This document shows, in pieces, positions 1 to 64,000 of a stretch of DNA of 64,000 nt. This stretch comes from Lacrimispora amygdalina (GTDB lineage: Bacteria > Bacillota > Clostridia > Lachnospirales > Lachnospiraceae): positions 1 through 64,000 of the forward strand of contig NZ_QOHO01000031.1 of NCBI RefSeq assembly GCF_003432035.1, in the 5' to 3' direction. A program made the position numbers and the translations under genes. The notes under the pieces are model-generated. The model was not told where the DNA came from and ran no database searches. It saw only the letters and a program-made list of their open reading frames with translations. Each line of letters opens with the position of its first letter. Position 1 is the first letter of the stretch.

Positions 1-4
1 ATCC

Positions 5-38
5 GTCACGTGGGCTCGGAAATTTGTATAAGAGACAG
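5..38 (+). other. Illumina Nextera (Tn5) adapter remnant at contig edge
   Basis: Positions 5-38 align without gaps to the 34-base Nextera read-2 transposase adapter; only positions 8, 21 and 24 differ. The last 19 bases correspond to the Tn5 mosaic end (AGATGTGTATAAGAGACAG) with two differences. This is sequencing-library DNA rather than genome, so position 1 is a contig end and true genomic sequence starts near 39. Just after it, one frame reads an open 3-prime tail ending at a TAA at 67-69, possibly the end of a truncated gene, but it is too short to call. Confidence 0.9.
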
Positions 39-142
39 GATTTATGATTACTATAGAGATTATAAATAACTTAATATATTGATGAAGATTATCAAAGAGT
101 CCGTAGCCGATGCTGGTCTCTATTTCATAAGAAAAATCTAGT

Positions 143-528
143 ATGTTTATAATATATTTTTTACTTTTGTGTTCTTTTTTATTATTTTTAATATCATGTA
201 TTACGAATATAAAATCTCATCAATATGATGGAAGATCAGAAGGAAAGATAGTTTCCCTAAATAAAGTTTGTCATAATGGGAGAAATAATAAGGTTTATAT
301 ATATTATCCAGTTTATGAATATACTGTGGCTGGAATCACATATCAGGAAGAATTTCCCTTTGGTGACGAATGTCCTAATAATTTAGTAATAGGAGAAGAA
401 ACAATTATAAAATATGATAAAAAAATCCAGAAAAATTTATTGTTTCTGGAAAAGAGAATGTTTATTTAGGTCAAGCTATTTTCGGCTTGATTATATCAAT
501 TATTATACTTGTAGTAATAATTAATTGA
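143..528 (+). pseudogene. DUF3592-like small membrane protein, frameshifted
   Basis: The ATG at 143 opens a 108-residue frame: an N-terminal membrane segment (about residues 2-20), then a small soluble domain with PVYEYTVAGITYQ, which resembles DUF3592 proteins. That frame stops at 469. If the run of seven A at 419-425 had one more A, the protein would continue as KKNPEKFIVSGKENVY and a second hydrophobic segment ending at the TGA 526-528, giving 128 residues with the two-helix layout expected of the family. The lesion is therefore probably a one-base loss in poly-A, either real or a sequencing error at the contig end. The ribosome binding site is weak. DUF3592 is an assignment by pattern only. 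Confidence 0.55.
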
Positions 529-784
529 ATTAGTATGGGTATATGAAAACTTAAAACAACCGGAGCAAGAGGTTAAGTGTTATGCCAGAGCATACTATCT
601 TTGGCAGCACGAAGGATTTAATGATCCATTTGGTTGGTATAAAGACATGTTAAAATATGCGTACAAAAATCTTGTGCAAACAGATTTGGATTATGAAAAT
701 TAGTCTCAGGAACAGCTGAAACAGGCAGAGGCAGATTTAAAAGAAAAATGGGGAGAAGTGAGGAGTGACGAAAATGGACAATGA
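521..784 (+). pseudogene. Remnant of a soluble helical protein, start missing and internal stop
   Basis: One frame is open from 521 to the TAG at 701-703 and continues in the same frame to a TGA at 782-784. The translation is charged and aromatic, with stretches such as YARAYYLWQHEGFNDPFGWY, and after the TAG a helix-forming EQLKQAEADLKEKWGEV. There is no usable start codon after the stop at 518-520, so the 5-prime end is missing or in another frame. It ends over the start of the DUF2628 gene, as upstream partners in an operon often do. I do not recognise the family. Confidence 0.45.
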
Positions 785-1328
785 TGAAAACCAGATAGGC
801 GGATATTCAATATCAGAGATAAGAGAATATCTGGAAAAAAATCAAGAAGAGTACTTAAATAGATTCAGACAAATTGATAGAAAGAAAAAATTTAATGGAG
901 CCGCTGCATTTTTTGGTCCATTATGGTTTGCTTATCGAATGATGTGGATAGAAGGATTCTTATTATGGCTCATTTCTTCTGTAATAACATTATTTGCTTC
1001 GTTTATTATTTATATATTAATTTTAGCAAATATAATATATACCAAAGAATCTGCCGGACTATTGTTATTTTTACTTTGGATAGTAGAATTTCTGATAATA
1101 GGTAAGATGGCTGATTCCATCTACTGGTGGAAGATAAAAAAGAGAATTGATGCTACTCATTGGGAAGATGGAAAAAAACGGAGTATAATTCAAAAGCTGG
1201 CGAATGCTGTAGAATGTAAAGGGGCTTCTCTATGGAGTGCAATTGTTTTTTCCTTTTTATTGCGATTTGGAGACGTCGTCGTAGGAGCAATTGGAATTGC
1301 AATGGCTACTGTAATGGCCCAAATCTAG
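774..1328 (+). CDS. DUF2628 family membrane protein
   Basis: A 184-residue protein from the ATG at 774, which has AGGAG eight bases upstream (761-765); a GTG at 765 in the same frame is an alternative. The N-terminal 50 residues are hydrophilic. They are followed by the pattern FNGAAAFFGPLWFAYRMMW, the hallmark of DUF2628, where a folded hydrophobic turn precedes transmembrane helices. About three further hydrophobic segments follow (near residues 60-85, 95-112 and 150-180). Function is unknown for the family. It is the only intact gene in the first 1.85 kb, which is clearly more AT-rich than the rest of the window. The neighbours are broken, so any operon role is lost or masked. Confidence 0.7.
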   Translation: MDNDENQIGGYSISEIREYLEKNQEEYLNRFRQIDRKKKFNGAAAFFGPLWFAYRMMWIEGFLLWLISSVITLFASFIIYILILANIIYTKESAGLLLFLLWIVEFLIIGKMADSIYWWKIKKRIDATHWEDGKKRSIIQKLANAVECKGASLWSAIVFSFLLRFGDVVVGAIGIAMATVMAQI

Positions 1329-1359
1329 ACTGGCTTATTAAAAGGAGGAATCTTAATAA

Positions 1360-1850
1360 TTGATTAATGAAGTAAATTTGAAAAATAAAGTTATAAATGA
1401 GCTGCAGACTATTGCAGATAATCGTTATCTTTGGTATACAGAGAAGATAGAAAAAAAATTGTTTTATATATCGCTGAAATTACTGATAGTCTGAAAATTG
1501 TACTTAATAATATTTACAGTCAATACATAAAATTACAAGATACCGGCGAGGTAGGGATACTGGAATGGGTTTATTTGTCCTTTCTACATACAAGTTTTTT
1601 AGATCATTCGCCATGTTATAAAATTGATTTTTACGATACAAGAGACTGTATTTCAGAAATTGAATGCTTCAAAAGTGGATTATCAGCCTGCATAGACATT
1701 AAAAACGCATTATGGTATAATAAGGAAATCCAATTGGTCCTTTCTGGTAATTTTTCCGGATGATCCGGAGAATACTACCTGAATATACAGACCCTTCAGG
1801 AGAACTGGATCCGGCTGAATTCCTACATGCCGTTACCAGAAAAATATTGA
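1360..1850 (+). pseudogene. Hypothetical protein broken by frameshift and stop
   Basis: A TTG at 1360 lies 11 bases after AGGAGG (1343-1348) and starts an open frame that shifts at the run of eight A at 1451-1458. With nine A the product continues in the frame that is open to 1760 (IVLYIAEITDSLKIVLNNIY, then EWVYLSFLHTSFLDHSP). That frame meets a TGA at 1761-1763 but is open again to a TGA at 1848-1850 with plausible protein sequence ([16 protein letters not shown]). So at least two lesions separate this from an intact gene of about 160 residues. The family is not recognised. It ends 17 bases before pepT. It could be a decayed gene or a badly sequenced intact one. Confidence 0.45.
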
Positions 1851-1867
1851 AAAAGAGGCGATTAACA

Positions 1868-3094
1868 ATGTCAGAAGTGATCAATCATTTTTTAAAATAT
1901 GTATCTTATGATACCCAGTCAAAGTATGAGGTTGACGCTGTTCCAAGTACTTCAAAGCAGCGGATACTTGCAGAAGAACTGGTGAAAGAACTTCAGGCCA
2001 TGAAGGCTGCAGATGTAAGAATTGACGAGCACAGCTATGTGTATGCTACCATTCCGGCCACCATGGACAAAGCAGTCCCGGTACTGGGATTTATCGCTCA
2101 CATGGATACCTCTCCAGCCTACTCAGGAGCTGGTGTAAAGCCGCAGATCGTAACGAATTACGATGGTAAGGATATTCTAATGAATGCGGATACAGGACTT
2201 ACCATGAGCCCGGAAGATTTTCCGGATTTATTAAAATATGTCGGGCAGGATATTATAACTACAGATGGGACAACCCTGTTAGGTGCAGATGATAAGGCCG
2301 GTGTGGCTGAGATCATGACTATGGCGGAATACTTACTTACCCATCCGAAGATTCCTCATGGAACCATCCGAATCGGATTTACACCGGATGAAGAAGTGGG
2401 CAGAGGGGCAGATTTCTTTGATGTGAAAGGATTTGCCGCTGATGTTGCTTATACCGTGGACGGCGGTGGGTTAGGAGAGCTGGAGTACGAAAATTTCAAT
2501 GCTGCTTCTGCCAGAGTTTTAATCCACGGATCCAGCATCCACCCCGGTTCTTCCAAAGGAAGAATGAGAAATGCGCTTTTAATGGGTATGGAATTTCATA
2601 ACATGCTTCCGGCAGCTGAGAACCCTATGTATACGGAAGGATACGAAGGATTCTACCACCTGGATTCCATGATTGGAAGCGTTGAGGAAGCCAGACTTGA
2701 TTATATTATCCGTGATCACAGCAAGAAGAAGTTTGAAGAAAAGAAAGAATTTATGACCCGTGTGGCAGATTATTTAAACCAGAGATATCAAAGCGGGACA
2801 GTAGAACTGATCTTAAAAGACAGCTATTTTAACATGAAAGAAAAGATTGAACCCCATATGTACCTGATCGATATTGCAAAGACGGCGATGGAAGATCTGG
2901 GAATTGAACCGTTAGTTACTCCGATCAGAGGCGGTACAGACGGAGCACGCTTATCCTATGAGGGGCTTCCCTGTCCAAACCTTTGCACCGGCGGATATAA
3001 TTATCATGGAAAATTTGAATTTATCCCAGTTCAGTCCATGGAAAAGGTTGTGAAACTGCTTCTTAAAATTGTTGAAAAGTTTGCTGAAAAGTAA
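1868..3094 (+). CDS. pepT: Peptidase T (tripeptide aminopeptidase)
   Basis: A 408-residue M20 metallopeptidase that removes N-terminal residues from tripeptides in the cytoplasm. Zinc-site motifs appear in order: HMDTSPAY (about residues 78-85), [12 protein letters not shown] (about 138-149), [11 protein letters not shown] (about 173-183, with the catalytic Glu pair), TVDGGG (about 196-201), and a C-terminal NYHGKFEF histidine. Length matches the family. The frame is open upstream to 1760, but the start at 1868 is supported by the family N-terminus ([13 protein letters not shown]) and by AGAGG nine bases upstream. It is a single gene followed by a strong hairpin terminator, convergent with sufU. 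Confidence 0.95.
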
Positions 3095-3113
3095 TTTTAT
3101 AGAACAAAACTTA

Positions 3114-3172
3114 AAACGTCCGGAATTGGTTTTAATGGTATACTGCCAAAACCAATTTCGGACGTTTTTTTT
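3114..3172 (+). terminator. Bidirectional terminator between pepT and sufU
   Basis: An almost perfect inverted repeat of about 19 bp (AACGTCCGGAATTGGTTTT and its complement, with one central mismatch) encloses about 13 bases and is followed by eight T on the plus strand. On the minus strand the flank is also T-rich, so it can end both converging transcripts. Confidence 0.9.
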
Positions 3173-3186
3173 GCTGTATCATTCAT

Positions 3187-3627
3187 TTATTTTGCGGTTT
3201 CCGGTTCTTCAAGTATTCCCATTAAAGTATGCCAGGGAAGGACAGCACATTTAACCCTGCCCGGCATATGGGAGATTCCCTTCAGAGCAATCGCATCCTC
3301 AAGTGAATCCAGCTGCTCCTCATCTGATATTTCTCCTTTTATCATCCCCAGAAAGGTATTAAGCAGATTCTGAGCCTCTTCAACCGGTTTTCCAAGAATG
3401 AGATCAATCATCAGAGACGCGGAAGCCTGGGAAATGGCACAGCCTTCTCCGGTAAATCCGGCATCTTCAATGATTCCGTCCTTGACCCGCAGCTCCAGAA
3501 CAATGTCATCGCCGCAGCTGGGATTGACTCCTTCCAGACTGGCTGTCGCCTCTGATACCTTGTGACGGTTTTGACTGGAACGGCTGTTTTCCACAATAAT
3601 CTGATTGTATAAAGCATTAAGCTCCAT
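3187..3627 (-). CDS. sufU: SUF scaffold / sulfur-relay protein SufU
   Basis: A 146-residue IscU-fold protein that takes persulfide sulfur from SufS and passes it on to the SufBCD scaffold. The SufU hallmarks are present: NPSCGD with Cys38 and Asp40, GEGCAIS with Cys63, and VKCAVLPW with Cys127. Together these form the zinc/transfer site. The roughly 20-residue insertion between the second and third cysteines that separates SufU from IscU is also there. It is the last gene of the operon and overlaps sufS by 11 bases. AAGGAGG lies upstream of the ATG. Confidence 0.95.
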   Translation of the reverse strand: MELNALYNQIIVENSRSSQNRHKVSEATASLEGVNPSCGDDIVLELRVKDGIIEDAGFTGEGCAISQASASLMIDLILGKPVEEAQNLLNTFLGMIKGEISDEEQLDSLEDAIALKGISHMPGRVKCAVLPWHTLMGILEEPETAK

Positions 3628-4843
3628 AACCCATCCACCTCCTTACCTGTTTTAAGCTGTTTAAAAATACCGAAATATCTTCCTCTGTATTGTAGATGGC
3701 AATGCTTGCCCGGACACAGGAGCCAATTCCCAGATATTCCATTAATGGCTGGGCGCAGTGATGACCGGCACGGACTGCGATTCCTTCTGAATCCAGAATG
3801 GTTGCAGTATCGTGGGGATGAACCCCTTCCACATTAAAGGAGATAACCCCAAAACGGTCACGGCTGTCTGTACTGCCGTATATGGTGACATAGGGCAGAG
3901 CATTCAGTCCTTTCAGCGCCTGGTCCATCAGAGCGTGCTCATGATTACGGATCGTCTCCCAGCCTATGGAAGTAATATATTCCATGGCTGCCGCCAGGCC
4001 TGCTTCACCGCCTACATTTCTCGTTCCTGCCTCGAACCGGCGGGGGACTTCTGCATAGGAAGCGGTCTGTTCATGGACGCTTGCAATCATATCGCCTCCA
4101 CTTAAAAACGGGGGCATTTTTTCAAGCAGCTCTTTTTTGCCATATAAAACACCAATGCCCATGGGAGCATACATCTTGTGTCCGGAAAATGCTGCAAAAT
4201 CTACTCCCAGGTCTTTGACGTCAAGAGGCATGTGAGACACACTCTGGGCGCAGTCCAGAACCACTGCAGCGCCGCATAAACGGGCGCGTCTCACAATGGA
4301 TTTTACCGGCGCTTCCGTTCCAAGCACATTTGATACGTGGGCAATGGCAATCAGCCTTGTGCGCGGGTTTATTTTCTGATCCAGTTCTTCTTCTGTAATC
4401 CGCCCGTCAGGTCCCGGATAAAGATAAACAAGTTTAGAACCTGTCAGCTTTGCGACTCTCTGCCAGGGAACCAGATTACTATGGTGTTCCGCTACGGAGA
4501 TAAGTATTTCGTCCCCTGCTTTTAAGAACTCCATACCGTAGCTGTAAGCGATCAGATTAAGAGCTTCTGTAGCATTCTGGGTGAAAATAATTTCCTCCGG
4601 GCCGGCATTTACAAAGCGGGCCGCAGTCTGCCTGGCGTTTTCATGAATATCCGTGGAGCGGACGCCCAGGGTGTAAACGCCCCTGTGTGGATTGGCATTA
4701 TCCATACGGTAATAATCATCCACCGCCTTTAAAACGGACAGAGGCTTGAATGAAGTCGCTGCGTTATCTAAGTATATCAGTCTCTTTCCATTTTCCGGAA
4801 CAGCGAGAATGGGAAACTGATCACGAATTGGTTTCATGTTCAT
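3617..4843 (-). CDS. sufS: Cysteine desulfurase SufS
   Basis: A class V aminotransferase-fold, PLP-dependent enzyme that takes sulfur from L-cysteine, giving alanine and an enzyme persulfide for Fe-S assembly. Visible motifs are the PLP lysine in FSGHKMYAPMG, the YLDNAATSFKP substrate loop near the N-terminus, and the active-site cysteine in RAGHHCAQP. The frame extends to 4864, but AGGAGG (4848-4853) sits just upstream of ATGs at 4843 (4-base spacing) and 4837 (10-base spacing), so one of these is the start. From 4843 it is 408 residues, normal for SufS. It overlaps sufD by 23 bases. Confidence 0.93.
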   Translation of the reverse strand: MNMKPIRDQFPILAVPENGKRLIYLDNAATSFKPLSVLKAVDDYYRMDNANPHRGVYTLGVRSTDIHENARQTAARFVNAGPEEIIFTQNATEALNLIAYSYGMEFLKAGDEILISVAEHHSNLVPWQRVAKLTGSKLVYLYPGPDGRITEEELDQKINPRTRLIAIAHVSNVLGTEAPVKSIVRRARLCGAAVVLDCAQSVSHMPLDVKDLGVDFAAFSGHKMYAPMGIGVLYGKKELLEKMPPFLSGGDMIASVHEQTASYAEVPRRFEAGTRNVGGEAGLAAAMEYITSIGWETIRNHEHALMDQALKGLNALPYVTIYGSTDSRDRFGVISFNVEGVHPHDTATILDSEGIAVRAGHHCAQPLMEYLGIGSCVRASIAIYNTEEDISVFLNSLKQVRRWMGYGA

Positions 4844-5906
4844 CGAGCCTCCTTTCAATGACATTCAGAATCTCCATGCGCAGATCATCCGGAGTTATTT
4901 TATGAAGAACAGGCATAAAGCGGGCTTCTACCAGCATGCGCTTTGCCTCCATCAGGCTAAGCCCTCTGGAGCACAGATAGTATAGCTGTTTTTCATCAAA
5001 CTGTCCTAAGCTGGCTGCATGCTGTCCTTCCACAGCTTCTTCTCCGCACAGGATTAGGGGAACAGTCCTGTTTCTGGCGCTGGGGCTTAGCAGAAGTACG
5101 GTTTCATTTTCGTGCCCCACAGAGTGTGCGGATCCTGCCTTAAAGTCTATGGTTCCTCTCAAAATCTTGCTGCTGGAGCCTGCAAGAACTCCGGCCGTAT
5201 GCATTTCGCTTACCGTTTCTCTGCCGGTGTGGCGGGCAATGTCATTGAAATCAAAAATCTGTTCCTTATCAGTAAAGTATGCAGTATCCTGTTGGTAGCC
5301 GCCTCCCTGCCCCTCCAGATGAGCCAGAGAACCGCATGCCGCTGTTTTTCCTCCCAGGACGGCCCGAATGAGTTCTACCCTGGCACCTTTTCCAATGCGA
5401 GCACCTACGGCATCAAAGCTCTGGCTGTTTCGTCCAAGCAGCTGGACAGAAACCAGACGGACAACGGAATTTTCCTGCGCATCAATCTGAGTTAAGCTTC
5501 CAAGAACGCCGTCTTTTGCGTCCCCGCGATTAACCTGAATTACCGTGAGATTACTTCCTGGCTTTGCGTTTATGGCATAATGGGCTCTGATAACCGGATG
5601 AGTAAGGTCCAGAGTCTGGGTGATAATAACAGGTTCACTGGGAGATCCTTCTCCCAATAAGTAGCAGGTTTTGTCTGCACCGTTCATGATAAACTCATTC
5701 ATCCATTCACCCATCCCGCTTGGAATTGCAGCAGTTTCTTTTGGAAGATCCTCCATCAGGCTGATTCCGTGAGGAAGGTCGCCGTTATAAGGAAGGTGGC
5801 CGCCCTGCGAATATTCCCTGTCCGAAGGCAGCGCTTTTTTATCCAGCCAGTTTACCCCTGTCCGGTTCCAGGTAGGAACCGGGAGACGGTTGATTTGTGT
5901 ATTCAT
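4821..5906 (-). CDS. sufD: Fe-S cluster assembly scaffold subunit SufD
   Basis: A 361-residue SufB/SufD-family beta-helix protein that pairs with SufB and is powered by SufC in building Fe-S clusters. It is shorter than the SufB encoded next to it, as is usual. The C-terminal half carries the family pattern seen in HTAGVLAGSSSKILRGTIDF and GEEAVEGQHAASLGQFDEKQ, ending in the YLCSRGLSLMEAKRMLVEA helix shared with SufB. It starts 16 bases after sufB and overlaps sufS. The N-terminal 60 residues, rich in Pro and Asp, are typical for the subunit. Confidence 0.92.
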   Translation of the reverse strand: MNTQINRLPVPTWNRTGVNWLDKKALPSDREYSQGGHLPYNGDLPHGISLMEDLPKETAAIPSGMGEWMNEFIMNGADKTCYLLGEGSPSEPVIITQTLDLTHPVIRAHYAINAKPGSNLTVIQVNRGDAKDGVLGSLTQIDAQENSVVRLVSVQLLGRNSQSFDAVGARIGKGARVELIRAVLGGKTAACGSLAHLEGQGGGYQQDTAYFTDKEQIFDFNDIARHTGRETVSEMHTAGVLAGSSSKILRGTIDFKAGSAHSVGHENETVLLLSPSARNRTVPLILCGEEAVEGQHAASLGQFDEKQLYYLCSRGLSLMEAKRMLVEARFMPVLHKITPDDLRMEILNVIERRLDEHETNS

Positions 5907-5922
5907 ATTTGTGTTCCTCCTT

Positions 5923-7341
5923 TCAGCCGATGCTTCCCTTCATTTCAAGATGAATGAGATTGTTCATTTCCACCGCATATTCTAACGGCAGTTCCTTGGC
6001 AATGGGTTCTGCAAACCCGCCTACGATTAAGGCCCGTGCATCATCCTCGGACAGACCGCGGCTCATTAAGTAGAAGATTGCGGATTCACTGATTCTGCCG
6101 ATTTTTGCCTCATGGCCGATATCTGCCTGATTGCAGGAGATATCCATCACCGGTATGGTGTCGGAACGGGAAATACTGTCAAGCATCAGTGATTCACAGG
6201 AAACGGCTGATTTGCTTCCTTCTGCCTTTTCCGTAACGGTTACCAGGCTTCGAAACGTGGAATTGCCTCCATCCCTTGATATGGATTTCGTAGAAATGTG
6301 AGAGGTGGTATCCGGTGCGGCATGAAGTACCTTTGCGCCGGTATCCAGGTTCTGGCCTTCTCCGGCAAATGTGATGCCTGTAAACTCCATACGTGCCTTT
6401 TTCCCTTTTAAAATGCTCATGGGGTAAAGATAGGAGATATGAGATCCGAACGATCCGGAGATCCATTCCACGGTTCCTCCTTCCTCTACCGAAGCGCGTT
6501 TTGTATTCAAATTGTACATATTCTTTGACCAGTTTTCGATGGTGGAATAGCGGAGCCTTGCATTTTTACCCACATACAGCTCCACACAGCCGGCGTGAAG
6601 GTTTGCAACGTAGTATCTGGGAGCAGAGCAGCCTTCTATGAAATGAAGATAGGCACCTTCCTCCACGATGATCAGCGTATGCTCAAACTGGCCCGCACCT
6701 GGTGCATTCAGCCGGAAATAGGACTGAAGAGGAATTTCAACCGAAACCCCTGCCGGCACATAAACAAAAGAACCTCCGGACCAGACTGCTCCGTGAAGAG
6801 CCGCAAACTTGTGGTCGGACGGAGGAACCAGTTTCATAAAATGCTTTCGTATCATTTCACTGTAAGGGCCGGTAAGAGCGCTCTCTATATCCGTATAGAC
6901 CACGCCTTTTGACGCAACCTCTGCACGGACATTGTGATAAACCACTTCTGAGTCGTACTGTGCCCCCACACCTGCCAGGGATTTCTGCTCCGCTTTGGGA
7001 ATACCAAGACGTTCAAAAGTCTGTTTGATATCGTCTGGGACATCGGACCATTTCGCTTTCATGGTTGATTTCGGTCGGACATATGTAACAATCTGATCCA
7101 TATTCAGCTCATCAAGAGAAGGTCCCCAGGAGGGAAGCGGTATCTCATTATACAATTTCAATGATTTAAGGCGGAACAGACGCATCCATTCCGGTTCATT
7201 TTTTTCCTTAGATATCTGGTTTACAATCTCAGGGGTAATGCCGGAGTCCGTAAGGAAGGCCGGGTCCAGCCTGTCTTTCACATCATAAATGGTGCGGTCA
7301 GCCTGGTCGACTCTTGTTTTTTCCTGTTTAAAGTCTTTCAT
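5923..7341 (-). CDS. sufB: Fe-S cluster assembly scaffold subunit SufB
   Basis: A 472-residue SufB, the core scaffold on which nascent Fe-S clusters form. Family landmarks are GVVYTDIESAL, the beta-helix core with SGGSFVYVPAGVSVEIPLQ and ENWSKNMYNLNTKRA, and the C-terminal SCNQADIGHEAKIGRISE followed by YLMSRGLSEDDARALIVGGF. It overlaps sufC by 14 bases, so translation is probably coupled. Length and order fit Gram-positive SUF systems. Confidence 0.95.
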   Translation of the reverse strand: MKDFKQEKTRVDQADRTIYDVKDRLDPAFLTDSGITPEIVNQISKEKNEPEWMRLFRLKSLKLYNEIPLPSWGPSLDELNMDQIVTYVRPKSTMKAKWSDVPDDIKQTFERLGIPKAEQKSLAGVGAQYDSEVVYHNVRAEVASKGVVYTDIESALTGPYSEMIRKHFMKLVPPSDHKFAALHGAVWSGGSFVYVPAGVSVEIPLQSYFRLNAPGAGQFEHTLIIVEEGAYLHFIEGCSAPRYYVANLHAGCVELYVGKNARLRYSTIENWSKNMYNLNTKRASVEEGGTVEWISGSFGSHISYLYPMSILKGKKARMEFTGITFAGEGQNLDTGAKVLHAAPDTTSHISTKSISRDGGNSTFRSLVTVTEKAEGSKSAVSCESLMLDSISRSDTIPVMDISCNQADIGHEAKIGRISESAIFYLMSRGLSEDDARALIVGGFAEPIAKELPLEYAVEMNNLIHLEMKGSIG

Positions 7342-8092
7342 AGAAGCCAGCCTCCTTTCCCAGAACGCCGAATCCTTGCTGCGTAATTTTTGAGATCAGT
7401 TCCCGGCCGCCTGTATATGCAATTTTGCCTCCTTCCAGTACATGTACCACATCCACATCCAGACCTTCCAGAATACTTGCATTATGTGTAATGATAAAAA
7501 GTCCGTTTTTACGGTTTTTAAAAGCACGGATTCCCTTTGTAACGGTACGGACAGCATCTACATCAAGACCGGAATCCGTCTCGTCTAAAAGAGCCAGCTT
7601 TGGCTGAAGCATAAGAAGCTGGAGGATTTCCGTTTTCTTTTTCTCTCCACCGGAAAAGCCAACATTTAAGTACCGTTCCGCATAGCTGGGGTCCATATCC
7701 AAAGCTTTCATCTGTTCTTTCAGTTCCTTTTTAAACTGCAGTATCTTTGGAGGACGTTTTTCCAGGGATCCTTTGGCTGTGCGGAGAAAGTCTTCAAGGG
7801 TGACGCCCGGAATCTCCTCCGGAGCCTGGAAGGAGAGAAAGACACCTGCTCTGGCTCTTTCGTCCGCTTTCATTTCTGTTATATCTTTCCCATCCAAAAG
7901 AATCTGCCCGCTTTCAATCTGGTACCGGGGATCCCCCATAATGGCGGATACGAGAGTGGATTTTCCTGTTCCGTTTGGTCCCATGAGGACATGAAGCTCA
8001 CCTGAACCTATGGTAAGATTAATGCCGTTTAAAATTATTTTATCCTCCACAGATACAGTGAGATCTTTAATTTCCAGTAATGCATGACTCAT
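7328..8092 (-). CDS. sufC: SUF ATPase SufC
   Basis: A 254-residue ABC-type ATPase, soluble, that drives shape changes of the SufBD scaffold. Walker A is GPNGTGKST, the signature is FSGGEKKKTEILQ (the SufC form), and Walker B is LALLDETDSGLDVDA. The frame runs to a TTG at 8101, but the ATG at 8092 has AGGAGG nine bases upstream and gives the family N-terminus MSHALLEIKDLTV. It is the first gene of the suf operon. Its promoter region, with dyad elements, lies at 8131-8197. Confidence 0.95.
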   Translation of the reverse strand: MSHALLEIKDLTVSVEDKIILNGINLTIGSGELHVLMGPNGTGKSTLVSAIMGDPRYQIESGQILLDGKDITEMKADERARAGVFLSFQAPEEIPGVTLEDFLRTAKGSLEKRPPKILQFKKELKEQMKALDMDPSYAERYLNVGFSGGEKKKTEILQLLMLQPKLALLDETDSGLDVDAVRTVTKGIRAFKNRKNGLFIITHNASILEGLDVDVVHVLEGGKIAYTGGRELISKITQQGFGVLGKEAGFYERL

Positions 8093-8130
8093 ATATATCA
8101 ACCTCCTTTATTCCCCGAATGGGAATCTAA

Positions 8131-8197
8131 TGGTTAGTACTTGCTAACATGTCTTTGTGCTTTCATACTATACCTATTTGGTATGAAATGCAAGCCT
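8131..8197 (-). promoter_or_regulatory. Candidate suf promoter with overlapping dyad operators
   Basis: Read on the minus strand, TTGCAT and TAGTAT are 17 bases apart and precede sufC. The spacer and -10 hold a palindrome, ATACC-TATTT-GGTAT (8170-8184), nested with TTCATAC...GTATGAA (8162-8187). A second dyad, GTTAG-TACTTG-CTAAC (8133-8148), lies downstream. Placement fits an Fe-S-sensing Rrf2/IscR-type repressor, but that assignment is inference. No regulator gene is next to the operon. Confidence 0.4.
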
Positions 8198-8295
8198 GAT
8201 TTTTATTTTTTTATAATCATAATGAAAATTTTGAAATTTCAGAACAGTTTGGAAAATATGTGGCTACAGTAAATGTAAGAAATTTTATTTTTTTC

Positions 8296-8324
8296 TTGAC
8301 ATAACTCTGATATGGGAGTATTAT
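8296..8324 (+). promoter_or_regulatory. Sigma-A promoter of the riboflavin operon
   Basis: TTGACA (8296-8301), a spacer of exactly 17 bases, and TATTAT (8319-8324). Transcription would start near 8331, about 12 bases before the FMN riboswitch. Confidence 0.85.
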
Positions 8325-8342
8325 TGCACCAATTGAACAATA

Positions 8343-8450
8343 ATCTTCAGGGCAGGGTGTAATTCCCTACCGGTGGTATAGCCCACGAGCCGCAAGGCAT
8401 GATTCGGTGTAACTCCGAAGCCGACAGTAAAGTCTGGATGAAAGAAGATG
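8343..8450 (+). ncRNA. FMN riboswitch (RFN element)
   Basis: The conserved RFN blocks are all present in order: closing stem ATCTTC...GAAGAT (8343-8348 with 8444-8449), CAGGGCAGGGTG, ATTCCCTACCGG, GGTATAGCCCACGA, GGCATGATTCGGTG, CTCCGAAGCCGACAG and AGTCTGGATGAAAGAAGAT. Binding of FMN in the leader RNA turns off the downstream operon, here through the terminator at 8495-8526. Confidence 0.97.
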
Positions 8451-8494
8451 ATGCAGTTTTTTTCATATTTATGAAACATCTGCTGATTAACACG

Positions 8495-8526
8495 CTCTGG
8501 AATGATCATTCATTTCAGAGTTTTTT
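8495..8526 (+). terminator. Riboswitch-controlled terminator
   Basis: CTCTGGAATGA and TCATTTCAGAG form an 11-bp stem (one G-U pair) around a 3-base loop, followed directly by six T. It lies between the FMN aptamer and ribD and is the likely expression platform. A weaker hairpin region between the two (about 8453-8483) could hold the alternative pairing. Confidence 0.88.
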
Positions 8527-8615
8527 GTGTTAACAGTCATAAATAATGGACGGATTGCCGAAAATATGCCCTGAGCCTTGTGTTCAAGGCATTTTTCTTT
8601 TAAAGGCGGTGTGAT

Positions 8616-9722
8616 ATGAATGATATTGAATGTATGCGTCTGGCTTTGCAGCTTGCCAAAAAAGGTTGTGGTTTTGTAAATCCAAATCCCATGGTTGGTG
8701 CTGTACTTCTAAAGGAGGGCAGGGTAATTGGCACAGGATACCACGAACGGTATGGTGCTCCCCATGCAGAAGTAAACGCACTTGCAGGCTGTGAAGAATC
8801 CCCGGATGGAGCGACTCTTTATGTGACTCTGGAACCCTGTTGCCACTATGGGAAGACACCTCCCTGCACAGAAGCCATCTTAAAAGCAGGTATAAAACGA
8901 GTAGTGGTGGGAAGTTCAGACCCAAACCCGCTGGTCAAAGGACAGGGCATCAAAATCCTGCGGGAAAAAGGAGTTGAAGTCACGGAAGGAATACTAAAGT
9001 CGGAATGTGACAGGCTCAATGAAGTATTTTTCCATTTTATCCAGACAGGAAGGCCCTATGTTGTCATGAAATACGCCATGACAATGGATGGAAAAACAGC
9101 AGCATATACAGGTGACTCCAAATGGATTACCGGTGAAACTGCAAGGGAAAACGTCCATAAAGACCGGCTCCGTTACAGCGCTGTGATGGTTGGGATTGGT
9201 ACCGTTTTTGCAGATGATCCGCTGCTTACCTGCCGGACAGAGGGAGGGCGTAACCCGCTTCGCATCATCTGCGACACAACCCTGCGGCTTCCCCTTACCT
9301 CCCAGATCGTGGCCACTGCAAATGAGGTTCCGACTCTAATTGCAACGTCCTGCAGGGATCAGGAGACACAGCAGCCCTATTTAAAAGCCGGCTGCAGGAT
9401 TCTCCCGCTTGAACAGGCGGATGGACATTTGGATTTGTATGAACTCATGACAAAGCTTGGCGCAGAGAAAATTGACAGCATATTACTGGAAGGCGGCGGT
9501 ATTCTTAACTGGTCGGCACTGCAGGCAGGAATTGTAAACAGAGTGCAGACATACATTGCGCCAAAGCTTTTTGGGGGATCAGGCGGGAAAACTCCGGTTG
9601 CAGGACCTGGCGTCCCTCACCCTGAGGATGGTTTTTTTCTCACAAACATAGAAGTGAAACATTTGGGAGAAGATATACTAATTGAAAGTGAGGTGAAACC
9701 TTATGTTCACAGGGATTATTGA
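8616..9722 (+). CDS. ribD: Bifunctional deaminase/reductase RibD
   Basis: A 368-residue enzyme for the second and third steps of riboflavin synthesis: deamination of the pyrimidine produced by GTP cyclohydrolase II, then NADPH-dependent reduction of the ribose side chain. The N-terminal zinc deaminase domain shows HAEVNAL (His and Glu) and PCCHYGKTPPC (zinc cysteines). The C-terminal reductase domain (from about residue 145) begins VMKYAMTMDGKTA. It is the first gene after the FMN riboswitch, with a weak AAAGGCGG site before the ATG. It overlaps ribE by 20 bases. Confidence 0.96.
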   Translation: MNDIECMRLALQLAKKGCGFVNPNPMVGAVLLKEGRVIGTGYHERYGAPHAEVNALAGCEESPDGATLYVTLEPCCHYGKTPPCTEAILKAGIKRVVVGSSDPNPLVKGQGIKILREKGVEVTEGILKSECDRLNEVFFHFIQTGRPYVVMKYAMTMDGKTAAYTGDSKWITGETARENVHKDRLRYSAVMVGIGTVFADDPLLTCRTEGGRNPLRIICDTTLRLPLTSQIVATANEVPTLIATSCRDQETQQPYLKAGCRILPLEQADGHLDLYELMTKLGAEKIDSILLEGGGILNWSALQAGIVNRVQTYIAPKLFGGSGGKTPVAGPGVPHPEDGFFLTNIEVKHLGEDILIESEVKPYVHRDY

Positions 9723-10350
9723 AGAAATAGGCATACTGAAGGAGGTAAAGAAAGGAGCGCAGTCCGCTTTGCTGACTATACAGGGCAGTGTGATTTTTGA
9801 TGATCTTGGAATCGGGGACAGTGTAGCGGTAAATGGCGTATGCTTAACGGCTTCCGGGCTTTCTTCCCATACCTTCCGGGCAGATGTGATGCATGAGACC
9901 TTAAACCGTTCCGGTCTTGGAAAGCTGCATCCCGGAGATTTTGTAAATCTGGAACGTGCAATGGCGGCAGACGGACGATTTGGCGGGCACATTGTCTCAG
10001 GACATATTGATGGCATTGGGACCATTACGTCCGTTGTAAGGGATGACAATGCCATCTGGTACACCATTGCCGCTGAGGACAGGATACTCCGTTATATTGT
10101 GGAGAAAGGCTCGATTGCAGTGGATGGCATCAGTCTGACGGTAGCTTCGGTTAACAATACAGAGTTTCGCATATCTGCTATACCCCATACAGTAAAATCC
10201 ACCATTCTGTCATACAAAAAAACAGGTGATATGGTGAATCTGGAGAATGACCTGATGGGGAAATACGTGGAAAGGTTTTTATCAGCAACCCAGGAAGAAC
10301 AGAAGCCACGCGGTATCACAAGAGAATTCTTAACAAAATCTGGCTATTAG
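9703..10350 (+). CDS. ribE: Riboflavin synthase alpha subunit
   Basis: A 215-residue protein that dismutates two 6,7-dimethyl-8-ribityllumazines into riboflavin and the pyrimidine precursor. It has the two tandem lumazine-binding repeats of the family: the first begins [10 protein letters not shown] and has VNGVCLTA, the second has [11 protein letters not shown] and VDGISLTV. Length is normal. It overlaps ribD and lies 10 bases before ribBA, so the genes are clearly cotranscribed under the FMN riboswitch. Confidence 0.96.
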
Positions 10351-10360
10351 GAGGAGTAAG

Positions 10361-11560
10361 ATGTTTGAGTACAATACCATAGAAGAAGCGCTTGAATCGC
10401 TTCAACAGGGAAAAATCATTCTTGTAACAGACGATGAGGGACGGGAAAATGAAGGTGATTTCATCTGTGCCGCCCAGTTTGCTACAACCGAAAATATTAA
10501 CTTTATGGCGACGCATGGAAAAGGGCTGATCTGCATGCCCATGAATGAGGAGTTGTGCATGCGATTGGAATTACCACAGATGATTTCTGAAAACACAGAC
10601 AATCATTCTACTGCCTTTACCGTTTCCATCGATCATGTGGATACAACCACCGGAATCTCCGCAGCAGAGCGGTCAATAACTGCAATGAAATGCGTAGACG
10701 CCAATGCAAAGGCCGGGGATTTCCGCCGACCGGGACATATGTTCCCTCTTCTTGCAAAACGAAACGGAGTATTAGAGCGGGGAGGACATACGGAAGCCAC
10801 AGTGGATCTCATGCGTCTTGCAGGTCTGAAGGAATGCGGTCTTTGCTGCGAAATCATGGGAGAAGACGGGACCATGATGCGTACACCTGATCTGATAAAG
10901 CTGGCTGAAAAATGGAAGATTCCTTTCATTACCATCGCAGCTTTGAAGGAATACCGTAAAAAACACGACAGGCTGGTGGAACAGACCTCAATCTGTAATA
11001 TGCCCACAAAATTTGGAGATTTTAATGCCTTCTGCTTTGTTAACAAACTAAACGGAGAACATCATGTGGCTCTTGTCAAAGGCGAAATCGGTGACGGTAA
11101 GAATCTTTTGTGCCGTGTTCATTCAGAGTGCCTGACCGGGGATGCGTTCGGCTCCATGCGCTGCGACTGCGGACAGCAGCTTGCTGCCGCCATGACGCAG
11201 ATTGAACAGGAAGGAAGAGGAATTCTTCTATATATGCGTCAGGAGGGGCGCGGAATCGGTCTGGTTAACAAACTGCGTGCTTACGCACTCCAGGATAAAG
11301 GCATGGATACGCTGGAAGCCAACCTTGCTTTAGGCTTTGAAGGAGATCCCAGAGAGTATTACATCGGTGCTCAGATTCTCAGGGAATTAGGAGTAAAAAC
11401 CCTGCGCCTGCTCACCAATAATCCGGATAAGGTATATGGGCTGTCCGGCTTTGGTATGGAAATTATGGAACGGGTTCCCATACAGATTCCTGCCAATGAC
11501 CATGATCTGTTTTATTTAAAAACCAAACAGACAAAAATGGGGCACATTTTACATTATTAA
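10361..11560 (+). CDS. ribBA: Fused DHBP synthase / GTP cyclohydrolase II
   Basis: A 399-residue fusion that supplies both riboflavin precursors. The N-terminal half (about 1-200) is 3,4-dihydroxy-2-butanone-4-phosphate synthase with [11 protein letters not shown] (Mg ligand and substrate loop) and a RRPGHMFPL motif. The C-terminal half is GTP cyclohydrolase II with the zinc cysteines in [18 protein letters not shown] and the catalytic RQEGRGIGL. Both halves look catalytically complete. GGAGG lies upstream of the ATG. Confidence 0.97.
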
Positions 11561-11586
11561 TTATTAATCATAAAGGAGAATTCATA

Positions 11587-12054
11587 ATGAAAATATTTGA
11601 AGGAACACTGGTATCAAAGAATATCCGGATCGGCATTGTAGCCGCACGTTTCAATGAGTTTATAACATCAAAGCTTCTTGGCGGGGCATTGGATTGTTTA
11701 AAACGCCACGGTATCAGCGAGGAGGACATTGAAGTGGCCTGGGTGCCCGGAGCCTTTGAGATTCCGCTGATCGCTTCCAAGATGGCAGGCTGCGGCAAAT
11801 ATGATGCAGTAATCTGCCTTGGTGCGGTTATTCGGGGCAGCACCACACATTATGATTACGTCTGCAGCGAGGTGTCCAAGGGGATTGCCCATGTATCATT
11901 AAATAGCGGCATTCCCGTCATGTTTGGAGTCCTGACGACAGAAAATATTGAACAGGCAATTGAACGGGCAGGTACGAAAGCAGGTAACAAAGGGTTTGAC
12001 TGTGCAGCGGGAGCAATTGAAATGGTAAGTTTAATCCGCACAATTCAAGCTTAA
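11587..12054 (+). CDS. ribH: Lumazine synthase
   Basis: A 155-residue enzyme joining the ribityl-pyrimidine and the four-carbon phosphate into 6,7-dimethyl-8-ribityllumazine. Visible motifs are ARFNEFIT near the N-terminus, VPGAFEIPL, the catalytic-histidine loop [14 protein letters not shown], and [11 protein letters not shown]. It probably assembles into hollow shells like its homologues. AAAGGAG lies before the ATG. It is the last gene of the rib operon and is followed by a hairpin at 12068. Confidence 0.96.
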
Positions 12055-12067
12055 ACAAGAAAGAAAA

Positions 12068-12103
12068 GCCTCCAATAAAGGCTGTATATAACCTTATTGG
12101 AGG
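12068..12103. terminator. Hairpin between converging ribH and the ABC ATPase gene
   Basis: CCTCCAATAA...TTATTGGAGG gives a stem of 10 bp or more around about 16 bases. The T-rich flank is clearer on the minus strand (CTTTTCTTTCTT), so it mainly serves the minus-strand trio. The plus-strand flank is only loosely T-rich. Confidence 0.65.
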
Positions 12104-12122
12104 ACTTGATGGAATTTTATTT

Positions 12123-13130
12123 TTAATCAGCCAGCAGGTCAGGAGAAAGAGTATTTCCTGACCGTAACTCCTGGCGTGCGGTCTGGATGAGGGAATCCAT
12201 TTTCTCTAACTTTTCTAACAGCTGTTTTTCTTCTTCGCTTGTATAAATCACATGATTGATACCGCCGTTTTTAATGACAATCCGCTTGTCCGCCATTAAT
12301 GCCAGAAGGGGATCGTGGGTCGCCATTAAGACGATTTTATCTGATGTCACAAGAAGCTTTAACGCCTTTTTGCGGTCGATTCCGGCATTTTCGATTTCAT
12401 CAATAAGAACGATGGGAGAGGAACTTAATATTGCTGTATCTGCAATCATAAGCGCTCTGGACTGCCCGCCGCTTAAGCTGGTAACAGGAGTGGAGAGTTC
12501 AAATTTTTCTCCCGCTAAATCGTTGGCTGCGGCTATGATTCTGTCTATCACAGACTGGGGATCCTCAACCATGCGGCTTTCCGCATGCATCCGTAAAAAG
12601 TCCCGTACCGTTAAGTCCATAACAAAGTTCATGTTCTGGGAAAGCTGGGCGACCAGCTTGTTGTTTGAGGAAAAACGCCACTTCATATCAGGCACTTCGC
12701 CGTTGACCAGAATGCTCCGCCCGGTAGGAGTGTCATTCTGGGCCGTCCATTCAATATCTGCCAAAAGCCGGCTTTTTCCTGAACCGGTAGGTCCTACAAT
12801 GGATATAATCTGGGATGTCTCTACAGTCAGTTCCTTAAAACCTTCCATCGTTCCTGATTTATCGTGACCTGGTAAAATGGTCAGGGACTGCACCTTCCGG
12901 TCGTTCTCCATTCCTAAAAACTGACGCATCTGATCCAGATAGACAGGCAGGTCCGACAATAGCTTGGCTTTATCAATGGCCTGGTCTTCCAGTTCTTCCT
13001 CTGAAAAATGATTTAAATACTCCTCAAATGTCTGATCCTCAAATCCAGAGATAGTAAGCTTATTCTGTTCAAAATATGCGGCAGCAAAAGGATATTCCTC
13101 CAGCAGCTTTTTCATGCTAATATTTATCAT
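12123..13130 (-). CDS. Soluble ABC ATPase with N-terminal helical domain
   Basis: A 335-residue ABC ATPase. The first 70 or so residues form a separate helical domain (KKLLEEYPFAAAYFEQNKL and onward) that resembles DUF1858/ScdA-N domains. The ATPase core then has Walker A GPTGSGKSR, a Q-loop near VAQLSQNMNFVMD, signature SLSGGQSRALMIAD, Walker B PIVLIDEIENAGID and H-loop MATHDP, so it should hydrolyse ATP. It has no membrane segment and there is no permease beside it. It is third in a coupled operon and overlaps the GTPase gene by four bases. Its partner is more likely the GTPase/binding-protein pair than a transporter. Substrate unknown. Confidence 0.8.
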   Translation of the reverse strand: MINISMKKLLEEYPFAAAYFEQNKLTISGFEDQTFEEYLNHFSEEELEDQAIDKAKLLSDLPVYLDQMRQFLGMENDRKVQSLTILPGHDKSGTMEGFKELTVETSQIISIVGPTGSGKSRLLADIEWTAQNDTPTGRSILVNGEVPDMKWRFSSNNKLVAQLSQNMNFVMDLTVRDFLRMHAESRMVEDPQSVIDRIIAAANDLAGEKFELSTPVTSLSGGQSRALMIADTAILSSSPIVLIDEIENAGIDRKKALKLLVTSDKIVLMATHDPLLALMADKRIVIKNGGINHVIYTSEEEKQLLEKLEKMDSLIQTARQELRSGNTLSPDLLAD

Positions 13131-13828
13131 TTTTTATCACCGCCTAAATCAATTTTCTTCACATTACCCATCTGATACGCTTCTCCGATTCTTGTTTCAC
13201 CCAGACAATAGGAACATAATGCGGAGGGCATTGGGAAACGGAGCTGCATTCCCTGTACGGATTTAATACTTTGATTTTCATCATACAGAAGACTTGCAAG
13301 TTCATAGGTACCCTGTCCGGTGAGTCCGTTCACATGCATGGTAATGGCTCTGGGATTTACAGAGCTGACACAGGAAGCAAATACCTCCCGTTCTGCCTGG
13401 GAAACAATATCTCCCTTGGTAATCACCACCAAGTCGGCAGCCTTTAACATCGGGCCGATTTTTTTAGGAGTGTTGATACCGGATAAATTATCGATGACAC
13501 AGACTCCTTTTACTTCTTTTAAATAAGGGGAACAGCGGTTGCACAGACCTGCTGATTCCGTAATCAGCAGATCAAGCTTTTCTTCATTTCCCCAGTTAAC
13601 CACCTCTTCAATATTGGAAGCAAAGAAGTGATCCGGGCATAAGGCGCCGGATAAGCCCTTTTTCACAGGGATTCCCGCCTTTTCATAGGCAATGTCATCA
13701 TCGGTGTAAAGACAGTCAAACTTCACCACACCCACCTTTATGTTTTTCGCATGAAAGGATGAAATTGTTTTTAAAATTACTGATGTTTTACCGGAAGAGG
13801 GCGGGCCTGAAAATATAATCAGATTCAT
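13127..13828 (-). CDS. HypB/CobW-like P-loop GTPase
   Basis: A 233-residue SIMIBI-class GTPase. Walker A is GPPSSGKTS (residues 8-16), the switch/metal region is TESAGLCNRCSP with Cys96 and Cys99, and the G4-type base motif is TKGD (137-140). An extra cysteine pair, CSYC (205-208), lies near the C-terminus, with single cysteines at 39 and 64. HypB and CobW relatives load metals into enzymes, and the paired cysteines suggest a metal site, but the client is unknown. The gene overlaps both neighbours by four bases (ATGA junctions), implying stoichiometric synthesis of the three proteins. Confidence 0.75.
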   Translation of the reverse strand: MNLIIFSGPPSSGKTSVILKTISSFHAKNIKVGVVKFDCLYTDDDIAYEKAGIPVKKGLSGALCPDHFFASNIEEVVNWGNEEKLDLLITESAGLCNRCSPYLKEVKGVCVIDNLSGINTPKKIGPMLKAADLVVITKGDIVSQAEREVFASCVSSVNPRAITMHVNGLTGQGTYELASLLYDENQSIKSVQGMQLRFPMPSALCSYCLGETRIGEAYQMGNVKKIDLGGDKK

Positions 13829-15078
13829 AAGAACTCCTTTTGTGCAGCTGAAAAGAACTGCTTTTCTATTTTTTTGATTAATTCTCCAATATCATTGTTG
13901 TGAATAAAATCCCATCCAATCCACATAAATTTCTGGTCAGGTGTTAAGCCATTGTCCACCAGGGGATTGGTCGATGGGAATTTTCCGTTTGAGGAAAGAA
14001 TATCTCCAATCTCTTTTGAATATAAAAGATCAACAAAAGGTTTTACTTTCTCCTTATTCTTTGATTTAGCCAGAAGGAAAATCGGACTGATAATGGCTCC
14101 GTCTTTTGGCCATACCGGCCGCATGGGGCTTTTTTCATCTGTCATGCTGGCAAAGAAATAGGGGGCAACCGTAATAGCGGGAACCTTATTGCCATCTTTT
14201 AGCTTGTGGGATTTGATCATCTGAGCCGGATGCATGCTCTGTAAGAGAGCCTTACCCATCTTTTCGATTCCTTCTTCCCCATAAAAACGGTAGATGTGAA
14301 GTAAAAATGCATTAAACATATCCAGATCCTTCATGGGAAGGCTGATGCTGTTTTCAAATTCCGGTTTCATTAAGTCTGCCCAGCTCTCAGGCAAGGGGCG
14401 GTCCCCTAAAACGTTTGTATTAACCATGAAGACTGCAGGAACAATTCCGATGATGGCGTACTGGTTTTTGGGATCCTTCAGTGATATATTATCATTATCA
14501 AGATCAGGGTTTAACCGCTCCATCCCGGAAAGATCTTCGAATACGCCTGAATCCTGATAGCCGCCAATCATCTTTTTATCAAAGAACAAGTCAAAACCTG
14601 CAGAGAGATAAAGATCTGACAGACCGTCAGGGTCTCCGTCTGCCAGAATAACCCGGTCCTTTACATCATCAAGACCCAGGTTTGCTGATTTTAAATGATA
14701 CTCCACCTCATACCCAAGTGAACTTTGATTTTCCTCAAGCCAGGATTCAAACTTTTCCAGAAGAGGAATGCGGATGGGACAGGGCAGTACACCCTCGATG
14801 CGGATATCCCCTTTATTTTCCGATTGTGCAGGAGTGAGTCCGTCTGTGAGGCTGGGAGCCTTCCGACCTATCACTTCCTCCAGCTTCTTAATAAAAAGTT
14901 CCTGGTTTACCTTTCTCATTGATAATGCTGTTTCTAATGAGATGGTTTTTCCAAGAGTTCTGCGCATAACGGGATTGCTTAAATTTTCAAAACCATTGGC
15001 AATAAAAACTTCAATGGTTTCCGGATAGGTTTCTGTGATATGAAAGATCGTATCTGAAGCTTTAAAATAATTTGACAT
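13825..15078 (-). CDS. DUF1858-like domain fused to a periplasmic-binding fold, no signal peptide
   Basis: A 417-residue protein. Residues 1-70 (SDTIFHITETYPETIEVFIA and onward) look like a DUF1858-type helical domain. From about 95 onward it resembles family 1/6 extracellular binding proteins such as iron or thiamine binders, with LPCPIRIPLLEKF, PLPESWADLMKPEF and a late IISPIFLLAKSKNK. There is no signal peptide or lipobox, so it should stay in the cytoplasm, which is unusual for this fold. It is first in the operon with the GTPase and ATPase. Databases would probably label it an ABC substrate-binding protein, but location and partners argue against ordinary import. Function unknown. Confidence 0.7.
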   Translation of the reverse strand: MSNYFKASDTIFHITETYPETIEVFIANGFENLSNPVMRRTLGKTISLETALSMRKVNQELFIKKLEEVIGRKAPSLTDGLTPAQSENKGDIRIEGVLPCPIRIPLLEKFESWLEENQSSLGYEVEYHLKSANLGLDDVKDRVILADGDPDGLSDLYLSAGFDLFFDKKMIGGYQDSGVFEDLSGMERLNPDLDNDNISLKDPKNQYAIIGIVPAVFMVNTNVLGDRPLPESWADLMKPEFENSISLPMKDLDMFNAFLLHIYRFYGEEGIEKMGKALLQSMHPAQMIKSHKLKDGNKVPAITVAPYFFASMTDEKSPMRPVWPKDGAIISPIFLLAKSKNKEKVKPFVDLLYSKEIGDILSSNGKFPSTNPLVDNGLTPDQKFMWIGWDFIHNNDIGELIKKIEKQFFSAAQKEFL

Positions 15079-15157
15079 GATTATTCCTTTCTCTATGTTA
15101 ATTGTAAGTTGGTTTCTGAAAGTATGTTTATCATATCATAGATTCTTTGTTTTGTTT

Positions 15158-15235
15158 GTTGTAAAAACAACTAATCTCAAATACTTTTGATATTATTTCC
15201 TGTTTAGGCACTATCTTTTTCATCAATGAGATAGT
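15158..15235. promoter_or_regulatory. Two dyads between divergent trio and EFR1 genes
   Basis: GTTGT-AAAA-ACAAC (15158-15171) and ACTATCT...AGATAGT (15210-15216 with 15229-15235) lie in the 200-base divergent spacer. They are placed to control one or both transcripts. No confident sigma-A promoter was identified, and the regulator is unknown. Confidence 0.35.
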
Positions 15236-15278
15236 ATGATGAAATCATATAAATTTGATTCGCAGAGGGGGAATTACA

Positions 15279-16145
15279 TTGTTAAAACCAAAAAAAATCA
15301 CTCTGGCTTATTTTTCAGGAACTGGTTGTACAAAAGAAGTCTGTCTGTGTTTCGCACAAGAATTAACAAAGAAAGGACTGGAAAGCAAAACCATCAATCT
15401 GGAAAGTCATGATCCGGAGAAATTAAAACAGCCCGATCTCCTGGTAATATTTTCACCCGTATATGCCTTCCGGCTGGCCTCCATTACCGAAAAATGGGTC
15501 AAAGGCCTTCCGAAATCCAATCGGACAATGGTTGCGGTCGTTCCTGTGTCCGGAGGGGGAGATATCTCACCCAATACAGCCTGTACCATCGCCTGCAGGC
15601 GAATATTAAAGAAAAAGGGATATCATGTGATCTATGAACGAATGATCGTAATGCCGTCTAATTTCGGTGTGGATGCAGGAAGGGAAATTAACCTGCAATT
15701 ATTACACCGATTACCGGAAAAAACAAAAGAAATGATCGAAGACATACTCACTGGAGAACATCATTTTCTGCTGGCTAAATCCAGGGACCGTTTTCTTGCT
15801 ATGCTGGGAAAAGGAGAACATCTGGGGGCAGGATTATTCGGCGCTTCCATTCAGCCATCTGCTAAATGCACCCACTGCGGGCTATGTTCACAAAAATGCC
15901 CCGCCTGCAACATCAAAATGAAGCGGGGAATGCCCAGATTCGGCTTCCGTTGTATCTGGTGTTTAAGATGCATTTATGCCTGTCCGGTTCATGCTCTGAA
16001 ACCCCGAATTTTATCCTCTGTTGTTTTGAAGGATGGTTTTCATTTGCAGGAATTAAAAAAACAGGATTATAAAAATTTTGATCCGGATCAGACAAACTTT
16101 AATCAGAATCGAGCCTGGAAGGGCGTCAGTGAATACTTAAAATAG
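15279..16145 (+). CDS. EFR1-type flavodoxin/ferredoxin fusion protein
   Basis: A 288-residue electron-transfer protein. The N-terminal flavodoxin-like domain begins ITLAYFSGTGCTKEV (phosphate loop of FMN) and has VFSPVYAFR. The C-terminal part has two [4Fe-4S] ferredoxin motifs, CTHCGLCSQKCPAC and CIWCLRCIYACPVHA. The frame opens at a TTG at 15255, but the TTG at 15279 has AGAGGGGGA six bases upstream and gives the usual N-terminus. It is cytoplasmic, with no partner gene in the same direction. It lies between the trio and the ethanolamine operon, so a redox role for either is possible but unproven. Confidence 0.82.
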   Translation: MLKPKKITLAYFSGTGCTKEVCLCFAQELTKKGLESKTINLESHDPEKLKQPDLLVIFSPVYAFRLASITEKWVKGLPKSNRTMVAVVPVSGGGDISPNTACTIACRRILKKKGYHVIYERMIVMPSNFGVDAGREINLQLLHRLPEKTKEMIEDILTGEHHFLLAKSRDRFLAMLGKGEHLGAGLFGASIQPSAKCTHCGLCSQKCPACNIKMKRGMPRFGFRCIWCLRCIYACPVHALKPRILSSVVLKDGFHLQELKKQDYKNFDPDQTNFNQNRAWKGVSEYLK

Positions 16146-16159
16146 GTAATTTACAAAAC

Positions 16160-16200
16160 GGGCATGCATTCTCTCAAAAGAATACATGCCCTTTATTATT
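16160..16200. terminator. Terminator between EFR1 gene and eutC
   Basis: GGGCATG-C-ATTCT pairs with AGAAT-A-CATGCCC (16160-16191), followed by TTTATTATTATT on the plus strand. The genes converge here, and the minus-strand flank is less T-rich. Confidence 0.8.
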
Positions 16201-16202
16201 AT

Positions 16203-16973
16203 TTATAATTTTAAATCAATTCCACTGGTTTTTGCTTCCATCATTGCTTCTATAATAGAAATGATCTGTGCGCCGGCTTCTACCGGCGGCAATCCATTCT
16301 TATGGATATTGGATACCACCGTTCTCTGGGATTCCGGCTTCTTCGTGCTTGATTCATATGCCATATATGCACTTAAACTTTCTCCGGTTGCAAGACCCGG
16401 CCTTTCTCCTATGAGAATCATGGTGATCTTCGCATTTAACGTTTCACTGATCCGGTCCATGGTTGCTACCCGAGCAAATTTAACAAAGATGGGATCACCC
16501 ACAGTATATCCCTTTTCTTTCAGTCCATCCATAAGCATGGGATAGATATCAGGAAGATTACTGGTGATCGCAGGAGAGCTGAGTCCGTCACCGGCAATGA
16601 TCTGCACATCAATATCGTGTCTGCAGTTTTCACTGATTGTTTTTAGCGTTTCATCGGAGAAACGTCTTCCAAGATCCGGTCTTGTTATGTACTCATCTTT
16701 ATTTTTGCATAAACTCTGAACCTTTAAAAATCCCAGCTGATCCACCACTTTTTCATCCACCTCCGACCAGACAGCATCCATGGCAACTGCATGGTCAGCG
16801 CGGAAACGGAGATAAGTTTCTGTTTTCAATCTGGTACCTGCCTTGCCGACACAGATTCTTGCAGCCGTTGTCTTCTTTAAATCAACGCAGGACTGGCGGT
16901 CAATTGGCTGGTCAATTGTTACCCGGTCCGTTAAATCAAGGGAAGAGATATCCCGTACAAGGTCCTGGCCCAT
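16203..16973 (-). CDS. eutC: Ethanolamine ammonia-lyase small subunit
   Basis: A 256-residue EutC, which with EutB forms the adenosylcobalamin-dependent enzyme that splits ethanolamine into acetaldehyde and ammonia. Family motifs include TAARICVGKAGTRLKTETYL, RADHAVAMDAVWSEV, VQIIAGDGLSSPAI and IGERPGLATGESLSAYMAY. It is about 40 residues shorter at the N-terminus than enterobacterial EutC. In Salmonella that N-terminal segment targets the enzyme to the microcompartment. Its absence, and the lack of shell genes here, fits a cytosolic enzyme. The gene starts one base after eutB ends. Confidence 0.95.
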   Translation of the reverse strand: MGQDLVRDISSLDLTDRVTIDQPIDRQSCVDLKKTTAARICVGKAGTRLKTETYLRFRADHAVAMDAVWSEVDEKVVDQLGFLKVQSLCKNKDEYITRPDLGRRFSDETLKTISENCRHDIDVQIIAGDGLSSPAITSNLPDIYPMLMDGLKEKGYTVGDPIFVKFARVATMDRISETLNAKITMILIGERPGLATGESLSAYMAYESSTKKPESQRTVVSNIHKNGLPPVEAGAQIISIIEAMMEAKTSGIDLKL

Positions 16974-18341
16974 TTACTTTACCTCCTGTGTGAAAATAGA
17001 TGGATCACCGGCGCGCTCCGTCAAATGTCCGTCTTCCATGATCCCAAGTTCTTCCATACGCTTTTCAAATTCCTCCATGGGGCGTTTTCCGCTTGTTTCC
17101 CGAAATGCTGCGGCATCATGATAGCTGGAGGACTGATACATCAGCATAATGTCATTCCCGGCCGGTATTCCCATCACATAATTGACACCTGCACTGGCAA
17201 GGAGAACGCCTAAATTTTCCAGGTCATTCTGACTGGCCTTCATATGATTAGTATAGCAGACATCACAGCCCATAGGGATTCCGGTCAGCTTTCCCATAAA
17301 ATGATCTTCCAGTCCGGCCCGGATTACCTGGGCTCCGTCATATAAGTACTCCGGTCCGATAAATCCCACCACGGTATTGACACAGTAAGGGTGGTAGCGC
17401 TTTGCAAATCCATAGCACCGTGCTTCCATCACCAGCTGGTCCGCATCATGATGGCCTTCAGAGGAAAGTTCCGAGCCCTGACCGGTTTCAAAATACATGA
17501 AATTCGGGCCTTTGGAGCTTCTTTTTTCCTTCATCAGTTCATACGCCTCATCCATTAAAGCTGTGCTGATTCCGAACGCGGTATTGGAGATCTGTGATCC
17601 GGCAATGGATTGGAACATTAAATCCATGGGACTGCCTTTTTTTAAAGCTTCCATCTGTGTGGTAACGTGGGAAAGAACGCAGTTTTGGGTGGGAATCTGC
17701 CATTTATCCATAAAATCACGGAACGCCCGGAGTATTTTATCCGTTTGTTCCACCGTATCTATGGCGGGGTTTAAACCAATCAATGCATCACCGTTTGCAT
17801 AGGAAATCCCCTCAAATACAGATGCCATTACACCTTCAAAGCTGTCGGTGGGATGATTGGGCTGCAGCCTGGAAGCAAGAGTTCCAGGCAGACCGATTGT
17901 CGTATTGCAGGTAGCAGGAACAATCAGCTTTTTTGAAGCCACAATGATATCCAGATTGCTCATTAATTTTGTTACACCAGCAATCACCTCAGCGGTGAGA
18001 CCATCCCGGATCTCTTCAATGGCAGCGGCAGGAGAAGCCAGTATAAATTCCCTCAGTTCTCCCAGAGTTATGGATTTGATTCTTTTATAAGCTTCCTCAT
18101 CCACACCATCCTGAATGACTCTTGTGACTTCATCTGACTCATAATCAACAACCGGATGGTTGCGTAAATCGGAAACGGTTAAATCGGCAAGAACCACTTT
18201 GGCTGCAATACGTTCTGCCGCATCTGCAGCTGCAATTCCAGCCAGTGTATCGCCGGATTTCTCTTCATTTGCCTTTGCAAGGACTTCCTTCACTGAGCAA
18301 AATTCGTAGGTTTTTCCGAATAATCTTGTTTTTAACTTCAC
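16974..18341 (-). CDS. eutB: Ethanolamine ammonia-lyase large subunit
   Basis: A 455-residue TIM-barrel subunit holding the B12 and substrate site of ethanolamine ammonia-lyase. It matches the usual length (about 453). Characteristic stretches are FGKTYEFCSVKEVLAKANEE at the start, LPGTLASRLQPNHPTDS, FETGQGSELSSEGHHDADQ and GIPAGNDIMLMYQSSSYHD. It lies immediately upstream of eutC and 12 bases after the permease gene. The enzyme needs adenosylcobalamin; no B12 synthesis genes are in the window. Confidence 0.97.
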   Translation of the reverse strand: MKLKTRLFGKTYEFCSVKEVLAKANEEKSGDTLAGIAAADAAERIAAKVVLADLTVSDLRNHPVVDYESDEVTRVIQDGVDEEAYKRIKSITLGELREFILASPAAAIEEIRDGLTAEVIAGVTKLMSNLDIIVASKKLIVPATCNTTIGLPGTLASRLQPNHPTDSFEGVMASVFEGISYANGDALIGLNPAIDTVEQTDKILRAFRDFMDKWQIPTQNCVLSHVTTQMEALKKGSPMDLMFQSIAGSQISNTAFGISTALMDEAYELMKEKRSSKGPNFMYFETGQGSELSSEGHHDADQLVMEARCYGFAKRYHPYCVNTVVGFIGPEYLYDGAQVIRAGLEDHFMGKLTGIPMGCDVCYTNHMKASQNDLENLGVLLASAGVNYVMGIPAGNDIMLMYQSSSYHDAAAFRETSGKRPMEEFEKRMEELGIMEDGHLTERAGDPSIFTQEVK

Positions 18342-18353
18342 GTTTCCAGCCTC

Positions 18354-19682
18354 CTATGCTTCCAATTCCTTTTCTGCAGTTGAAAAATCATTTGCAAAAA
18401 GTCTTTCTTTTACAAGATAATAAAGAACGGCTGCTGCATAAACAATGGCTGCCAGGAACAGAAGTGATGCCTGGGAAACCACAAGCGCAACTACTACAAC
18501 TGCACAGGTAACTGCTGCAATGGCTGGAATGAGTGCTGACTTTAACCGGTAGGGGCGTGCCAGCTCCGGCTCTTTTTTTCTGAGAACAAACCAGGAGGCG
18601 ATGGATAAAACTGCCATTACAGACGATCCGATGCAGGAGAATACAACCAGACTGCCTACGTTTCCGGTAATTACAAAAAACAGACCGATCAGGCTGGTGC
18701 TCACAAGAGCAAAGACGGGAGTACCATTTTTATCCAGGTTTGAAAGTGCTTTGGGGAGATAACCGCTTCTGGACATGGCATATGCCTGTCTGGAGTATCC
18801 GATCATAATTCCATGAAGACTGGCCGCCAGACCGAATAATCCAAAAAAGCCGACCAGTTTAACCAGGAATGAATTCTCTCCATAGACTTTTGATAAAATT
18901 GCGGGAAGAGGGTTATCCGTAGATGCAACTGCTGACAAATCGGAAGCAGAGTTCCCGGCAGTAACGAAAAGAACAGCAACTGCCATAACAACCAGGGCCC
19001 CGATGCCTGAAACAAAAGCCTTTGGTATGTCTTTTTGAGGATTTTTGCATTCCTCTGCGCCCATTGCTCCCGATTCCACAGCCAGATAAAACCAGACCAC
19101 AAAGGGAATGGCCGCAAATATGCCATGCATGCCGTTCATGGAAGCACCGGAAGAGAATAAGCCATGTACATCTACGGTCGGAATTCCAACTACAAAATAA
19201 ACAGCCACACCAAGAATCGCAAATACAGTAACAATCACACTGACAATCGCCGCTGATTCAATTCCCCGCATATTAATAAATACGAAGATACAGAAAGCTG
19301 TAATCGCAGCAATATTCGCAGGAATAACAGGAAATAGTCCGTGAACATAAGCGCCGATGGAAAGTGCGATTCCTGGCGTTGCAAAGATATACTCTAAAAG
19401 AATTGAGAAGCCTGCAATAAAACCTGCAAACTTACCGAATGATTTTTCTGCATATGCCGTAGGACCGGCTGCGGATGGAATGGCGGTTGCCAGCTCAGAG
19501 TAACAAAATACAAAGGAAACATAAAAAAGAGTGACAATGAAAGCAGCAATTAAGGCTCCTGTAAAATTAGTTTTTTCGAACAGATAATTCCATCCAAAAT
19601 ACATACCGGATACAACTGCACCAACGATAATTGCCCACAGCTTAACAGGTGTAAGAGCTTTGTTCAAATTTTTTTCTTCCAT
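18354..19682 (-). CDS. eat: Ethanolamine permease (APC family)
   Basis: A 442-residue amino acid/polyamine-type transporter with about 12 hydrophobic segments. Landmarks include NLNKALTPVKLWAIIVGAVV, GMYFGWNYLFEKTNFTGAL and VWFYLAVESGAMGAEECKNP, which are typical of the Eat ethanolamine permease. The frame opens at 19706, but the ATG at 19682 has AGGAGG eight bases upstream. It lies between eutA and eutB, so it should bring in ethanolamine for the lyase. It may instead exchange related small amines. Confidence 0.9.
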   Translation of the reverse strand: MEEKNLNKALTPVKLWAIIVGAVVSGMYFGWNYLFEKTNFTGALIAAFIVTLFYVSFVFCYSELATAIPSAAGPTAYAEKSFGKFAGFIAGFSILLEYIFATPGIALSIGAYVHGLFPVIPANIAAITAFCIFVFINMRGIESAAIVSVIVTVFAILGVAVYFVVGIPTVDVHGLFSSGASMNGMHGIFAAIPFVVWFYLAVESGAMGAEECKNPQKDIPKAFVSGIGALVVMAVAVLFVTAGNSASDLSAVASTDNPLPAILSKVYGENSFLVKLVGFFGLFGLAASLHGIMIGYSRQAYAMSRSGYLPKALSNLDKNGTPVFALVSTSLIGLFFVITGNVGSLVVFSCIGSSVMAVLSIASWFVLRKKEPELARPYRLKSALIPAIAAVTCAVVVVALVVSQASLLFLAAIVYAAAVLYYLVKERLFANDFSTAEKELEA

Positions 19683-19719
19683 AATGGAATCCTCCTGATT
19701 TTTCATGTTTTATTTTTTT

Positions 19720-19747
19720 AATCCTGATTTTCCTTTTCATCAGGATT
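19720..19747 (-). other. Intercistronic hairpin between eutA and eat
   Basis: A perfect 9-bp stem, AATCCTGAT...ATCAGGATT, around 10 bases overlaps the eutA stop codon. On the minus strand it is followed by A-rich, not T-rich, sequence, so it is not a terminator. It may mark an RNA-processing or stability boundary. Confidence 0.5.
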
Positions 19748-21134
19748 GATACACTAACGTTTTAATAATGACGGGAACAGCGCTTCCAACAGGGGAACCG
19801 ATATCAATGTAATCACCATTTTCAATCGTTAACTGATCCAGACAGATAACGGGTTTGCCACAGGATGTATGAATCCGGATCATCTGACTCAGTGCTTTTG
19901 CAAAGTCTTCTTTTAAAAGTACAATCACCGGACTTTTTAATCCCTCATAAAGTCTTGCGATCTGACCGGCAAGAATTTTCAGTTCCCCGTATCCGGGACT
20001 TTTTCTGCCCTCAATACTCACTGCAAGAACATCTTCCTCATAAAGCTCCATAAGAGGTCTGGTACTTCTAAATACATCTTCCCACTGGTCAAAAGCCGCC
20101 GGGCATTTTACTATGGGAATATTGCGTATGGGTAAAATGGATTCGTCAACCCCAACCGTACTTCCGCTGACTGACAGAGAGTGGCTTCCGGCTCCGATCA
20201 CGGTTGCATTTATTTTTTCTTCCGGAATAATAAGCCTGCTGCGAAATGGGGAAAGGGCCTGGGTTAATTTGTATCCCAAAAGAGGACCGATGTCTCCGTA
20301 CTGGAACCATTGTTCCTGGTGTGCACTTTCGTTTAATGATCCCACATATTCGCCCACTCCGCCGGATACGGATATGAAATCAATATCTTCCGGAACTGTA
20401 AAATCAGTGATGTATAAGGGGAGGGTATCCTCACTCATTTCACGCAGCCCAAGTGCCTGAAGACAGCAGTCTGCCAGATAACCGCAGAAACGTTCCAGTA
20501 CTTCGATATCTGCGCTTTCTCCCTGCCTGATGGAAATTTGGTTTTTCTCAAGAATATGGAGGATCCGCTCTGAAATATAGGTTACGTTGTGAGAACCATC
20601 CAGTCTGATCAGCCTGCCCCCGATGTCCATTGCAAATGAATCCGTACAGTCGCCGCTGTCAAATACTGCGGCATTTAAAGTTCCCCCGCCAATATCCAGG
20701 TTGATGATTTTTTTGCTCCGTTTTTTTGATTCCCCGCTGATTCCGGCTCCCTTTCCGGCTAAAACCGATTCCAGCTTCGGACCTGCAGTAGCAACAACAA
20801 AATCCCCCAGGTATTCTGATAACCAGATGTTTACCTGCCTGGCATTGTCTTTTCTCGCTGTTTCTCCTGTTATGATGACTGCACCGGTTTCTATTTTTTC
20901 CTTTCCGATTCCGCTTTCTTTGAAGGCCTCTTTAACCCGCTCCCGTATCTGTTCAAAATCGATAATATCCTTAGAAACAAACGGTGTGAAGATCACCGGA
21001 CTGCGATAGACCACTTCAGTCTCATCGATTTCAGTGGCGGGCAGCAAAGAAGGCCCAAGCCTGGTGGAGATTTTAATATTGCTGATAATAATTTCCGTTG
21101 TGCTGGTTCCTATATCCACGCCGATGCTGTACAA
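19740..21134 (-). CDS. eutA: Ethanolamine ammonia-lyase reactivating factor EutA
   Basis: A 464-residue ASKHA-fold ATPase that swaps damaged cobalamin out of inactivated ethanolamine ammonia-lyase. The ATPase phosphate-1 motif GVDIGTSTTEIIIS stands at the N-terminus, with INLDIGGGTLNAAVFD further on and FISVSGGVGEYVG in the middle. An ATG at 21161 is in frame, but the TTG at 21134 has AAGGAGG seven bases upstream and gives the correct N-terminus (MYSIGVDIGT). It is the first gene of the eut operon, after a leader terminator. Confidence 0.93.
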   Translation of the reverse strand: MYSIGVDIGTSTTEIIISNIKISTRLGPSLLPATEIDETEVVYRSPVIFTPFVSKDIIDFEQIRERVKEAFKESGIGKEKIETGAVIITGETARKDNARQVNIWLSEYLGDFVVATAGPKLESVLAGKGAGISGESKKRSKKIINLDIGGGTLNAAVFDSGDCTDSFAMDIGGRLIRLDGSHNVTYISERILHILEKNQISIRQGESADIEVLERFCGYLADCCLQALGLREMSEDTLPLYITDFTVPEDIDFISVSGGVGEYVGSLNESAHQEQWFQYGDIGPLLGYKLTQALSPFRSRLIIPEEKINATVIGAGSHSLSVSGSTVGVDESILPIRNIPIVKCPAAFDQWEDVFRSTRPLMELYEEDVLAVSIEGRKSPGYGELKILAGQIARLYEGLKSPVIVLLKEDFAKALSQMIRIHTSCGKPVICLDQLTIENGDYIDIGSPVGSAVPVIIKTLVYQS

Positions 21135-21176
21135 CCATATACCTCCTTCCGGCAGCTTCAAAAACGAAAGAGCAAA

Positions 21177-21223
21177 TAAAAAAGACGAAGGAAATTTCCA
21201 GCAGGAAACGTCTTCGTCTTTTT
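21177..21223 (-). terminator. Leader terminator (attenuator) of the eut operon
   Basis: AAAGACGAAG (21181-21190) pairs with CTTCGTCTTT (21212-21221), with an inner TTTCC-AGCA-GGAAA stem-loop. On the minus strand a run TTTTTTATTT follows. It lies between the promoter at 21255-21283 and the eutA ribosome binding site near 21141, so RNA polymerase must read through it to express the operon. Known eut leaders in other Firmicutes are controlled by ANTAR antiterminators (EutV); no such gene is in this window. Confidence 0.75.
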
Positions 21224-21234
21224 GACCTCGTATG

Positions 21235-21252
21235 AAGTTAATATATTAACAA
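21235..21252 (-). promoter_or_regulatory. Rex-like operator at the eut transcription start
   Basis: On the minus strand the sequence is TTGTTAATATATTAACTT, matching 12 of 14 defined positions of the clostridial Rex consensus TTGTTAA-N4-TTAACAA. It contains a perfect 14-bp palindrome (21237-21250). It begins a few bases downstream of the -10 element and covers the expected start, a repressing position. Confidence 0.5.
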
Positions 21253-21254
21253 TT

Positions 21255-21283
21255 AATATAAGGACTTTGATTGCGTTTGTCAA
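21255..21283 (-). promoter_or_regulatory. Sigma-A promoter of the eut operon
   Basis: On the minus strand TTGACA (21283-21278), a 17-base spacer and TATATT (21260-21255). The start would lie near 21248, giving a leader of about 110 bases before eutA. Confidence 0.8.
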
Positions 21284-21358
21284 CAGTAAAATGAAAAAGA
21301 TAATTCCGCCATCAGATATACCCTCGGAACAGGATAAAATATATTGTGCAATATGTAC

Positions 21359-21372
21359 ATGACAATTGTCAT
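21359..21372. promoter_or_regulatory. Perfect palindrome upstream of the sugar kinase promoter
   Basis: ATGACAATTGTCAT is a perfect 14-bp palindrome about 38 bases upstream of the -35 element at 21410. An imperfect dyad ATATTG-TG-CAATAT (21341-21354) lies just before it. The position suggests an activator or upstream repressor site. Regulator unknown. Confidence 0.4.
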
Positions 21373-21409
21373 ATAGCCAATACCAATAGTGATATATGCA
21401 TAAATATTA

Positions 21410-21437
21410 TTGACTTTCCTCACACGGTTGCTATGAT
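21410..21437 (+). promoter_or_regulatory. Promoter of the kinase-aldolase-isomerase operon
   Basis: TTGACT (21410-21415), a 16-base spacer and TATGAT (21432-21437), 24 bases before the kinase ATG. Confidence 0.65.
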
Positions 21438-21460
21438 GAAGGCAGAGAGGGGGAATTAAT

Positions 21461-22597
21461 ATGCCAGATGAGAAGGGAAATAGAAAAATAATTGTTGCCG
21501 GACACATTTCCCTGGATATTACACCGGTTTTTAATAGCAGTGACGGAAAGAAAATTCTTAAATCCTTCCGGCCCGGAAAACTCCTGGAGGCAGGAAAGGC
21601 CAACGTATGCGGAGGCGGAGCGGTTTTTAACACGGGGCTGGGGCTGCATGCGCTGGGTGCAGATGTTCTTTTAATGGCAAACACAGGGGATGATGATTTC
21701 GGACGGATTCTGAAAGGAAAGATACAGGAAAGAGGGTGTGAAAGCTGTATCACAGTTTTGCCGGGAGAAGACACCTCCTACACAATTGTCCTTGCGCCAA
21801 AAGGTGTCGACCGCTTATTTCTTCATAATCCCGGATGTAATAACACCTTTGGCTTTGAGCATGTGAATCTGAAAAAAGCAGAAAAAGCTGCCCATTTTCA
21901 TTTCGGTTATCCTACACTGATGAAGCGGTTTTACCAAAATGACGGAATGGAATTAAAAGAACTTTTCTGCCGCATCAAAGAGCTTGGGCTTACCACTTCT
22001 CTGGATCTGGCGGCAGTGGATCCGGACTCTGAAGCAGCAAACTGCCGCTGGGACCGGATTCTTGGCTCTGTGCTTCCCTATGTGGACTTTTTTGTTCCAA
22101 GTATCGAAGAACTGGGGTTTTTACTGGACCGTCCCCTCTATGAGAAATGGCAGGAGCTTGCAGATGGTGATGATATTACCACGGTTCTCTCTTTAAAGAG
22201 AGACGTGGAAACCATTGCAAATTACGCTCTGCAGCTGGGTGCAAAAGCGGTGCTTTTAAAATGCGGAGCGGCCGGGATGTATTTAAAAACCGCCTCAAAA
22301 CCGGCGTTTGTAAATGGACCGGACTTCTTAAAGGAATGGGGGGAGATTTCTTACTTCCAGAACAGCTTCCTCCCCGACCGCATTCTGTCTGCCACCGGAG
22401 CAGGAGATACCAGTATCGCTGCGTTTATAAAGGCCATGCTGGAAGAACGCAGCCCTGAAGAATGTGTAAAGCTTGCTGCTGCAACAGGTGCCTCCTGTGT
22501 GACTGCCTATGATACAGTAAGCGGCCTGCTGCCATTTGAAACGTTAGAACAAAAAATAAAAATTGGGTGGGAAGAGCAAAGGCGGATCCTGCCATAA
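21461..22597 (+). CDS. PfkB-family carbohydrate kinase
   Basis: A 378-residue ribokinase-fold kinase. The N-terminal PfkB signature region reads CGGGAVFNTGLGLHALGADV, and the C-terminal signature with the catalytic Asp is LSATGAGDTSIAAFIKAML. It phosphorylates a sugar or sugar derivative with ATP in the cytoplasm. The next genes are an aldolase and a lyxose-type isomerase, so a ketose 1-phosphorylation (for example D-xylulose or D-fructose) would make sense, but the family alone does not fix the substrate. GAGGGGGAATTA lies before the ATG. It is about 60-70 residues longer than ribokinase. Confidence 0.85.
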   Translation: MPDEKGNRKIIVAGHISLDITPVFNSSDGKKILKSFRPGKLLEAGKANVCGGGAVFNTGLGLHALGADVLLMANTGDDDFGRILKGKIQERGCESCITVLPGEDTSYTIVLAPKGVDRLFLHNPGCNNTFGFEHVNLKKAEKAAHFHFGYPTLMKRFYQNDGMELKELFCRIKELGLTTSLDLAAVDPDSEAANCRWDRILGSVLPYVDFFVPSIEELGFLLDRPLYEKWQELADGDDITTVLSLKRDVETIANYALQLGAKAVLLKCGAAGMYLKTASKPAFVNGPDFLKEWGEISYFQNSFLPDRILSATGAGDTSIAAFIKAMLEERSPEECVKLAAATGASCVTAYDTVSGLLPFETLEQKIKIGWEEQRRILP

Positions 22598-22616
22598 AAA
22601 GAAGGAGGAATTACAT

Positions 22617-23489
22617 ATGCTGATCACTATGAAATCAATTCTCAAACTGGCGGAGGCCAGAAAAATTGCCGCAGGTGCTTTTAATATCACCTCTCTGGAG
22701 GGAATCCAGGCGGTACTGGGGGCCGCAGAAGAAGCCGGGCAGCCTGTCATTCTTCAGTTTGCGCCAGTTCATGAAACAATTATTCCCTTGTCGGTAATTG
22801 GGCCCATCATGGTTATGATGGCGGAAAATGCGGCTGTTCCCGTAGCTGTCCACTTAGATCACGGAGATGATTTTAAGGTATTAAAGCAGGCTTTAGACAT
22901 GGGATTTACCTCAGTTATGTACGATGGGTCCGCCCTTCCTTTTGAGGAAAATACGGCAGGCACTAAAATTGCGGTGGAGCTGGCAGGAGCCTATGGTGCT
23001 TCCGTTGAAGGAGAGATTGGGGCTATGGGAAGAGAGGAATTTTTAAGCGTGGGAGAAGGAGAAGGAAATGAAGCATCCGAAAGCTGCTACACAGACCCGG
23101 ATCAGGCAGAAACCTTTGTTGCAGCCACAGGAATTGACGCCTTAGCCTGTTCTTTTGGCACCGTACACGGCCTTTATCTGAAAAAACCCAATCTGGACCT
23201 GGAGCGGATCAGCCGCATTCGGAAAAAAGTGGATCTTCCCATTGTCATGCACGGAGGTTCCGGAATCAGCGACGAAGATTTCCGTCAGTGCATTAACCGG
23301 GGAGTCCGTAAGATCAATTATTATACCTATCTGGCAAAAGCCGGCGGCATGTTTGTGAAGGAAAAATCCGCAAAAGCAGATGATATCATATTTTACCACG
23401 ATGTAACAATGTGGGGAGTGGAAGCAATGAAAAAAGACGTGCTTCATACGATTAGGGTATTCTCTGGTATAGAACAGAAAGAGGGCTGA
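22617..23489 (+). CDS. Class II (zinc) ketose-bisphosphate-type aldolase
   Basis: A 290-residue TIM-barrel aldolase of the FbaA/GatY family. Zinc and catalytic motifs are VHLDHGDDF (Asp and His), VEGEIGAMG, FGTVHGLYLKKP (His) and MHGGSGISDED (His). It cleaves a ketose phosphate to dihydroxyacetone phosphate and an aldehyde. The frame opens further upstream, but the ATG at 22617 has AAGGAGG eight bases before it. It lies 19 bases after the kinase and 5 before the isomerase. It could be a tagatose or fructose bisphosphate aldolase, or an aldolase acting on a ketose 1-phosphate. Confidence 0.88.
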   Translation: MLITMKSILKLAEARKIAAGAFNITSLEGIQAVLGAAEEAGQPVILQFAPVHETIIPLSVIGPIMVMMAENAAVPVAVHLDHGDDFKVLKQALDMGFTSVMYDGSALPFEENTAGTKIAVELAGAYGASVEGEIGAMGREEFLSVGEGEGNEASESCYTDPDQAETFVAATGIDALACSFGTVHGLYLKKPNLDLERISRIRKKVDLPIVMHGGSGISDEDFRQCINRGVRKINYYTYLAKAGGMFVKEKSAKADDIIFYHDVTMWGVEAMKKDVLHTIRVFSGIEQKEG

Positions 23490-23494
23490 AAACT

Positions 23495-24175
23495 ATGAAA
23501 CGTTCTGAAATCAACAAAGCTTTAAAGGATATGGAACATATGGTTGAGGCTTGCGGATTTTACCTTCCGCCATTTTGCAGCTTCACTCCGGAGGAATGGA
23601 GGAAAAAAGGCCATGATTACGATGAGATCCGTGACAATATGCTTGGGTGGGATATTACAGATTTCGGACTTGGAGATTTTGACCGGACCGGATTTTCTCT
23701 CATTACTCTTCGAAACGGAAATGTAAATCAAGCAAAATATACGAAAACCTATGCAGAAAAGCTGCTATTCTTAAAAGAAGGGCAGTCAGCCGCCATGCAT
23801 TTTCACTGGAAGAAGATGGAGGATATTATAAACAGAGGGGGTGGAAACGTCCTGATCCGCGTTTATGAATCCACTGCAGATGGGAGTTTTTCTGATTCGG
23901 ATGTGACGGTAAGCAGTGATGGAAGAAGTTATAACGTGCCTGCAGGCACAGTTGTAAAGCTGCAGCCAGGAGAGAGTATTACCATCTATCCTTATCTCTA
24001 CCATGATTTCAAAGTGGAGCCCCATACCGGACCAGTACTGCTTGGTGAAGTTTCCATGTGCAACGACGATAAAGAAGACAACCGCTTTTTTAAGCCAATC
24101 GGCCGTTTCCCTCAAATTGAAGAAGACGAACCCCCATACCGCCTTCTTTGCAATGAATATCCCAAGGCAGAGTGA
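23495..24175 (+). CDS. D-lyxose/D-mannose-type ketol-isomerase
   Basis: A 226-residue cupin-fold protein of the D-lyxose isomerase family, interconverting D-lyxose with D-xylulose (and often D-mannose with D-fructose). Metal ligands of the cupin are visible in SAAMHFHWKKMEDI and later in LYHDFKVEP. The family stretch MLGWDITDFGLGDF is present. It ends a three-gene set with kinase and aldolase, suggesting aldose to ketose to ketose phosphate to DHAP. An importer gene follows 180 bases later. Exact sugar not determined. Confidence 0.85.
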   Translation: MKRSEINKALKDMEHMVEACGFYLPPFCSFTPEEWRKKGHDYDEIRDNMLGWDITDFGLGDFDRTGFSLITLRNGNVNQAKYTKTYAEKLLFLKEGQSAAMHFHWKKMEDIINRGGGNVLIRVYESTADGSFSDSDVTVSSDGRSYNVPAGTVVKLQPGESITIYPYLYHDFKVEPHTGPVLLGEVSMCNDDKEDNRFFKPIGRFPQIEEDEPPYRLLCNEYPKAE

Positions 24176-24245
24176 TTGTGCATTGTGATGAAAATTCAGG
24201 CCGGGACAATCCCGATTCGTCAAATACAGCAAATTAAATATGACA

Positions 24246-24270
24246 AATGTAATTAAAAACTAATTACATT
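24246..24270. promoter_or_regulatory. 10-bp inverted repeat upstream of the importer operon
   Basis: AATGTAATTA and TAATTACATT are perfect arms around AAAAC. No T-run follows, so it is an operator candidate rather than a terminator. The half-site recurs as ATGTAATTACAT at 43255-43266, and a related AATTACAATGTG stands at 35433-35444, before another importer. Confidence 0.45.
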
Positions 24271-24354
24271 GTGCACATGTTTTAAATTAAATGGAGTGAT
24301 ATGATGTTTATGCAGCATATAACACAATTATATAATGTATAAGGAGGACTTACC

Positions 24355-25461
24355 ATGAAAAAAAGCACAAAAAAGCTTGTCGCAATTCTGATGTGTGCAG
24401 CGCTTGCCGGAATGTCTGTGGCAGGCTGCAGCAATGGGGAACCAGAAACAAAGGCGCCGGAGACAACAAAAGCCGCTGAGGAAACAAAAGCAGAGACAAA
24501 AGCGGAAACGAAGGCTGAAGCAAAAACAGAAACAACGGCTGCAGCAAAATCCGAATCTGCCGTAAACATGGCAGATGCCAATGTAAAAAAGAAAGATCCA
24601 AGCAAGCACTATAAATTCGGATATACCTGCATGGACGGAACAAACCCATTCTTTGTTACAATTGAAAAGACCATGCGTGAAATGATTGAAGCCCAGGGAG
24701 ATGAACTGGTTTCTGTGGATCCGGCCAATGATGTAACACTTCAGATCACCCAGGTTGAGGATCTGGTTTCACAGAAAATCGATGCCATGTTTATGAATCC
24801 TGCGGAAGCAGAAGGAATCCTTCCGGCACTGGACCAGTTAAAAGAAGCAAAGATACCTACTGTAGGATTTGATACGGAAGTGGCTGACATGTCCTACCTG
24901 ATCTCTTATACGGGTTCTGATAACTACAATGCCGGATTCGTATGCGGAGAAGATTTAGTAAAGAAATGTCCAAATGGCGGAGACATCATTGTTCTTGATT
25001 CCCCTACCATGAATTCTGTGACTGACAGAACCAACGGATTTTTGGATGCCATTAAAAATCACAACTTCAACATCGTTGCCCAGCAGGATGCAAAAGGAAA
25101 TTTAGAGGTTTCCATGGGAATTGCAGAAGATTTACTTCAGGCTCACGGTAATGTAGTTGCCATATTCGGAGGCAATGATCCCACAGCTTTAGGAGCACTG
25201 GCAGCTGCCAATGCAGCAGGAATCAAAGACTGCAAAATCTACGGCGTAGACGGTTCTCCGGATATCAAGGCAGAAATGGCTTCCGGCACTTCCCTCATTG
25301 AAGGAAGCGGCGCACAGTCACCGGTTAAGATCGCACGGTCTGCAGTCAATATCATGTACTCTTACTTAAACGGGGAAGAAGTCGCTGACCGGTATCCGGT
25401 AGAAACATTCCTGATTACATCTGACAATGTAAAGGATTATGGCACAGACGGCTGGCAGTAA
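24355..25461 (+). CDS. Sugar-binding lipoprotein (RbsB-type)
   Basis: A 368-residue periplasmic-binding family 4 protein that delivers a sugar to the RbsA/RbsC-type importer downstream. It has a signal sequence ending in the lipobox SVAGC (Cys24 or thereabouts), then a repetitive Thr/Glu/Lys/Ala linker (about residues 30-70), then the binding domain starting YKFGYTCMDGTNPFF. The C-terminus ends TDGWQ. GGAGG precedes the ATG. It is followed by a partial terminator at 25507, which would let the binding protein be made in excess. It is clearly paralogous to the protein at 28144. Confidence 0.92.
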   Translation: MKKSTKKLVAILMCAALAGMSVAGCSNGEPETKAPETTKAAEETKAETKAETKAEAKTETTAAAKSESAVNMADANVKKKDPSKHYKFGYTCMDGTNPFFVTIEKTMREMIEAQGDELVSVDPANDVTLQITQVEDLVSQKIDAMFMNPAEAEGILPALDQLKEAKIPTVGFDTEVADMSYLISYTGSDNYNAGFVCGEDLVKKCPNGGDIIVLDSPTMNSVTDRTNGFLDAIKNHNFNIVAQQDAKGNLEVSMGIAEDLLQAHGNVVAIFGGNDPTALGALAAANAAGIKDCKIYGVDGSPDIKAEMASGTSLIEGSGAQSPVKIARSAVNIMYSYLNGEEVADRYPVETFLITSDNVKDYGTDGWQ

Positions 25462-25506
25462 TGAAAGATAAGAGGAACCATGCCTCCTGGAGCAAGCATG
25501 CTGCAT

Positions 25507-25529
25507 GCACCGGGGGGCGGTGCCTTTTT
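25507..25529 (+). terminator. Intercistronic terminator after the binding-protein gene
   Basis: GCACCG-GGGGG-CGGTGC followed by CTTTTT. It lies between the binding protein and the ATPase genes and probably lowers transporter expression relative to the binding protein. Confidence 0.7.
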
Positions 25530-25583
25530 CCAAGACTGGCCTCATAAATGGATAACGCAGTGTAAGAACAGGCAGGTGAATAT

Positions 25584-27071
25584 ATGAGTGAGAAAATTCT
25601 GCTTCAAATGAAAAATATCCACAAATCCTTCCCGGGTGTTAATGCACTGCAGGGTGTGGATTTTGAGCTGCTCCCTGGGGAAGTTCACGCTCTTCTTGGC
25701 GAAAACGGGGCTGGAAAGTCTACGTTAATTAAGGTATTAGGCGGAATTTATATTGCAGAAGAGGGAGAAATTTTCATTGAAGGACAGAAGGTAGTCATTG
25801 ACGGAGTAAATGCTTCTCATGCCAATGGAATTTCCATCATCCATCAGGAACTGGTACTGGTCCCGCATATGACCGTGGCAGAAAACATTTTCCTGGGACG
25901 GGAACCTGGAAAAGGCGGTTTTATTGACCATGAGACAATGGAGCGGGAAGCAGGGAAGCTCTTAGATGATTATCAGATGAGCATTTCTCCGGGCGCTTTT
26001 ATCAAAGACTTAACCATTGCCCAGCAGCAGATGGTGGAGATCGTAAAAGCCATTTCCTACCGGTCAAAGATTCTGGTCATGGATGAACCAACATCCTCTA
26101 TATCGGATAAAGAGGTGGAATTTCTTTTTCAGACCATGCGGATGCTGATAAAAAAAGGTGTGGGAATTATTTATATTTCCCACAAAATGGATGAACTGGA
26201 ACAGATCTGCGACAGAGTGACCGTTTTAAGAGATGGAACATATGTAGGAACAAAAGTTGTTAAGGAAACATCAAGAGATCAGTTAATCTCCATGATGGTG
26301 GGACGGGAACTGACAAAATATTATACCAGGGATTATAAGGAACCAGGCGAAATTGTTTTAAAATGTGAAAATATAGCAGACGGGAAGATGGTAAAAGGAG
26401 CAAGTTTTGAACTGCGCCAGGGAGAGATCATCGGCTTTGCAGGGCTGGTTGGAGCAGGCAGAAGTGAAACCATGAAATGTATTTTCGGTCTGACGCCGTG
26501 TATGTCCGGGGAAATATTTGTAAATGGGAAACCGGCAAAAATAAAATCCCCCCTGGATGCCATGAAATATAAAATCGCCCTGGTGCCGGAGGACCGGAAA
26601 CAGGAAGGCCTTTATCCGGTGCAGAGTGTCCGCTTTAACTCCACAATTGAAGTGCTTAAAACCTTTATCAAGGGAATTTTAGTCAATCAGAAAAAAGAAG
26701 AAGAAATAACTGGAAAATATATCGAAATGATGGATACCAAGACACCATCCCAGGAACAGCTGATCGGTAACTTATCCGGCGGAAACCAGCAAAAGGTTAT
26801 GATCGGAAGATGGCTTGCCACTTCCCCTGACATCCTGATTCTTGATGAACCGACCAGAGGCGTTGATGTAGGGGCAAAATCAGAAATTTATGCAACCATG
26901 AATGAGCTGGTGAAGGAAGGGATGTCAATCATTATGATTTCTTCCGAACTGCCGGAAATTCTAAATATGAGCGACCGGGTATATGTCATGTGCGACGGAA
27001 GAACCACCGGCTGTTTCCACCATAGCGAAAACATTACCCAGGAACAGATTATGAAGCTGGCAGCCAAGTAG
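25584..27071 (+). CDS. Sugar ABC importer ATPase (RbsA-type, two NBDs)
   Basis: A 495-residue duplicated ABC ATPase. NBD1 has GENGAGKST, signature region LTIAQQQMVEIVKA and Walker B ILVMDEPTSS. NBD2 has the usual degenerate Walker A (GLVGAGRSE), a good signature LSGGNQQKVMIGRW and Walker B ILILDEPTRGVDVG. It drives import through the permease encoded 18 bases downstream. This is the standard arrangement for ribose/galactose/xylose-type importers. The start is the ATG at 25584, preceded by an AGGCAGGTG site. Confidence 0.93.
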   Translation: MSEKILLQMKNIHKSFPGVNALQGVDFELLPGEVHALLGENGAGKSTLIKVLGGIYIAEEGEIFIEGQKVVIDGVNASHANGISIIHQELVLVPHMTVAENIFLGREPGKGGFIDHETMEREAGKLLDDYQMSISPGAFIKDLTIAQQQMVEIVKAISYRSKILVMDEPTSSISDKEVEFLFQTMRMLIKKGVGIIYISHKMDELEQICDRVTVLRDGTYVGTKVVKETSRDQLISMMVGRELTKYYTRDYKEPGEIVLKCENIADGKMVKGASFELRQGEIIGFAGLVGAGRSETMKCIFGLTPCMSGEIFVNGKPAKIKSPLDAMKYKIALVPEDRKQEGLYPVQSVRFNSTIEVLKTFIKGILVNQKKEEEITGKYIEMMDTKTPSQEQLIGNLSGGNQQKVMIGRWLATSPDILILDEPTRGVDVGAKSEIYATMNELVKEGMSIIMISSELPEILNMSDRVYVMCDGRTTGCFHHSENITQEQIMKLAAK

Positions 27072-27089
27072 GAAAGAGGGAGAGATCAG

Positions 27090-28058
27090 ATGACAACTAG
27101 AATTCAAAAAAATATAAAACAGTATTTAAAAGATAACATCGGAATTATCGGTGCACTGCTGATTCTGTGTATTTTCTTATCCATATTTCCAAAGACCAGC
27201 GGTGTATTTCTGACACATAAAAATATATTTAATGTACTAAGACAGATATCTTCAAACTTATTCCTTGCATGCGGAATGACCATGGTAATTATCTTAGGCG
27301 GAATTGACCTTTCCGTGGGTTCCATCATTGCCCTTTCCGGCTGTGTGGCTGCGGGCTGTGTGGCACGTTATAATCTCCCCATATTTGCAGCGATTTTAAT
27401 CGGTATTCTGATCGGTACGGCAGTTGGAATGGCAAATGGTGTGGTAATTTCCAAAACGACCATCCCTCCGTTTATCGTCACACTTGCCACCATGAATGTG
27501 GCAAAAGGTCTGGCATACGTTTATACCGGCGGTTCTCCCGTGAGAGTTGTTACAAAGCAATGGCAGTTTCTGGGTGCCGGCTATATCGGAGGAGTTCCCA
27601 CCCCTGTCATTATCCTGGTGTTTGTGTTAATCATTACTGCGATTATTATGAATAAAACAAAGCTGGGGCGCCACATCTATGCGGTGGGAGGAAATTCACA
27701 GGCTGCCAGGTTTTCCGGAATCAGCACGGCAAGAGTGAAACTTCTGGTACATACCTATTCCGGAATTATGGCAGGTCTTGCAGGCGTTGTCCTGGCTTCC
27801 CGTATGTATTCCGGACAGCCTACTGCAGGAGACGGAGCAGAAATGGATGCCATTGCTGCGGTAGTCGTTGGAGGAACCTCCATGGCGGGCGGTTCCGGTA
27901 AAATCGGAGGCACCATTATCGGAGGTCTGATTATTGGTGTGTTAAACAACGGGCTGAATCTTCTGAATGTCAACTCATTCTGGCAGTATGTGGTAAAAGG
28001 TATTGTGATTCTTCTGGCAGTATTTGTGGACTACTTAAGAAATAAGAAAAAAGGTTAA
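27090..28058 (+). CDS. Sugar ABC importer permease (RbsC-type)
   Basis: A 322-residue membrane protein with about 8-10 hydrophobic segments. It carries the RbsC family motif ILGGIDLSVGSIIALSG near residues 70-85 and the late MAGGSGKIGGTIIGGLIIGVL. It forms the homodimeric channel for the ATPase encoded upstream. It is followed by a terminator at 28077-28105. Confidence 0.93.
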   Translation: MTTRIQKNIKQYLKDNIGIIGALLILCIFLSIFPKTSGVFLTHKNIFNVLRQISSNLFLACGMTMVIILGGIDLSVGSIIALSGCVAAGCVARYNLPIFAAILIGILIGTAVGMANGVVISKTTIPPFIVTLATMNVAKGLAYVYTGGSPVRVVTKQWQFLGAGYIGGVPTPVIILVFVLIITAIIMNKTKLGRHIYAVGGNSQAARFSGISTARVKLLVHTYSGIMAGLAGVVLASRMYSGQPTAGDGAEMDAIAAVVVGGTSMAGGSGKIGGTIIGGLIIGVLNNGLNLLNVNSFWQYVVKGIVILLAVFVDYLRNKKKG

Positions 28059-28076
28059 AAATCTCCACAGGCAGGG

Positions 28077-28105
28077 AGCGTTTCCTTAACAGAGAAACGC
28101 TTTTT
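28077..28105 (+). terminator. Terminator after the RbsC-type permease gene
   Basis: AGCGTTTC and GAAACGCT form a perfect 8-bp stem around nine bases, followed by five T. Confidence 0.85.
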
Positions 28106-28115
28106 GTGGTATAAT
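28086..28115 (+). promoter_or_regulatory. Promoter of the sensor gene set
   Basis: TTAACA (28086-28091), 18 bases, TATAAT (28110-28115). It is embedded in the terminator of the importer operon, so the binding-protein/sensor/regulator genes can be transcribed separately. Confidence 0.6.
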
Positions 28116-28143
28116 TAATAAAAAACCTGGGGGTGTTAATAAC

Positions 28144-29094
28144 ATGAAGAGAAAGGCAGCGGTATTTCTCTTAATTGCACTGATTGCAGCTTTGACGACA
28201 GACGGCTGCAGCAGGAGGAAGGACGAAGCACCTCCTCATGAGGCTCTCATATTCGGAGCCACTTATATGACACGGAATAATCCCTATTTCAATGTTTTAG
28301 GACAGGGGATTGAAGAAGTGGTGGAAGCCAATGGAGACATTCTTTTAACAAGAGATCCTTTGCAGGATCAGGAAAAACAGAATGAACAGATTGAAGAACT
28401 CATTGACGAAGGAATCAGTATGCTTTTCTTAAATCCGGTGGATTGGGAAGCGGTCCGCCCGGCGTTGATTGCCTGTAAGAAGGCAGGTGTTGCGGTTATT
28501 AATGTAGATACCGTGGTTAAGGACCGGGATCTGGTAATATCCGTGATTGAAACCGACAACTACCAGGCAGGTCAGCTCTGCGCCCTAGACATGATGAAGC
28601 GTAAGAAATCTGCGGATATTGTAATACTGGATAATCCGATTCAGATGTCCATCACCTACCGGGCTCAGGGGTTTACCGATGCCATTGCAGACAATCCCAA
28701 TTACCGGGTGGTATACCGTCATGCGGCAGCAGGCGAAATTGAGGTTTCTTCCAAAGTAATGGAGGAGTTTTTAAACCAGAATAAAAAGTTTGATGTGGTT
28801 CTTGGAGGCAATGATCCAACGGCGCTTGGTGCTTTGGCCGCACTTCAGCAGGCAAGAAAGGAGGAAGGAGTTCTTATCTACGGCATAGACGGATCTCCTG
28901 ACTTCAAGGCAATTCTGGATATGGGGTATGTGACGGGAACCAGTGCCCAAAGCCCCAAAGCCTTAGGAAGAGTTGCAGCTGAAACCGCTTACCGGTATTT
29001 AAGCGGAGAACCGGTTGACCCATATATCAGTCTGTCCAGTACCCTGATCACAAAGGACAATCTGGCTGACTACGAAATCGATGGCTGGCAGTAG
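28144..29094 (+). CDS. Second RbsB-type binding lipoprotein, probably sensory
   Basis: A 316-residue lipoprotein (signal peptide, lipobox TTDGC) of the same family as the protein at 24355. Shared stretches include the FGA/FGY start with NNPYF, FLNPVDWEAVRPAL, GGNDPTALGALAA, YGIDGSPDFKA and the C-terminal DGWQ. It lacks the long repetitive linker. It has no permease of its own and lies directly before a histidine kinase, so it more likely reports sugar binding to the kinase than feeds transport. It could still share the upstream importer. Confidence 0.85.
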   Translation: MKRKAAVFLLIALIAALTTDGCSRRKDEAPPHEALIFGATYMTRNNPYFNVLGQGIEEVVEANGDILLTRDPLQDQEKQNEQIEELIDEGISMLFLNPVDWEAVRPALIACKKAGVAVINVDTVVKDRDLVISVIETDNYQAGQLCALDMMKRKKSADIVILDNPIQMSITYRAQGFTDAIADNPNYRVVYRHAAAGEIEVSSKVMEEFLNQNKKFDVVLGGNDPTALGALAALQQARKEEGVLIYGIDGSPDFKAILDMGYVTGTSAQSPKALGRVAAETAYRYLSGEPVDPYISLSSTLITKDNLADYEIDGWQ

Positions 29095-29102
29095 GGTGAG
29101 AG

Positions 29103-30416
29103 ATGGAAGAAAATAAATCGAACAGCAGGATCAGGATTCTACAGACAGGAATCCTCATTCTCAACATCATATCCGTAATGGGAATCAGCATTTTTATATA
29201 CGGTACAATTGAAAAAATCCGCAGAACATACGGTGCAAGAGAATTCTTAAATGAAATTCAGGCCATCGTCTGGTATCCATATGCCAAAATATGGCTCTGC
29301 GCCCTGCTCTTAGGTTTTCTCACCTTAAGCATGGTGATCAGAGACCGGCTCTTTCCCAATAACAGTAAGGTTATATTAACCAGTCTGGTGGCAGATTTTA
29401 TTGTATGCTTTGCCATTATCATTGAACTGAATTTCAACTACAACGGAATTCTTCTGCTGGTATTTTCCAATGTTATTTTGTATGTAAAAAACGGAAAATC
29501 CAGATATATCCTGGCGGCTGTGGCCATTGGAAGCTTTATTCTGGCCGATTATGAACTGTTATCCATCTCGTACAGACTGTATTCCATCCAGGATTATATT
29601 GCTTTTTACAGCGCCTCTGAACAGCAGTATTTTCTGAGTATTTATAACATTTTTATTTCCTTAAATGTAATCTTATTTGTCGCTTACTGTGTCAATATCA
29701 TAAACGAGCAGCAGGGGAACATCGAAGAAATACATGGGTTAAACGAAAAGCTGCATGATGTAAACGAACAGCTGCAAAAGTATTCCCTTATGGCGGAGAA
29801 AATGGCAGAAACCAGAGAACGCAACCGTCTGGCAAGGGAAATTCATGATACACTGGGCCATACACTCACAGGAATTTCAGCCGGAATCGATGCATGTATT
29901 GCGATCATCGGCACTTCACCGGAGCAGACAAAAAAGCAGCTGGAACTGATCTCCAAAGTAACCAGAGACGGAATTAAGGACATCCGCCGTTCCGTAAGTG
30001 AATTAAGACCGGATGCCTTAGACCGGTTCAGTCTGGATTTTGCCATTAACAAGATGGTAACTGACATCAACGCCGTATCCGAAACAAGGGTTTATTTCGA
30101 CTGCAGGGTAAGTAATTTAAAATTCGGTGAAGATGAAGAAAATGCAATTTACCGCGTGGTACAGGAAGGAATTACCAATGCCATACGCCACGGACAGGCG
30201 AAAGAGATATGGGTGACTGTGAAGATGGAAGCGGATGATATTCTGATTCAGATTAAAGATAATGGAATTGGATGCAAGGAAATGAAAAGCGGTTTCGGTA
30301 CCAAACATATGAAAGAACGGATTCGTATGTTAAACGGAGCCGTGACGTTTGACGGAAGCGATGGTTTTATTGTAAATGCAAGAATACCAATCCGGAGGGG
30401 AGAAACCTATGATTAA
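29103..30416 (+). CDS. NarX/DesK-type sensor histidine kinase
   Basis: A 437-residue kinase. About five or six hydrophobic segments fill residues 10-200, with no large extracellular domain. A short coiled coil (HGLNEKLHDVNEQLQKYSLM) precedes the HisKA_3 box AREIHDTLGHTLTGI with the phosphoacceptor His. The ATPase domain has the N-box EGITNAIRHG and DNGIGC. With so little outside the membrane, sensing may depend on the binding protein encoded 8 bases upstream. It overlaps the response regulator gene by 8 bases. Confidence 0.92.
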   Translation: MEENKSNSRIRILQTGILILNIISVMGISIFIYGTIEKIRRTYGAREFLNEIQAIVWYPYAKIWLCALLLGFLTLSMVIRDRLFPNNSKVILTSLVADFIVCFAIIIELNFNYNGILLLVFSNVILYVKNGKSRYILAAVAIGSFILADYELLSISYRLYSIQDYIAFYSASEQQYFLSIYNIFISLNVILFVAYCVNIINEQQGNIEEIHGLNEKLHDVNEQLQKYSLMAEKMAETRERNRLAREIHDTLGHTLTGISAGIDACIAIIGTSPEQTKKQLELISKVTRDGIKDIRRSVSELRPDALDRFSLDFAINKMVTDINAVSETRVYFDCRVSNLKFGEDEENAIYRVVQEGITNAIRHGQAKEIWVTVKMEADDILIQIKDNGIGCKEMKSGFGTKHMKERIRMLNGAVTFDGSDGFIVNARIPIRRGETYD

Positions 30417-31104
30417 AGTATTGATTGCCGATGATCAGGAACTGATACGCCAGAGTCTGCAGATTGTCTTAAACAGCAGAAAAGACATGACCGTTACCGA
30501 TGTGGCGGCAGATGGCCAGGAGGTGATGCGGTGCATCCGGAAAAATAAGCCGGATGTAATCTTAATGGATGTGCGTATGCCCAAAATGGATGGAGTGCAA
30601 TGCACAAAGCTAATTAAAGAAAGCCACCCTCAGATTAAGATCATTATCCTGACTACATTTGATGATGACGAATATGTATACAATGCTTTGAAATACGGTG
30701 CCAGCGGATATTTACTCAAGGGAGTCTCCATGGAAGAACTGGCAAATGCGATTACAACCGTTTACAATGGCTGGGCGATGATTAACCCGGATATAACAGC
30801 AAAGGTTTTAAGACTGTTTTCCCAAATGGCAAAAGCAGACTATTCCATCACAGTTAAAGAAAAAAACATGGATGAACTGACAAAAACCGAATGGAAAATC
30901 ATCGCGCAGGTAGAAAAAGGAGCAAGTAACCGGGAAATCGCGGCAGCCTTAAACTTATCAGAAGGAACCGTACGAAATTATCTAAGCACCATTTTAAATA
31001 AATTGAATTTAAGAGACCGGACCCAGCTTGCAATCTGGGCGGTACAGAACAATGTGAGAAATAAGGTGGAAGGACGGATCGAGGAAACAGAGGGCGCTTT
31101 ATGA
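30409..31104 (+). CDS. NarL-family response regulator
   Basis: A 231-residue regulator. The receiver has acidic residues in IADDQE, the phosphoacceptor Asp in VILMDVRMPKMDG, Thr in ILTTFDD and Lys in YLLKG. The LuxR-type helix-turn-helix is at the C-terminus (EKGASNREIAAALNLSEGTV). The frame opens at 30376 inside the kinase gene, but the ATG at 30409 has GGAGGGGAGAAA upstream. It probably controls the nearby sugar importer. It overlaps the next gene by four bases. Confidence 0.93.
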   Translation: MIKVLIADDQELIRQSLQIVLNSRKDMTVTDVAADGQEVMRCIRKNKPDVILMDVRMPKMDGVQCTKLIKESHPQIKIIILTTFDDDEYVYNALKYGASGYLLKGVSMEELANAITTVYNGWAMINPDITAKVLRLFSQMAKADYSITVKEKNMDELTKTEWKIIAQVEKGASNREIAAALNLSEGTVRNYLSTILNKLNLRDRTQLAIWAVQNNVRNKVEGRIEETEGAL

Positions 31105-32417
31105 AAAAAAAGAAATTTATTTCTGGCGGGCTGATATGTTTGCTTATGCTGTCTGCCTTCTGCCTTGTCTACCATAAAAGCAGCCGTCCGGTTATACTGG
31201 AATTTGGTATGTTTACCGGCAGCAACTGGGATGTGGCAAGTGCCAACAGCTTTAAAATAATGGATCGGGCCATCGCAGATTTTGAAAAAACTCATCCGAA
31301 TGTAAAGATCCATTATTACAGCGGAATTGCAAAAGAAGATTACTCCGAATGGTGCGCAAGAAAGCTTCTGGAAGGAAAAACACCCGATGTATTCATGGTG
31401 CTGGATTCAGATTTTGATAAATTTACGTCTCTTGGAGTTATGAAGAACCTGGATGATTTAATGTCCTCTGACAGCAGCTTTCACAAGGAGGACTTTTTTG
31501 CAACCGCTTTGGACACCGGACGAAACGGAGAGCATCAGTATGCGCTCCCCTATGAAGTGGTGCCGACTCTGATGTTTGTAAATAAATCTCTTCTTGCAAA
31601 AGAGGGGATAACGATGCCAAAAGAAGACTGGACCTGGGAAGATATGGCTGAGATTTGCCAGAAGGTAACTAAGGATACGGATCAGGATGGGCTTTTAGAC
31701 CAGTTCGGAACTTATAATTACAGCTGGCGGGATGCCTTATATACCTGCGGAGGCAAACTGTTCGGGAATAATCAGGCACAGATATCCTTTACCGACAGCC
31801 GGGTTTTAAATGCGGTCAAATACATCAAACGCCTGAATGATATCAATCAGGGGCAGAGTGTAACACAGGAAGATTTTAATGCGGGTAAAGTGGCATTTAT
31901 GCCTCTTACCTTTGCCGAGTACCGAACCTACAAAACCTATCCTTACCGGATTAAAAAGTACACCAAATTTCAGTGGGACTGCATAACATTTCCTGCAGAT
32001 AAAGAAGGCGGAAATATATCCAAGGTGGATGCCCTGTTAATCGGAATCGGAAGCAGAACCAGACATGAAACCCTTGCATGGGAGTTTTTAAAACAGCTGA
32101 CCTATACGAGAAAGATGCAGATGGATGTTTACCGTTATTCCCAGGGAGTGCCTGCACTTAGGGCGGTGGCCTCTTCCCAGGAAGGGGTAGATTGTCTTCA
32201 GGAGGACATGGACGAAGGAGAGCAGGTCATAAGCAGCACACTTTTGTGCCATGTCATAGAAAACGGAATTATTGAACCCAAGCTTCTCCAGTATCAGCAG
32301 GTCATGAATCTGGCAGATGGAGAGGTATCCAAAATCCTGCAGGAAAATAAAAATGTAGACAGCAGCATGAAGATCTTTCAGCGTACAGTCAGTAAATATT
32401 TACAGCAGCAGAAATAA
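31101..32417 (+). CDS. Family 1 extracellular solute-binding protein without permease
   Basis: A 438-residue MalE/UgpB-type binding protein. The N-terminus is a signal or anchor (ISGGLICLLMLSAFCLVY); no good lipobox is visible, so it may stay membrane-anchored. The binding fold starts ILEFGMFTGSNWD and has the family pattern ADFEKTHPNVKIHY. It overlaps the response regulator gene by four bases, so it is made together with the two-component system. There are no MalF/MalG-type permeases in the window. A sensory role is plausible; transport with permeases elsewhere is the alternative. Confidence 0.85.
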   Translation: MKKKKFISGGLICLLMLSAFCLVYHKSSRPVILEFGMFTGSNWDVASANSFKIMDRAIADFEKTHPNVKIHYYSGIAKEDYSEWCARKLLEGKTPDVFMVLDSDFDKFTSLGVMKNLDDLMSSDSSFHKEDFFATALDTGRNGEHQYALPYEVVPTLMFVNKSLLAKEGITMPKEDWTWEDMAEICQKVTKDTDQDGLLDQFGTYNYSWRDALYTCGGKLFGNNQAQISFTDSRVLNAVKYIKRLNDINQGQSVTQEDFNAGKVAFMPLTFAEYRTYKTYPYRIKKYTKFQWDCITFPADKEGGNISKVDALLIGIGSRTRHETLAWEFLKQLTYTRKMQMDVYRYSQGVPALRAVASSQEGVDCLQEDMDEGEQVISSTLLCHVIENGIIEPKLLQYQQVMNLADGEVSKILQENKNVDSSMKIFQRTVSKYLQQQK

Positions 32418-32439
32418 AAAACCTGACATAAAAATATTC

Positions 32440-32468
32440 TTGTAATAAAAAGTAAAGTTAACTATAAT
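32440..32468 (+). promoter_or_regulatory. Promoter of the ROK regulator gene
   Basis: TTGTAA (32440-32445), 17 bases, TATAAT (32463-32468), about 50 bases before the GTG start. Confidence 0.7.
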
Positions 32469-32516
32469 GATATGAGATGTTAATAACAAATTGTTTCATG
32501 GCAAAGGAGATAAACG

Positions 32517-33680
32517 GTGCGGTTTTTAGAAGTAGAGAAAAAGGGATTGGCTCAGATAAAATCCCAGAATCGGGTTCGGATTTTCAGCGAAATCTTAAGG
32601 CAGCAGCCCATTTCCAGAACCCAATTGGAAACAGTTCTTTCCTTATCTCCGTCAACGGTTTCAAGAGTTGTGGAACAATTAATGAAAGCTGGAATTGTCA
32701 AAGAGTCCGGAACCGAACCAACAGCAATTGGAAGAAAACCGATTATGCTTTATATCAGAGAAGATGCATATTATGTAGTCGGGATAAGTATAACAAAGAA
32801 ACGAATTGTATTTGTGCTGATGAATGTTCTGGGAGAGATAATTGAAAAAGTACAGTGGAGTACCATTGCCATCAGTAGAAGCGAAGAATTATTATCAACA
32901 CTGGAACGCGGCATCGGCCAATTGCTTTTAACGTGCAGTATTGACCGGGAACAGCTTTTAACCATTGGCATTGCTGCCAGAGGACTGATTAGCAAAGAGA
33001 CGGGAAGTATTCTTTATGCCATGGAAACCAGAGAATGGATACCGGTTAAGGAGTATTTAAATCAAATATTTGACTGCCCGGTCTATTTAGAAAACAATGT
33101 GGCGGCTGACTTAAAAGCCCAATATATGCAGGATAGTGTAATTGAAAACGCCATGGTTTATCTGTATATGGACGAGGGGATCGGCGGCAGTATCATTTAT
33201 GATGGTAAGATTATTGATGGTCAGAGCAATATGGCTGCCAGATTTGGACATCTGACAGTTATTCCTGACGGAAAACTGTGCAGCTGTGGCAAAAGAGGTC
33301 ATTTGGAAGCATACGTTACCAACAGTCTGCTGATCGAGGCATATAGACAGCTAACCCAGTCGTCCTGCAGCTCCGTTAAGGAGATATGTTTAGCAGCCAG
33401 TCAGGGAGAGGCAGACGCAAAGATAATTGTTGATGAAGCTTTAAAAAAACTGGCGTTTGCCATTTCTCAGATACTGGTAAACATCAATCCGGGAACCTTC
33501 GTTCTGTATGGCGAATTATTCGAACATTATCATGGAGTCATCGATACGTTAAAAGAAGAAATTGATAAGCTGGTCTTCGATGAGAAGCTTTACCAGATTA
33601 ATTGGATCATCAGGAATGAACAGCAGGTTCAGGTGGAGCAAAGCATTGCAAAATTAGCTCTGGAATGGGTGCTGGCATAA
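32517..33680 (+). CDS. ROK-family transcriptional regulator (NagC/XylR type)
   Basis: A 387-residue repressor starting at a GTG with AAAGGAGA upstream. An N-terminal winged helix (ISRTQLETVLSLSPSTVSRV, about residues 33-52) is followed by an inactive sugar-kinase-like ROK domain. The zinc motif reads CSCGKRGHLEAY, so the usual third cysteine is His, which can still bind zinc. It probably senses a sugar or sugar phosphate and represses neighbouring sugar genes. A strong terminator at 33719 ends it, and the next operon has a 25-bp palindrome that could be its operator. Confidence 0.9.
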   Translation: MRFLEVEKKGLAQIKSQNRVRIFSEILRQQPISRTQLETVLSLSPSTVSRVVEQLMKAGIVKESGTEPTAIGRKPIMLYIREDAYYVVGISITKKRIVFVLMNVLGEIIEKVQWSTIAISRSEELLSTLERGIGQLLLTCSIDREQLLTIGIAARGLISKETGSILYAMETREWIPVKEYLNQIFDCPVYLENNVAADLKAQYMQDSVIENAMVYLYMDEGIGGSIIYDGKIIDGQSNMAARFGHLTVIPDGKLCSCGKRGHLEAYVTNSLLIEAYRQLTQSSCSSVKEICLAASQGEADAKIIVDEALKKLAFAISQILVNINPGTFVLYGELFEHYHGVIDTLKEEIDKLVFDEKLYQINWIIRNEQQVQVEQSIAKLALEWVLA

Positions 33681-33718
33681 GCGCAAAAAATTAGGCGGTA
33701 ACGTTTTTTGATGAAATG

Positions 33719-33758
33719 GAGTGGAGTGTGTACAATATACATATTCTGCTCTTTTTTT
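33719..33758 (+). terminator. Terminator after the ROK gene
   Basis: GAGTGGAGTG pairs with TATTCTGCTC (10 bp with several G-U pairs) around 13 bases, followed by seven T. Confidence 0.7.
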
Positions 33759-33786
33759 GCTGCGTTATTAACGTATAATCAACATT

Positions 33787-33811
33787 ATATAATTTCAAGT
33801 TGAAATTATAT
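33787..33811. promoter_or_regulatory. Perfect 25-base palindrome before the sulfatase operon
   Basis: Two 12-base arms, ATATAATTTCAA and TTGAAATTATAT, around one G. The right arm supplies a -35-like TTGAAA (33800-33805), spaced 17 bases from TAGAGT (33823-33828). A second dyad, GTTAG-AGTATGA-CTAAC (33821-33837), overlaps that -10. The layout fits repression of the sulfatase operon. Confidence 0.5.
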
Positions 33812-33901
33812 ATGCAATATGTTAGAGTATGACTAACAAAGACAAGGCAAATGCAACATAAACAACACAAAAATTTCTGGCAACAAAAAAGGAGAATGGC
33901 T

Positions 33902-35305
33902 ATGAATCTTTTATATTTAAACACTCATGATATAGGCAGATACTTAAATATCTACGGATATGATGTAGAAACTCCGAATCTAAACCAGCTGGCAAAAGAT
34001 GGGATGCTGCTTCGCAACATGCATTGTGCCAGTCCCACCTGTTCGCCAAGCAGGGCAGTACTGCTGACCGGACAATATCCACACAATAACGGATTAACTG
34101 GTTTGGCTCACAGAGGATTTGATATTACAGACAAAAAGACACATTTGGCAGCTTTTTTAAGACAGCAGGGGTATGAAACTGTTCTGGCAGGAGTGCAGCA
34201 TGAGATCAGAACAAGGTCAGAGTCCGAGCTTGGCTATGAAAAGGTACTGAATGGCGAAGCTTATTATCAAAAAGGAATTCGCCAGGAAGAGTTTCTGACA
34301 ATGCAGGATGAGATGGCAACAGAGGCTGCAGTTGTTTACCTACAGTCCAGAAAAACGACAGACCGGCCATTTTACTTAGCCGTGGGTTATGGCTGTACCC
34401 ATAGGGAATATCCCGATCTGCCCCAGGAATATAACTGCAGCTATATTATGCCGCCTAAGGGAGTGCCGGATCAGGCAGGATCGAGGCAGGATATGGCCAG
34501 ATTAAAAATAGCCCTGGAGCGTATGGATCGGTATTGTGGAAAAATTATTGAGACATTAAAGGCCATTGGGGAATATGAGAATACGGTGATTGTATTTACT
34601 ACCGACCATGGACTGCCAATTCCCAAGGCAAAGTGCACATTGTATGATGATGGTACCGGTGTTGCGATGATTATCAAAGCGCCTGGAATAACAAAACCAT
34701 GCCAGAGTTCAGATGCTTTGTTATCCCAGATTGACTTTTATCCGACTCTTTGTGAAATTCTGTCCCTGCCGCAGCCGGAATGGCTTCAGGGGGTATCTTT
34801 TCTGCCTGTTCTAAACCAGACATCATCAGAAGTGCGCAATGAAATATACGGCGAAATTAATTATCATATTGCCTGCGAACCGGTTCGGTCAGTGCGGACC
34901 AGCCGTTATAAGTACATACGTCATTATCTGGCTGAATATCCATATCAGATCCCATGCCACATTGATGACAGTGAACCGAAAGAAATCTTTCATCAGGCTG
35001 GTATTTTTGAACAGAAACTGCCAATGGAAGAATTATACGATTTAGTGGGTGATCCGCAGGAACGGAATAATCTTGCAGAATGTCCGGAATATCAAAAGCA
35101 GAAAAATGAAATGCAGAATCTATTACTGGATTGGCAGGTTAAAACCGGGGATCCTTTATTAGAAACCGGAACCGTTTGCCTTCCGGCAGGGGCTATTGCC
35201 AGTACGCCGGATTCCTACAGCACCAAAACACAGGTAATACTGCCGGAATGCAGACAATATTTAGGAGCTTTAAAAGAGGTACTTCAAAATAATATAAAAG
35301 GCTAA
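33902..35305 (+). CDS. Cys-type sulfatase, cytoplasmic
   Basis: A 467-residue type I sulfatase. The formylglycine signature is CSPSRAVLLTG, so the active site comes from Cys and needs a radical SAM maturase (anSME), not present here. The N-terminus MNLLYLNTHDIGRYL and the later TTDHGLPIPKAKCTLYDDGT resemble the SGSH-like (N-sulfoglucosamine) group of sulfatases. No signal peptide, so it acts inside the cell. ATGs at 33896 and 33902 are in frame; the second has AAGGAG eight bases upstream. Exact sulfate ester or sulfamate not determined. Confidence 0.85.
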   Translation: MNLLYLNTHDIGRYLNIYGYDVETPNLNQLAKDGMLLRNMHCASPTCSPSRAVLLTGQYPHNNGLTGLAHRGFDITDKKTHLAAFLRQQGYETVLAGVQHEIRTRSESELGYEKVLNGEAYYQKGIRQEEFLTMQDEMATEAAVVYLQSRKTTDRPFYLAVGYGCTHREYPDLPQEYNCSYIMPPKGVPDQAGSRQDMARLKIALERMDRYCGKIIETLKAIGEYENTVIVFTTDHGLPIPKAKCTLYDDGTGVAMIIKAPGITKPCQSSDALLSQIDFYPTLCEILSLPQPEWLQGVSFLPVLNQTSSEVRNEIYGEINYHIACEPVRSVRTSRYKYIRHYLAEYPYQIPCHIDDSEPKEIFHQAGIFEQKLPMEELYDLVGDPQERNNLAECPEYQKQKNEMQNLLLDWQVKTGDPLLETGTVCLPAGAIASTPDSYSTKTQVILPECRQYLGALKEVLQNNIKG

Positions 35306-35332
35306 GCCTGTCATTGTTCGAAAAGAGCAAAA

Positions 35333-35374
35333 TAAAAAGTTGTAATTTCGATAAGGAATTATAACTTTTTTATT
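35333..35374 (+). terminator. Terminator after the first sulfatase gene
   Basis: AAAAGTTGTAATT pairs with AATTATAACTTTT (one G-U) around nine bases, ending in six T. Transcription of the importer genes therefore largely restarts after it. Confidence 0.8.
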
Positions 35375-35473
35375 TCTGACCTGAAATTCTAAAATAATGT
35401 TCGTTTATTTGGGAGAAGTGAAAGAAAAAATCAATTACAATGTGTTTATATCAAATGGAGAGAGGTCAGAACA

Positions 35474-36982
35474 ATGAGAGAGAAAGGTGAAGTTGTATTA
35501 GAAGTCAGGAATATGTGTAAGAACTTCGGATCAACCATAGCCCTTAACCATGTAGATTTTCAAATCAGGAAAGGAGAAATACGAGGGTTAATAGGGGAGA
35601 ATGGAAGCGGTAAATCAACCGTTTCATCAATTATTGCAGGAATGCAGCCAGCTACGGATGGAGAGATGTTTTACCATGGAAATCCATGGAAACCAAAGAC
35701 AATGTTAGAAGCAGCAAAGGCCGGAATCGGTATGATTGTCCAGGAAGCCGGAACAATCGAAAATATAACAGTAGCCGAGAATATTTTTCTGGGGAATGCG
35801 GCTGGTTTTTTAAAGGGACCCTTTGTCAACAGGAAGGCAATGACAAAGGCTGCCGAGAAAGCATTGACAGATTGCGGAATTGATTATATCAATGCGTCCT
35901 ATCCCACCAGACTGCTGGATATGCAAAAGCGTAAACTGATTGAGATTGCAAAGGTAATGTCTTTGGATCCTGAGATATTGATTGTAGATGAAACCACGAC
36001 TGCCCTGTCCCAGCGCGGCAGAGATATATTGTATAAAATTATGCACCGCCTGGCAGATGCGGGTAAGTCGGTATTGATTATTTCCCATGATATGGAAGAA
36101 ATGATGACCCATTGTGACGTTCTCACAATTTTACGTGACGGTGAGATTATCGATAATCTGGAAAAAGAAGATTTTGAGGACAGTAAAATCAAAAAGCTGA
36201 TGGTAGGACGTGATATTCAGGGTAATTATTACCGGAATGACAACGATACCTGCAGCGATGAAATCGTCTTAAAAGCAAACTATATTACTACCTTGAATGA
36301 TCTGATGTGTTTTAACCTGGAGTTACATAAAGGTGAGATTCTTGGTATCGGCGGTTTGTCAGACTGCGGCATGCATGCTTTAGGACGTGCCCTCTATGGT
36401 CTGGACGAGATAATTGACGGTGAAGTAATTCTCACTGAAACTAACACGGTTGTAAAGGACAGTATTATTGCTTTTCAGCATGGTATGGGGTATGTTTCCA
36501 AAAACCGGGATTCGGAATCTCTGGAACTTATGGCACCCGTCAAAGAAAACATTCAAAGCACCGGCTATTGGAAGAACATCTGGAAAAAGCCCCTGATCGA
36601 TTTTAAGAAAGAGAAAAAGTATGTAACAGACCAAGTGGAAAATCTGTCAATAAAATGCCGCAATATAAATCAGCCGGTCCGGTTTCTATCAGGCGGCAAT
36701 AAGCAGAAAGTGGTATTTGGAAAGTGGATAGCCGCTGATTCCAGCATATTGATTCTTGACTGTCCTACCAGAGGTGTTGATGTTGGAGTGAAAGCTGCCA
36801 TGTATCAGTTGATGTATGAAATGAAAAAACAGGGAAAAGCGATTATTATGATCAGTGAAGAGTTACCGGAACTGATTGGCATGAGTGACCGGCTGCTGAT
36901 TATGCGGGATGGTGCAGTCAGCGGCGAATTTTACCGCAAAGATGGTTTAAATGAGCATGACCTGATTAATTACATGATTTAA
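35474..36982 (+). CDS. Sugar ABC importer ATPase with atypical motifs
   Basis: A 502-residue duplicated ATPase of the RbsA type. NBD1 has a full Walker A (GENGSGKST) but a divergent signature (LLDMQKRKLIEIAK) and Walker B VDETTTAL. NBD2 has a degraded Walker A (GGLSDCGMHALG), a good signature LSGGNKQKVVFGKW, and Walker B LDCPTRGVDVG, where the usual catalytic Glu is Cys. The paralogue at 25584 has normal LDEPTRG at this site. Hydrolysis is probably confined to NBD1. It starts a set with two permeases and one binding protein. Confidence 0.88.
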   Translation: MREKGEVVLEVRNMCKNFGSTIALNHVDFQIRKGEIRGLIGENGSGKSTVSSIIAGMQPATDGEMFYHGNPWKPKTMLEAAKAGIGMIVQEAGTIENITVAENIFLGNAAGFLKGPFVNRKAMTKAAEKALTDCGIDYINASYPTRLLDMQKRKLIEIAKVMSLDPEILIVDETTTALSQRGRDILYKIMHRLADAGKSVLIISHDMEEMMTHCDVLTILRDGEIIDNLEKEDFEDSKIKKLMVGRDIQGNYYRNDNDTCSDEIVLKANYITTLNDLMCFNLELHKGEILGIGGLSDCGMHALGRALYGLDEIIDGEVILTETNTVVKDSIIAFQHGMGYVSKNRDSESLELMAPVKENIQSTGYWKNIWKKPLIDFKKEKKYVTDQVENLSIKCRNINQPVRFLSGGNKQKVVFGKWIAADSSILILDCPTRGVDVGVKAAMYQLMYEMKKQGKAIIMISEELPELIGMSDRLLIMRDGAVSGEFYRKDGLNEHDLINYMI

Positions 36983-36996
36983 GGGAGGAAATTCAA

Positions 36997-37956
36997 GTGA
37001 AACAATTAACAAAAATAAAGGAAAACCGTTATTTCATGGAAGTGTTTCCTTTTGCCATTTTATTTCTTCTACTGCTTGTGTTTGGGTTAGGCACAGGAGG
37101 ACGCTTCTTTGCAAAAGCAAATATAACCGGAATTTTTAATCAGGCACTCATAACCGCAACAGCCACCATTGGTATTGCATTTATCTATACCACCGGCAAT
37201 CTGGATATCTCGATCGGAGCGGTTATTGCCCTGGCAGCAACGGTGGGCGGAAAAATCTATCTGGCAACAGAAAATACAGTAATTATGATTCTGGTAACAC
37301 TCCTGATCTGTCTGGCTCTGATGGCATGGAATTCCACTTTGTCAGTCAGCTTACATATTAAAACAACCACTGCCGCAATTGTTATGATGCAGATTTATAA
37401 GGCAATACAGGAATCTCTGGTAGGTGCTGTAGATTTAACTGTACCTTTTGCCATATGCTCGGCATTGGAAAAGAGCGCATTCCGGATGGTGACTCTGCTG
37501 TTGTATCTGGTTCTGGCAATTGTGATTTACAATTTCACACCATTTGGCAGAGCAGTTCGCTTCATTGGCGGAAATGAAAACTGTGCCACCCAGAGCGGCT
37601 TAAGAAAGTCAACTTATATCCGCTTAAGTTTCCTGATTGCAGGAGTCGGGGTAGGCTTGTCGGCCGTTTACACGATTATCCGTGTAGGAACGATTACTAC
37701 ATCTACAGCCGGAAGTATGGGTATGGATGTAATGCTGGCAACCGTACTGGGAGGAATGTCAATTTTTGGCGGTGACCGTTCCAAATGCTACGCAGGTGTG
37801 TTGGGAGCAATAACGGTAGTAGTGTTAAACAAGGGGCTTCTGATGATGGGAGTGGATAACTCACTCGTACAGGGGATCCGGGGAATTTTATTCCTTTTGT
37901 TAGTGTATTTAAACAGCGAAAGACCAGATGTATTACCAACCAGAAAACAATTTTAG
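36997..37956 (+). CDS. Sugar ABC importer permease 1
   Basis: A 319-residue RbsC-family membrane protein with about 8-10 hydrophobic segments and the motif IYTTGNLDISIGAVIALAA (the family has GGIDLSVGS here). A late GMSIFGGDRSKCYAGVLGAI matches the family loop. A second, different permease (39303) belongs to the same set, so the channel is probably a heterodimer. It begins 14 bases after the ATPase. Confidence 0.88.
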   Translation: MKQLTKIKENRYFMEVFPFAILFLLLLVFGLGTGGRFFAKANITGIFNQALITATATIGIAFIYTTGNLDISIGAVIALAATVGGKIYLATENTVIMILVTLLICLALMAWNSTLSVSLHIKTTTAAIVMMQIYKAIQESLVGAVDLTVPFAICSALEKSAFRMVTLLLYLVLAIVIYNFTPFGRAVRFIGGNENCATQSGLRKSTYIRLSFLIAGVGVGLSAVYTIIRVGTITTSTAGSMGMDVMLATVLGGMSIFGGDRSKCYAGVLGAITVVVLNKGLLMMGVDNSLVQGIRGILFLLLVYLNSERPDVLPTRKQF

Positions 37957-37968
37957 GAGGAATGAAGA

Positions 37969-39291
37969 ATGAAAAGAAGAGTATTGGCAATTGCAATGGC
38001 ATTTACCATGATGGCTGCAGGTCTGGCAGGATGCAAAAGCGCATCGGAAGAGGCTGTGGCTGAGCCAACCACTACAGCTGCAGGCAGCACAGCAGCGGGT
38101 GAAAGTACGGCTGCTAACACAACTCAGGCTGCAAACTACGATCATGCTACTGACCACGAAACGTTTAAAATCGGGCTGGCTTTTGGAGATATGTCCAATG
38201 AAAACCTGGAACGGATTGATTACCTTAAAAATTATATAGCTCCAAAATACAATGTAGAATTTATTGTTTCGGAGGCACTGGATTCAGCCGAGGCAGAACT
38301 TAATTTTATTGAAAATGCGCAAATTTCCGGAGCCAAGGGCATCCTCAGTTTCTCACCTACTTACTGGGAACAGGCCGGAAATAAATGCCAGGAGCTGGGT
38401 ATCTATTATGCAGTTCAAAGAACAGCTAACACCTCAAGCATTGACGGATTGGAATATTTCTGCGGTGGTTTTGGTTCCCAGCAGTCATCTACGGCTGCCC
38501 AGATGAAAATAGCAGCTGAAAATTTCCTTGGCGACGGCCAAAAACACGGCATTTTGATTCCAACTCTGCTGGCTTGTAAAAATAATGAGGCTCATCGTCT
38601 CAACGCAACCGCGATTATGGAAGCAGTTGAGGAAGCGTATGATTTAAAATTCACCAAGCCGATTGATGAACTGGTAGTTGCCGGTGAACCTACAATGGCA
38701 GAAAACGATAAAGGGATTGATGTTTATCTGTATCCGGGAGAGATGAAAAACGAAGATGTAATCACGGGTATTTCGGCAGCGTTATTAACTGGAAAATATG
38801 ATGTAGTAATGGGTGCCGGCAATACTTATACACAGTTATCACAGATTATTGATGAAGCAGAACGGTCATTTAACAAAAACATTATGGTGGCATCTGTTGG
38901 TGAATTATCCGAATCTTTACATACTGCAATGAATACGGATGACTGTACTGGTAATAAGGCATTGGATTTTGCTGTAGTAAAGTCAACAACGGTAATTGCC
39001 GGCGAAGGCTTTGCAATTTTGATGAATGGTCTGTTAGGGGATTCTGATGTTCTGAAGCCAGATGGCAAGGCAATGAAATTCCAGGCATTAAACTGGGGCT
39101 GTGACGGACCGCAGCAATTGGCTGAAATTGAACAGCTGGACCAGGATGAATCCACTTATGTATTTAATTCCGATATGATTGATAAGATGATTAAAAAGAC
39201 GAATCCCAGTCTTACCAATGAGGAAATACACACCATGTTAGGTGATTTAACTTTGTATAATTGCTTAAAGATGTTGGGGCTTACCCAATAA
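37969..39291 (+). CDS. Sugar-binding lipoprotein of the sulfatase locus
   Basis: A 440-residue binding protein with a signal peptide ending in the lipobox GLAGC, a Thr/Ala-rich linker (about residues 28-55), and a periplasmic-binding fold starting HETFKIGLAFGDMSNENLER. It is larger than typical RbsB. Its genes sit with two RbsC-like permeases and three sulfatases, so the ligand may be a sulfated mono- or disaccharide. That is inference from context. GGAGG precedes the ATG. Confidence 0.85.
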   Translation: MKRRVLAIAMAFTMMAAGLAGCKSASEEAVAEPTTTAAGSTAAGESTAANTTQAANYDHATDHETFKIGLAFGDMSNENLERIDYLKNYIAPKYNVEFIVSEALDSAEAELNFIENAQISGAKGILSFSPTYWEQAGNKCQELGIYYAVQRTANTSSIDGLEYFCGGFGSQQSSTAAQMKIAAENFLGDGQKHGILIPTLLACKNNEAHRLNATAIMEAVEEAYDLKFTKPIDELVVAGEPTMAENDKGIDVYLYPGEMKNEDVITGISAALLTGKYDVVMGAGNTYTQLSQIIDEAERSFNKNIMVASVGELSESLHTAMNTDDCTGNKALDFAVVKSTTVIAGEGFAILMNGLLGDSDVLKPDGKAMKFQALNWGCDGPQQLAEIEQLDQDESTYVFNSDMIDKMIKKTNPSLTNEEIHTMLGDLTLYNCLKMLGLTQ

Positions 39292-39302
39292 AGGAGACTG
39301 CC

Positions 39303-40325
39303 ATGAATAAGAGCGCACTTAGATTGAATATTAAAAATGCCATCTGTTCCTTATGTGTACCGGTAGGGATATATCTGATTATGGAAATTATCGCCCGGAT
39401 GGTAACTGGAGCAGGAGTTATTAATAATATGGCAGATTTGAAGAATCTGGCTCGAACCTTCGCCTCTTTGTTTTGTATTGCACTGGCTCTCAGCTGCAAT
39501 CTGCCAGCTGGAAGAATGGATTTCTCACTTGGCTCCCAGATGATTCTGGCGGTAATATTTGGAGGTAATATTGCTTTAAGCCTGGGAATGGGAGGAATCG
39601 GTACATTAGTTATCAGTATCTTATTTGGTGTGATTGCCGGTTTCCTGGTTGGTGTGGCATTTGTAAAAACCAGAATTATTCCCATGATTCTTGGTATGGG
39701 AATGGCCCTGATCTATGAATGTATTTCATTCTCAGCATTTGGATCAAAAGGGCTGCAGACATTCGGAAACAGTAAGCTGGCAATTTTATCGAACGTAACT
39801 TTTATATCCATCGTAGTGCTGCTGGTAACTTTGGTAATGGGATATTTATTCCTGATGTCACCATTTGGCTATAACCGCAAAGCAATTCAGGGAAATCAGA
39901 GGATTGCCATGAACTCAGGAATTAATATTTTCTCTAATTGTATAATCTGTTATACCATAGCAGGCGGTCTGGTCGCTATCGCCGGAATCTTCGACACCGT
40001 TTTCAAAGGTAATCTGGCACCGGTTTTAGGTATGGATTCCCGCGCTACGGTTATGGGTAATATGTTTGCGGTTATGCTTGGAATGACTCTGGCACGCTTC
40101 AGCAATTCTGTAGTCGGTATTTTAATGGCTGTATTGTCAATTAAAATTTTAACTCTCGGTCTCTCCAAGCTGGCTTTAGACAACAGCGTACAGACCTTAG
40201 TCATCTATTTTCTCTTCCTGATCCTGATGATCTACCGTATGAATGAAAATGAGATCAAGGCATGGAAAAAGAAGAAAATAAGAATAGCAGAGGCAAAACG
40301 AATACGAGCAAAAATGGCAGAGTAA
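39303..40325 (+). CDS. Sugar ABC importer permease 2
   Basis: A 340-residue membrane protein with about 8-10 hydrophobic segments. The family site reads LPAGRMDFSLGSQMILAVIF, a looser form of the RbsC motif. The frame opens at 39261 inside the binding-protein gene, but the ATG at 39303 has AAAGGAGA upstream. The C-terminus is long and basic (KAWKKKKIRIAEAKRIRAKM). It differs clearly from permease 1, pointing to a heterodimeric channel. Confidence 0.85.
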   Translation: MNKSALRLNIKNAICSLCVPVGIYLIMEIIARMVTGAGVINNMADLKNLARTFASLFCIALALSCNLPAGRMDFSLGSQMILAVIFGGNIALSLGMGGIGTLVISILFGVIAGFLVGVAFVKTRIIPMILGMGMALIYECISFSAFGSKGLQTFGNSKLAILSNVTFISIVVLLVTLVMGYLFLMSPFGYNRKAIQGNQRIAMNSGINIFSNCIICYTIAGGLVAIAGIFDTVFKGNLAPVLGMDSRATVMGNMFAVMLGMTLARFSNSVVGILMAVLSIKILTLGLSKLALDNSVQTLVIYFLFLILMIYRMNENEIKAWKKKKIRIAEAKRIRAKMAE

Positions 40326-40337
40326 TAGGAGAAAATC

Positions 40338-41786
40338 ATGAAAAAAACCGATATATTAATATATTTGAGCGATCAGCACAGCCCCATCTTTTCCGGATGG
40401 GGTGCTGTGCCGGTTGAGACGCCGAATTTAGACAGACTAAGGGAAGACGGGACTAATTTTACAGAGAGTTATACCTCCTGTCCACTGTGTGTTCCGGCCA
40501 GAATGTCAATGTTGTCAGCAAAGCTGCCTTCTAAAACAGGGGTATATTCAAATTTTGATACCCTGGCAGATATGACACCCACATTTTTACATCCCTTTGC
40601 AGCTGCAGGGTATGAGACTGTGTTAATTGGACGGATGCATTTTATTGGTCAGGATCAAAGGCATGGTTTTACAAAACGTCTGGTGGGGGATATCACACCA
40701 GTCACATGGAACCGGCCAGGTGAATCATTGGCTCAGGAGCGAGGGGTATTTAAGGACTGTTTTATGGATACCTGCTGTACGGATGTAATAGGCGGCGGAG
40801 AATCACCGGTGCTTCATTATGATGAGGCGGTGGTGGACGCAGCTCTTGAGTATCTGTCACAGGAGCATGAAAAGCCTCAGCTGATTGTTGTTGGTACCTA
40901 TGGCCCCCATTACCCGTATGTGGCGCCAAAAGAATTGTATCTGAAATATTTAAATCGTGTAACCGTACCTGACAGCTTTGAAACGGATATGCCGATGAAC
41001 CGGCTGCTGGAAAAAAAGAAAAAAGAACGTTCCTTTGATGCGGACAGTGCCAGGCAGGCGCTTGCAGCTTATTGCGGAATGATTGAGCATATGGATGGAC
41101 AGATCGGCAGGGTAAGGGCTGCATTTAACGATTATTCCAAACGTTCCAATCAGTCTTCCATATTCTGCTATCTGTCAGATCATGGCGATCAGGTTGGAGA
41201 AAACCGTTTATATGGAAAGCAGACATTTTTTGAAAAGTCGGCGAAGATTCCGTTACTGTTTGCCGGAGATGGCATTGGTTGTGCACGAAGCGTGGATGCA
41301 CCCGTCAGCATTATGGATTTAGGACCAACGATGTGTGAACTGGCCGGGGTGGAATTTCCCGTTGAAACAGATGGGACCAGTCTTGCGAAAGTCCTGACAA
41401 AAGCGGAAGAGCCGGACTATGAGCGGGCAGTTATCAGTCAGTTTATGGCAGGTGATCTCAATGAAAGATCCTATGGAATCATGGTAAGAAAGAATCATTA
41501 TAAGTATATTACCTATCATGGCTATGAGGATGAAGATATGCTGTTTGATCTTGCCAGAGATTCCAATGAAAAGACCAATTTAAATCATAGTAATCCTGAA
41601 CTTTCCAGTGAACTGAGAAGTATTGCCCTGACGTTTGCAGATCCAAAACAACAAGAAAAGTCCTTCGTGGAGCATTGGCATATGCACAAATGGATGATGG
41701 CATGGGAAAAAGAAACCGGTATGAACGATGGGGAGCGATGGAGCCAAAATCCAGCTTCAGCCAGAGATTTGCCTGAAGTAAGATAG
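40338..41786 (+). CDS. Sulfatase with variant signature
   Basis: A 482-residue type I sulfatase of the alkaline phosphatase superfamily. The signature is CVPARMSMLSA: the Cys-x-Pro-x-Arg core is intact but the usual Thr-Gly ending is Ser-Ala. Metal-site motifs are LSDQHSP at the N-terminus and LSDHGDQVGENRLYGKQTFFE in the C-terminal half. There is no signal peptide. It differs from the other two sulfatases, so the three probably remove different sulfates. It starts 12 bases after permease 2, with an AGGAG site. Confidence 0.85.
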   Translation: MKKTDILIYLSDQHSPIFSGWGAVPVETPNLDRLREDGTNFTESYTSCPLCVPARMSMLSAKLPSKTGVYSNFDTLADMTPTFLHPFAAAGYETVLIGRMHFIGQDQRHGFTKRLVGDITPVTWNRPGESLAQERGVFKDCFMDTCCTDVIGGGESPVLHYDEAVVDAALEYLSQEHEKPQLIVVGTYGPHYPYVAPKELYLKYLNRVTVPDSFETDMPMNRLLEKKKKERSFDADSARQALAAYCGMIEHMDGQIGRVRAAFNDYSKRSNQSSIFCYLSDHGDQVGENRLYGKQTFFEKSAKIPLLFAGDGIGCARSVDAPVSIMDLGPTMCELAGVEFPVETDGTSLAKVLTKAEEPDYERAVISQFMAGDLNERSYGIMVRKNHYKYITYHGYEDEDMLFDLARDSNEKTNLNHSNPELSSELRSIALTFADPKQQEKSFVEHWHMHKWMMAWEKETGMNDGERWSQNPASARDLPEVR

Positions 41787-41798
41787 GAGCTTAATTTT

Positions 41799-43157
41799 AT
41801 GGATAGAAAAAATATTTTATTTTTAGTGGCGGATGATATGAATTATAATTCTCTTGGTGCTTTTGGCTGCCCGGTGGAGGACATCAGTCCTAATCTGGAC
41901 AGACTTGCAGCAGAGGGGCTGTTATTGGAACGGGCTCATGTAACAGCTGCAATCTGCATGCCATCGAGAGAGTGCCTGTTAACAGGAAAATATCCTCATC
42001 GAAACGGTGCACCAGGATTTGATCCCATTGCTGCAGATGTGACTACCTTAACGGAATACCTACATAAATATGGCTACATAAATGGTATTTGCGGGAAAGA
42101 AGAGCACTGTAAGCCGATTGAAAAATTTGAGTGGGATTATATGGGAGATGTATTCAATGCGAAACATCTCTATGGCAGAGCACCTTATATTTATTATCAA
42201 AAGGCAAAAGAGTTTTTTGATAAATCAAAAACAGAAAATGCGCCGTTCTTCTTTATGGCTAATTCTCACGATCCGCACCGTCCCTTTGCCGGCAGCGATC
42301 AGGAATTAAAGAAATACGGGTATCATACTTATGCTTCCCGCTATTATACACCGGAGGAAGTAGCCGTACCTGGTTTCCTTCCTGATATACCTGAGGTCAG
42401 AAAAGAAGCTGCTGAATATTTTTCCAGTGTACATCGCTGCGATGAAACAATGGGAATGGTACTAAAAGCATTAAAGGAATCGGGGATGTATGACGATACT
42501 ATTATTGTATTTTTAAGTGATAACGGGATGGCATTTCCTTTTGCTAAAACAAACTGTTATTTAAACAGCAATCGTACTCCTATGATTGTCAGGGCCCCCG
42601 GTGTAACAAAAGCTGGGGAAAGAGATACGGCTCACTTCGTTTCAGGAATTGATTTTATGCCAACAATGCTGGAGCTGCTGGAACTGCCCATTCCGGAAGA
42701 TATGGATGGCCGTTCTTACGCAGGGATACTGAAGGGGCATAAGGAGTCTGGATGGGAAGATGTTTATACTCAGATTACGTCAACAGCCAGGCATGATTTA
42801 TATCCCATGCGGGCAATTCAGGATGCAGAGTATGCTTACATATTCAATGAATGGTCAGATGGCAGTTATCAGTTCATGAATGAATCGAAAATGGGGCGGA
42901 CGTATCAGGCAATGGTGAACGAAGCAAAAAACGATGAGACCGTTGCCGCCCGTGTCCAGATGTATGATTATCGGAAAAAAGAAGAATTATATGATTTAAG
43001 GAGGGATCCGGATGCCTTGGAAAATTTAATTGACAAACCGCAATATCAGGAAACCGTGAATCTCTATCGTCAGAAGATGTTAAGATACATGGAAAACACC
43101 AGGGATGACATTATATTGCAATATAAGAAAGCCGTACCGGATCTTAACCATATTTAA
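41799..43157 (+). CDS. SGSH-like Cys-type sulfatase
   Basis: A 452-residue type I sulfatase with full signature CMPSRECLLTG. Its N-terminus KNILFLVADDMNYNSLGAFG, the NSHDPHRPF stretch, LSDNGMAFPFAKTNCYLN and FNEWSDGSYQF resemble the N-sulfoglucosamine sulfohydrolase group, which acts on heparan-type sugars. No signal peptide, so cytoplasmic. It is the last gene before the terminator at 43216. The substrate is suggested by pattern, not proven. Confidence 0.85.
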   Translation: MDRKNILFLVADDMNYNSLGAFGCPVEDISPNLDRLAAEGLLLERAHVTAAICMPSRECLLTGKYPHRNGAPGFDPIAADVTTLTEYLHKYGYINGICGKEEHCKPIEKFEWDYMGDVFNAKHLYGRAPYIYYQKAKEFFDKSKTENAPFFFMANSHDPHRPFAGSDQELKKYGYHTYASRYYTPEEVAVPGFLPDIPEVRKEAAEYFSSVHRCDETMGMVLKALKESGMYDDTIIVFLSDNGMAFPFAKTNCYLNSNRTPMIVRAPGVTKAGERDTAHFVSGIDFMPTMLELLELPIPEDMDGRSYAGILKGHKESGWEDVYTQITSTARHDLYPMRAIQDAEYAYIFNEWSDGSYQFMNESKMGRTYQAMVNEAKNDETVAARVQMYDYRKKEELYDLRRDPDALENLIDKPQYQETVNLYRQKMLRYMENTRDDIILQYKKAVPDLNHI

Positions 43158-43215
43158 GTTAGTATTATCGAAAAAAACAGCTTCAGTTTCAGAAAAGAAA
43201 CTGTTTATAGAAAGA

Positions 43216-43251
43216 GGGCAAACTGGATTGATATATCGTTTGTCCCTTTTT
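43216..43251 (+). terminator. Terminator after the sulfatase operon
   Basis: GGGCAAAC pairs with GTTTG-T-CCC (one bulged base), followed by five T. A smaller hairpin CAGTTTC...GAAACTG (43184-43203) precedes it. Confidence 0.75.
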
Positions 43252-43266
43252 GTAATGTAATTACAT
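43228..43266 (+). promoter_or_regulatory. Promoter and palindrome before the YesM-type kinase gene
   Basis: TTGATA (43228-43233), 17 bases, TGTAAT (43251-43256) overlaps the preceding terminator. The perfect palindrome ATGTAATTACAT (43255-43266) covers the expected start and repeats the half-site found at 24246-24270. Confidence 0.55.
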
Positions 43267-43294
43267 CTGATGCAAAGTGAGGACGGGAACGTGT

Positions 43295-45058
43295 ATGAAT
43301 GTTTTTGGCATTCTAAAACTGCTGGATAAGCACAAAAGGAAGAGGGGACGCCGGATATCACTGAAAAATTTGATTCCGGGATTGTTTTTAGGTATTATGA
43401 TTCCATTGGCGATGATACTGGTCATTTATTCCAGTTATATTGCCCGCAGCGTGGAGGTTTCTTCCAGTCAGTCTTCAAGGAGCCAGTTGGAAATATTTAA
43501 AAGTCATATGGAGAGTACGATGAAGGCAACGGAGCGGGTTATGTCCGGAATGGTATCAGGAAACGCCCAGTTTCAAAGCTTTTCTGTGGAACTGATGCTC
43601 AATGACATGTACAATCGGTCTTATAATGTACAAGAGATTTTAAAGTCGAATCTGACTGCCAACCAGAATCTGTATACAATGGCTGTCTACAGTCCGGTAA
43701 ATAACTGGTATACCGGCGAATACAATTCTTATTATGAGATTACGTCTTCTCAGCGCATTAAGGCTCAGAAAAATCTGGAAGCGGAGATTAAAAGACTGGT
43801 TAATCAGGGAGATTTTGATTTATCCAAGTGGTTTTTCCATTCGATTGGCGGAAGAGATTATCTCCTGCGGGGAATGAATTACCGTACTGTTTACTGTATT
43901 GCTGTAATCGATTTAGATCGTCTGAATACCATTGCTGTATTGGACTACCGGATGAATGGAACCTTGATATTTGGCGAAGGGGAAACGATGGTCTATCCGA
44001 ATCTGGAACTTGGGCTGGCACCTGGTGAAATCCTGAAAGCTGGTGACAGTTATCTGATCACAGGGACTGCCAAAAAATATCTTGTTGTTTCTGATCAGGC
44101 AGGATATATTACGTTGATTTACGCAAGACCTTATGATGGGATTTTAAATGAAATGAACCTGTTTCATATTATTGTTATTCTCTGTGCCGTAATGGCGGTT
44201 GTGGCAGTTCCTTTTGTTTCAATCTGGCTGTGGGAACTGGTGGTCAATCCCATTTCTCACCTTACAAATACCATTGAAGCCATTCGAAACGGCGATTTAT
44301 CTGCTCATGTGGATACGTATGCAGTGGAGGAATTTTGTCAGGTTAATGATATGTTTAACCAGATGATTGATGAGATTTCAGAATTGAAAATTGCCTCATA
44401 TGAAAAAGAGCTGGAAAAGCAGAACACCGAATATCAACTGCTGCAATCCCAGATCCGTCCTCATTTCTATCTTAACTGTTTAAAGAATATATACGGTATG
44501 GCAGAGTCCGGAAAAAACAAGGAGATCCAGCAGACCATTTTACATTTGTCAAGTTACCTGCGTTATATTTTTACAATCACAAAAGATTATGTTCCACTGC
44601 AGAAAGAATTGGAGGTGTGCAAGAATTACACTGACTTATTTTCATTAAACCAGCATCAGAGTATTGAATTTTCCATTACTTATGATGCTGTGCTTACCAA
44701 TATACCAATTCCGCCAGTCAGTCTGTTAACCTTTATAGAAAATAGTATTCATTATGGTTTTGTTTCAGGCCAGAAGCTGAAGCTGGTGCTTAAAGTAAGC
44801 CGGATTGTTACAGCTGAAAGGGTTCTGATACACATAACGGTTGGGGACAATGGTCCGGGATTTGAGCAATCCGTTATAAACAGCATCGATAAAGAAGAAA
44901 TAATGGTTGATGGGAAAGGGAAAAAACATGTTGGTATTTATAATGTGCTGAAGCGTTTCCGGCTGTGCTACGGAGATGATTTTGCAGCTGCATTCCGCAA
45001 CCGGGAAGGGGCTCTGGTTGAACTGTTTTTTCCATATACGGAAGGGGAAGAATTATGA
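43295..45058 (+). CDS. YesM-type sensor histidine kinase
   Basis: A 587-residue kinase. TM1 lies near residues 24-46 (IPGLFLGIMIPLAMILVIY), followed by an extracellular sensor region of about 230 residues, TM2 (IIVILCAVMAVVAVPFVSIW), a HAMP-like segment, and the His-kinase box LQSQIRPHFYLNCLKNIY. The ATPase domain has FIENSIHYGF and GDNGPGF. A GTG at 43277 is a possible earlier start; the ATG at 43295 gives the more usual N-terminus. It overlaps yesN by four bases. It probably senses the sugars handled by the sulfatase locus, directly or through the lipoprotein at 46632. Confidence 0.9.
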   Translation: MNVFGILKLLDKHKRKRGRRISLKNLIPGLFLGIMIPLAMILVIYSSYIARSVEVSSSQSSRSQLEIFKSHMESTMKATERVMSGMVSGNAQFQSFSVELMLNDMYNRSYNVQEILKSNLTANQNLYTMAVYSPVNNWYTGEYNSYYEITSSQRIKAQKNLEAEIKRLVNQGDFDLSKWFFHSIGGRDYLLRGMNYRTVYCIAVIDLDRLNTIAVLDYRMNGTLIFGEGETMVYPNLELGLAPGEILKAGDSYLITGTAKKYLVVSDQAGYITLIYARPYDGILNEMNLFHIIVILCAVMAVVAVPFVSIWLWELVVNPISHLTNTIEAIRNGDLSAHVDTYAVEEFCQVNDMFNQMIDEISELKIASYEKELEKQNTEYQLLQSQIRPHFYLNCLKNIYGMAESGKNKEIQQTILHLSSYLRYIFTITKDYVPLQKELEVCKNYTDLFSLNQHQSIEFSITYDAVLTNIPIPPVSLLTFIENSIHYGFVSGQKLKLVLKVSRIVTAERVLIHITVGDNGPGFEQSVINSIDKEEIMVDGKGKKHVGIYNVLKRFRLCYGDDFAAAFRNREGALVELFFPYTEGEEL

Positions 45059-46632
45059 AATTATTGATTGTGGATGATCAATACCGTGTAGCAGAGGGGC
45101 TGCAATGGGGAATTAACTGGCAAACGATTGGTGTTGACCAGGTTTATACTGCGCTTAGTGCATATCAGGCTAAGGATATCATTCAGCAGGAAGAGATTAA
45201 AATCATACTTTGTGATATTGAAATGCCTGGAGAAAATGGAATTGAACTGATCCGCTGGGTGAAGAGACATTACCCGCATATCTCCTGTATTGTGCTGACT
45301 GCTCATGCTGACTTTTCTTATGCTCAGGAAGCATTGAAATTAGCCTGTACAGATTATATTTTACAGCCGGCTTCCTATCCGGTGATTGAAGAAAGTGTCC
45401 GGCGGGCAGTTCAGGAATTATGTGCAACAGCTAAGAAAAAAGAACTGGAACAAATGGGAGATGAATATAAAAAGCAGGAAAAAAATCTGATTCGAAACAG
45501 TATAAGAAATTATCTGACTGGTGTCGTAAGCAGTAGTCAGTTTTTTAAGCTTCAGGAAAAGGGAAAAGTTCCCGCAATGGAGCAGACCGTATATTTATTA
45601 CTGATACAGATTATCCGCTGGAACAGTACAGAAGTATGGCAGCCAAGACTGCTGTCAGATACAATGGAAAACATTGCAGCTGAGACATTTGAGCAGAATC
45701 ACCTGCAGGTGATCTCTTTTGTTTCAGATTATCCGTGCTTCGGGATGGTGATATGGGGGGATATATTGCCGGATGAGGATACGATGGATTGCAGGCTGCA
45801 ATTTATCAACAGCTTTTACCAGCAGTTTTTCAAATGTGAAACTGCTATTTATATGGTGACACCATCGCCGTTTCAGGACCTGGAAAAAACCTGGCATAAT
45901 CTGATTAACTACCGTGATGACAATGTTTCTTTATCCAATGGTGTTTATACTGGTCCTCGAAAAACTGATAAAGGAATTTCCAGCCGGGTTCCTGAGGTAC
46001 GCAGATGGTCAGGGTTATTAAAAGAAGGACATGCCCAGGCTGTTGCAGAGGATGCCGGTAAGTGTCTGGATCGTCTGGTTGAAAGCGGAGTTATGAACCG
46101 TAATACACTTCGGGAATTTTATCAGGATTTTTTACAGGCTGTTTATTATGCATCCCAGAATGGAGAGGGGTTTTTTAAGAAACTGTTTTCTACAGAGGAG
46201 GAATTTCAGCTTTATCTGGACGGAATGAGAAGCGTGGAGCATATGAAAGCTCTGATTGGATATGTAGTCAGACGCTTTGACCAAAATCTGGAGGAGACGG
46301 TACCAGAGGATCTGATAGAAAAGGTGGTAAATTATATTACTGACCATATGGAGGAGCAGATTATGCGGGATGATATTGCCCACCATATTCATTTAAATCC
46401 TGATTATCTGACCCGGATCTTTAAAAGGGAAACGGGAATGACTTTAAAAGAATTTATTATTAAGACTAAAATGAAAGAAGCACAGATGTTAATTGAATCA
46501 ACACGGCTGCCAATCAGTCTGATTGCGGCTAAAGTTGGATACACCAATTTTTCTCATTTTTCTTATAGCTATAAGAAAATTATGGGGATAACGCCGCAGG
46601 AAAAACGGCGGGGCGAAGCCGAGGAGGAGTAA
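45055..46632 (+). CDS. YesN-type response regulator (receiver + AraC HTH)
   Basis: A 525-residue regulator. The receiver has LIVDDQYR, phosphoacceptor Asp in IILCDIEMPGENG and Thr in VLTAHAD, but the conserved switch Lys is Gln (DYILQPAS). A roughly 270-residue middle domain follows, then an AraC-type double helix-turn-helix at the C-terminus (RDDIAHHIHLNPDYLTRIFK and IAAKVGYTNFSHFSYSYKKI). It is coupled to the kinase gene and probably activates sugar genes nearby. Confidence 0.92.
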   Translation: MKLLIVDDQYRVAEGLQWGINWQTIGVDQVYTALSAYQAKDIIQQEEIKIILCDIEMPGENGIELIRWVKRHYPHISCIVLTAHADFSYAQEALKLACTDYILQPASYPVIEESVRRAVQELCATAKKKELEQMGDEYKKQEKNLIRNSIRNYLTGVVSSSQFFKLQEKGKVPAMEQTVYLLLIQIIRWNSTEVWQPRLLSDTMENIAAETFEQNHLQVISFVSDYPCFGMVIWGDILPDEDTMDCRLQFINSFYQQFFKCETAIYMVTPSPFQDLEKTWHNLINYRDDNVSLSNGVYTGPRKTDKGISSRVPEVRRWSGLLKEGHAQAVAEDAGKCLDRLVESGVMNRNTLREFYQDFLQAVYYASQNGEGFFKKLFSTEEEFQLYLDGMRSVEHMKALIGYVVRRFDQNLEETVPEDLIEKVVNYITDHMEEQIMRDDIAHHIHLNPDYLTRIFKRETGMTLKEFIIKTKMKEAQMLIESTRLPISLIAAKVGYTNFSHFSYSYKKIMGITPQEKRRGEAEEE

Positions 46633-48095
46633 TGGGGAAAAAGGCAGCAGTAATGGCAGCAGTTGTTTTATTAAGTCTTACAGGCCTGGCGGCCTGCCGT
46701 GGGCAAAAGGGGATGGAAGCCAGAGAATATCCAACCATCACAATCTGTTCTGTTCATACGGCATCTGCTGAGGCAAATCAGCGGATATCAGAAGAAATCA
46801 GCCGGATAACCAGAGAGAAAGCAGGTTGTAACGTTAAGATTATCGGCTATAAGATGAATGACTATGAGGATGAACTGACGGTGCTGTATCATTCAAGACA
46901 AATGCCGGATGCATTTGCAGCTTTTGAATTAGATTCTTATGAACGGTGGATCAGTATGGGGGCTGTAATCGGAATTAATAATCTGCTGAAACCTTATAAA
47001 GACAACCTTAGCTCCTATATCCGTGACAAAGAGTGGCTGATCGCATATTTAAATGACGAAATCTATGGGATTCCATCCTGTACTTCTGACAGTAAATGTA
47101 TGGGGTTTGTATTTCGCCGTGATATTGCTGAGACACTGGGGATTGACTGGCGTTCCATTAAAACCATGGACCAGCTTCATGAAATGCTGCTGGCAGTAAA
47201 GGAACATTATCCGGATATGAATATAATAGTCCCCCATGGCGGCAGGATTATCCCACGTATGATCCAGGACCGGCTGGGGAATAACATTGGAGTTTTAGTG
47301 GATAAAGGCAAAGACAACAGTGTGGTTGAAAACTTTTATAAGTCTGAATATTTTTATAACCTGTGTCTACAGATGCGGGAATGGAACCAGCAGGGGCTGT
47401 TTATGGAGAAAGCCTATTTGGGAAAGGAAGACAGACAGAGTTATCTGGCTCAGGGAGATTCTTTTGGCAGTTTTCTAAATCTTTCAGAGATATCCATTTT
47501 TAACATAGCCCGCTATGTAGAATATCCGATGGCTGCTGTTCAGCTGGCTCCCCGGATCGCTGACTCAGACAGCTGTAATATGATCTGGTGTATCAGCCGT
47601 GACAGTAAAAATCCGGAACTGGCGATGAAGGTGCTGAATCTGATGTATACAGATGTGGAAATATCCCGTTTACTGGCATATGGACAGGAAGGCATCGATT
47701 ATGAATTTGCCGGTGCAGGATATGTAAAACCAGCAGATAACCCGGATTACTCACCCGCTGAGCAATGGACTTCCAAGGTGTGGAGCTGGCCGGTGGGAGT
47801 TAAAATTGAACAATGGCAGGAAGAGGATGGGTTATTGGATCATGTGGTGTTCTGGGACGAACCAGTTAAGGATTCCCCAGCTCTGGGTTTTTTGTTTGAC
47901 GTATCTGAAGTAAGGGTGGAGGTTGATGCCTGCCAATATATTATTGACAAATATGAGAATGCTCTTCTGTGTGGTGAACTATGGCCTAAAACCGGAATTG
48001 AATCTTTTAATCAGGAACTGGAGACGGCGGGAATTGACCGGGTAATCGCCGAGAAGCAGAGGCAGCTTAATGCTTTCATGGAAAAAAATAGATAG
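46632..48095 (+). CDS. Family 1 solute-binding lipoprotein after YesMN
   Basis: A 487-residue extracellular binding lipoprotein with signal peptide and lipobox GLAAC. The mature part begins YPTITICSVHTASAEANQRI and resembles the oligosaccharide-binding DUF3502/LipO type. Its ATG overlaps the yesN stop (TAATG), so the three proteins are made together. There is no matching permease in the window. It may act as a sensor for the kinase, or serve permeases encoded elsewhere. Confidence 0.85.
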   Translation: MGKKAAVMAAVVLLSLTGLAACRGQKGMEAREYPTITICSVHTASAEANQRISEEISRITREKAGCNVKIIGYKMNDYEDELTVLYHSRQMPDAFAAFELDSYERWISMGAVIGINNLLKPYKDNLSSYIRDKEWLIAYLNDEIYGIPSCTSDSKCMGFVFRRDIAETLGIDWRSIKTMDQLHEMLLAVKEHYPDMNIIVPHGGRIIPRMIQDRLGNNIGVLVDKGKDNSVVENFYKSEYFYNLCLQMREWNQQGLFMEKAYLGKEDRQSYLAQGDSFGSFLNLSEISIFNIARYVEYPMAAVQLAPRIADSDSCNMIWCISRDSKNPELAMKVLNLMYTDVEISRLLAYGQEGIDYEFAGAGYVKPADNPDYSPAEQWTSKVWSWPVGVKIEQWQEEDGLLDHVVFWDEPVKDSPALGFLFDVSEVRVEVDACQYIIDKYENALLCGELWPKTGIESFNQELETAGIDRVIAEKQRQLNAFMEKNR

Positions 48096-48098
48096 ATG

Positions 48099-48139
48099 GA
48101 ACATATCATGTCTGGAAATACCCGGAACATGATATGTTC
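48099..48139. terminator. Hairpin between converging lipoprotein and lysR genes
   Basis: GAACATATCATGT and ACATGATATGTTC form a perfect 13-bp stem around 15 bases. No T-run follows directly on the plus strand. On the minus strand seven T lie slightly further on, so it is a better terminator for the lysR gene. Confidence 0.6.
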
Positions 48140-48143
48140 TGAT

Positions 48144-49085
48144 TCATAAATATACAACTTCATTGCAGAAGCTTTTTCTTACCAGTGAAATTAAGTACTG
48201 GTCAGCCCGGGATAAAAATCCGCCGTTTAACGATGTAATACACAGATCCCAGTTCGGGCTGTATTTTTCATCAATGGACAGCAGAGTGGGGGGATTTTTA
48301 AGCTGTGTGATTCTTGCATAGTCATCCGGAAGAAGAGTTACTCCAAGTCCCTGGCCTGCCAGTCCAAAAGCAGTTTCGTAATTTTTCAGTGTGAGGAGAA
48401 TATTAGGCTGGGTTATCCCGGCCTTATTTAAGATTGTATCCGTCACCTGGCGGATTCGCTGCTGCTTATGCACCATAATAAAAGGCTCATTCTTCAGCAA
48501 TTTTAAATCCAGTACCGGATAAGGATAGCCTTCTTTTTTTATGGCTTTTTTTACAAGGGGATGAGAGCCTTCTAGTGCGATTATAAAAGGATCCCTTGAC
48601 AGAATTTCATTATAGAGCTGGGGATTTGACAGTTCCTTCGGGGCATGAAGAATAGCAAAATCCAGCTCCCCTGCCAAAAGCCTGGACTCCAAATTGGCTG
48701 TAATCTCTTCACAAATGGAAAGTTCAATCTGCGGACAGTTTTTTTTGAATTCTGGAAGCACAGCAGGAAGAATAATTGTGCTTAAATGATTGGTGATACC
48801 CATCTGAATCCGTCCTGTTTTTAAATTATTAATATCACTGACTTCCGTCTCAAAATCATCGTAGATTTTTAAAATTTTACACGCCACCTGATAATACCGT
48901 TCTCCGGCATAGGTTAAAGTCAAACCTGCAGAAGTTCTGTTAAAAAGCTTGGTAGCCAGTGAGTCTTCAATTCTCTGAAGTGACTGACTGAGTGATGGCT
49001 GTGCAATAAATAGTTTCTTGGCCGCCTGGGAAATGCTTTTTTCATCGGCTACTGTCTTTACATATAAAAGTTCTCGGCTGGTCAT
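48144..49085 (-). CDS. LysR-type regulator of the citrate-lyase operon
   Basis: A 313-residue LysR regulator. The N-terminal winged helix reads ISQAAKKLFIAQPSLSQSLQ, followed by the linker helix and a two-lobed effector domain. AAGGAG lies before the ATG. It is divergent from the hydratase/citrate lyase operon, with a T-N11-A box between them, the typical layout for a regulator of the neighbouring operon. The effector is probably a di- or tricarboxylate, by inference. Confidence 0.9.
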   Translation of the reverse strand: MTSRELLYVKTVADEKSISQAAKKLFIAQPSLSQSLQRIEDSLATKLFNRTSAGLTLTYAGERYYQVACKILKIYDDFETEVSDINNLKTGRIQMGITNHLSTIILPAVLPEFKKNCPQIELSICEEITANLESRLLAGELDFAILHAPKELSNPQLYNEILSRDPFIIALEGSHPLVKKAIKKEGYPYPVLDLKLLKNEPFIMVHKQQRIRQVTDTILNKAGITQPNILLTLKNYETAFGLAGQGLGVTLLPDDYARITQLKNPPTLLSIDEKYSPNWDLCITSLNGGFLSRADQYLISLVRKSFCNEVVYL

Positions 49086-49168
49086 GGTTACTCCTTCTTA
49101 CAGTTAATGCTTGTACTAACAGTATAATGCAATATCCGGGAAAAGAAAAGTTTTAAATAGATAAAACC

Positions 49169-49223
49169 TATAAGAGTTATAAGGTACATGGTATTTGCCT
49201 ATATAGCGGAACGGTTATATAGT
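49169..49223 (+). promoter_or_regulatory. LysR box and promoter of the citrate-lyase operon
   Basis: TATAAGAGTTATA (49169-49181) fits T-N11-A. Downstream is TTGCCT (49195-49200), a 17-base spacer and TATAGT (49218-49223), with an inverted repeat CTATATA...TATATAG (49199-49222) across the promoter. This is the usual arrangement for LysR activation of the plus-strand operon. Confidence 0.65.
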
Positions 49224-49261
49224 AAAAGCATAAATACTTTCATAACTCAGGAGGGTTTCAC

Positions 49262-51559
49262 ATGGTAAAGTTATACGAAGGCGGAGTCTATCTTATAAAT
49301 GGTACTAAGATTGTTCCGGAGGCAGATCTTGAAAAGACAGTTTCTTCCACTGCTAAGACAGTAAATAAAGAGGAGGCAAAAAAAGGCACCATTGCCTATT
49401 CTATATTAGAGGCACATAACACCTCCGGTGATATGTCCCATCTAAAGTTGAAATTTGATGCCATGGCATCTCACGATATTACATTTGTAGGTATTGTACA
49501 GACCGCAAAGGCATCCGGAATGGAAAAATTCCCGATTCCCTACGTACTGACGAACTGCCACAATTCTTTGTGCGCAGTTGGCGGTACGATCAATGAGGAT
49601 GATCACATGTTCGGACTTTCTGCCGCAAAAAAATACGGCGGAATCTATGTACCGCCTCATATTGCAGTCATTCACCAGTACATGAGAGAGATGCATGCCG
49701 GCTGCAAAAGCATGATATTAGGATCCGATTCCCACACCCGCTATGGAGCTCTTGGAACCATGGCAATCGGAGAAGGCGGCGGAGAACTGGTAAAACAGCT
49801 TTTATGTGATACTTACGATGTAGCTTATCCGGGAGTCGTAGCGATCTATCTTACCGGTAAGCCCCAGCCTGGTGTGGGTCCCCAGGATATTGCCCTTGCA
49901 ATCATCGGTGCTGTATTTAAAAAGGGATATGTTAAAAATAAAGTTATGGAGTTTGTGGGACCTGGCATTGCATCCATGAGTACGGATTTCAGAAACGGCA
50001 TTGATGTTATGACAACAGAAACCACCTGCTTAACCTCAATATGGAAAACAGATGAAGATACCAGACAGTTCCTTGCCCTCCACGGAAGAGAAGATGCGTA
50101 TGAAGAACTAAGTCCGGCAGATACGGCATATTATGACGGCTGTGTATATGTGGATTTAAGCACAGTGAAACCAATGATTGCCCTTCCGTTCCATCCAAGT
50201 AATACCTATGAAATAGACGAACTGAATGACAATCTCTCTGATATCCTGAGAGAAGTAGAAAAGGAAGCATTAAGAATCAGTGACGGGCGCGCTTCCTTCT
50301 CGTTAACGGATAAAATTGTGAATGGAACGCTTATGGTTCAGCAGGGTGTGATTGCCGGCTGTGCGGGCGGTAATTACACAAATGTTGTGGAAGCGGCAAA
50401 TGTATTAAAAGGAAAAACCTGCGGAAACGGAGAATTTTCTCTTGCTGTTTATCCCTCCTCCCAGCCCGTATTTATTGATCTTGTAAGAAAAGGTATGATA
50501 GAAACACTGATGGAAGCAGGGGCGGTCATCCGTACAGCATTCTGCGGTCCCTGTTTCGGAGCGGGAGATACTCCATGCAATAATGGTCTCAGCATACGGC
50601 ACACCACCAGAAACTTCCCCAACAGAGAAGGCTCCAAGCCCGGCAACGGACAGATGTCTGCAGTTGCATTAATGGATGCCCGTTCCATTGCTGCTACGGC
50701 GGCAAACGGGGGAATTCTGACCTCTGCAGCAAAATTTGACTGCTGGAATCAGATTCCGGATTATCACTTTGATAAAGCGGTTTACGACAAGCGGGTCTAT
50801 TACGGTTATGAAAAAGGGGAAAGCACACAAGAACTGGCATATGGCCCAAATATCAAGGATTGGCCGGAAATGAGCGCACTTACTGACAACATCCTCTTAA
50901 AGGTCTGCTCAAAGATCATGGATGAGGTGACAACAACAGACGAACTGATTCCATCCGGGGAAACCTCCTCTTACCGCTCCAATCCCCTTGGCCTTGCAGA
51001 ATTTACATTATCCAGAAGAGATCCCATGTATGTGGAAAGAACCAAAGAAGTGGCCCGTCTGGAAAAAGCAAGAATAAATGGAGAAAATGTATTTTCTGCT
51101 GAACCAGAGCTGGAGCACGTATTTAAGGTAATCCGTTCTTCCTTTAAGGATTTAACCGTTAATCCGGAAGAGACAGAAATCGGAAGCATGATTTATGCAG
51201 TAAAACCAGGTGACGGCTCGGCCAGAGAGCAGGCAGCCAGCTGTCAGAGAGTGATTGGTGGATTAGCGAATATTACGAAAGAGTATGCAACGAAAAGATA
51301 CCGTTCCAATGTAATGAACTGGGGAATGATTCCGTTCCAGATGAAGGAAGAACCGGATTTTGAAGTGGGAGATTATATTTTTGTACCAGGAATCAGAAAC
51401 ATTCTGGATGGTGATTTAACTAATATTCAGGCATACAAAATTAACAGAGAAAATGTATCCCCAATGACACTTACCATCGCAGATATGACAAAGGACGAGC
51501 GTGAAATCGTGAAAGCCGGATGTCTGATCAATTTTAATAAAAACAGAAACAAAAGATAA
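49262..51559 (+). CDS. Aconitase-superfamily hydratase
   Basis: A 765-residue Fe-S hydratase. Cluster cysteines are Cys367 ([11 protein letters not shown]), Cys428 and Cys431 ([11 protein letters not shown]), a spacing close to that in aconitase. Other family stretches are [24 protein letters not shown] near residues 156-179 and [10 protein letters not shown] in the swivel domain. It resembles the YbhJ-type hydratases more than the housekeeping aconitase. As first gene before citrate lyase, it probably forms citrate (or a methyl or related analogue) from the matching unsaturated acid such as aconitate. The substrate is not certain. Confidence 0.85.
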
Positions 51560-51575
51560 ATCAGGAGGAACTGTC

Positions 51576-51875
51576 ATGCAGATTTTAAAACCGGCTATGG
51601 CTGGAACACTGGAATCCAGTGATGCCCAGGTAACGGTCGAGCCTGGAGACGGAGTCATTGAATTCCATTTACAAAGTTCTGTCATCAACCAGTATGGAAA
51701 CCAGATTAAAAAGGTGGTTTACGAGACGCTTAACAATTTAGATATTCATGATGTGAAGATTACAGTCGTTGATAAGGGTGCACTTGACTGTACAATAAAA
51801 GCGAGAGTGGAAGGGGCTGTTTTCAGAGCTGCCGATGTATACGAAGATCTTCCATGGGGAGGTGCAATCCGATGA
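51576..51875 (+). CDS. citD: Citrate lyase acyl-carrier protein (gamma)
   Basis: A 99-residue acyl carrier that holds the phosphoribosyl-dephospho-CoA group on Ser14 in GTLESSDAQV. During catalysis the acetyl thioester on this group is exchanged for citrate and cleaved. AGGAGG stands before the ATG. It overlaps citE by four bases (ATGA). Relatives serve citramalate lyase, so the substrate depends on the alpha subunit. Confidence 0.95.
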   Translation: MQILKPAMAGTLESSDAQVTVEPGDGVIEFHLQSSVINQYGNQIKKVVYETLNNLDIHDVKITVVDKGALDCTIKARVEGAVFRAADVYEDLPWGGAIR

Positions 51876-52774
51876 TACATCCTGAAAAAAAGAGACTGAG
51901 AAGAAGCATGATGTTCTTAAACTGCCAGAAGCCCGGACTGATTAAGGATCCCTATATCTATAAACCGGATTCCATGATTCTTGACCTGGAAGATGCCGTA
52001 GCAGAAAATCAAAAGGATGCTGCCCGTTTTTCTTTATTCCATGCGCTGCGGGAAATTGATTACCATGGAGTGGAACGCGTCGTCCGCATCAATGGTCTGG
52101 ATACAGGTTTCTGGAAGGAAGACATTATGGCCGCAGTCGCAGGCGGCTGTGATGCAATCCGGATACCAAAGACAGAACGCCCGGAAGATGTCAGACTGGT
52201 GGAAGAAGTGATTGAGCTGGCAGAAACCAGATTTGACCGTCCCATCGGATCCGTTCTGATTATGGCGGCTCTGGAGTCTGCAAGAGGCATTATGAAAGCG
52301 CTGGATATATGCGAATCCTCTGAACGATTATTAGGGGTTGCACTTTCAGGAGGAGATTATACAAAAGATCTTCAGACACATATTACCGGCACAGGCGTGG
52401 AACTGATGGGTGCCAGACAGAATATGCTTATTGCCGCAAGAGCTGCAAAAGTACAGTGTTTTGATACGGTTTACACCAACCTTGATGACATGGAAGGCTT
52501 TCGTAAGGATGTAGAAACCATTCATCTCATGGGATTTGATGGAAAATCCATCATAAATCCAAGACAGATCCAGATTGTACATGATATTTTCACCCCATCT
52601 GAGAAAGATATTATTTTTGCGGAAAAGGTTGTAAAGGAAATCGACGATAAAAAGAAAAAAGGAATCGGTGTATTTACTGTTGACGGAAAGATGATTGACA
52701 TCGCATTCTACGATGGCGCAATGCGCACAATTTCACTTGCAAAAGCATCCGGAGTTTATAAGGGGGATTTATAA
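51872..52774 (+). CDS. citE: Citrate lyase beta subunit
   Basis: A 300-residue TIM-barrel subunit that cleaves the citryl thioester to oxaloacetate and the acetyl-carrier. Family landmarks are LRRSMMFLNCQKPGLIKD, MILDLEDAVAENQKD (Mg-binding Glu/Asp), VVRINGLDTGFW and KSIINPRQIQIVHD. An earlier in-frame start at 51854 is possible, but the ATG at 51872 has GGAGGTG upstream and the family N-terminus. It lies two bases before citF. Confidence 0.95.
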   Translation: MIHPEKKRLRRSMMFLNCQKPGLIKDPYIYKPDSMILDLEDAVAENQKDAARFSLFHALREIDYHGVERVVRINGLDTGFWKEDIMAAVAGGCDAIRIPKTERPEDVRLVEEVIELAETRFDRPIGSVLIMAALESARGIMKALDICESSERLLGVALSGGDYTKDLQTHITGTGVELMGARQNMLIAARAAKVQCFDTVYTNLDDMEGFRKDVETIHLMGFDGKSIINPRQIQIVHDIFTPSEKDIIFAEKVVKEIDDKKKKGIGVFTVDGKMIDIAFYDGAMRTISLAKASGVYKGDL

Positions 52775-52776
52775 AG

Positions 52777-54336
52777 ATGATAAACGCGGTTGGAAGAGAT
52801 ATACCGGAAGAAATTTTAAAAATAACCGGAAAAGAAGTGTTTCAGGGAAATCATTACAGGGACGGCTATACATACAAAAAAAACGGTCCTGAAACCAAAT
52901 GTGTGATCAATAACACCGAAAGCAAGCTTGTAGACAATATTCGCCAGGTCCTGGTTAAGTGCGGGATCAGGGATGGAATGACACTGAGCTTCCATCATCA
53001 TTTCCGCGAGGGTGATTATATTATTAACATGGTCATGGAAGAAGTCTATAAAATGGGAATAAAGGACATCACGATTTGTGCCAGTTCACTGGGAAAAGCA
53101 CACGATCCTATCGTTCCTTATATTGAGGAAGGAGTAATTACAGAGATTCAGTCCTCAGGCGTACGCGGGAAGATCGGAGAAGCAATATCAGCAGGAAAAT
53201 TAAAAGGCCTTGCCGTCATGCGTTCCCATGGAGGACGTGTAAGAGCCATTGAATCCGGAGAAACCAAAATTGATATTGCATTTATCGGAACCCCCACCTG
53301 TGATGATTACGGCAACTGCCGCGGAATCGGCGGAAAAAATGACTGCGGTGTTCTTTCTTATGCAGTTGTGGATGCGGATTATGCAGATAAGGTGGTTGCG
53401 ATTACAGACTGTCTGGTGCCATTTCCCAATTTTCCTGCGCACATCAGCATGACAAAGGTGGATTACGTTGTTGTTGTGGATGAAATCGGTGATTCTAAGA
53501 AAATAGCAACTGGAGCAGCAAAGCCGACAACCGATATGAGAAAACTCATGATGGCGGAATATTGTACCCAATTTGTTACCCATGCACCTTACTTTAAAGA
53601 TGGGTTCTCCTATCAGACGGGAGTTGGAGGTGCTTCTATCGCATCTACCATATCTCTTGCAAAAATTATGAAGGAGAAAAATGTCCGGATGCGCTTCGGT
53701 GTCGGCGGACTTACAAAACCCATGTGCGATCTGCTGGTTAATGGCCAGGTGGACTGTCTGCTGGATACACAGGATTTTGATCTTGCGGCGGTTGAATCCG
53801 TAAAGGATTTAAAACATTTCCGGATCTCTGCCGGAGAATATGCAAACCCGTTTAATAAAGGCGCTGTTGTAAATAAACTGGACTTTGTTATTTTAGCTGC
53901 CCTTGAGGTAGATGTTAATTTCAACTGTAACGTAGTGGTGGACTCAAATGGTATGATTACCGGTGCACAGGGCGGACATCCCGATACGGCAGCAGGCGCG
54001 AAATGCAGTATCGTGATCGTTCCTCTTCTTCAGGGCAGAACGCCGGCTGTGTGCAGCGAAGTGACGACTGTAACAACTCCCGGTGAGAGCATTGATGTAG
54101 TTGTAACTGATTACGGGATTGCCATTAATCCGCAGAGAAAAGATCTTATTGCATGTATGAAGGGTGTGGATCTTCCGTTTAAAACAATCGAACAATTACG
54201 GGATATTGCTTATTCCATAGCAGGAGAACCCCAGAAGGTTCCGTTTGGTGACAGGGTGGTAGGAATCATTGAAAGCCGGGATGGTACGATTATGGATGTT
54301 GTCCGGCAGGTGAAACCATTTGAATTCAGTGAATAA
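52777..54336 (+). CDS. citF: Citrate lyase alpha subunit
   Basis: A 519-residue transferase subunit that swaps the acetyl group on the carrier protein for citrate. It starts with a typical NAVGRDIPEEI, and has FHHHFREGDYIINMVMEE and the late SIVIVPLLQGRTPAVC. Length is normal (about 510). It overlaps citG by 17 bases. Confidence 0.94.
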   Translation: MINAVGRDIPEEILKITGKEVFQGNHYRDGYTYKKNGPETKCVINNTESKLVDNIRQVLVKCGIRDGMTLSFHHHFREGDYIINMVMEEVYKMGIKDITICASSLGKAHDPIVPYIEEGVITEIQSSGVRGKIGEAISAGKLKGLAVMRSHGGRVRAIESGETKIDIAFIGTPTCDDYGNCRGIGGKNDCGVLSYAVVDADYADKVVAITDCLVPFPNFPAHISMTKVDYVVVVDEIGDSKKIATGAAKPTTDMRKLMMAEYCTQFVTHAPYFKDGFSYQTGVGGASIASTISLAKIMKEKNVRMRFGVGGLTKPMCDLLVNGQVDCLLDTQDFDLAAVESVKDLKHFRISAGEYANPFNKGAVVNKLDFVILAALEVDVNFNCNVVVDSNGMITGAQGGHPDTAAGAKCSIVIVPLLQGRTPAVCSEVTTVTTPGESIDVVVTDYGIAINPQRKDLIACMKGVDLPFKTIEQLRDIAYSIAGEPQKVPFGDRVVGIIESRDGTIMDVVRQVKPFEFSE

Positions 54337-55237
54337 ATCTGAAATTTTAATCGGACAGCTGGCAGCAAAGGCTTTACTGGAAGAGGTCTTTACGGCTCCA
54401 AAGCCAGGGCTTGTGGACCCTTATTCCACTGGTGCCCACAAAGATATGAATCTTCATACATTCAGGGAAAGCACCAAAGCCATAACACCCTATTTTGTCA
54501 AAATGGCTCTCCAGGGGATTTCCATGTACGAAGAACCGGAAAATCTCTTTCCTGTTATCCGCCTGGTCGGATTGGAAGCGGAACAGGCGATGTATCAGGC
54601 AACGGACGGGGTTAATACCCATAAAGGAGCCATTTTTACTTTAGGGATTTTCAGTGCCGCCGCCGGAGTCTGCTGCCGGAAGCTGTGCTGTGTTACATCC
54701 GATGCGTTATTGGAAACAGAGCAGAGAATGGTCAGAACAATTCTTCTGTCCGAGCTGGAACAGCTGAAAAGCAGTGCTCCGAAAAGCAGCGGAGAGCGCA
54801 ATCTTTTTCAATACGGCTCCAAAGGAATCAGAGGAGAAGCTGCTAAAGGATATCCATCTATAAGAAATTACGGGCTTCCTGTCTTGCGGGAGGGAATTAA
54901 CTCCGGCCAGGACTGGAATCTGGTTAAGATCCAGGTACTTATGACACTTATGAGCAGCGTAGAGGATGGTAATATCCTGGCCCGGACCGGCCTGGAAGGA
55001 TTAAAAGAGGTTCAGACAACCGCCCGTACTTTTTTGAAAAACGGAGGTGCCTATGCCCCCGGAGCGGAAAAAAAGCTCCAGTCACTGGATTCGTATTTTA
55101 CAGAAAAAAATTACAGCAGCGGTGGATGTGCTGATCTGCTGGCAGCCACTATTTTCATAAACAGTCTGATTGAAACATTGAAAGATAAGGAGGAATTCCA
55201 ATGCAGGAAGGAAAGTTATTCAACGGAAAAGAATTAG
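54320..55237 (+). CDS. citG: Triphosphoribosyl-dephospho-CoA synthase
   Basis: A 305-residue enzyme that makes the citrate lyase prosthetic-group precursor from dephospho-CoA and ATP. Motifs include TAPKPGLVDPYSTGAHKDMN and DGVNTHKGAIFTLG, and a C-terminal GGCADLLAATIF. The TTG at 54320 has AGGTGA six bases upstream; a GTG at 54329 would give a slightly shorter protein. No citX is visible, so the transfer of the group to CitD must be done by an enzyme encoded elsewhere or by an unknown route. Confidence 0.92.
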   Translation: MNSVNKSEILIGQLAAKALLEEVFTAPKPGLVDPYSTGAHKDMNLHTFRESTKAITPYFVKMALQGISMYEEPENLFPVIRLVGLEAEQAMYQATDGVNTHKGAIFTLGIFSAAAGVCCRKLCCVTSDALLETEQRMVRTILLSELEQLKSSAPKSSGERNLFQYGSKGIRGEAAKGYPSIRNYGLPVLREGINSGQDWNLVKIQVLMTLMSSVEDGNILARTGLEGLKEVQTTARTFLKNGGAYAPGAEKKLQSLDSYFTEKNYSSGGCADLLAATIFINSLIETLKDKEEFQCRKESYSTEKN

Positions 55238-56352
55238 TACAACTGAAAAATTTTCTGGAATTCATGGGTCTTAACTATGACGAGGGTATTGAACACAGTG
55301 TGTGCCTTTTCAATGATGATTCTGAGATTATTGCTACCGGCTCCGTGGACCAGAATGTACTCAAATGCATTGCAATTCATCCGGACTATCAGGGGCAGGG
55401 GCTTGCAGGAACACTGGTGTCTGAGCTTATTCAGTACCAGTATGAACATGGACGCACTCACATCCTTTTGTATACAAAGCCGATTAATGAAGTCATGTTT
55501 TCAGATCTGGGCTTTTATACCATTATTAAAACTTCCACAGTACTGTTTATGGAGAACAAGGTACGGGGCTTTACTTCATGGCAGAAAAGCCTGACAGAAG
55601 AAACACCGGTTTATGCATTAAATTCCAAAGCTGACATCGGCTGCATTGTGGCTAATTGCAATCCCTTTACACTGGGGCACCGGTATCTGATTGAAGAGAG
55701 CTTAAAGCAGTGTGATTATCTGCATTTATTTGTTCTCTCTGACAAAAGGAGCTTTTATCCCCCTGACTTAAGGTATCAGATGGTAAAAGCAGGTGTCCTG
55801 GATTTACCCAGGGTAATTCTCCATAAGACATCGGATTATATTGTATCTGCAGCCACCTTTCCTACTTATTTTATGAAAGAGAAGAGTGTGGCCCGGAAGG
55901 CAAACTGTGAACTGGATCTGGAATTATTCGGGCGTCTCATCGCTCCCCGGCTTTTTATCAGAAAACGGTTTGTGGGAACAGAACCCACCTGTAAAGTCAC
56001 CGCTTTTTATAATCAATCTATGAAAACGCTGCTTCCTGATTTTGGAATTGATGTGATAGAAATTGAGAGAAAACAGGCAGCAGGGACCGTCATCAGCGCC
56101 TCAATCGTGAGAGACTGCATCAAGGCCGGCAATTATGAGGCGGTCAGGAGTCTCATACCAGAGAATGTTTTAAATTATGTACTGATGAAAGGAGGTGGGT
56201 CTATGTACGAGTCACAGAAAACAGGCAGTTTAAAAAAGATTTTTGGTCCTTATATCAATTCGTCAATATCCAGTGAAGATTCCAGTAAGGAAAAGAGTGA
56301 GAAAGAGCAGGCTCTTTTTGAAATGGTTGACGATTATATCGAACAGGCTTAA
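55201..56352 (+). CDS. citC: Citrate lyase ligase with C-terminal extension
   Basis: A 383-residue enzyme that acetylates the citrate lyase carrier with acetate and ATP, turning the complex on. An N-terminal acetyltransferase-like domain (about 1-120, with HPDYQGQGLAGTLVSEL) is followed by the nucleotidyl-transfer domain with IVANCNPFTLGHRYLIEE. The family usually ends near LNYVL (about residue 328). Here 55 more residues follow, charged and Ser/Glu-rich, starting after a strong internal ribosome binding site (see 56203-56352). It overlaps citG by 37 bases. Confidence 0.93.
   Translation: MQEGKLFNGKELVQLKNFLEFMGLNYDEGIEHSVCLFNDDSEIIATGSVDQNVLKCIAIHPDYQGQGLAGTLVSELIQYQYEHGRTHILLYTKPINEVMFSDLGFYTIIKTSTVLFMENKVRGFTSWQKSLTEETPVYALNSKADIGCIVANCNPFTLGHRYLIEESLKQCDYLHLFVLSDKRSFYPPDLRYQMVKAGVLDLPRVILHKTSDYIVSAATFPTYFMKEKSVARKANCELDLELFGRLIAPRLFIRKRFVGTEPTCKVTAFYNQSMKTLLPDFGIDVIEIERKQAAGTVISASIVRDCIKAGNYEAVRSLIPENVLNYVLMKGGGSMYESQKTGSLKKIFGPYINSSISSEDSSKEKSEKEQALFEMVDDYIEQA
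56203..56352 (+). CDS. Possible internal small protein in citC
   Basis: AAAGGAGG at 56188-56195 lies seven bases before an in-frame ATG at 56203. It would give a 49-residue acidic, hydrophilic protein starting MYESQKTGSLKKIFGPYINS, in the same frame as citC. Either the tail of CitC is also made separately, or a once separate small gene became fused to citC by loss of the stop codon. I do not recognise the sequence. It may also be chance. Confidence 0.35.
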   Translation: MYESQKTGSLKKIFGPYINSSISSEDSSKEKSEKEQALFEMVDDYIEQA

Positions 56353-56373
56353 TTTTATAAATTCCGTATGTAT

Positions 56374-56427
56374 AGGGCTGCTGCTCCAGTGAATAATTAA
56401 TTTACCGGAGCAGCAGCCCTGTTTTTT
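56374..56427 (+). terminator. Terminator of the citrate-lyase operon
   Basis: AGGGCTGCTGCTCC pairs perfectly with GGAGCAGCAGCCCT (14 bp) around 19 bases, followed by a G and six T. Confidence 0.93.
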
Positions 56428-56439
56428 ATGAAAAAATGG

Positions 56440-56498
56440 TTGACAAAAATATAATATAGCTGTATTATTGTATTAAGCAATTAGTACAGTAATACAAT
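56440..56498 (+). promoter_or_regulatory. Promoter and GntR operator of the ABC set
   Basis: TTGACA (56440-56445), 17 bases, TATTAT (56463-56468). A perfect 9-bp dyad, ATTGTATTA (56467-56475) and TAATACAAT (56490-56498), covers the start, the expected place for self-repression by the GntR protein. Confidence 0.75.
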
Positions 56499-56521
56499 AT
56501 GATGTGGAGGAGGAATAGAAA

Positions 56522-56881
56522 ATGTCATGGGAGCTAAAGAATGACCGCCCTATCTATATTCAATTAATTGAACAAATTCATTTCCGGATCATATCCGGAG
56601 AGTATGTATCCGGTTCCAAGCTGCCAAGTGTCAGGGATTTAGCCGCAGAAGCTTCCGTTAACCCCAATACGATGCAGAAGGCACTCTCTGAACTGGAACA
56701 CAGCGGTTTGCTGGTTACGAATCGTACCAGCGGCCGATTTATTACGGAGGATCAGTCGATGATACAAAAAATGAAGCTGGATTTAGCGAAAGAGCAACTG
56801 GAAAACTTTTTAAAACAATTAAAAAAACTTGGTTTCAGTGACGAAGAGGTGAAAACGTTTATCCTCGAATCTGTCCGGTAA
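56522..56881 (+). CDS. GntR-family regulator (YtrA subfamily)
   Basis: A 119-residue regulator with an N-terminal winged helix (YIQLIEQIHFRIISGEYVSG, SVRDLAAEASVNPNTMQKAL) and only a short helical C-terminus, as in YtrA proteins. It is first in a three-gene set with an ABC ATPase and permease, and probably represses its own operon until an inducer, often a cell-wall antibiotic or similar stress, is present. AGGAGG lies before the ATG. Confidence 0.9.
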   Translation: MSWELKNDRPIYIQLIEQIHFRIISGEYVSGSKLPSVRDLAAEASVNPNTMQKALSELEHSGLLVTNRTSGRFITEDQSMIQKMKLDLAKEQLENFLKQLKKLGFSDEEVKTFILESVR

Positions 56882-56911
56882 ACCGTAATTCATATATGGG
56901 AGGTAATCAGT

Positions 56912-57610
56912 ATGAATCCATTACTTGAATGTAATGCATTAAGCAAACGTTACGGCAGTGTAACTGCTTTGTCTGACATCAATTTAACATTGGAAAGAGG
57001 TAAAATTATAGGTCTTCTTGGCCCCAACGGAAGCGGAAAAACCACATTAATCAAGCTCATCAACGGACTGCTGGTTCCAACAAAAGGCCAGCTTTTGATC
57101 AATGGAACAGCGCCTGGTACAGAAACCAAAAGAACAGTATCCTATCTTCCCGATAAGACCTATTTAAATAATTGGATGAAAGTGAAAAATCTGTTGGACT
57201 TTTTTGAAGATTTTTACGATAATTTTGATAAAAAACGGGCCTATGATATGTTGGAGAAGCTTCATATTAATCCAAATGACCATTTAAAGACTATGTCAAA
57301 AGGCACAAAGGAAAAAGTACAGCTTATTCTTGTTATGAGCCGTAATGCTGACCTTTATGTACTGGATGAGCCAATCGGAGGTGTAGATCCTGCTTCCAGG
57401 GATTATATTCTGGATACCATTATCAGCAATTACAATGAAAATTCTACTGTCCTGATTTCCACACACCTGATTGCAGATATTGAAAATGTACTGGACGAAG
57501 TGATTTTCATACAGAATGGCCGCATCCTGCTTCAATCCTCTGTGGATGATATCCGTGTAAAAGAAGGAAAATCGGTTGATTCTTATTTCAGGGAGGTATT
57601 CAAATGTTAG
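56912..57610 (+). CDS. ABC transporter ATPase
   Basis: A 232-residue ATPase with Walker A GPNGSGKTT, Walker B LYVLDEPIGGVDP, and a relaxed signature MSKGTKEKVQLIL, common in YtrB-type exporters. It overlaps the permease gene by seven bases. With the YtrA-type regulator it forms a small stress-responsive ABC system; whether it exports, senses or protects is not shown. Confidence 0.9.
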   Translation: MNPLLECNALSKRYGSVTALSDINLTLERGKIIGLLGPNGSGKTTLIKLINGLLVPTKGQLLINGTAPGTETKRTVSYLPDKTYLNNWMKVKNLLDFFEDFYDNFDKKRAYDMLEKLHINPNDHLKTMSKGTKEKVQLILVMSRNADLYVLDEPIGGVDPASRDYILDTIISNYNENSTVLISTHLIADIENVLDEVIFIQNGRILLQSSVDDIRVKEGKSVDSYFREVFKC

Positions 57611-58401
57611 GAAAATTAATTAGACATGAACTAAAGGCGACTGCACGCTATTTTTTACCACTGTTTTTAATCGCAATTGTGCTGACACCAATCACCAGAT
57701 TTACCCTCTGGATAGGAAACTACCCTCCAATTTTACAATTTATCCCTACGGTAATTGTTTTTATATATGTGGCCTCATTGATCGTAGTTGCCAGTGCAAG
57801 TATCTTACTGATTATATATCGTTTTTACAGGAGTATGGTAACGGAGGAAGGTTATTTAATGCATACCCTGCCGGTTTCTACAGAGAGTCATATATTTTCA
57901 AAGCTGACAGTCGCCAGTATATGGACCATCAGCAGCTGGCTGGTAATCTTCTTATCTATATGCGGTATGTTTTTTACACAGGAACGTTTTTCCACTGTAA
58001 CCCAAAAAATATCCTATGTCTGGTACCAGATTCAGACTACGGTAAACAGCTCCCTGCTGGTCCTGTTTATAATAGAGATTGTTTTTTTGTTATTACTGGG
58101 CGTATTTACGGCACCTTTAATTTATTATGCTTCCATAGCCATCGGTCAGGTGATCAGTAAAAATAAAATTTTAGGTTCCATTATTGGATATTTCATTATC
58201 CAGATTGTCTCCCAAATCGTTGGTGTCATTATAATGGTTCCCCTTGGTTTTTATGGTGACAGGATCAGCGATACAGCAAATTCCCTGGGATTTTTTGCGA
58301 ATTTCTTTTTCCCGTTTACGATTCTGTTTGCTGTTATTACTCAATTAATCCTTTTCGGGATCACTGATTATATATTTAAAAAGAAACTCAATCTGGAGTA
58401 G
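57604..58401 (+). CDS. ABC transporter permease
   Basis: A 265-residue membrane protein with about six hydrophobic segments (for example PLFLIAIVLTPITRF and LLVLFIIEIVFLLLLGVF). It pairs with the ATPase encoded upstream. Sequence beyond topology is not distinctive. Followed by a hairpin terminator. Confidence 0.85.
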   Translation: MLGKLIRHELKATARYFLPLFLIAIVLTPITRFTLWIGNYPPILQFIPTVIVFIYVASLIVVASASILLIIYRFYRSMVTEEGYLMHTLPVSTESHIFSKLTVASIWTISSWLVIFLSICGMFFTQERFSTVTQKISYVWYQIQTTVNSSLLVLFIIEIVFLLLLGVFTAPLIYYASIAIGQVISKNKILGSIIGYFIIQIVSQIVGVIIMVPLGFYGDRISDTANSLGFFANFFFPFTILFAVITQLILFGITDYIFKKKLNLE

Positions 58402-58426
58402 TGTTTCAAATTATGTATTTTTTTAT

Positions 58427-58469
58427 GAAAGAAGGCATTGATTCATTTTAGCGAATCAATGTCTTCTTT
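58427..58469 (+). terminator. Hairpin after the ABC permease gene
   Basis: AAAGAAGGCATTGATTC pairs with GAATCAATGTCTTCTTT (17 bp, one G-U) around 8 bases. The T-run is within the stem foot, so termination strength is uncertain. Confidence 0.65.
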
Positions 58470-58546
58470 ACAGTGTATCAAGTTTTTATTCCAAATTCTG
58501 CAGTTTTAGTAAATAGTGTTGCTTAATCCTGTAAAGTATTTTATAA

Positions 58547-58575
58547 TTAAACTTTGTGATGATTGTTGGTATAAT
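58547..58575 (+). promoter_or_regulatory. Likely promoter of the radical SAM operon
   Basis: TTAAAC (58547-58552), 17 bases, TATAAT (58570-58575), 78 bases before the next ATG. The -35 element is weak. Confidence 0.45.
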
Positions 58576-58652
58576 TATGTTTTACAGTAACTTTTCCAAT
58601 AACACAGACTCTATAATAATGTGCATCTGGCACAATATAAAAAGGAATAAAT

Positions 58653-60518
58653 ATGAAAAAATTAGCTTTATCAGATGAAATACTTTTAAGTATTGAAAAG
58701 CCTGCCCGTTATATTGGGAATGAGGTAAACATGGCAAGAAAGGATCCTGATCTGGTAGATATCCGTTTTGGTATGTGTTTTCCGGATGTTTACGAAATTG
58801 GAATGTCCCATCTTGGAATGCAGATTTTATATGATATGTTTAACAGAAGAGAAGACATCTACTGTGAACGTATTTTTTCCCCATGGACCGATTTAGACAA
58901 AATTATGAGAGAGAAAAAGATCCCTCTTTTTGCATTGGAATCACAGGATCCCATAAAGGAATTTGATTTTATCGGAATTACACTTCAATATGAAATGTGC
59001 TATACGAATATTCTGCAGATCCTTGATCTGGGCCAGATTCCCCTTCATGCCTGTGAGAGACAGGAGAGCGACCCGATCATCATCGGAGGAGGTCCCTGTG
59101 CTTATAATCCTGAGCCTCTTGCAGAATTTTTCGATATGTTTTATATTGGCGAGGGAGAAACCGTTTATTTTGAACTGATGGACCGCTATAAGGAGAATAA
59201 GAAAAATGGCGGCAGCCGCAGAGAATTTCTGGAGATGGCTGCTGAGATTGAAGGAATCTATGTTCCTTCTTTTTATGATGTGTTCTACAATGAGGATGGC
59301 ACCATCAAAAGCATGGCTCCCAACAATCCCCATGCAAAAGCAACTGTTACGAAACAGCTGGTTGTCAATATGGATGACGCTGCCTACATTGAAAAACCAG
59401 TAGTTCCCTTTATAAAAGCAACCCAGGACCGTGTCGTTCTGGAAATCCAGAGAGGCTGCATACGTGGATGCCGTTTCTGCCAGGCTGGCAATGTCTATCG
59501 GCCGATGCGGGAACACAGCCTTGCGTATTTAAAAGATTATGCCTATAAGCTGTTAAAAAATACCGGACATGAGGAAATCTCATTAAGTTCCTTAAGCTCC
59601 AGTGATTACAGTGAACTGGAAGGCATCGTTAATTTTCTTATAGACGAATTTAAAGGAAAAGGAGTCAACGTCTCCCTTCCGTCTCTTCGAATTGATGCGT
59701 TTTCCTTAGATGTTATGAGCAAAGTCCAGGACATCCGTAAGAGCAGTCTGACATTTGCACCTGAGGCAGGATCCCAGAGACTTCGGGATGTAATCAACAA
59801 AGGACTGACGGAAGAAATCATCTTAAAAGGCGCAAGTGAAGCCTTTAAGGGCGGCTGGAACCGGGTTAAACTATATTTCATGCTGGGTCTTCCTACGGAA
59901 ACAGTAGAAGATATGGAAGGAATTGCAGAGCTATCGGAGAAAGTGGCGGAAGTTTACTATGAGATTCCCAAAGACCAGAGAAACGGAAAGGTCCAGGTCA
60001 TTGCCAGTTCTTCCTTTTTTGTACCAAAGCCATTCACTCCGTTTCAGTGGGCAAGAATGTGCACAAAGGATGAATTTTTACAGAGAGCTTATCTAGTGAA
60101 AGATAAGTTCCGCACAATGCTCAATCAGAAAAGCCTAAAATACAATTATCATGAGGCAGATTTAACAGTACTGGAAGGTGTTCTTGCAAGAGGCGACAGA
60201 AAAATATCGGCTCTGATTGAAGAAGTTTACAAAAACGGGGCTCTCTATGATTCATGGTCTGAGCATTTTAAAAATGATGTGTGGATGAAAGCCTTTGAAA
60301 CCTGCGGACTGGATCCTGATTTCTATACAGTCAGGGAAAGATGCTTAGATGAGATATTCCCCTGGGATTTTATCAATGCAGGGGTATCAAAAGAATTTTT
60401 AAAGAGAGAATGGCAGAATGCCATTGGAGAGAAAGTCACCCCCAACTGCCGCATGCAGTGTATTGGCTGTGGTGCCAAGAGTTTTAAAGGAGGTGTCTGC
60501 TATGAAGGTCAGAATTAA
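58653..60518 (+). CDS. B12-binding-type radical SAM protein (TIGR03960 family)
   Basis: A 621-residue radical SAM enzyme. An N-terminal cobalamin-binding-like domain (about 1-220, with CFPDVYEIGMSHLGMQILY) precedes the SAM cluster motif in GCIRGCRFCQAG (CxxxCxxC). A C-terminal cysteine cluster reads CRMQCIGCGAKSF. It almost always sits beside the partner encoded next, here overlapping by 17 bases, and near rng. The reaction is unknown; RNA or ribosome modification has been proposed from context. Confidence 0.92.
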   Translation: MKKLALSDEILLSIEKPARYIGNEVNMARKDPDLVDIRFGMCFPDVYEIGMSHLGMQILYDMFNRREDIYCERIFSPWTDLDKIMREKKIPLFALESQDPIKEFDFIGITLQYEMCYTNILQILDLGQIPLHACERQESDPIIIGGGPCAYNPEPLAEFFDMFYIGEGETVYFELMDRYKENKKNGGSRREFLEMAAEIEGIYVPSFYDVFYNEDGTIKSMAPNNPHAKATVTKQLVVNMDDAAYIEKPVVPFIKATQDRVVLEIQRGCIRGCRFCQAGNVYRPMREHSLAYLKDYAYKLLKNTGHEEISLSSLSSSDYSELEGIVNFLIDEFKGKGVNVSLPSLRIDAFSLDVMSKVQDIRKSSLTFAPEAGSQRLRDVINKGLTEEIILKGASEAFKGGWNRVKLYFMLGLPTETVEDMEGIAELSEKVAEVYYEIPKDQRNGKVQVIASSSFFVPKPFTPFQWARMCTKDEFLQRAYLVKDKFRTMLNQKSLKYNYHEADLTVLEGVLARGDRKISALIEEVYKNGALYDSWSEHFKNDVWMKAFETCGLDPDFYTVRERCLDEIFPWDFINAGVSKEFLKREWQNAIGEKVTPNCRMQCIGCGAKSFKGGVCYEGQN

Positions 60519-61212
60519 ATTTACCAAACAGGGACCTGTTAAGTTTATCGGTCATCTTGATGTGATGCGCTATTTTCAGAAGGCCATGAGAAGAGCGGAC
60601 GTAGATATTAAATACAGCGAAGGTTTCAGCCCTCATCAGGTTATGTCCTTTGCAGCTCCTCTTGGAGTTGGCCTTACCAGCAACGGGGAATACATGGATA
60701 TCGAAGTCAACTCCATGGCAGACTGCAATACCCTGATGAATCAGTTAAATGACGTCATGGCGGAAGGGATAAAAATTACCGAATGCCATCGTCTGAATGA
60801 TAATGCAAAGAATGCCATGTCTCTGGTTGCTGCCGCAGACTACACAGTAACCTTCCGGGAAGGGAAGGAACCTGAAGACAGAAAGGGATTTTTTGACGGC
60901 CTTCTTGCATTTAAAGATCAGGAACATATCCTGATCACCAAAAAGTCAAAAAAGGGAGAGAGGGAAGTAGATTTAAAGAATTACATCTACCAGCTTTCCG
61001 TATGTGACAATAAAATTTTTATGAAAATATCAGCAGGAAGCGCAGATAATTTAAAACCCGAACTGGTCATGGAAGCCTATGACCAGTGGAGAGGGGAAGC
61101 CAGTCCTGAATTTGCATTTTGTATCCAGAGAGAAGAAGTCTACGGGAATACAGGTGATGAAGCGAATCCTGTTCTTGTCCCTCTGGGACTCATAGGAGAA
61201 TCCGTTGAATAA
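60502..61212 (+). CDS. Radical SAM-associated protein (DUF2344, TIGR03936 family)
   Basis: A 236-residue partner of the radical SAM protein. The family core FTKQGPVKFIGHLDVMRYFQ is near the N-terminus, with FSPHQVMSFAAPLGVGLTS following. An in-frame start at 60418 is possible, but the ATG at 60502 has AAAGGAGGTG upstream. Overlaps the RNase G gene by eight bases. Function unknown. Confidence 0.92.
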   Translation: MKVRIKFTKQGPVKFIGHLDVMRYFQKAMRRADVDIKYSEGFSPHQVMSFAAPLGVGLTSNGEYMDIEVNSMADCNTLMNQLNDVMAEGIKITECHRLNDNAKNAMSLVAAADYTVTFREGKEPEDRKGFFDGLLAFKDQEHILITKKSKKGEREVDLKNYIYQLSVCDNKIFMKISAGSADNLKPELVMEAYDQWRGEASPEFAFCIQREEVYGNTGDEANPVLVPLGLIGESVE

Positions 61213-62404
61213 ATTGATCATAACCAGATGGAATGGGTGTGTTCTTACACTCCTGCAGTCCGGCAAGGAAACCCTGCAGATTGACATTGAACCGGAAGAA
61301 AACCATTCTTTCTTAGGAAACATCTATATTGGCAAAGTAAATAATATTGTAAAAAACATCAATGCTGCATTTGTTGATATTGGAAATGGACAAATGGGGT
61401 ATTTAAGTCTTACGGATTCAACCGTCCATTTCGCCGATGGGCGGCCGTTTGACGGAAAGCTGCGCCAGGGGGATGAAGTTCTCGTTCAGGTGGAACGGGA
61501 TGCAGTAAAGACAAAAGCACCTGTTCTGACAGGGAACTTAAATATAACTGGCAGATATTTCGTTCTCACTTCCGGAAAGAAGCAGATTGGTTTTTCCGGT
61601 AAAATCCAGGACTCCGGGTGGAAACAGCAAATGAAAGAGTATCTGGAGGGTATAAAAGGAAACTGGGGAATCATTGTCAGAACAAACGCTTATAACGCGC
61701 CTGTGGAATCCTTAAAAGAGGAATTGGATCAGTTAAAGGAACGGCTGACCGGCATCCTTACTCATGCCGGTCACAGAACCTGTTATAGTTTATTATACAG
61801 TTCCACGCCTTCCTATTTAAACGGTCTGCGCGACAGCTTTCAGTCTTCTCTGGAATCAGTAATTACCGATGAACAGGATATTTACGGCGCAGTAAAAGAA
61901 TATTTAAATGAACATCAGAAGGAAGACCTGCATCTGCTGGCTTATTACGAAGATCCTCTGCTTCCGTTAAAAAAACTGTACCGGATTGAAAAGACCATGA
62001 ATGAAGCCCTTGGAAAAAAAGTATGGATGAAATCCGGAGGCTATCTGGTCATTGAACCTACCGAAGCCCTGGTGGTAATTGATGTAAATACCGGCAAATA
62101 TTCGGGCAAAAAGGCGCTTCGGGAAACGATCATGAAAATTAATCTGGAAGCTGCAGAAGAAATCGGGCATCAGATCAGGCTTAGAAATTTATCCGGCATT
62201 ATTATTATTGATTTTATTGACATGGATAAAGAGGAGGATAAAAAACTTCTTCTAAAGCGTCTGGAAGAAATTGTTTCAAGAGATCCGGTTAAAACCGCAG
62301 TCGTTGAAATAACGAAATTGAATCTCGTTGAAATAACAAGAAAAAAAATCAGAAAGCCCCTTTACGAGCAGGCGTTACAGATGAAGGAGAAGATTTCATT
62401 ATGA
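61205..62404 (+). CDS. rng: Ribonuclease G/E family endoribonuclease
   Basis: A 399-residue RNase E/G catalytic protein starting at a TTG that overlaps the previous stop. The S1 RNA-binding domain (NIYIGKVNNIVKNINAAFVD) stands at residues 38-57 and the catalytic core has VVIDVNTGKYSG and IIIIDFIDMDKEEDKKLL with the Mg-binding Asp residues. The C-terminal zinc-link CPxC motif of E. coli RNase G/E is absent; the protein ends soon after EITRKKIRKPLYEQAL. It probably processes rRNA and mRNA 5-prime ends. Confidence 0.9.
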   Translation: MNKLIITRWNGCVLTLLQSGKETLQIDIEPEENHSFLGNIYIGKVNNIVKNINAAFVDIGNGQMGYLSLTDSTVHFADGRPFDGKLRQGDEVLVQVERDAVKTKAPVLTGNLNITGRYFVLTSGKKQIGFSGKIQDSGWKQQMKEYLEGIKGNWGIIVRTNAYNAPVESLKEELDQLKERLTGILTHAGHRTCYSLLYSSTPSYLNGLRDSFQSSLESVITDEQDIYGAVKEYLNEHQKEDLHLLAYYEDPLLPLKKLYRIEKTMNEALGKKVWMKSGGYLVIEPTEALVVIDVNTGKYSGKKALRETIMKINLEAAEEIGHQIRLRNLSGIIIIDFIDMDKEEDKKLLLKRLEEIVSRDPVKTAVVEITKLNLVEITRKKIRKPLYEQALQMKEKISL

Positions 62405-63756
62405 AAATCATTATAGTGGGTTGCGGAAAAGTTGGAACAACCCTGGCAGAACAGTTAAACAAAGAAAACCATGATATCATCGTTATCGATAAGAATGCAG
62501 GTGTAGTGAATTCTATTTCAGAAAGAATTGATGTCATGGGAGTGGTAGGAAACGGTGCGGTAAATAAGGTTCAGATGGAAGCAGGGATCGAAGATACCGA
62601 TCTTTTGATAGCAACCACAAACTCTGATGAGCTGAATATGCTTTGCTGTCTGATTGCAAAAAAAGCGGGTAACTGCCACACCATTGCCAGAATCCGAAAC
62701 CCGGAGTATGATTCTCAGATCAGCTATATCCGTGAAGAATTAGGCCTTTCTCTGGCCATTAATCCTGAAATGGCGGCTGCCATGGAGATTTCCAGACTGC
62801 TGCGTTTTCCATCTGCCATTAAGATTGATACATTTGCAAAAGGGAAAAAAGAAATATTAAAATTTATTGTTCCGGAGCATTCCGTTCTTAATGACATGAA
62901 GGTCAGGGATGTTTTAAAAAGGCTTAACTGCAATGTCCTTATCTGCGCCATCGAGCACAACAGCGAGGTCGTTATACCCAGCGGAGATTCCGTTATAAAA
63001 GCAGGAGATAAGATATCCTTCATTGCGTCTCCCGTTGAATCCAATGAATTTTTCAGGCAGGTTGGCATTGACAATACGATTATTAAAACTGCCATGCTGG
63101 TAGGCGGCGGAAAAATCACATACTACGTAGCCAAGATGCTGGAAAACACCAAAATTAAAGTTAAAATTCTGGAACAGAATGCACAGCGCTGCAACGAACT
63201 CAGTGAATTGCTTCCAAAAGCCATGGTGATTCACGGCGATGCCTCTGATCAGGAACTGCTTTTACAGGAAGGAATCGGACAAACTGATGCATTTGCCTCC
63301 CTCACCGGTTTCGATGAGGAAAATATTATGCTGTCTCTTTATGCAGCCAGCCAGTCAAAGGCCAAACTGATTACAAAAATAAACAGAATTGCATTTGAAA
63401 ATGTCATAGACTCCATGAATCTGGGAAGTATTATTTATCCAAAACTGATTACAGCCGAAACGATACTTCAGTATGTCCGTGCCATGCAGAATTCTATGGG
63501 AAGCAATGTGGAGACACTTTATAAAATCGTAGCGGACCGTGCTGAAGCTCTGGAGTTTAAGGTGGTTAATGAACCCTGTATTGTGGGGATTCCATTAGAA
63601 AAGCTGGAACTGAAAGAGAATCTGCTTATAGCCTATATCATGCGCAAAGGACGCTTTATCAGTCCTCGCGGAAAGGACATCTTGGAAGAGGGGGACCGGG
63701 TTATTGTTGTAACTACGGTAACCGGTCTCAATGATTTGAAAGATATACTAAGGTAG
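62401..63756 (+). CDS. trkA: Trk potassium uptake regulatory subunit TrkA
   Basis: A 451-residue cytoplasmic protein with two RCK modules. The first NAD-binding motif is IVGCGKVGTTLAEQL (residues 4-18) and the second is LVGGGKITYYVAKML (about 233-247), each followed by a TrkA-C domain. It gates the TrkH channel encoded next. It overlaps rng by four bases (ATGA). Confidence 0.95.
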   Translation: MKIIIVGCGKVGTTLAEQLNKENHDIIVIDKNAGVVNSISERIDVMGVVGNGAVNKVQMEAGIEDTDLLIATTNSDELNMLCCLIAKKAGNCHTIARIRNPEYDSQISYIREELGLSLAINPEMAAAMEISRLLRFPSAIKIDTFAKGKKEILKFIVPEHSVLNDMKVRDVLKRLNCNVLICAIEHNSEVVIPSGDSVIKAGDKISFIASPVESNEFFRQVGIDNTIIKTAMLVGGGKITYYVAKMLENTKIKVKILEQNAQRCNELSELLPKAMVIHGDASDQELLLQEGIGQTDAFASLTGFDEENIMLSLYAASQSKAKLITKINRIAFENVIDSMNLGSIIYPKLITAETILQYVRAMQNSMGSNVETLYKIVADRAEALEFKVVNEPCIVGIPLEKLELKENLLIAYIMRKGRFISPRGKDILEEGDRVIVVTTVTGLNDLKDILR

Positions 63757-63772
63757 AAAAGGCGACATAGCT

Positions 63773-64000
63773 ATGAATAAAAAAATTATCATTTATGTTT
63801 TAGGCTGGATCTTAAACATGGAAGCTTTATTTATGCTTCCCCCCTGTGTTGTTGCTTTGATTTACAGCGAAGCAAGCGGCATCTGGTTTCTCGCCGTATC
63901 GCTGGTATGCGGAGGAATCGGTTTCTTATGTACCCGTAAAAAGCCCTCCAATATGGTCTTTTTTGCAAAGGAGGGATTTGTTTCAGTCGCATTAAGCTGG
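63773..64000 (+). CDS. trkH: Trk potassium uptake channel TrkH, partial
   Basis: Only the first 76 residues lie in the window, running off the end in frame. They form two hydrophobic segments (YVLGWILNMEALFMLPPCVV and IWFLAVSLVCGGIGFL) and a start of the next part, matching the N-terminus of TrkH/KtrB-type channels (GxxxxxxALxMLPP). It lies 16 bases after trkA, its usual partner. Confidence 0.85.
   Translation, partial: MNKKIIIYVLGWILNMEALFMLPPCVVALIYSEASGIWFLAVSLVCGGIGFLCTRKKPSNMVFFAKEGFVSVALSW

Follow-up and report, generated by a model that had tools for sequence, protein, structure and literature searches.

A conserved, permease-free trio of a cytosolic binding-fold protein, a HypB-like GTPase and an ABC ATPase linked to HcpR and Hcp in anaerobic bacteria

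Results

A conserved gene trio in Lacrimispora amygdalina and other anaerobes

The window analysed here, a stretch of 64,000 nucleotides from Lacrimispora amygdalina (contig NZ_QOHO01000031.1), carries a trio of minus-strand genes, spanning positions 15078–12123, for a cytosolic protein with a binding-protein fold, a HypB/UreG-like GTPase, and an ABC ATPase (Table 1). The conservation of this trio across several lineages, its solubility, and its link to HcpR and Hcp are well supported. We give about an even chance to the explanation that the trio is a nitrosative-stress-induced soluble machine, supplying damaged or new iron centres with iron or another metal.

ORF calling placed adjacent genes of the trio in overlaps of 4 bases each, as the initial annotation of this DNA had described. 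A search of genome contigs with the GTPase returned 429 relatives, and 80 of these loci were retained (loci and genomes are designated L and G below). All three genes were recognisable in 78 of the 80 fetched loci, a few of which have one broken trio gene (e.g., L009 and L054), and the order binding protein, GTPase, ATPase on a single strand was constant (78/78), so that the co-occurrence in other genomes which the initial annotation had named as a check on its reading is borne out. The GTPase is strongly constrained, with 77–84% identity in loci labelled Tissierella, Peptostreptococcus, Pectinatus, and Fusobacteria, and the binding protein is roughly 47–59% identical in the same loci. Carriers among anaerobes include Peptostreptococcus, Peptoniphilus, Tissierella, and Lachnoanaerobaculum.

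Table 1 Features of the trio and its upstream region (positions within the window).
Feature	Position	Strand	Remarks
ABC ATPase, 335 aa	12123..13130	-	without permease partner
HypB/UreG-like GTPase, 233 aa	13127..13828	-	
Cys205-x-x-Cys208, near GTPase C-terminus	13205..13216	-	invariant in 45/45 sequences
Cys96-x-x-Cys99 of GTPase	13532..13543	-	invariant in 45/45 sequences
Cys64-Pro-Asp-His67 of GTPase	13628..13639	-	invariant in 45/45 sequences, down to 41% identity
SBP-fold protein, cytosolic, 417 aa	13825..15078	-	DUF1858 + linker + FbpA-like domain
DUF1858 domain of binding-fold protein, residues 8–62	14893..15057	-	Pfam PF08984, 2e-16; 2fi0, 4e-8
TATGAT, likely -10 box of trio promoter	15130..15135	-	offset +36 from operator start; operator centre at -41.5
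HcpR-type operator GTTGTnnnnACAAC	15158..15171	.	sole copy in window; ~80 bases upstream of trio
EFR1-family flavodoxin-ferredoxin	15255..16145	+	NF038196; divergent across trio operator

An HcpR-type operator upstream of the trio

The strongest association of the trio is with hybrid cluster protein (Hcp), which removes nitric oxide, and with its regulator HcpR. Perfect 5-4-5 palindromes were counted exhaustively in the 250 bases that precede the binding-protein gene, the motif having been noticed beforehand; GTAAC was the commonest half-site (39), then GTTGT with 19, one of them in the window. Shuffling predicted 0 of either, and the next palindrome numbered 5. Across a slightly wider stretch, an operator was found upstream of the trio in 58 of 75 loci (GTAACnnnnGTTAC in 39 and GTTGTnnnnACAAC in 19), and a perfect operator was missing in the other 17. 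Throughout 1.31 Mb of loci, 65 GTAAC sites were identified, of which 39 lie at the trio and 24 at hcp (assigned by eye); of the other two, one belongs to a split trio gene and one is unassigned. Of the 22 GTTGT sites, 19 lie at the trio. Rodionov et al. (2005, PMC1274295) derived GTAACnnnnGTTAC as the operator motif of HcpR2 that precedes hcp. Unlike that motif, the trio operator is GTTGTnnnnACAAC in the Lacrimispora group (16 sites) and in L055, L062, and L070.

In both operator groups, TATAAT-like boxes begin most often at offset 36, counted from the start of the operator (20/20 and 22/39). An operator centred at -41.5 follows the class II activator rule, and this fixed distance between operator and -10 box suggests that the operator acts as an activator site for the trio. 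Ten CRP-type regulators encoded in other loci have the recognition helix SREL (nine) or FREL (one), and a perfect GTAAC site is present at six of these regulator loci (L029, L040, L042, L052, L057, and L068). The helix reads SHEL in the regulator of L011, a locus without a perfect site, and SNEL in the regulator of the window's genome. Operator, activator position, and regulator type are thus common to the trio and to hcp of the HcpR regulon (hcp, frdX; PMC1274295), and the accessible part of that regulon's description names no trio of this kind (PMC1274295).

Genome-wide scans were read by position. The genome of the window has nine copies of GTTGTnnnnACAAC, compared with six of a reversed control pattern; the excess in G189 is similar (eight versus five), and five other trio genomes have about as many matches to the reversed control as to the operator, or more, so that only the positions of the sites carry weight. 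Two of the nine sites precede the hcp ORF by 118 and 235 bases and one lies at the trio, i.e., the operator is common to both although they are unlinked in this genome; one genome of the same genus likewise has, by position, an operator common to trio and hcp. A further site separates an HcpR-like regulator gene from a divergent operon. This operon encodes a cupin-like protein, an orphan N-terminal domain of Hcp, an unknown protein and, as further genes behind the operator that the trio has, a hemerythrin and a stand-alone DUF1858 protein of TIGR03980 (“hybrid cluster protein-associated”). The remaining five sites are inside ORFs or without clear target.

Among six genomes in which trio and hcp are apart, a perfect hcp site is present in G000, G189, and G306 and absent from G295, G301, and G310. 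A scan of seven genomes for GTAACnnnnGTTAC recovered a site upstream of the trio in all seven and upstream of hcp in two (G293 and G306), the other reported sites being within ORFs or having no gene start nearby, with one G301 match lacking a locus. On this distribution, the trio seems to be a primary regulatory target independently of hcp.

Hcp as recurrent neighbour and candidate client

Neighbour clustering placed Hcp near the trio in 30 of the 62 loci outside the Lacrimispora group (L003–L020), a small zinc-ribbon-like protein near it in 28, and a CRP-type regulator near it in nine. Of the 46 loci outside this group with at least 3 kb of downstream sequence, 27 have Hcp within that distance, the gene between trio and hcp encoding the zinc-ribbon protein in some lineages and the regulator in others. 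These recurrent neighbours (Hcp, zinc-ribbon protein, and HcpR/FNR-type regulator), along with the CPDH motif and the operator, were absent from the initial annotation. That annotation had suggested the EFR1 gene and ethanolamine (B12) genes as possible clients, a suggestion that we abandon: among the 80 loci, they are neighbours of the trio in 8, each from a close relative of the window. EFR1 may instead be a regulon member that shares the trio operator in the window's clade only.

In a sample of 293 Clostridia genomes, Hcp was detected in all 12 with a close trio GTPase versus 139 of 281 others (p-value 0.0004, uncorrected for kinship), as well as in 9/9 genomes with distant GTPase modules only. 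CODH, a relative of Hcp, has no such link to the trio GTPase (3/12 versus 61/281 Clostridia genomes), and as a client suggested by analogy with nickel GTPases it was rejected, its co-occurrence being at background. Among genomes behind the chosen trio loci, a set that partly overlaps with the previous 12, 28 of 30 encode Hcp. The two without an Hcp match are metagenome-assembled and possibly incomplete Fusobacteria genomes, in both of which the trio and its operator are present, and in one of them a CRP/FNR-type gene is transcribed divergently from the trio; Hcp may thus not be the sole client.

HypB, UreG, and CooC act in the maturation of nickel enzymes, CooC being a nickel-insertion ATPase. 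By analogy, the trio could be a maturase devoted to Hcp and its Fe-S-O hybrid cluster, in which the carrier would bring iron and the GTPase and ATPase would insert it, a reading that we regard as unlikely. The adjacency of trio and hcp in several lineages, their common operator, and the presence of Hcp in both partly overlapping genome sets all speak for such a maturase, as does the zinc-ribbon protein encoded between the trio and hcp. This protein has some likeness to HypA, although the match is sub-threshold (E = 0.002) and we do not treat the protein as a HypA. However, a close trio GTPase is missing in 139 of the 151 Hcp-bearing Clostridia genomes, and even a distant one in 130, which indicates that Hcp needs no trio generally. 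The two Fusobacteria genomes with a trio and no Hcp match also argue against a dedicated maturase, as does the E. coli control genome, which has an Hcp match and, to our knowledge, no such trio. Finally, a trio-specific Hcp clade was not found: trio-associated Hcps cluster in the Hcp tree without forming a clade, requiring 14 changes against a shuffled mean of 22.5 (0/500 shuffles as low, bootstrap not settled).

GTPase and binding-fold protein

The GTPase matches Pfam cobW (PF02492, 2e-11) and falls short of the curated cut-offs for both HypB (TIGR00073, 56.2 vs. 121.2 bits) and UreG (TIGR00101, 27.8 vs. 204.2 bits). Its predicted structure (pLDDT 91.3) adopts a SIMIBI fold, closest to HypB and UreG among PDB folds ranked by Foldseek. 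With these nickel-insertion GTPases it has in common the fold, the P-loop, and a CPDH motif that aligns at the position of UreG CPH and HypB CH, Cys64 aligning with the CP of the UreG motif. It differs from them in its scores below the curated cut-offs, an extra C-terminal CxxC, and further invariant cysteines (among them Cys110, 45/45 sequences down to 41% identity). The cysteine pairs Cys96/Cys99 and Cys205/Cys208, already pointed out in the initial annotation, are invariant in all 81 aligned GTPases, window's included. The recurrent partners also differ, being the binding fold, the ABC ATPase, and Hcp rather than hydrogenase or urease genes as for HypB and UreG.

The binding protein belongs to SBP_bac_6 (PF13343, 8e-76), and the DUF1858-like domain proposed for its N-terminus is recovered by Pfam (PF08984, 2e-16). 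Its invariant Cys100 lies directly past the first strand of the FbpA-like domain, presumably close to the first-strand ligand position of ferric-binding proteins. In comparison with FbpA, FutA, and SfuA, the trio protein is without signal peptide and without permease, and has the N-terminal DUF1858 domain and the invariant Cys100. A DUF1858-type N-terminal domain is also found in RIC/ScdA/YtfE and DUF1858 proteins of NO regulons; in the trio protein, this domain is joined to a binding fold and has no CxxC of the redox type. In Bradyrhizobium, the genes reported as strongly changed in an nnrR mutant include one for a DUF1858 protein (PMC6710368).

PDB sequence matches of the binding domain include PotD, a 2-aminoethylphosphonate binder, and P5PA besides an iron binder, and the ligand may therefore be other than metal. 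The trio would in that case handle a small organic molecule (polyamine, phosphonate, or PLP-like) under nitrosative stress, which we consider an improbable reading, more doubtful than the Hcp maturase. A metal-handling role is the likely one, judging from the HypB/UreG-type GTPase with its invariant CPDH and cysteines and from the ferric-binding-like fold.

A soluble ATPase without a permease

The ATPase matches ABC_tran (3e-15), with Walker A, LSGGQ, and DE motifs, and has a helical-looking N-terminal extension. A DUF1858-like domain had also been claimed for this extension, and on this point the evidence is divided, leaving the claim weakly supported: profile comparison with DUF1858 gave a probability of 59% (≤0.43% in six control comparisons), whereas Pfam detected no such domain in the window protein or in N-terminal pieces of six relatives.

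Two features of an ABC importer, an exported or lipid-anchored binding protein and an operon permease, were not found alongside these ATPase motifs. Hydropathy scans, used to judge signal peptides in place of a dedicated predictor, revealed a hydrophobic N-terminus in one of 77 binding proteins (L037), in which the ORF is apparently over-extended. No conserved permease was found: 5 of 78 loci have a multi-TM gene as one of the first two joined genes, and these are of varied kinds. The absence of a signal peptide and of a permease noted in the initial annotation, and its reading of the trio as a soluble intracellular system rather than an importer, are upheld by these counts. Single TM-like stretches were seen by hydropathy in 23 of 77 binding proteins (residues 200–259, starting in a strand of the window protein's model) and in 5 of 77 ATPases. 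An unusual importer, with the permease encoded elsewhere and the binding protein at the inner membrane face, could account for the fold and the ATPase motifs, but is highly improbable given the near-uniform lack of hydrophobic N-termini, the few and varied multi-TM neighbours, and paralogous modules that adjoin apparently complete importers with their own ATPase (by eye).

SufC is a soluble ABC ATPase without permease, as in the trio; no SufC model is among the best 25 NCBIfam matches listed. A putative SUF operon is located apart from the trio, at 3187–8101.

Discussion

The trio fits neither an ABC importer nor curated HypB or UreG, while every single part is a known fold. Its function seems not to have been previously described: no description of the trio was recognised in open-access full text, though its genes may be listed unnamed in the supplementary tables of PMC1274295 or in RegPrecise.

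For the nitrosative-stress machine that we favour, we propose the following sequence of events. A rise in NO or related species would lead an HcpR-type CRP/FNR regulator to bind the operator at 15158–15171 and activate the trio, and likewise hcp. The binding-fold protein would then capture a cytosolic metal species via its FbpA-like cleft with Cys100, most likely iron, whether free, chelated, or thiol/nitrosyl-bound. The GTPase, with its HypB/UreG-type site and two CxxC pairs, would accept the metal and deliver it upon GTP hydrolysis, and the ABC ATPase may drive opening of the carrier or remodel the client protein. Clients would be iron centres that are NO-damaged or newly made, with Hcp as the best-supported candidate, a likely client though not the only one.

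Distant modules pair the same GTPase (41–63% identity) with the ATPase, and most include a binding-fold gene in the few loci viewed. In L099, the module is beside NifH and nitrogenase-component-1 genes, behind which genes resembling FecB, FecCD, and an ATPase were recognised by eye; in L090, it adjoins a heavy-metal chelation gene (DUF364/DUF4213), with a ThiC-family radical SAM gene close by; and in L095, L098, and L100, it accompanies a CRP-type gene and parts of a tauA/nmt1-like importer (by eye). These neighbours fit a general metal or metal-cofactor role. We tentatively raise the possibility that soluble machines built from a cytosolic binding fold, a HypB-like GTPase, and an ABC ATPase make up an undescribed class whose members load or repair different complex metal centres, with the trio as its Hcp branch and others in L099 and L090.

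If our explanation is true, a conserved, co-regulated, and permease-free combination of a ferric-binding fold with a HypB-type GTPase would bear on the rebuilding of iron centres in NO-stressed anaerobes and on the assembly of the Hcp hybrid cluster. It would represent a new kind of metal-centre machine, one for which the operator and the co-occurrence with Hcp allow a direct genetic test.

Predicted regulon and neighbours of the trio

The HcpR-type operator of the trio (binding fold, GTPase and ABC ATPase) is shared with the operon divergent from the HcpR-like regulator in the same genome, where the Prismane domain, the N-terminal domain of the hybrid cluster protein (Hcp), occurs as a 220-aa orphan. 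This operon also encodes a cupin-like protein, a TIGR03980 DUF1858 protein, a 203-aa protein without assigned function and a hemerythrin. The EFR1 gene is possibly a clade-specific member of the regulon. Riboflavin genes (8616-12054) separate the trio from a nearby putative SUF-type operon. Zinc-ribbon-like genes lie 3' of the trio, mostly ahead of hcp; their products carry extra conserved Cys, with sub-threshold resemblance to HypA.

In a Fusobacteriales locus (L184, G297:C13), the operator sits between the trio and a divergent CRP/FNR-type gene; no Hcp match was found in that genome.

Features of the trio, its predicted regulon and a paralogous module
Feature	Location	Remark
Operon divergent from HcpR-like regulator	L114 (G000:C100:13000-18000), 1-2350	Operator as at trio
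EFR1 flavodoxin-ferredoxin	Window 15255-16145	Divergent from trio across its operator
SUF-type Fe-S assembly operon	Window 3187-8101	Read by eye
Zinc-ribbon-like protein, ~80 aa	L053, 3557-3799	Family also in 27 other loci
Paralogous GTPase-ATPase-binding fold set, then NifH and nitrogenase component 1 gene	L099, 9112-17553	

Related modules

In two loci, L090 and L094, GTPase-ATPase pairs adjoin DUF364/DUF4213 heavy-metal chelation genes (assigned by Pfam and by eye, respectively) as well as genes judged by eye to be methyltransferase-like. The surroundings of the L090 pair include a radical SAM gene of the ThiC family and a CobT-like gene, the latter assigned by eye. In L099, FecB-, FecCD- and ATPase-like genes, all assigned by eye, follow the nitrogenase component 1 gene. 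The L099 set may represent a module for a nitrogenase-like enzyme.
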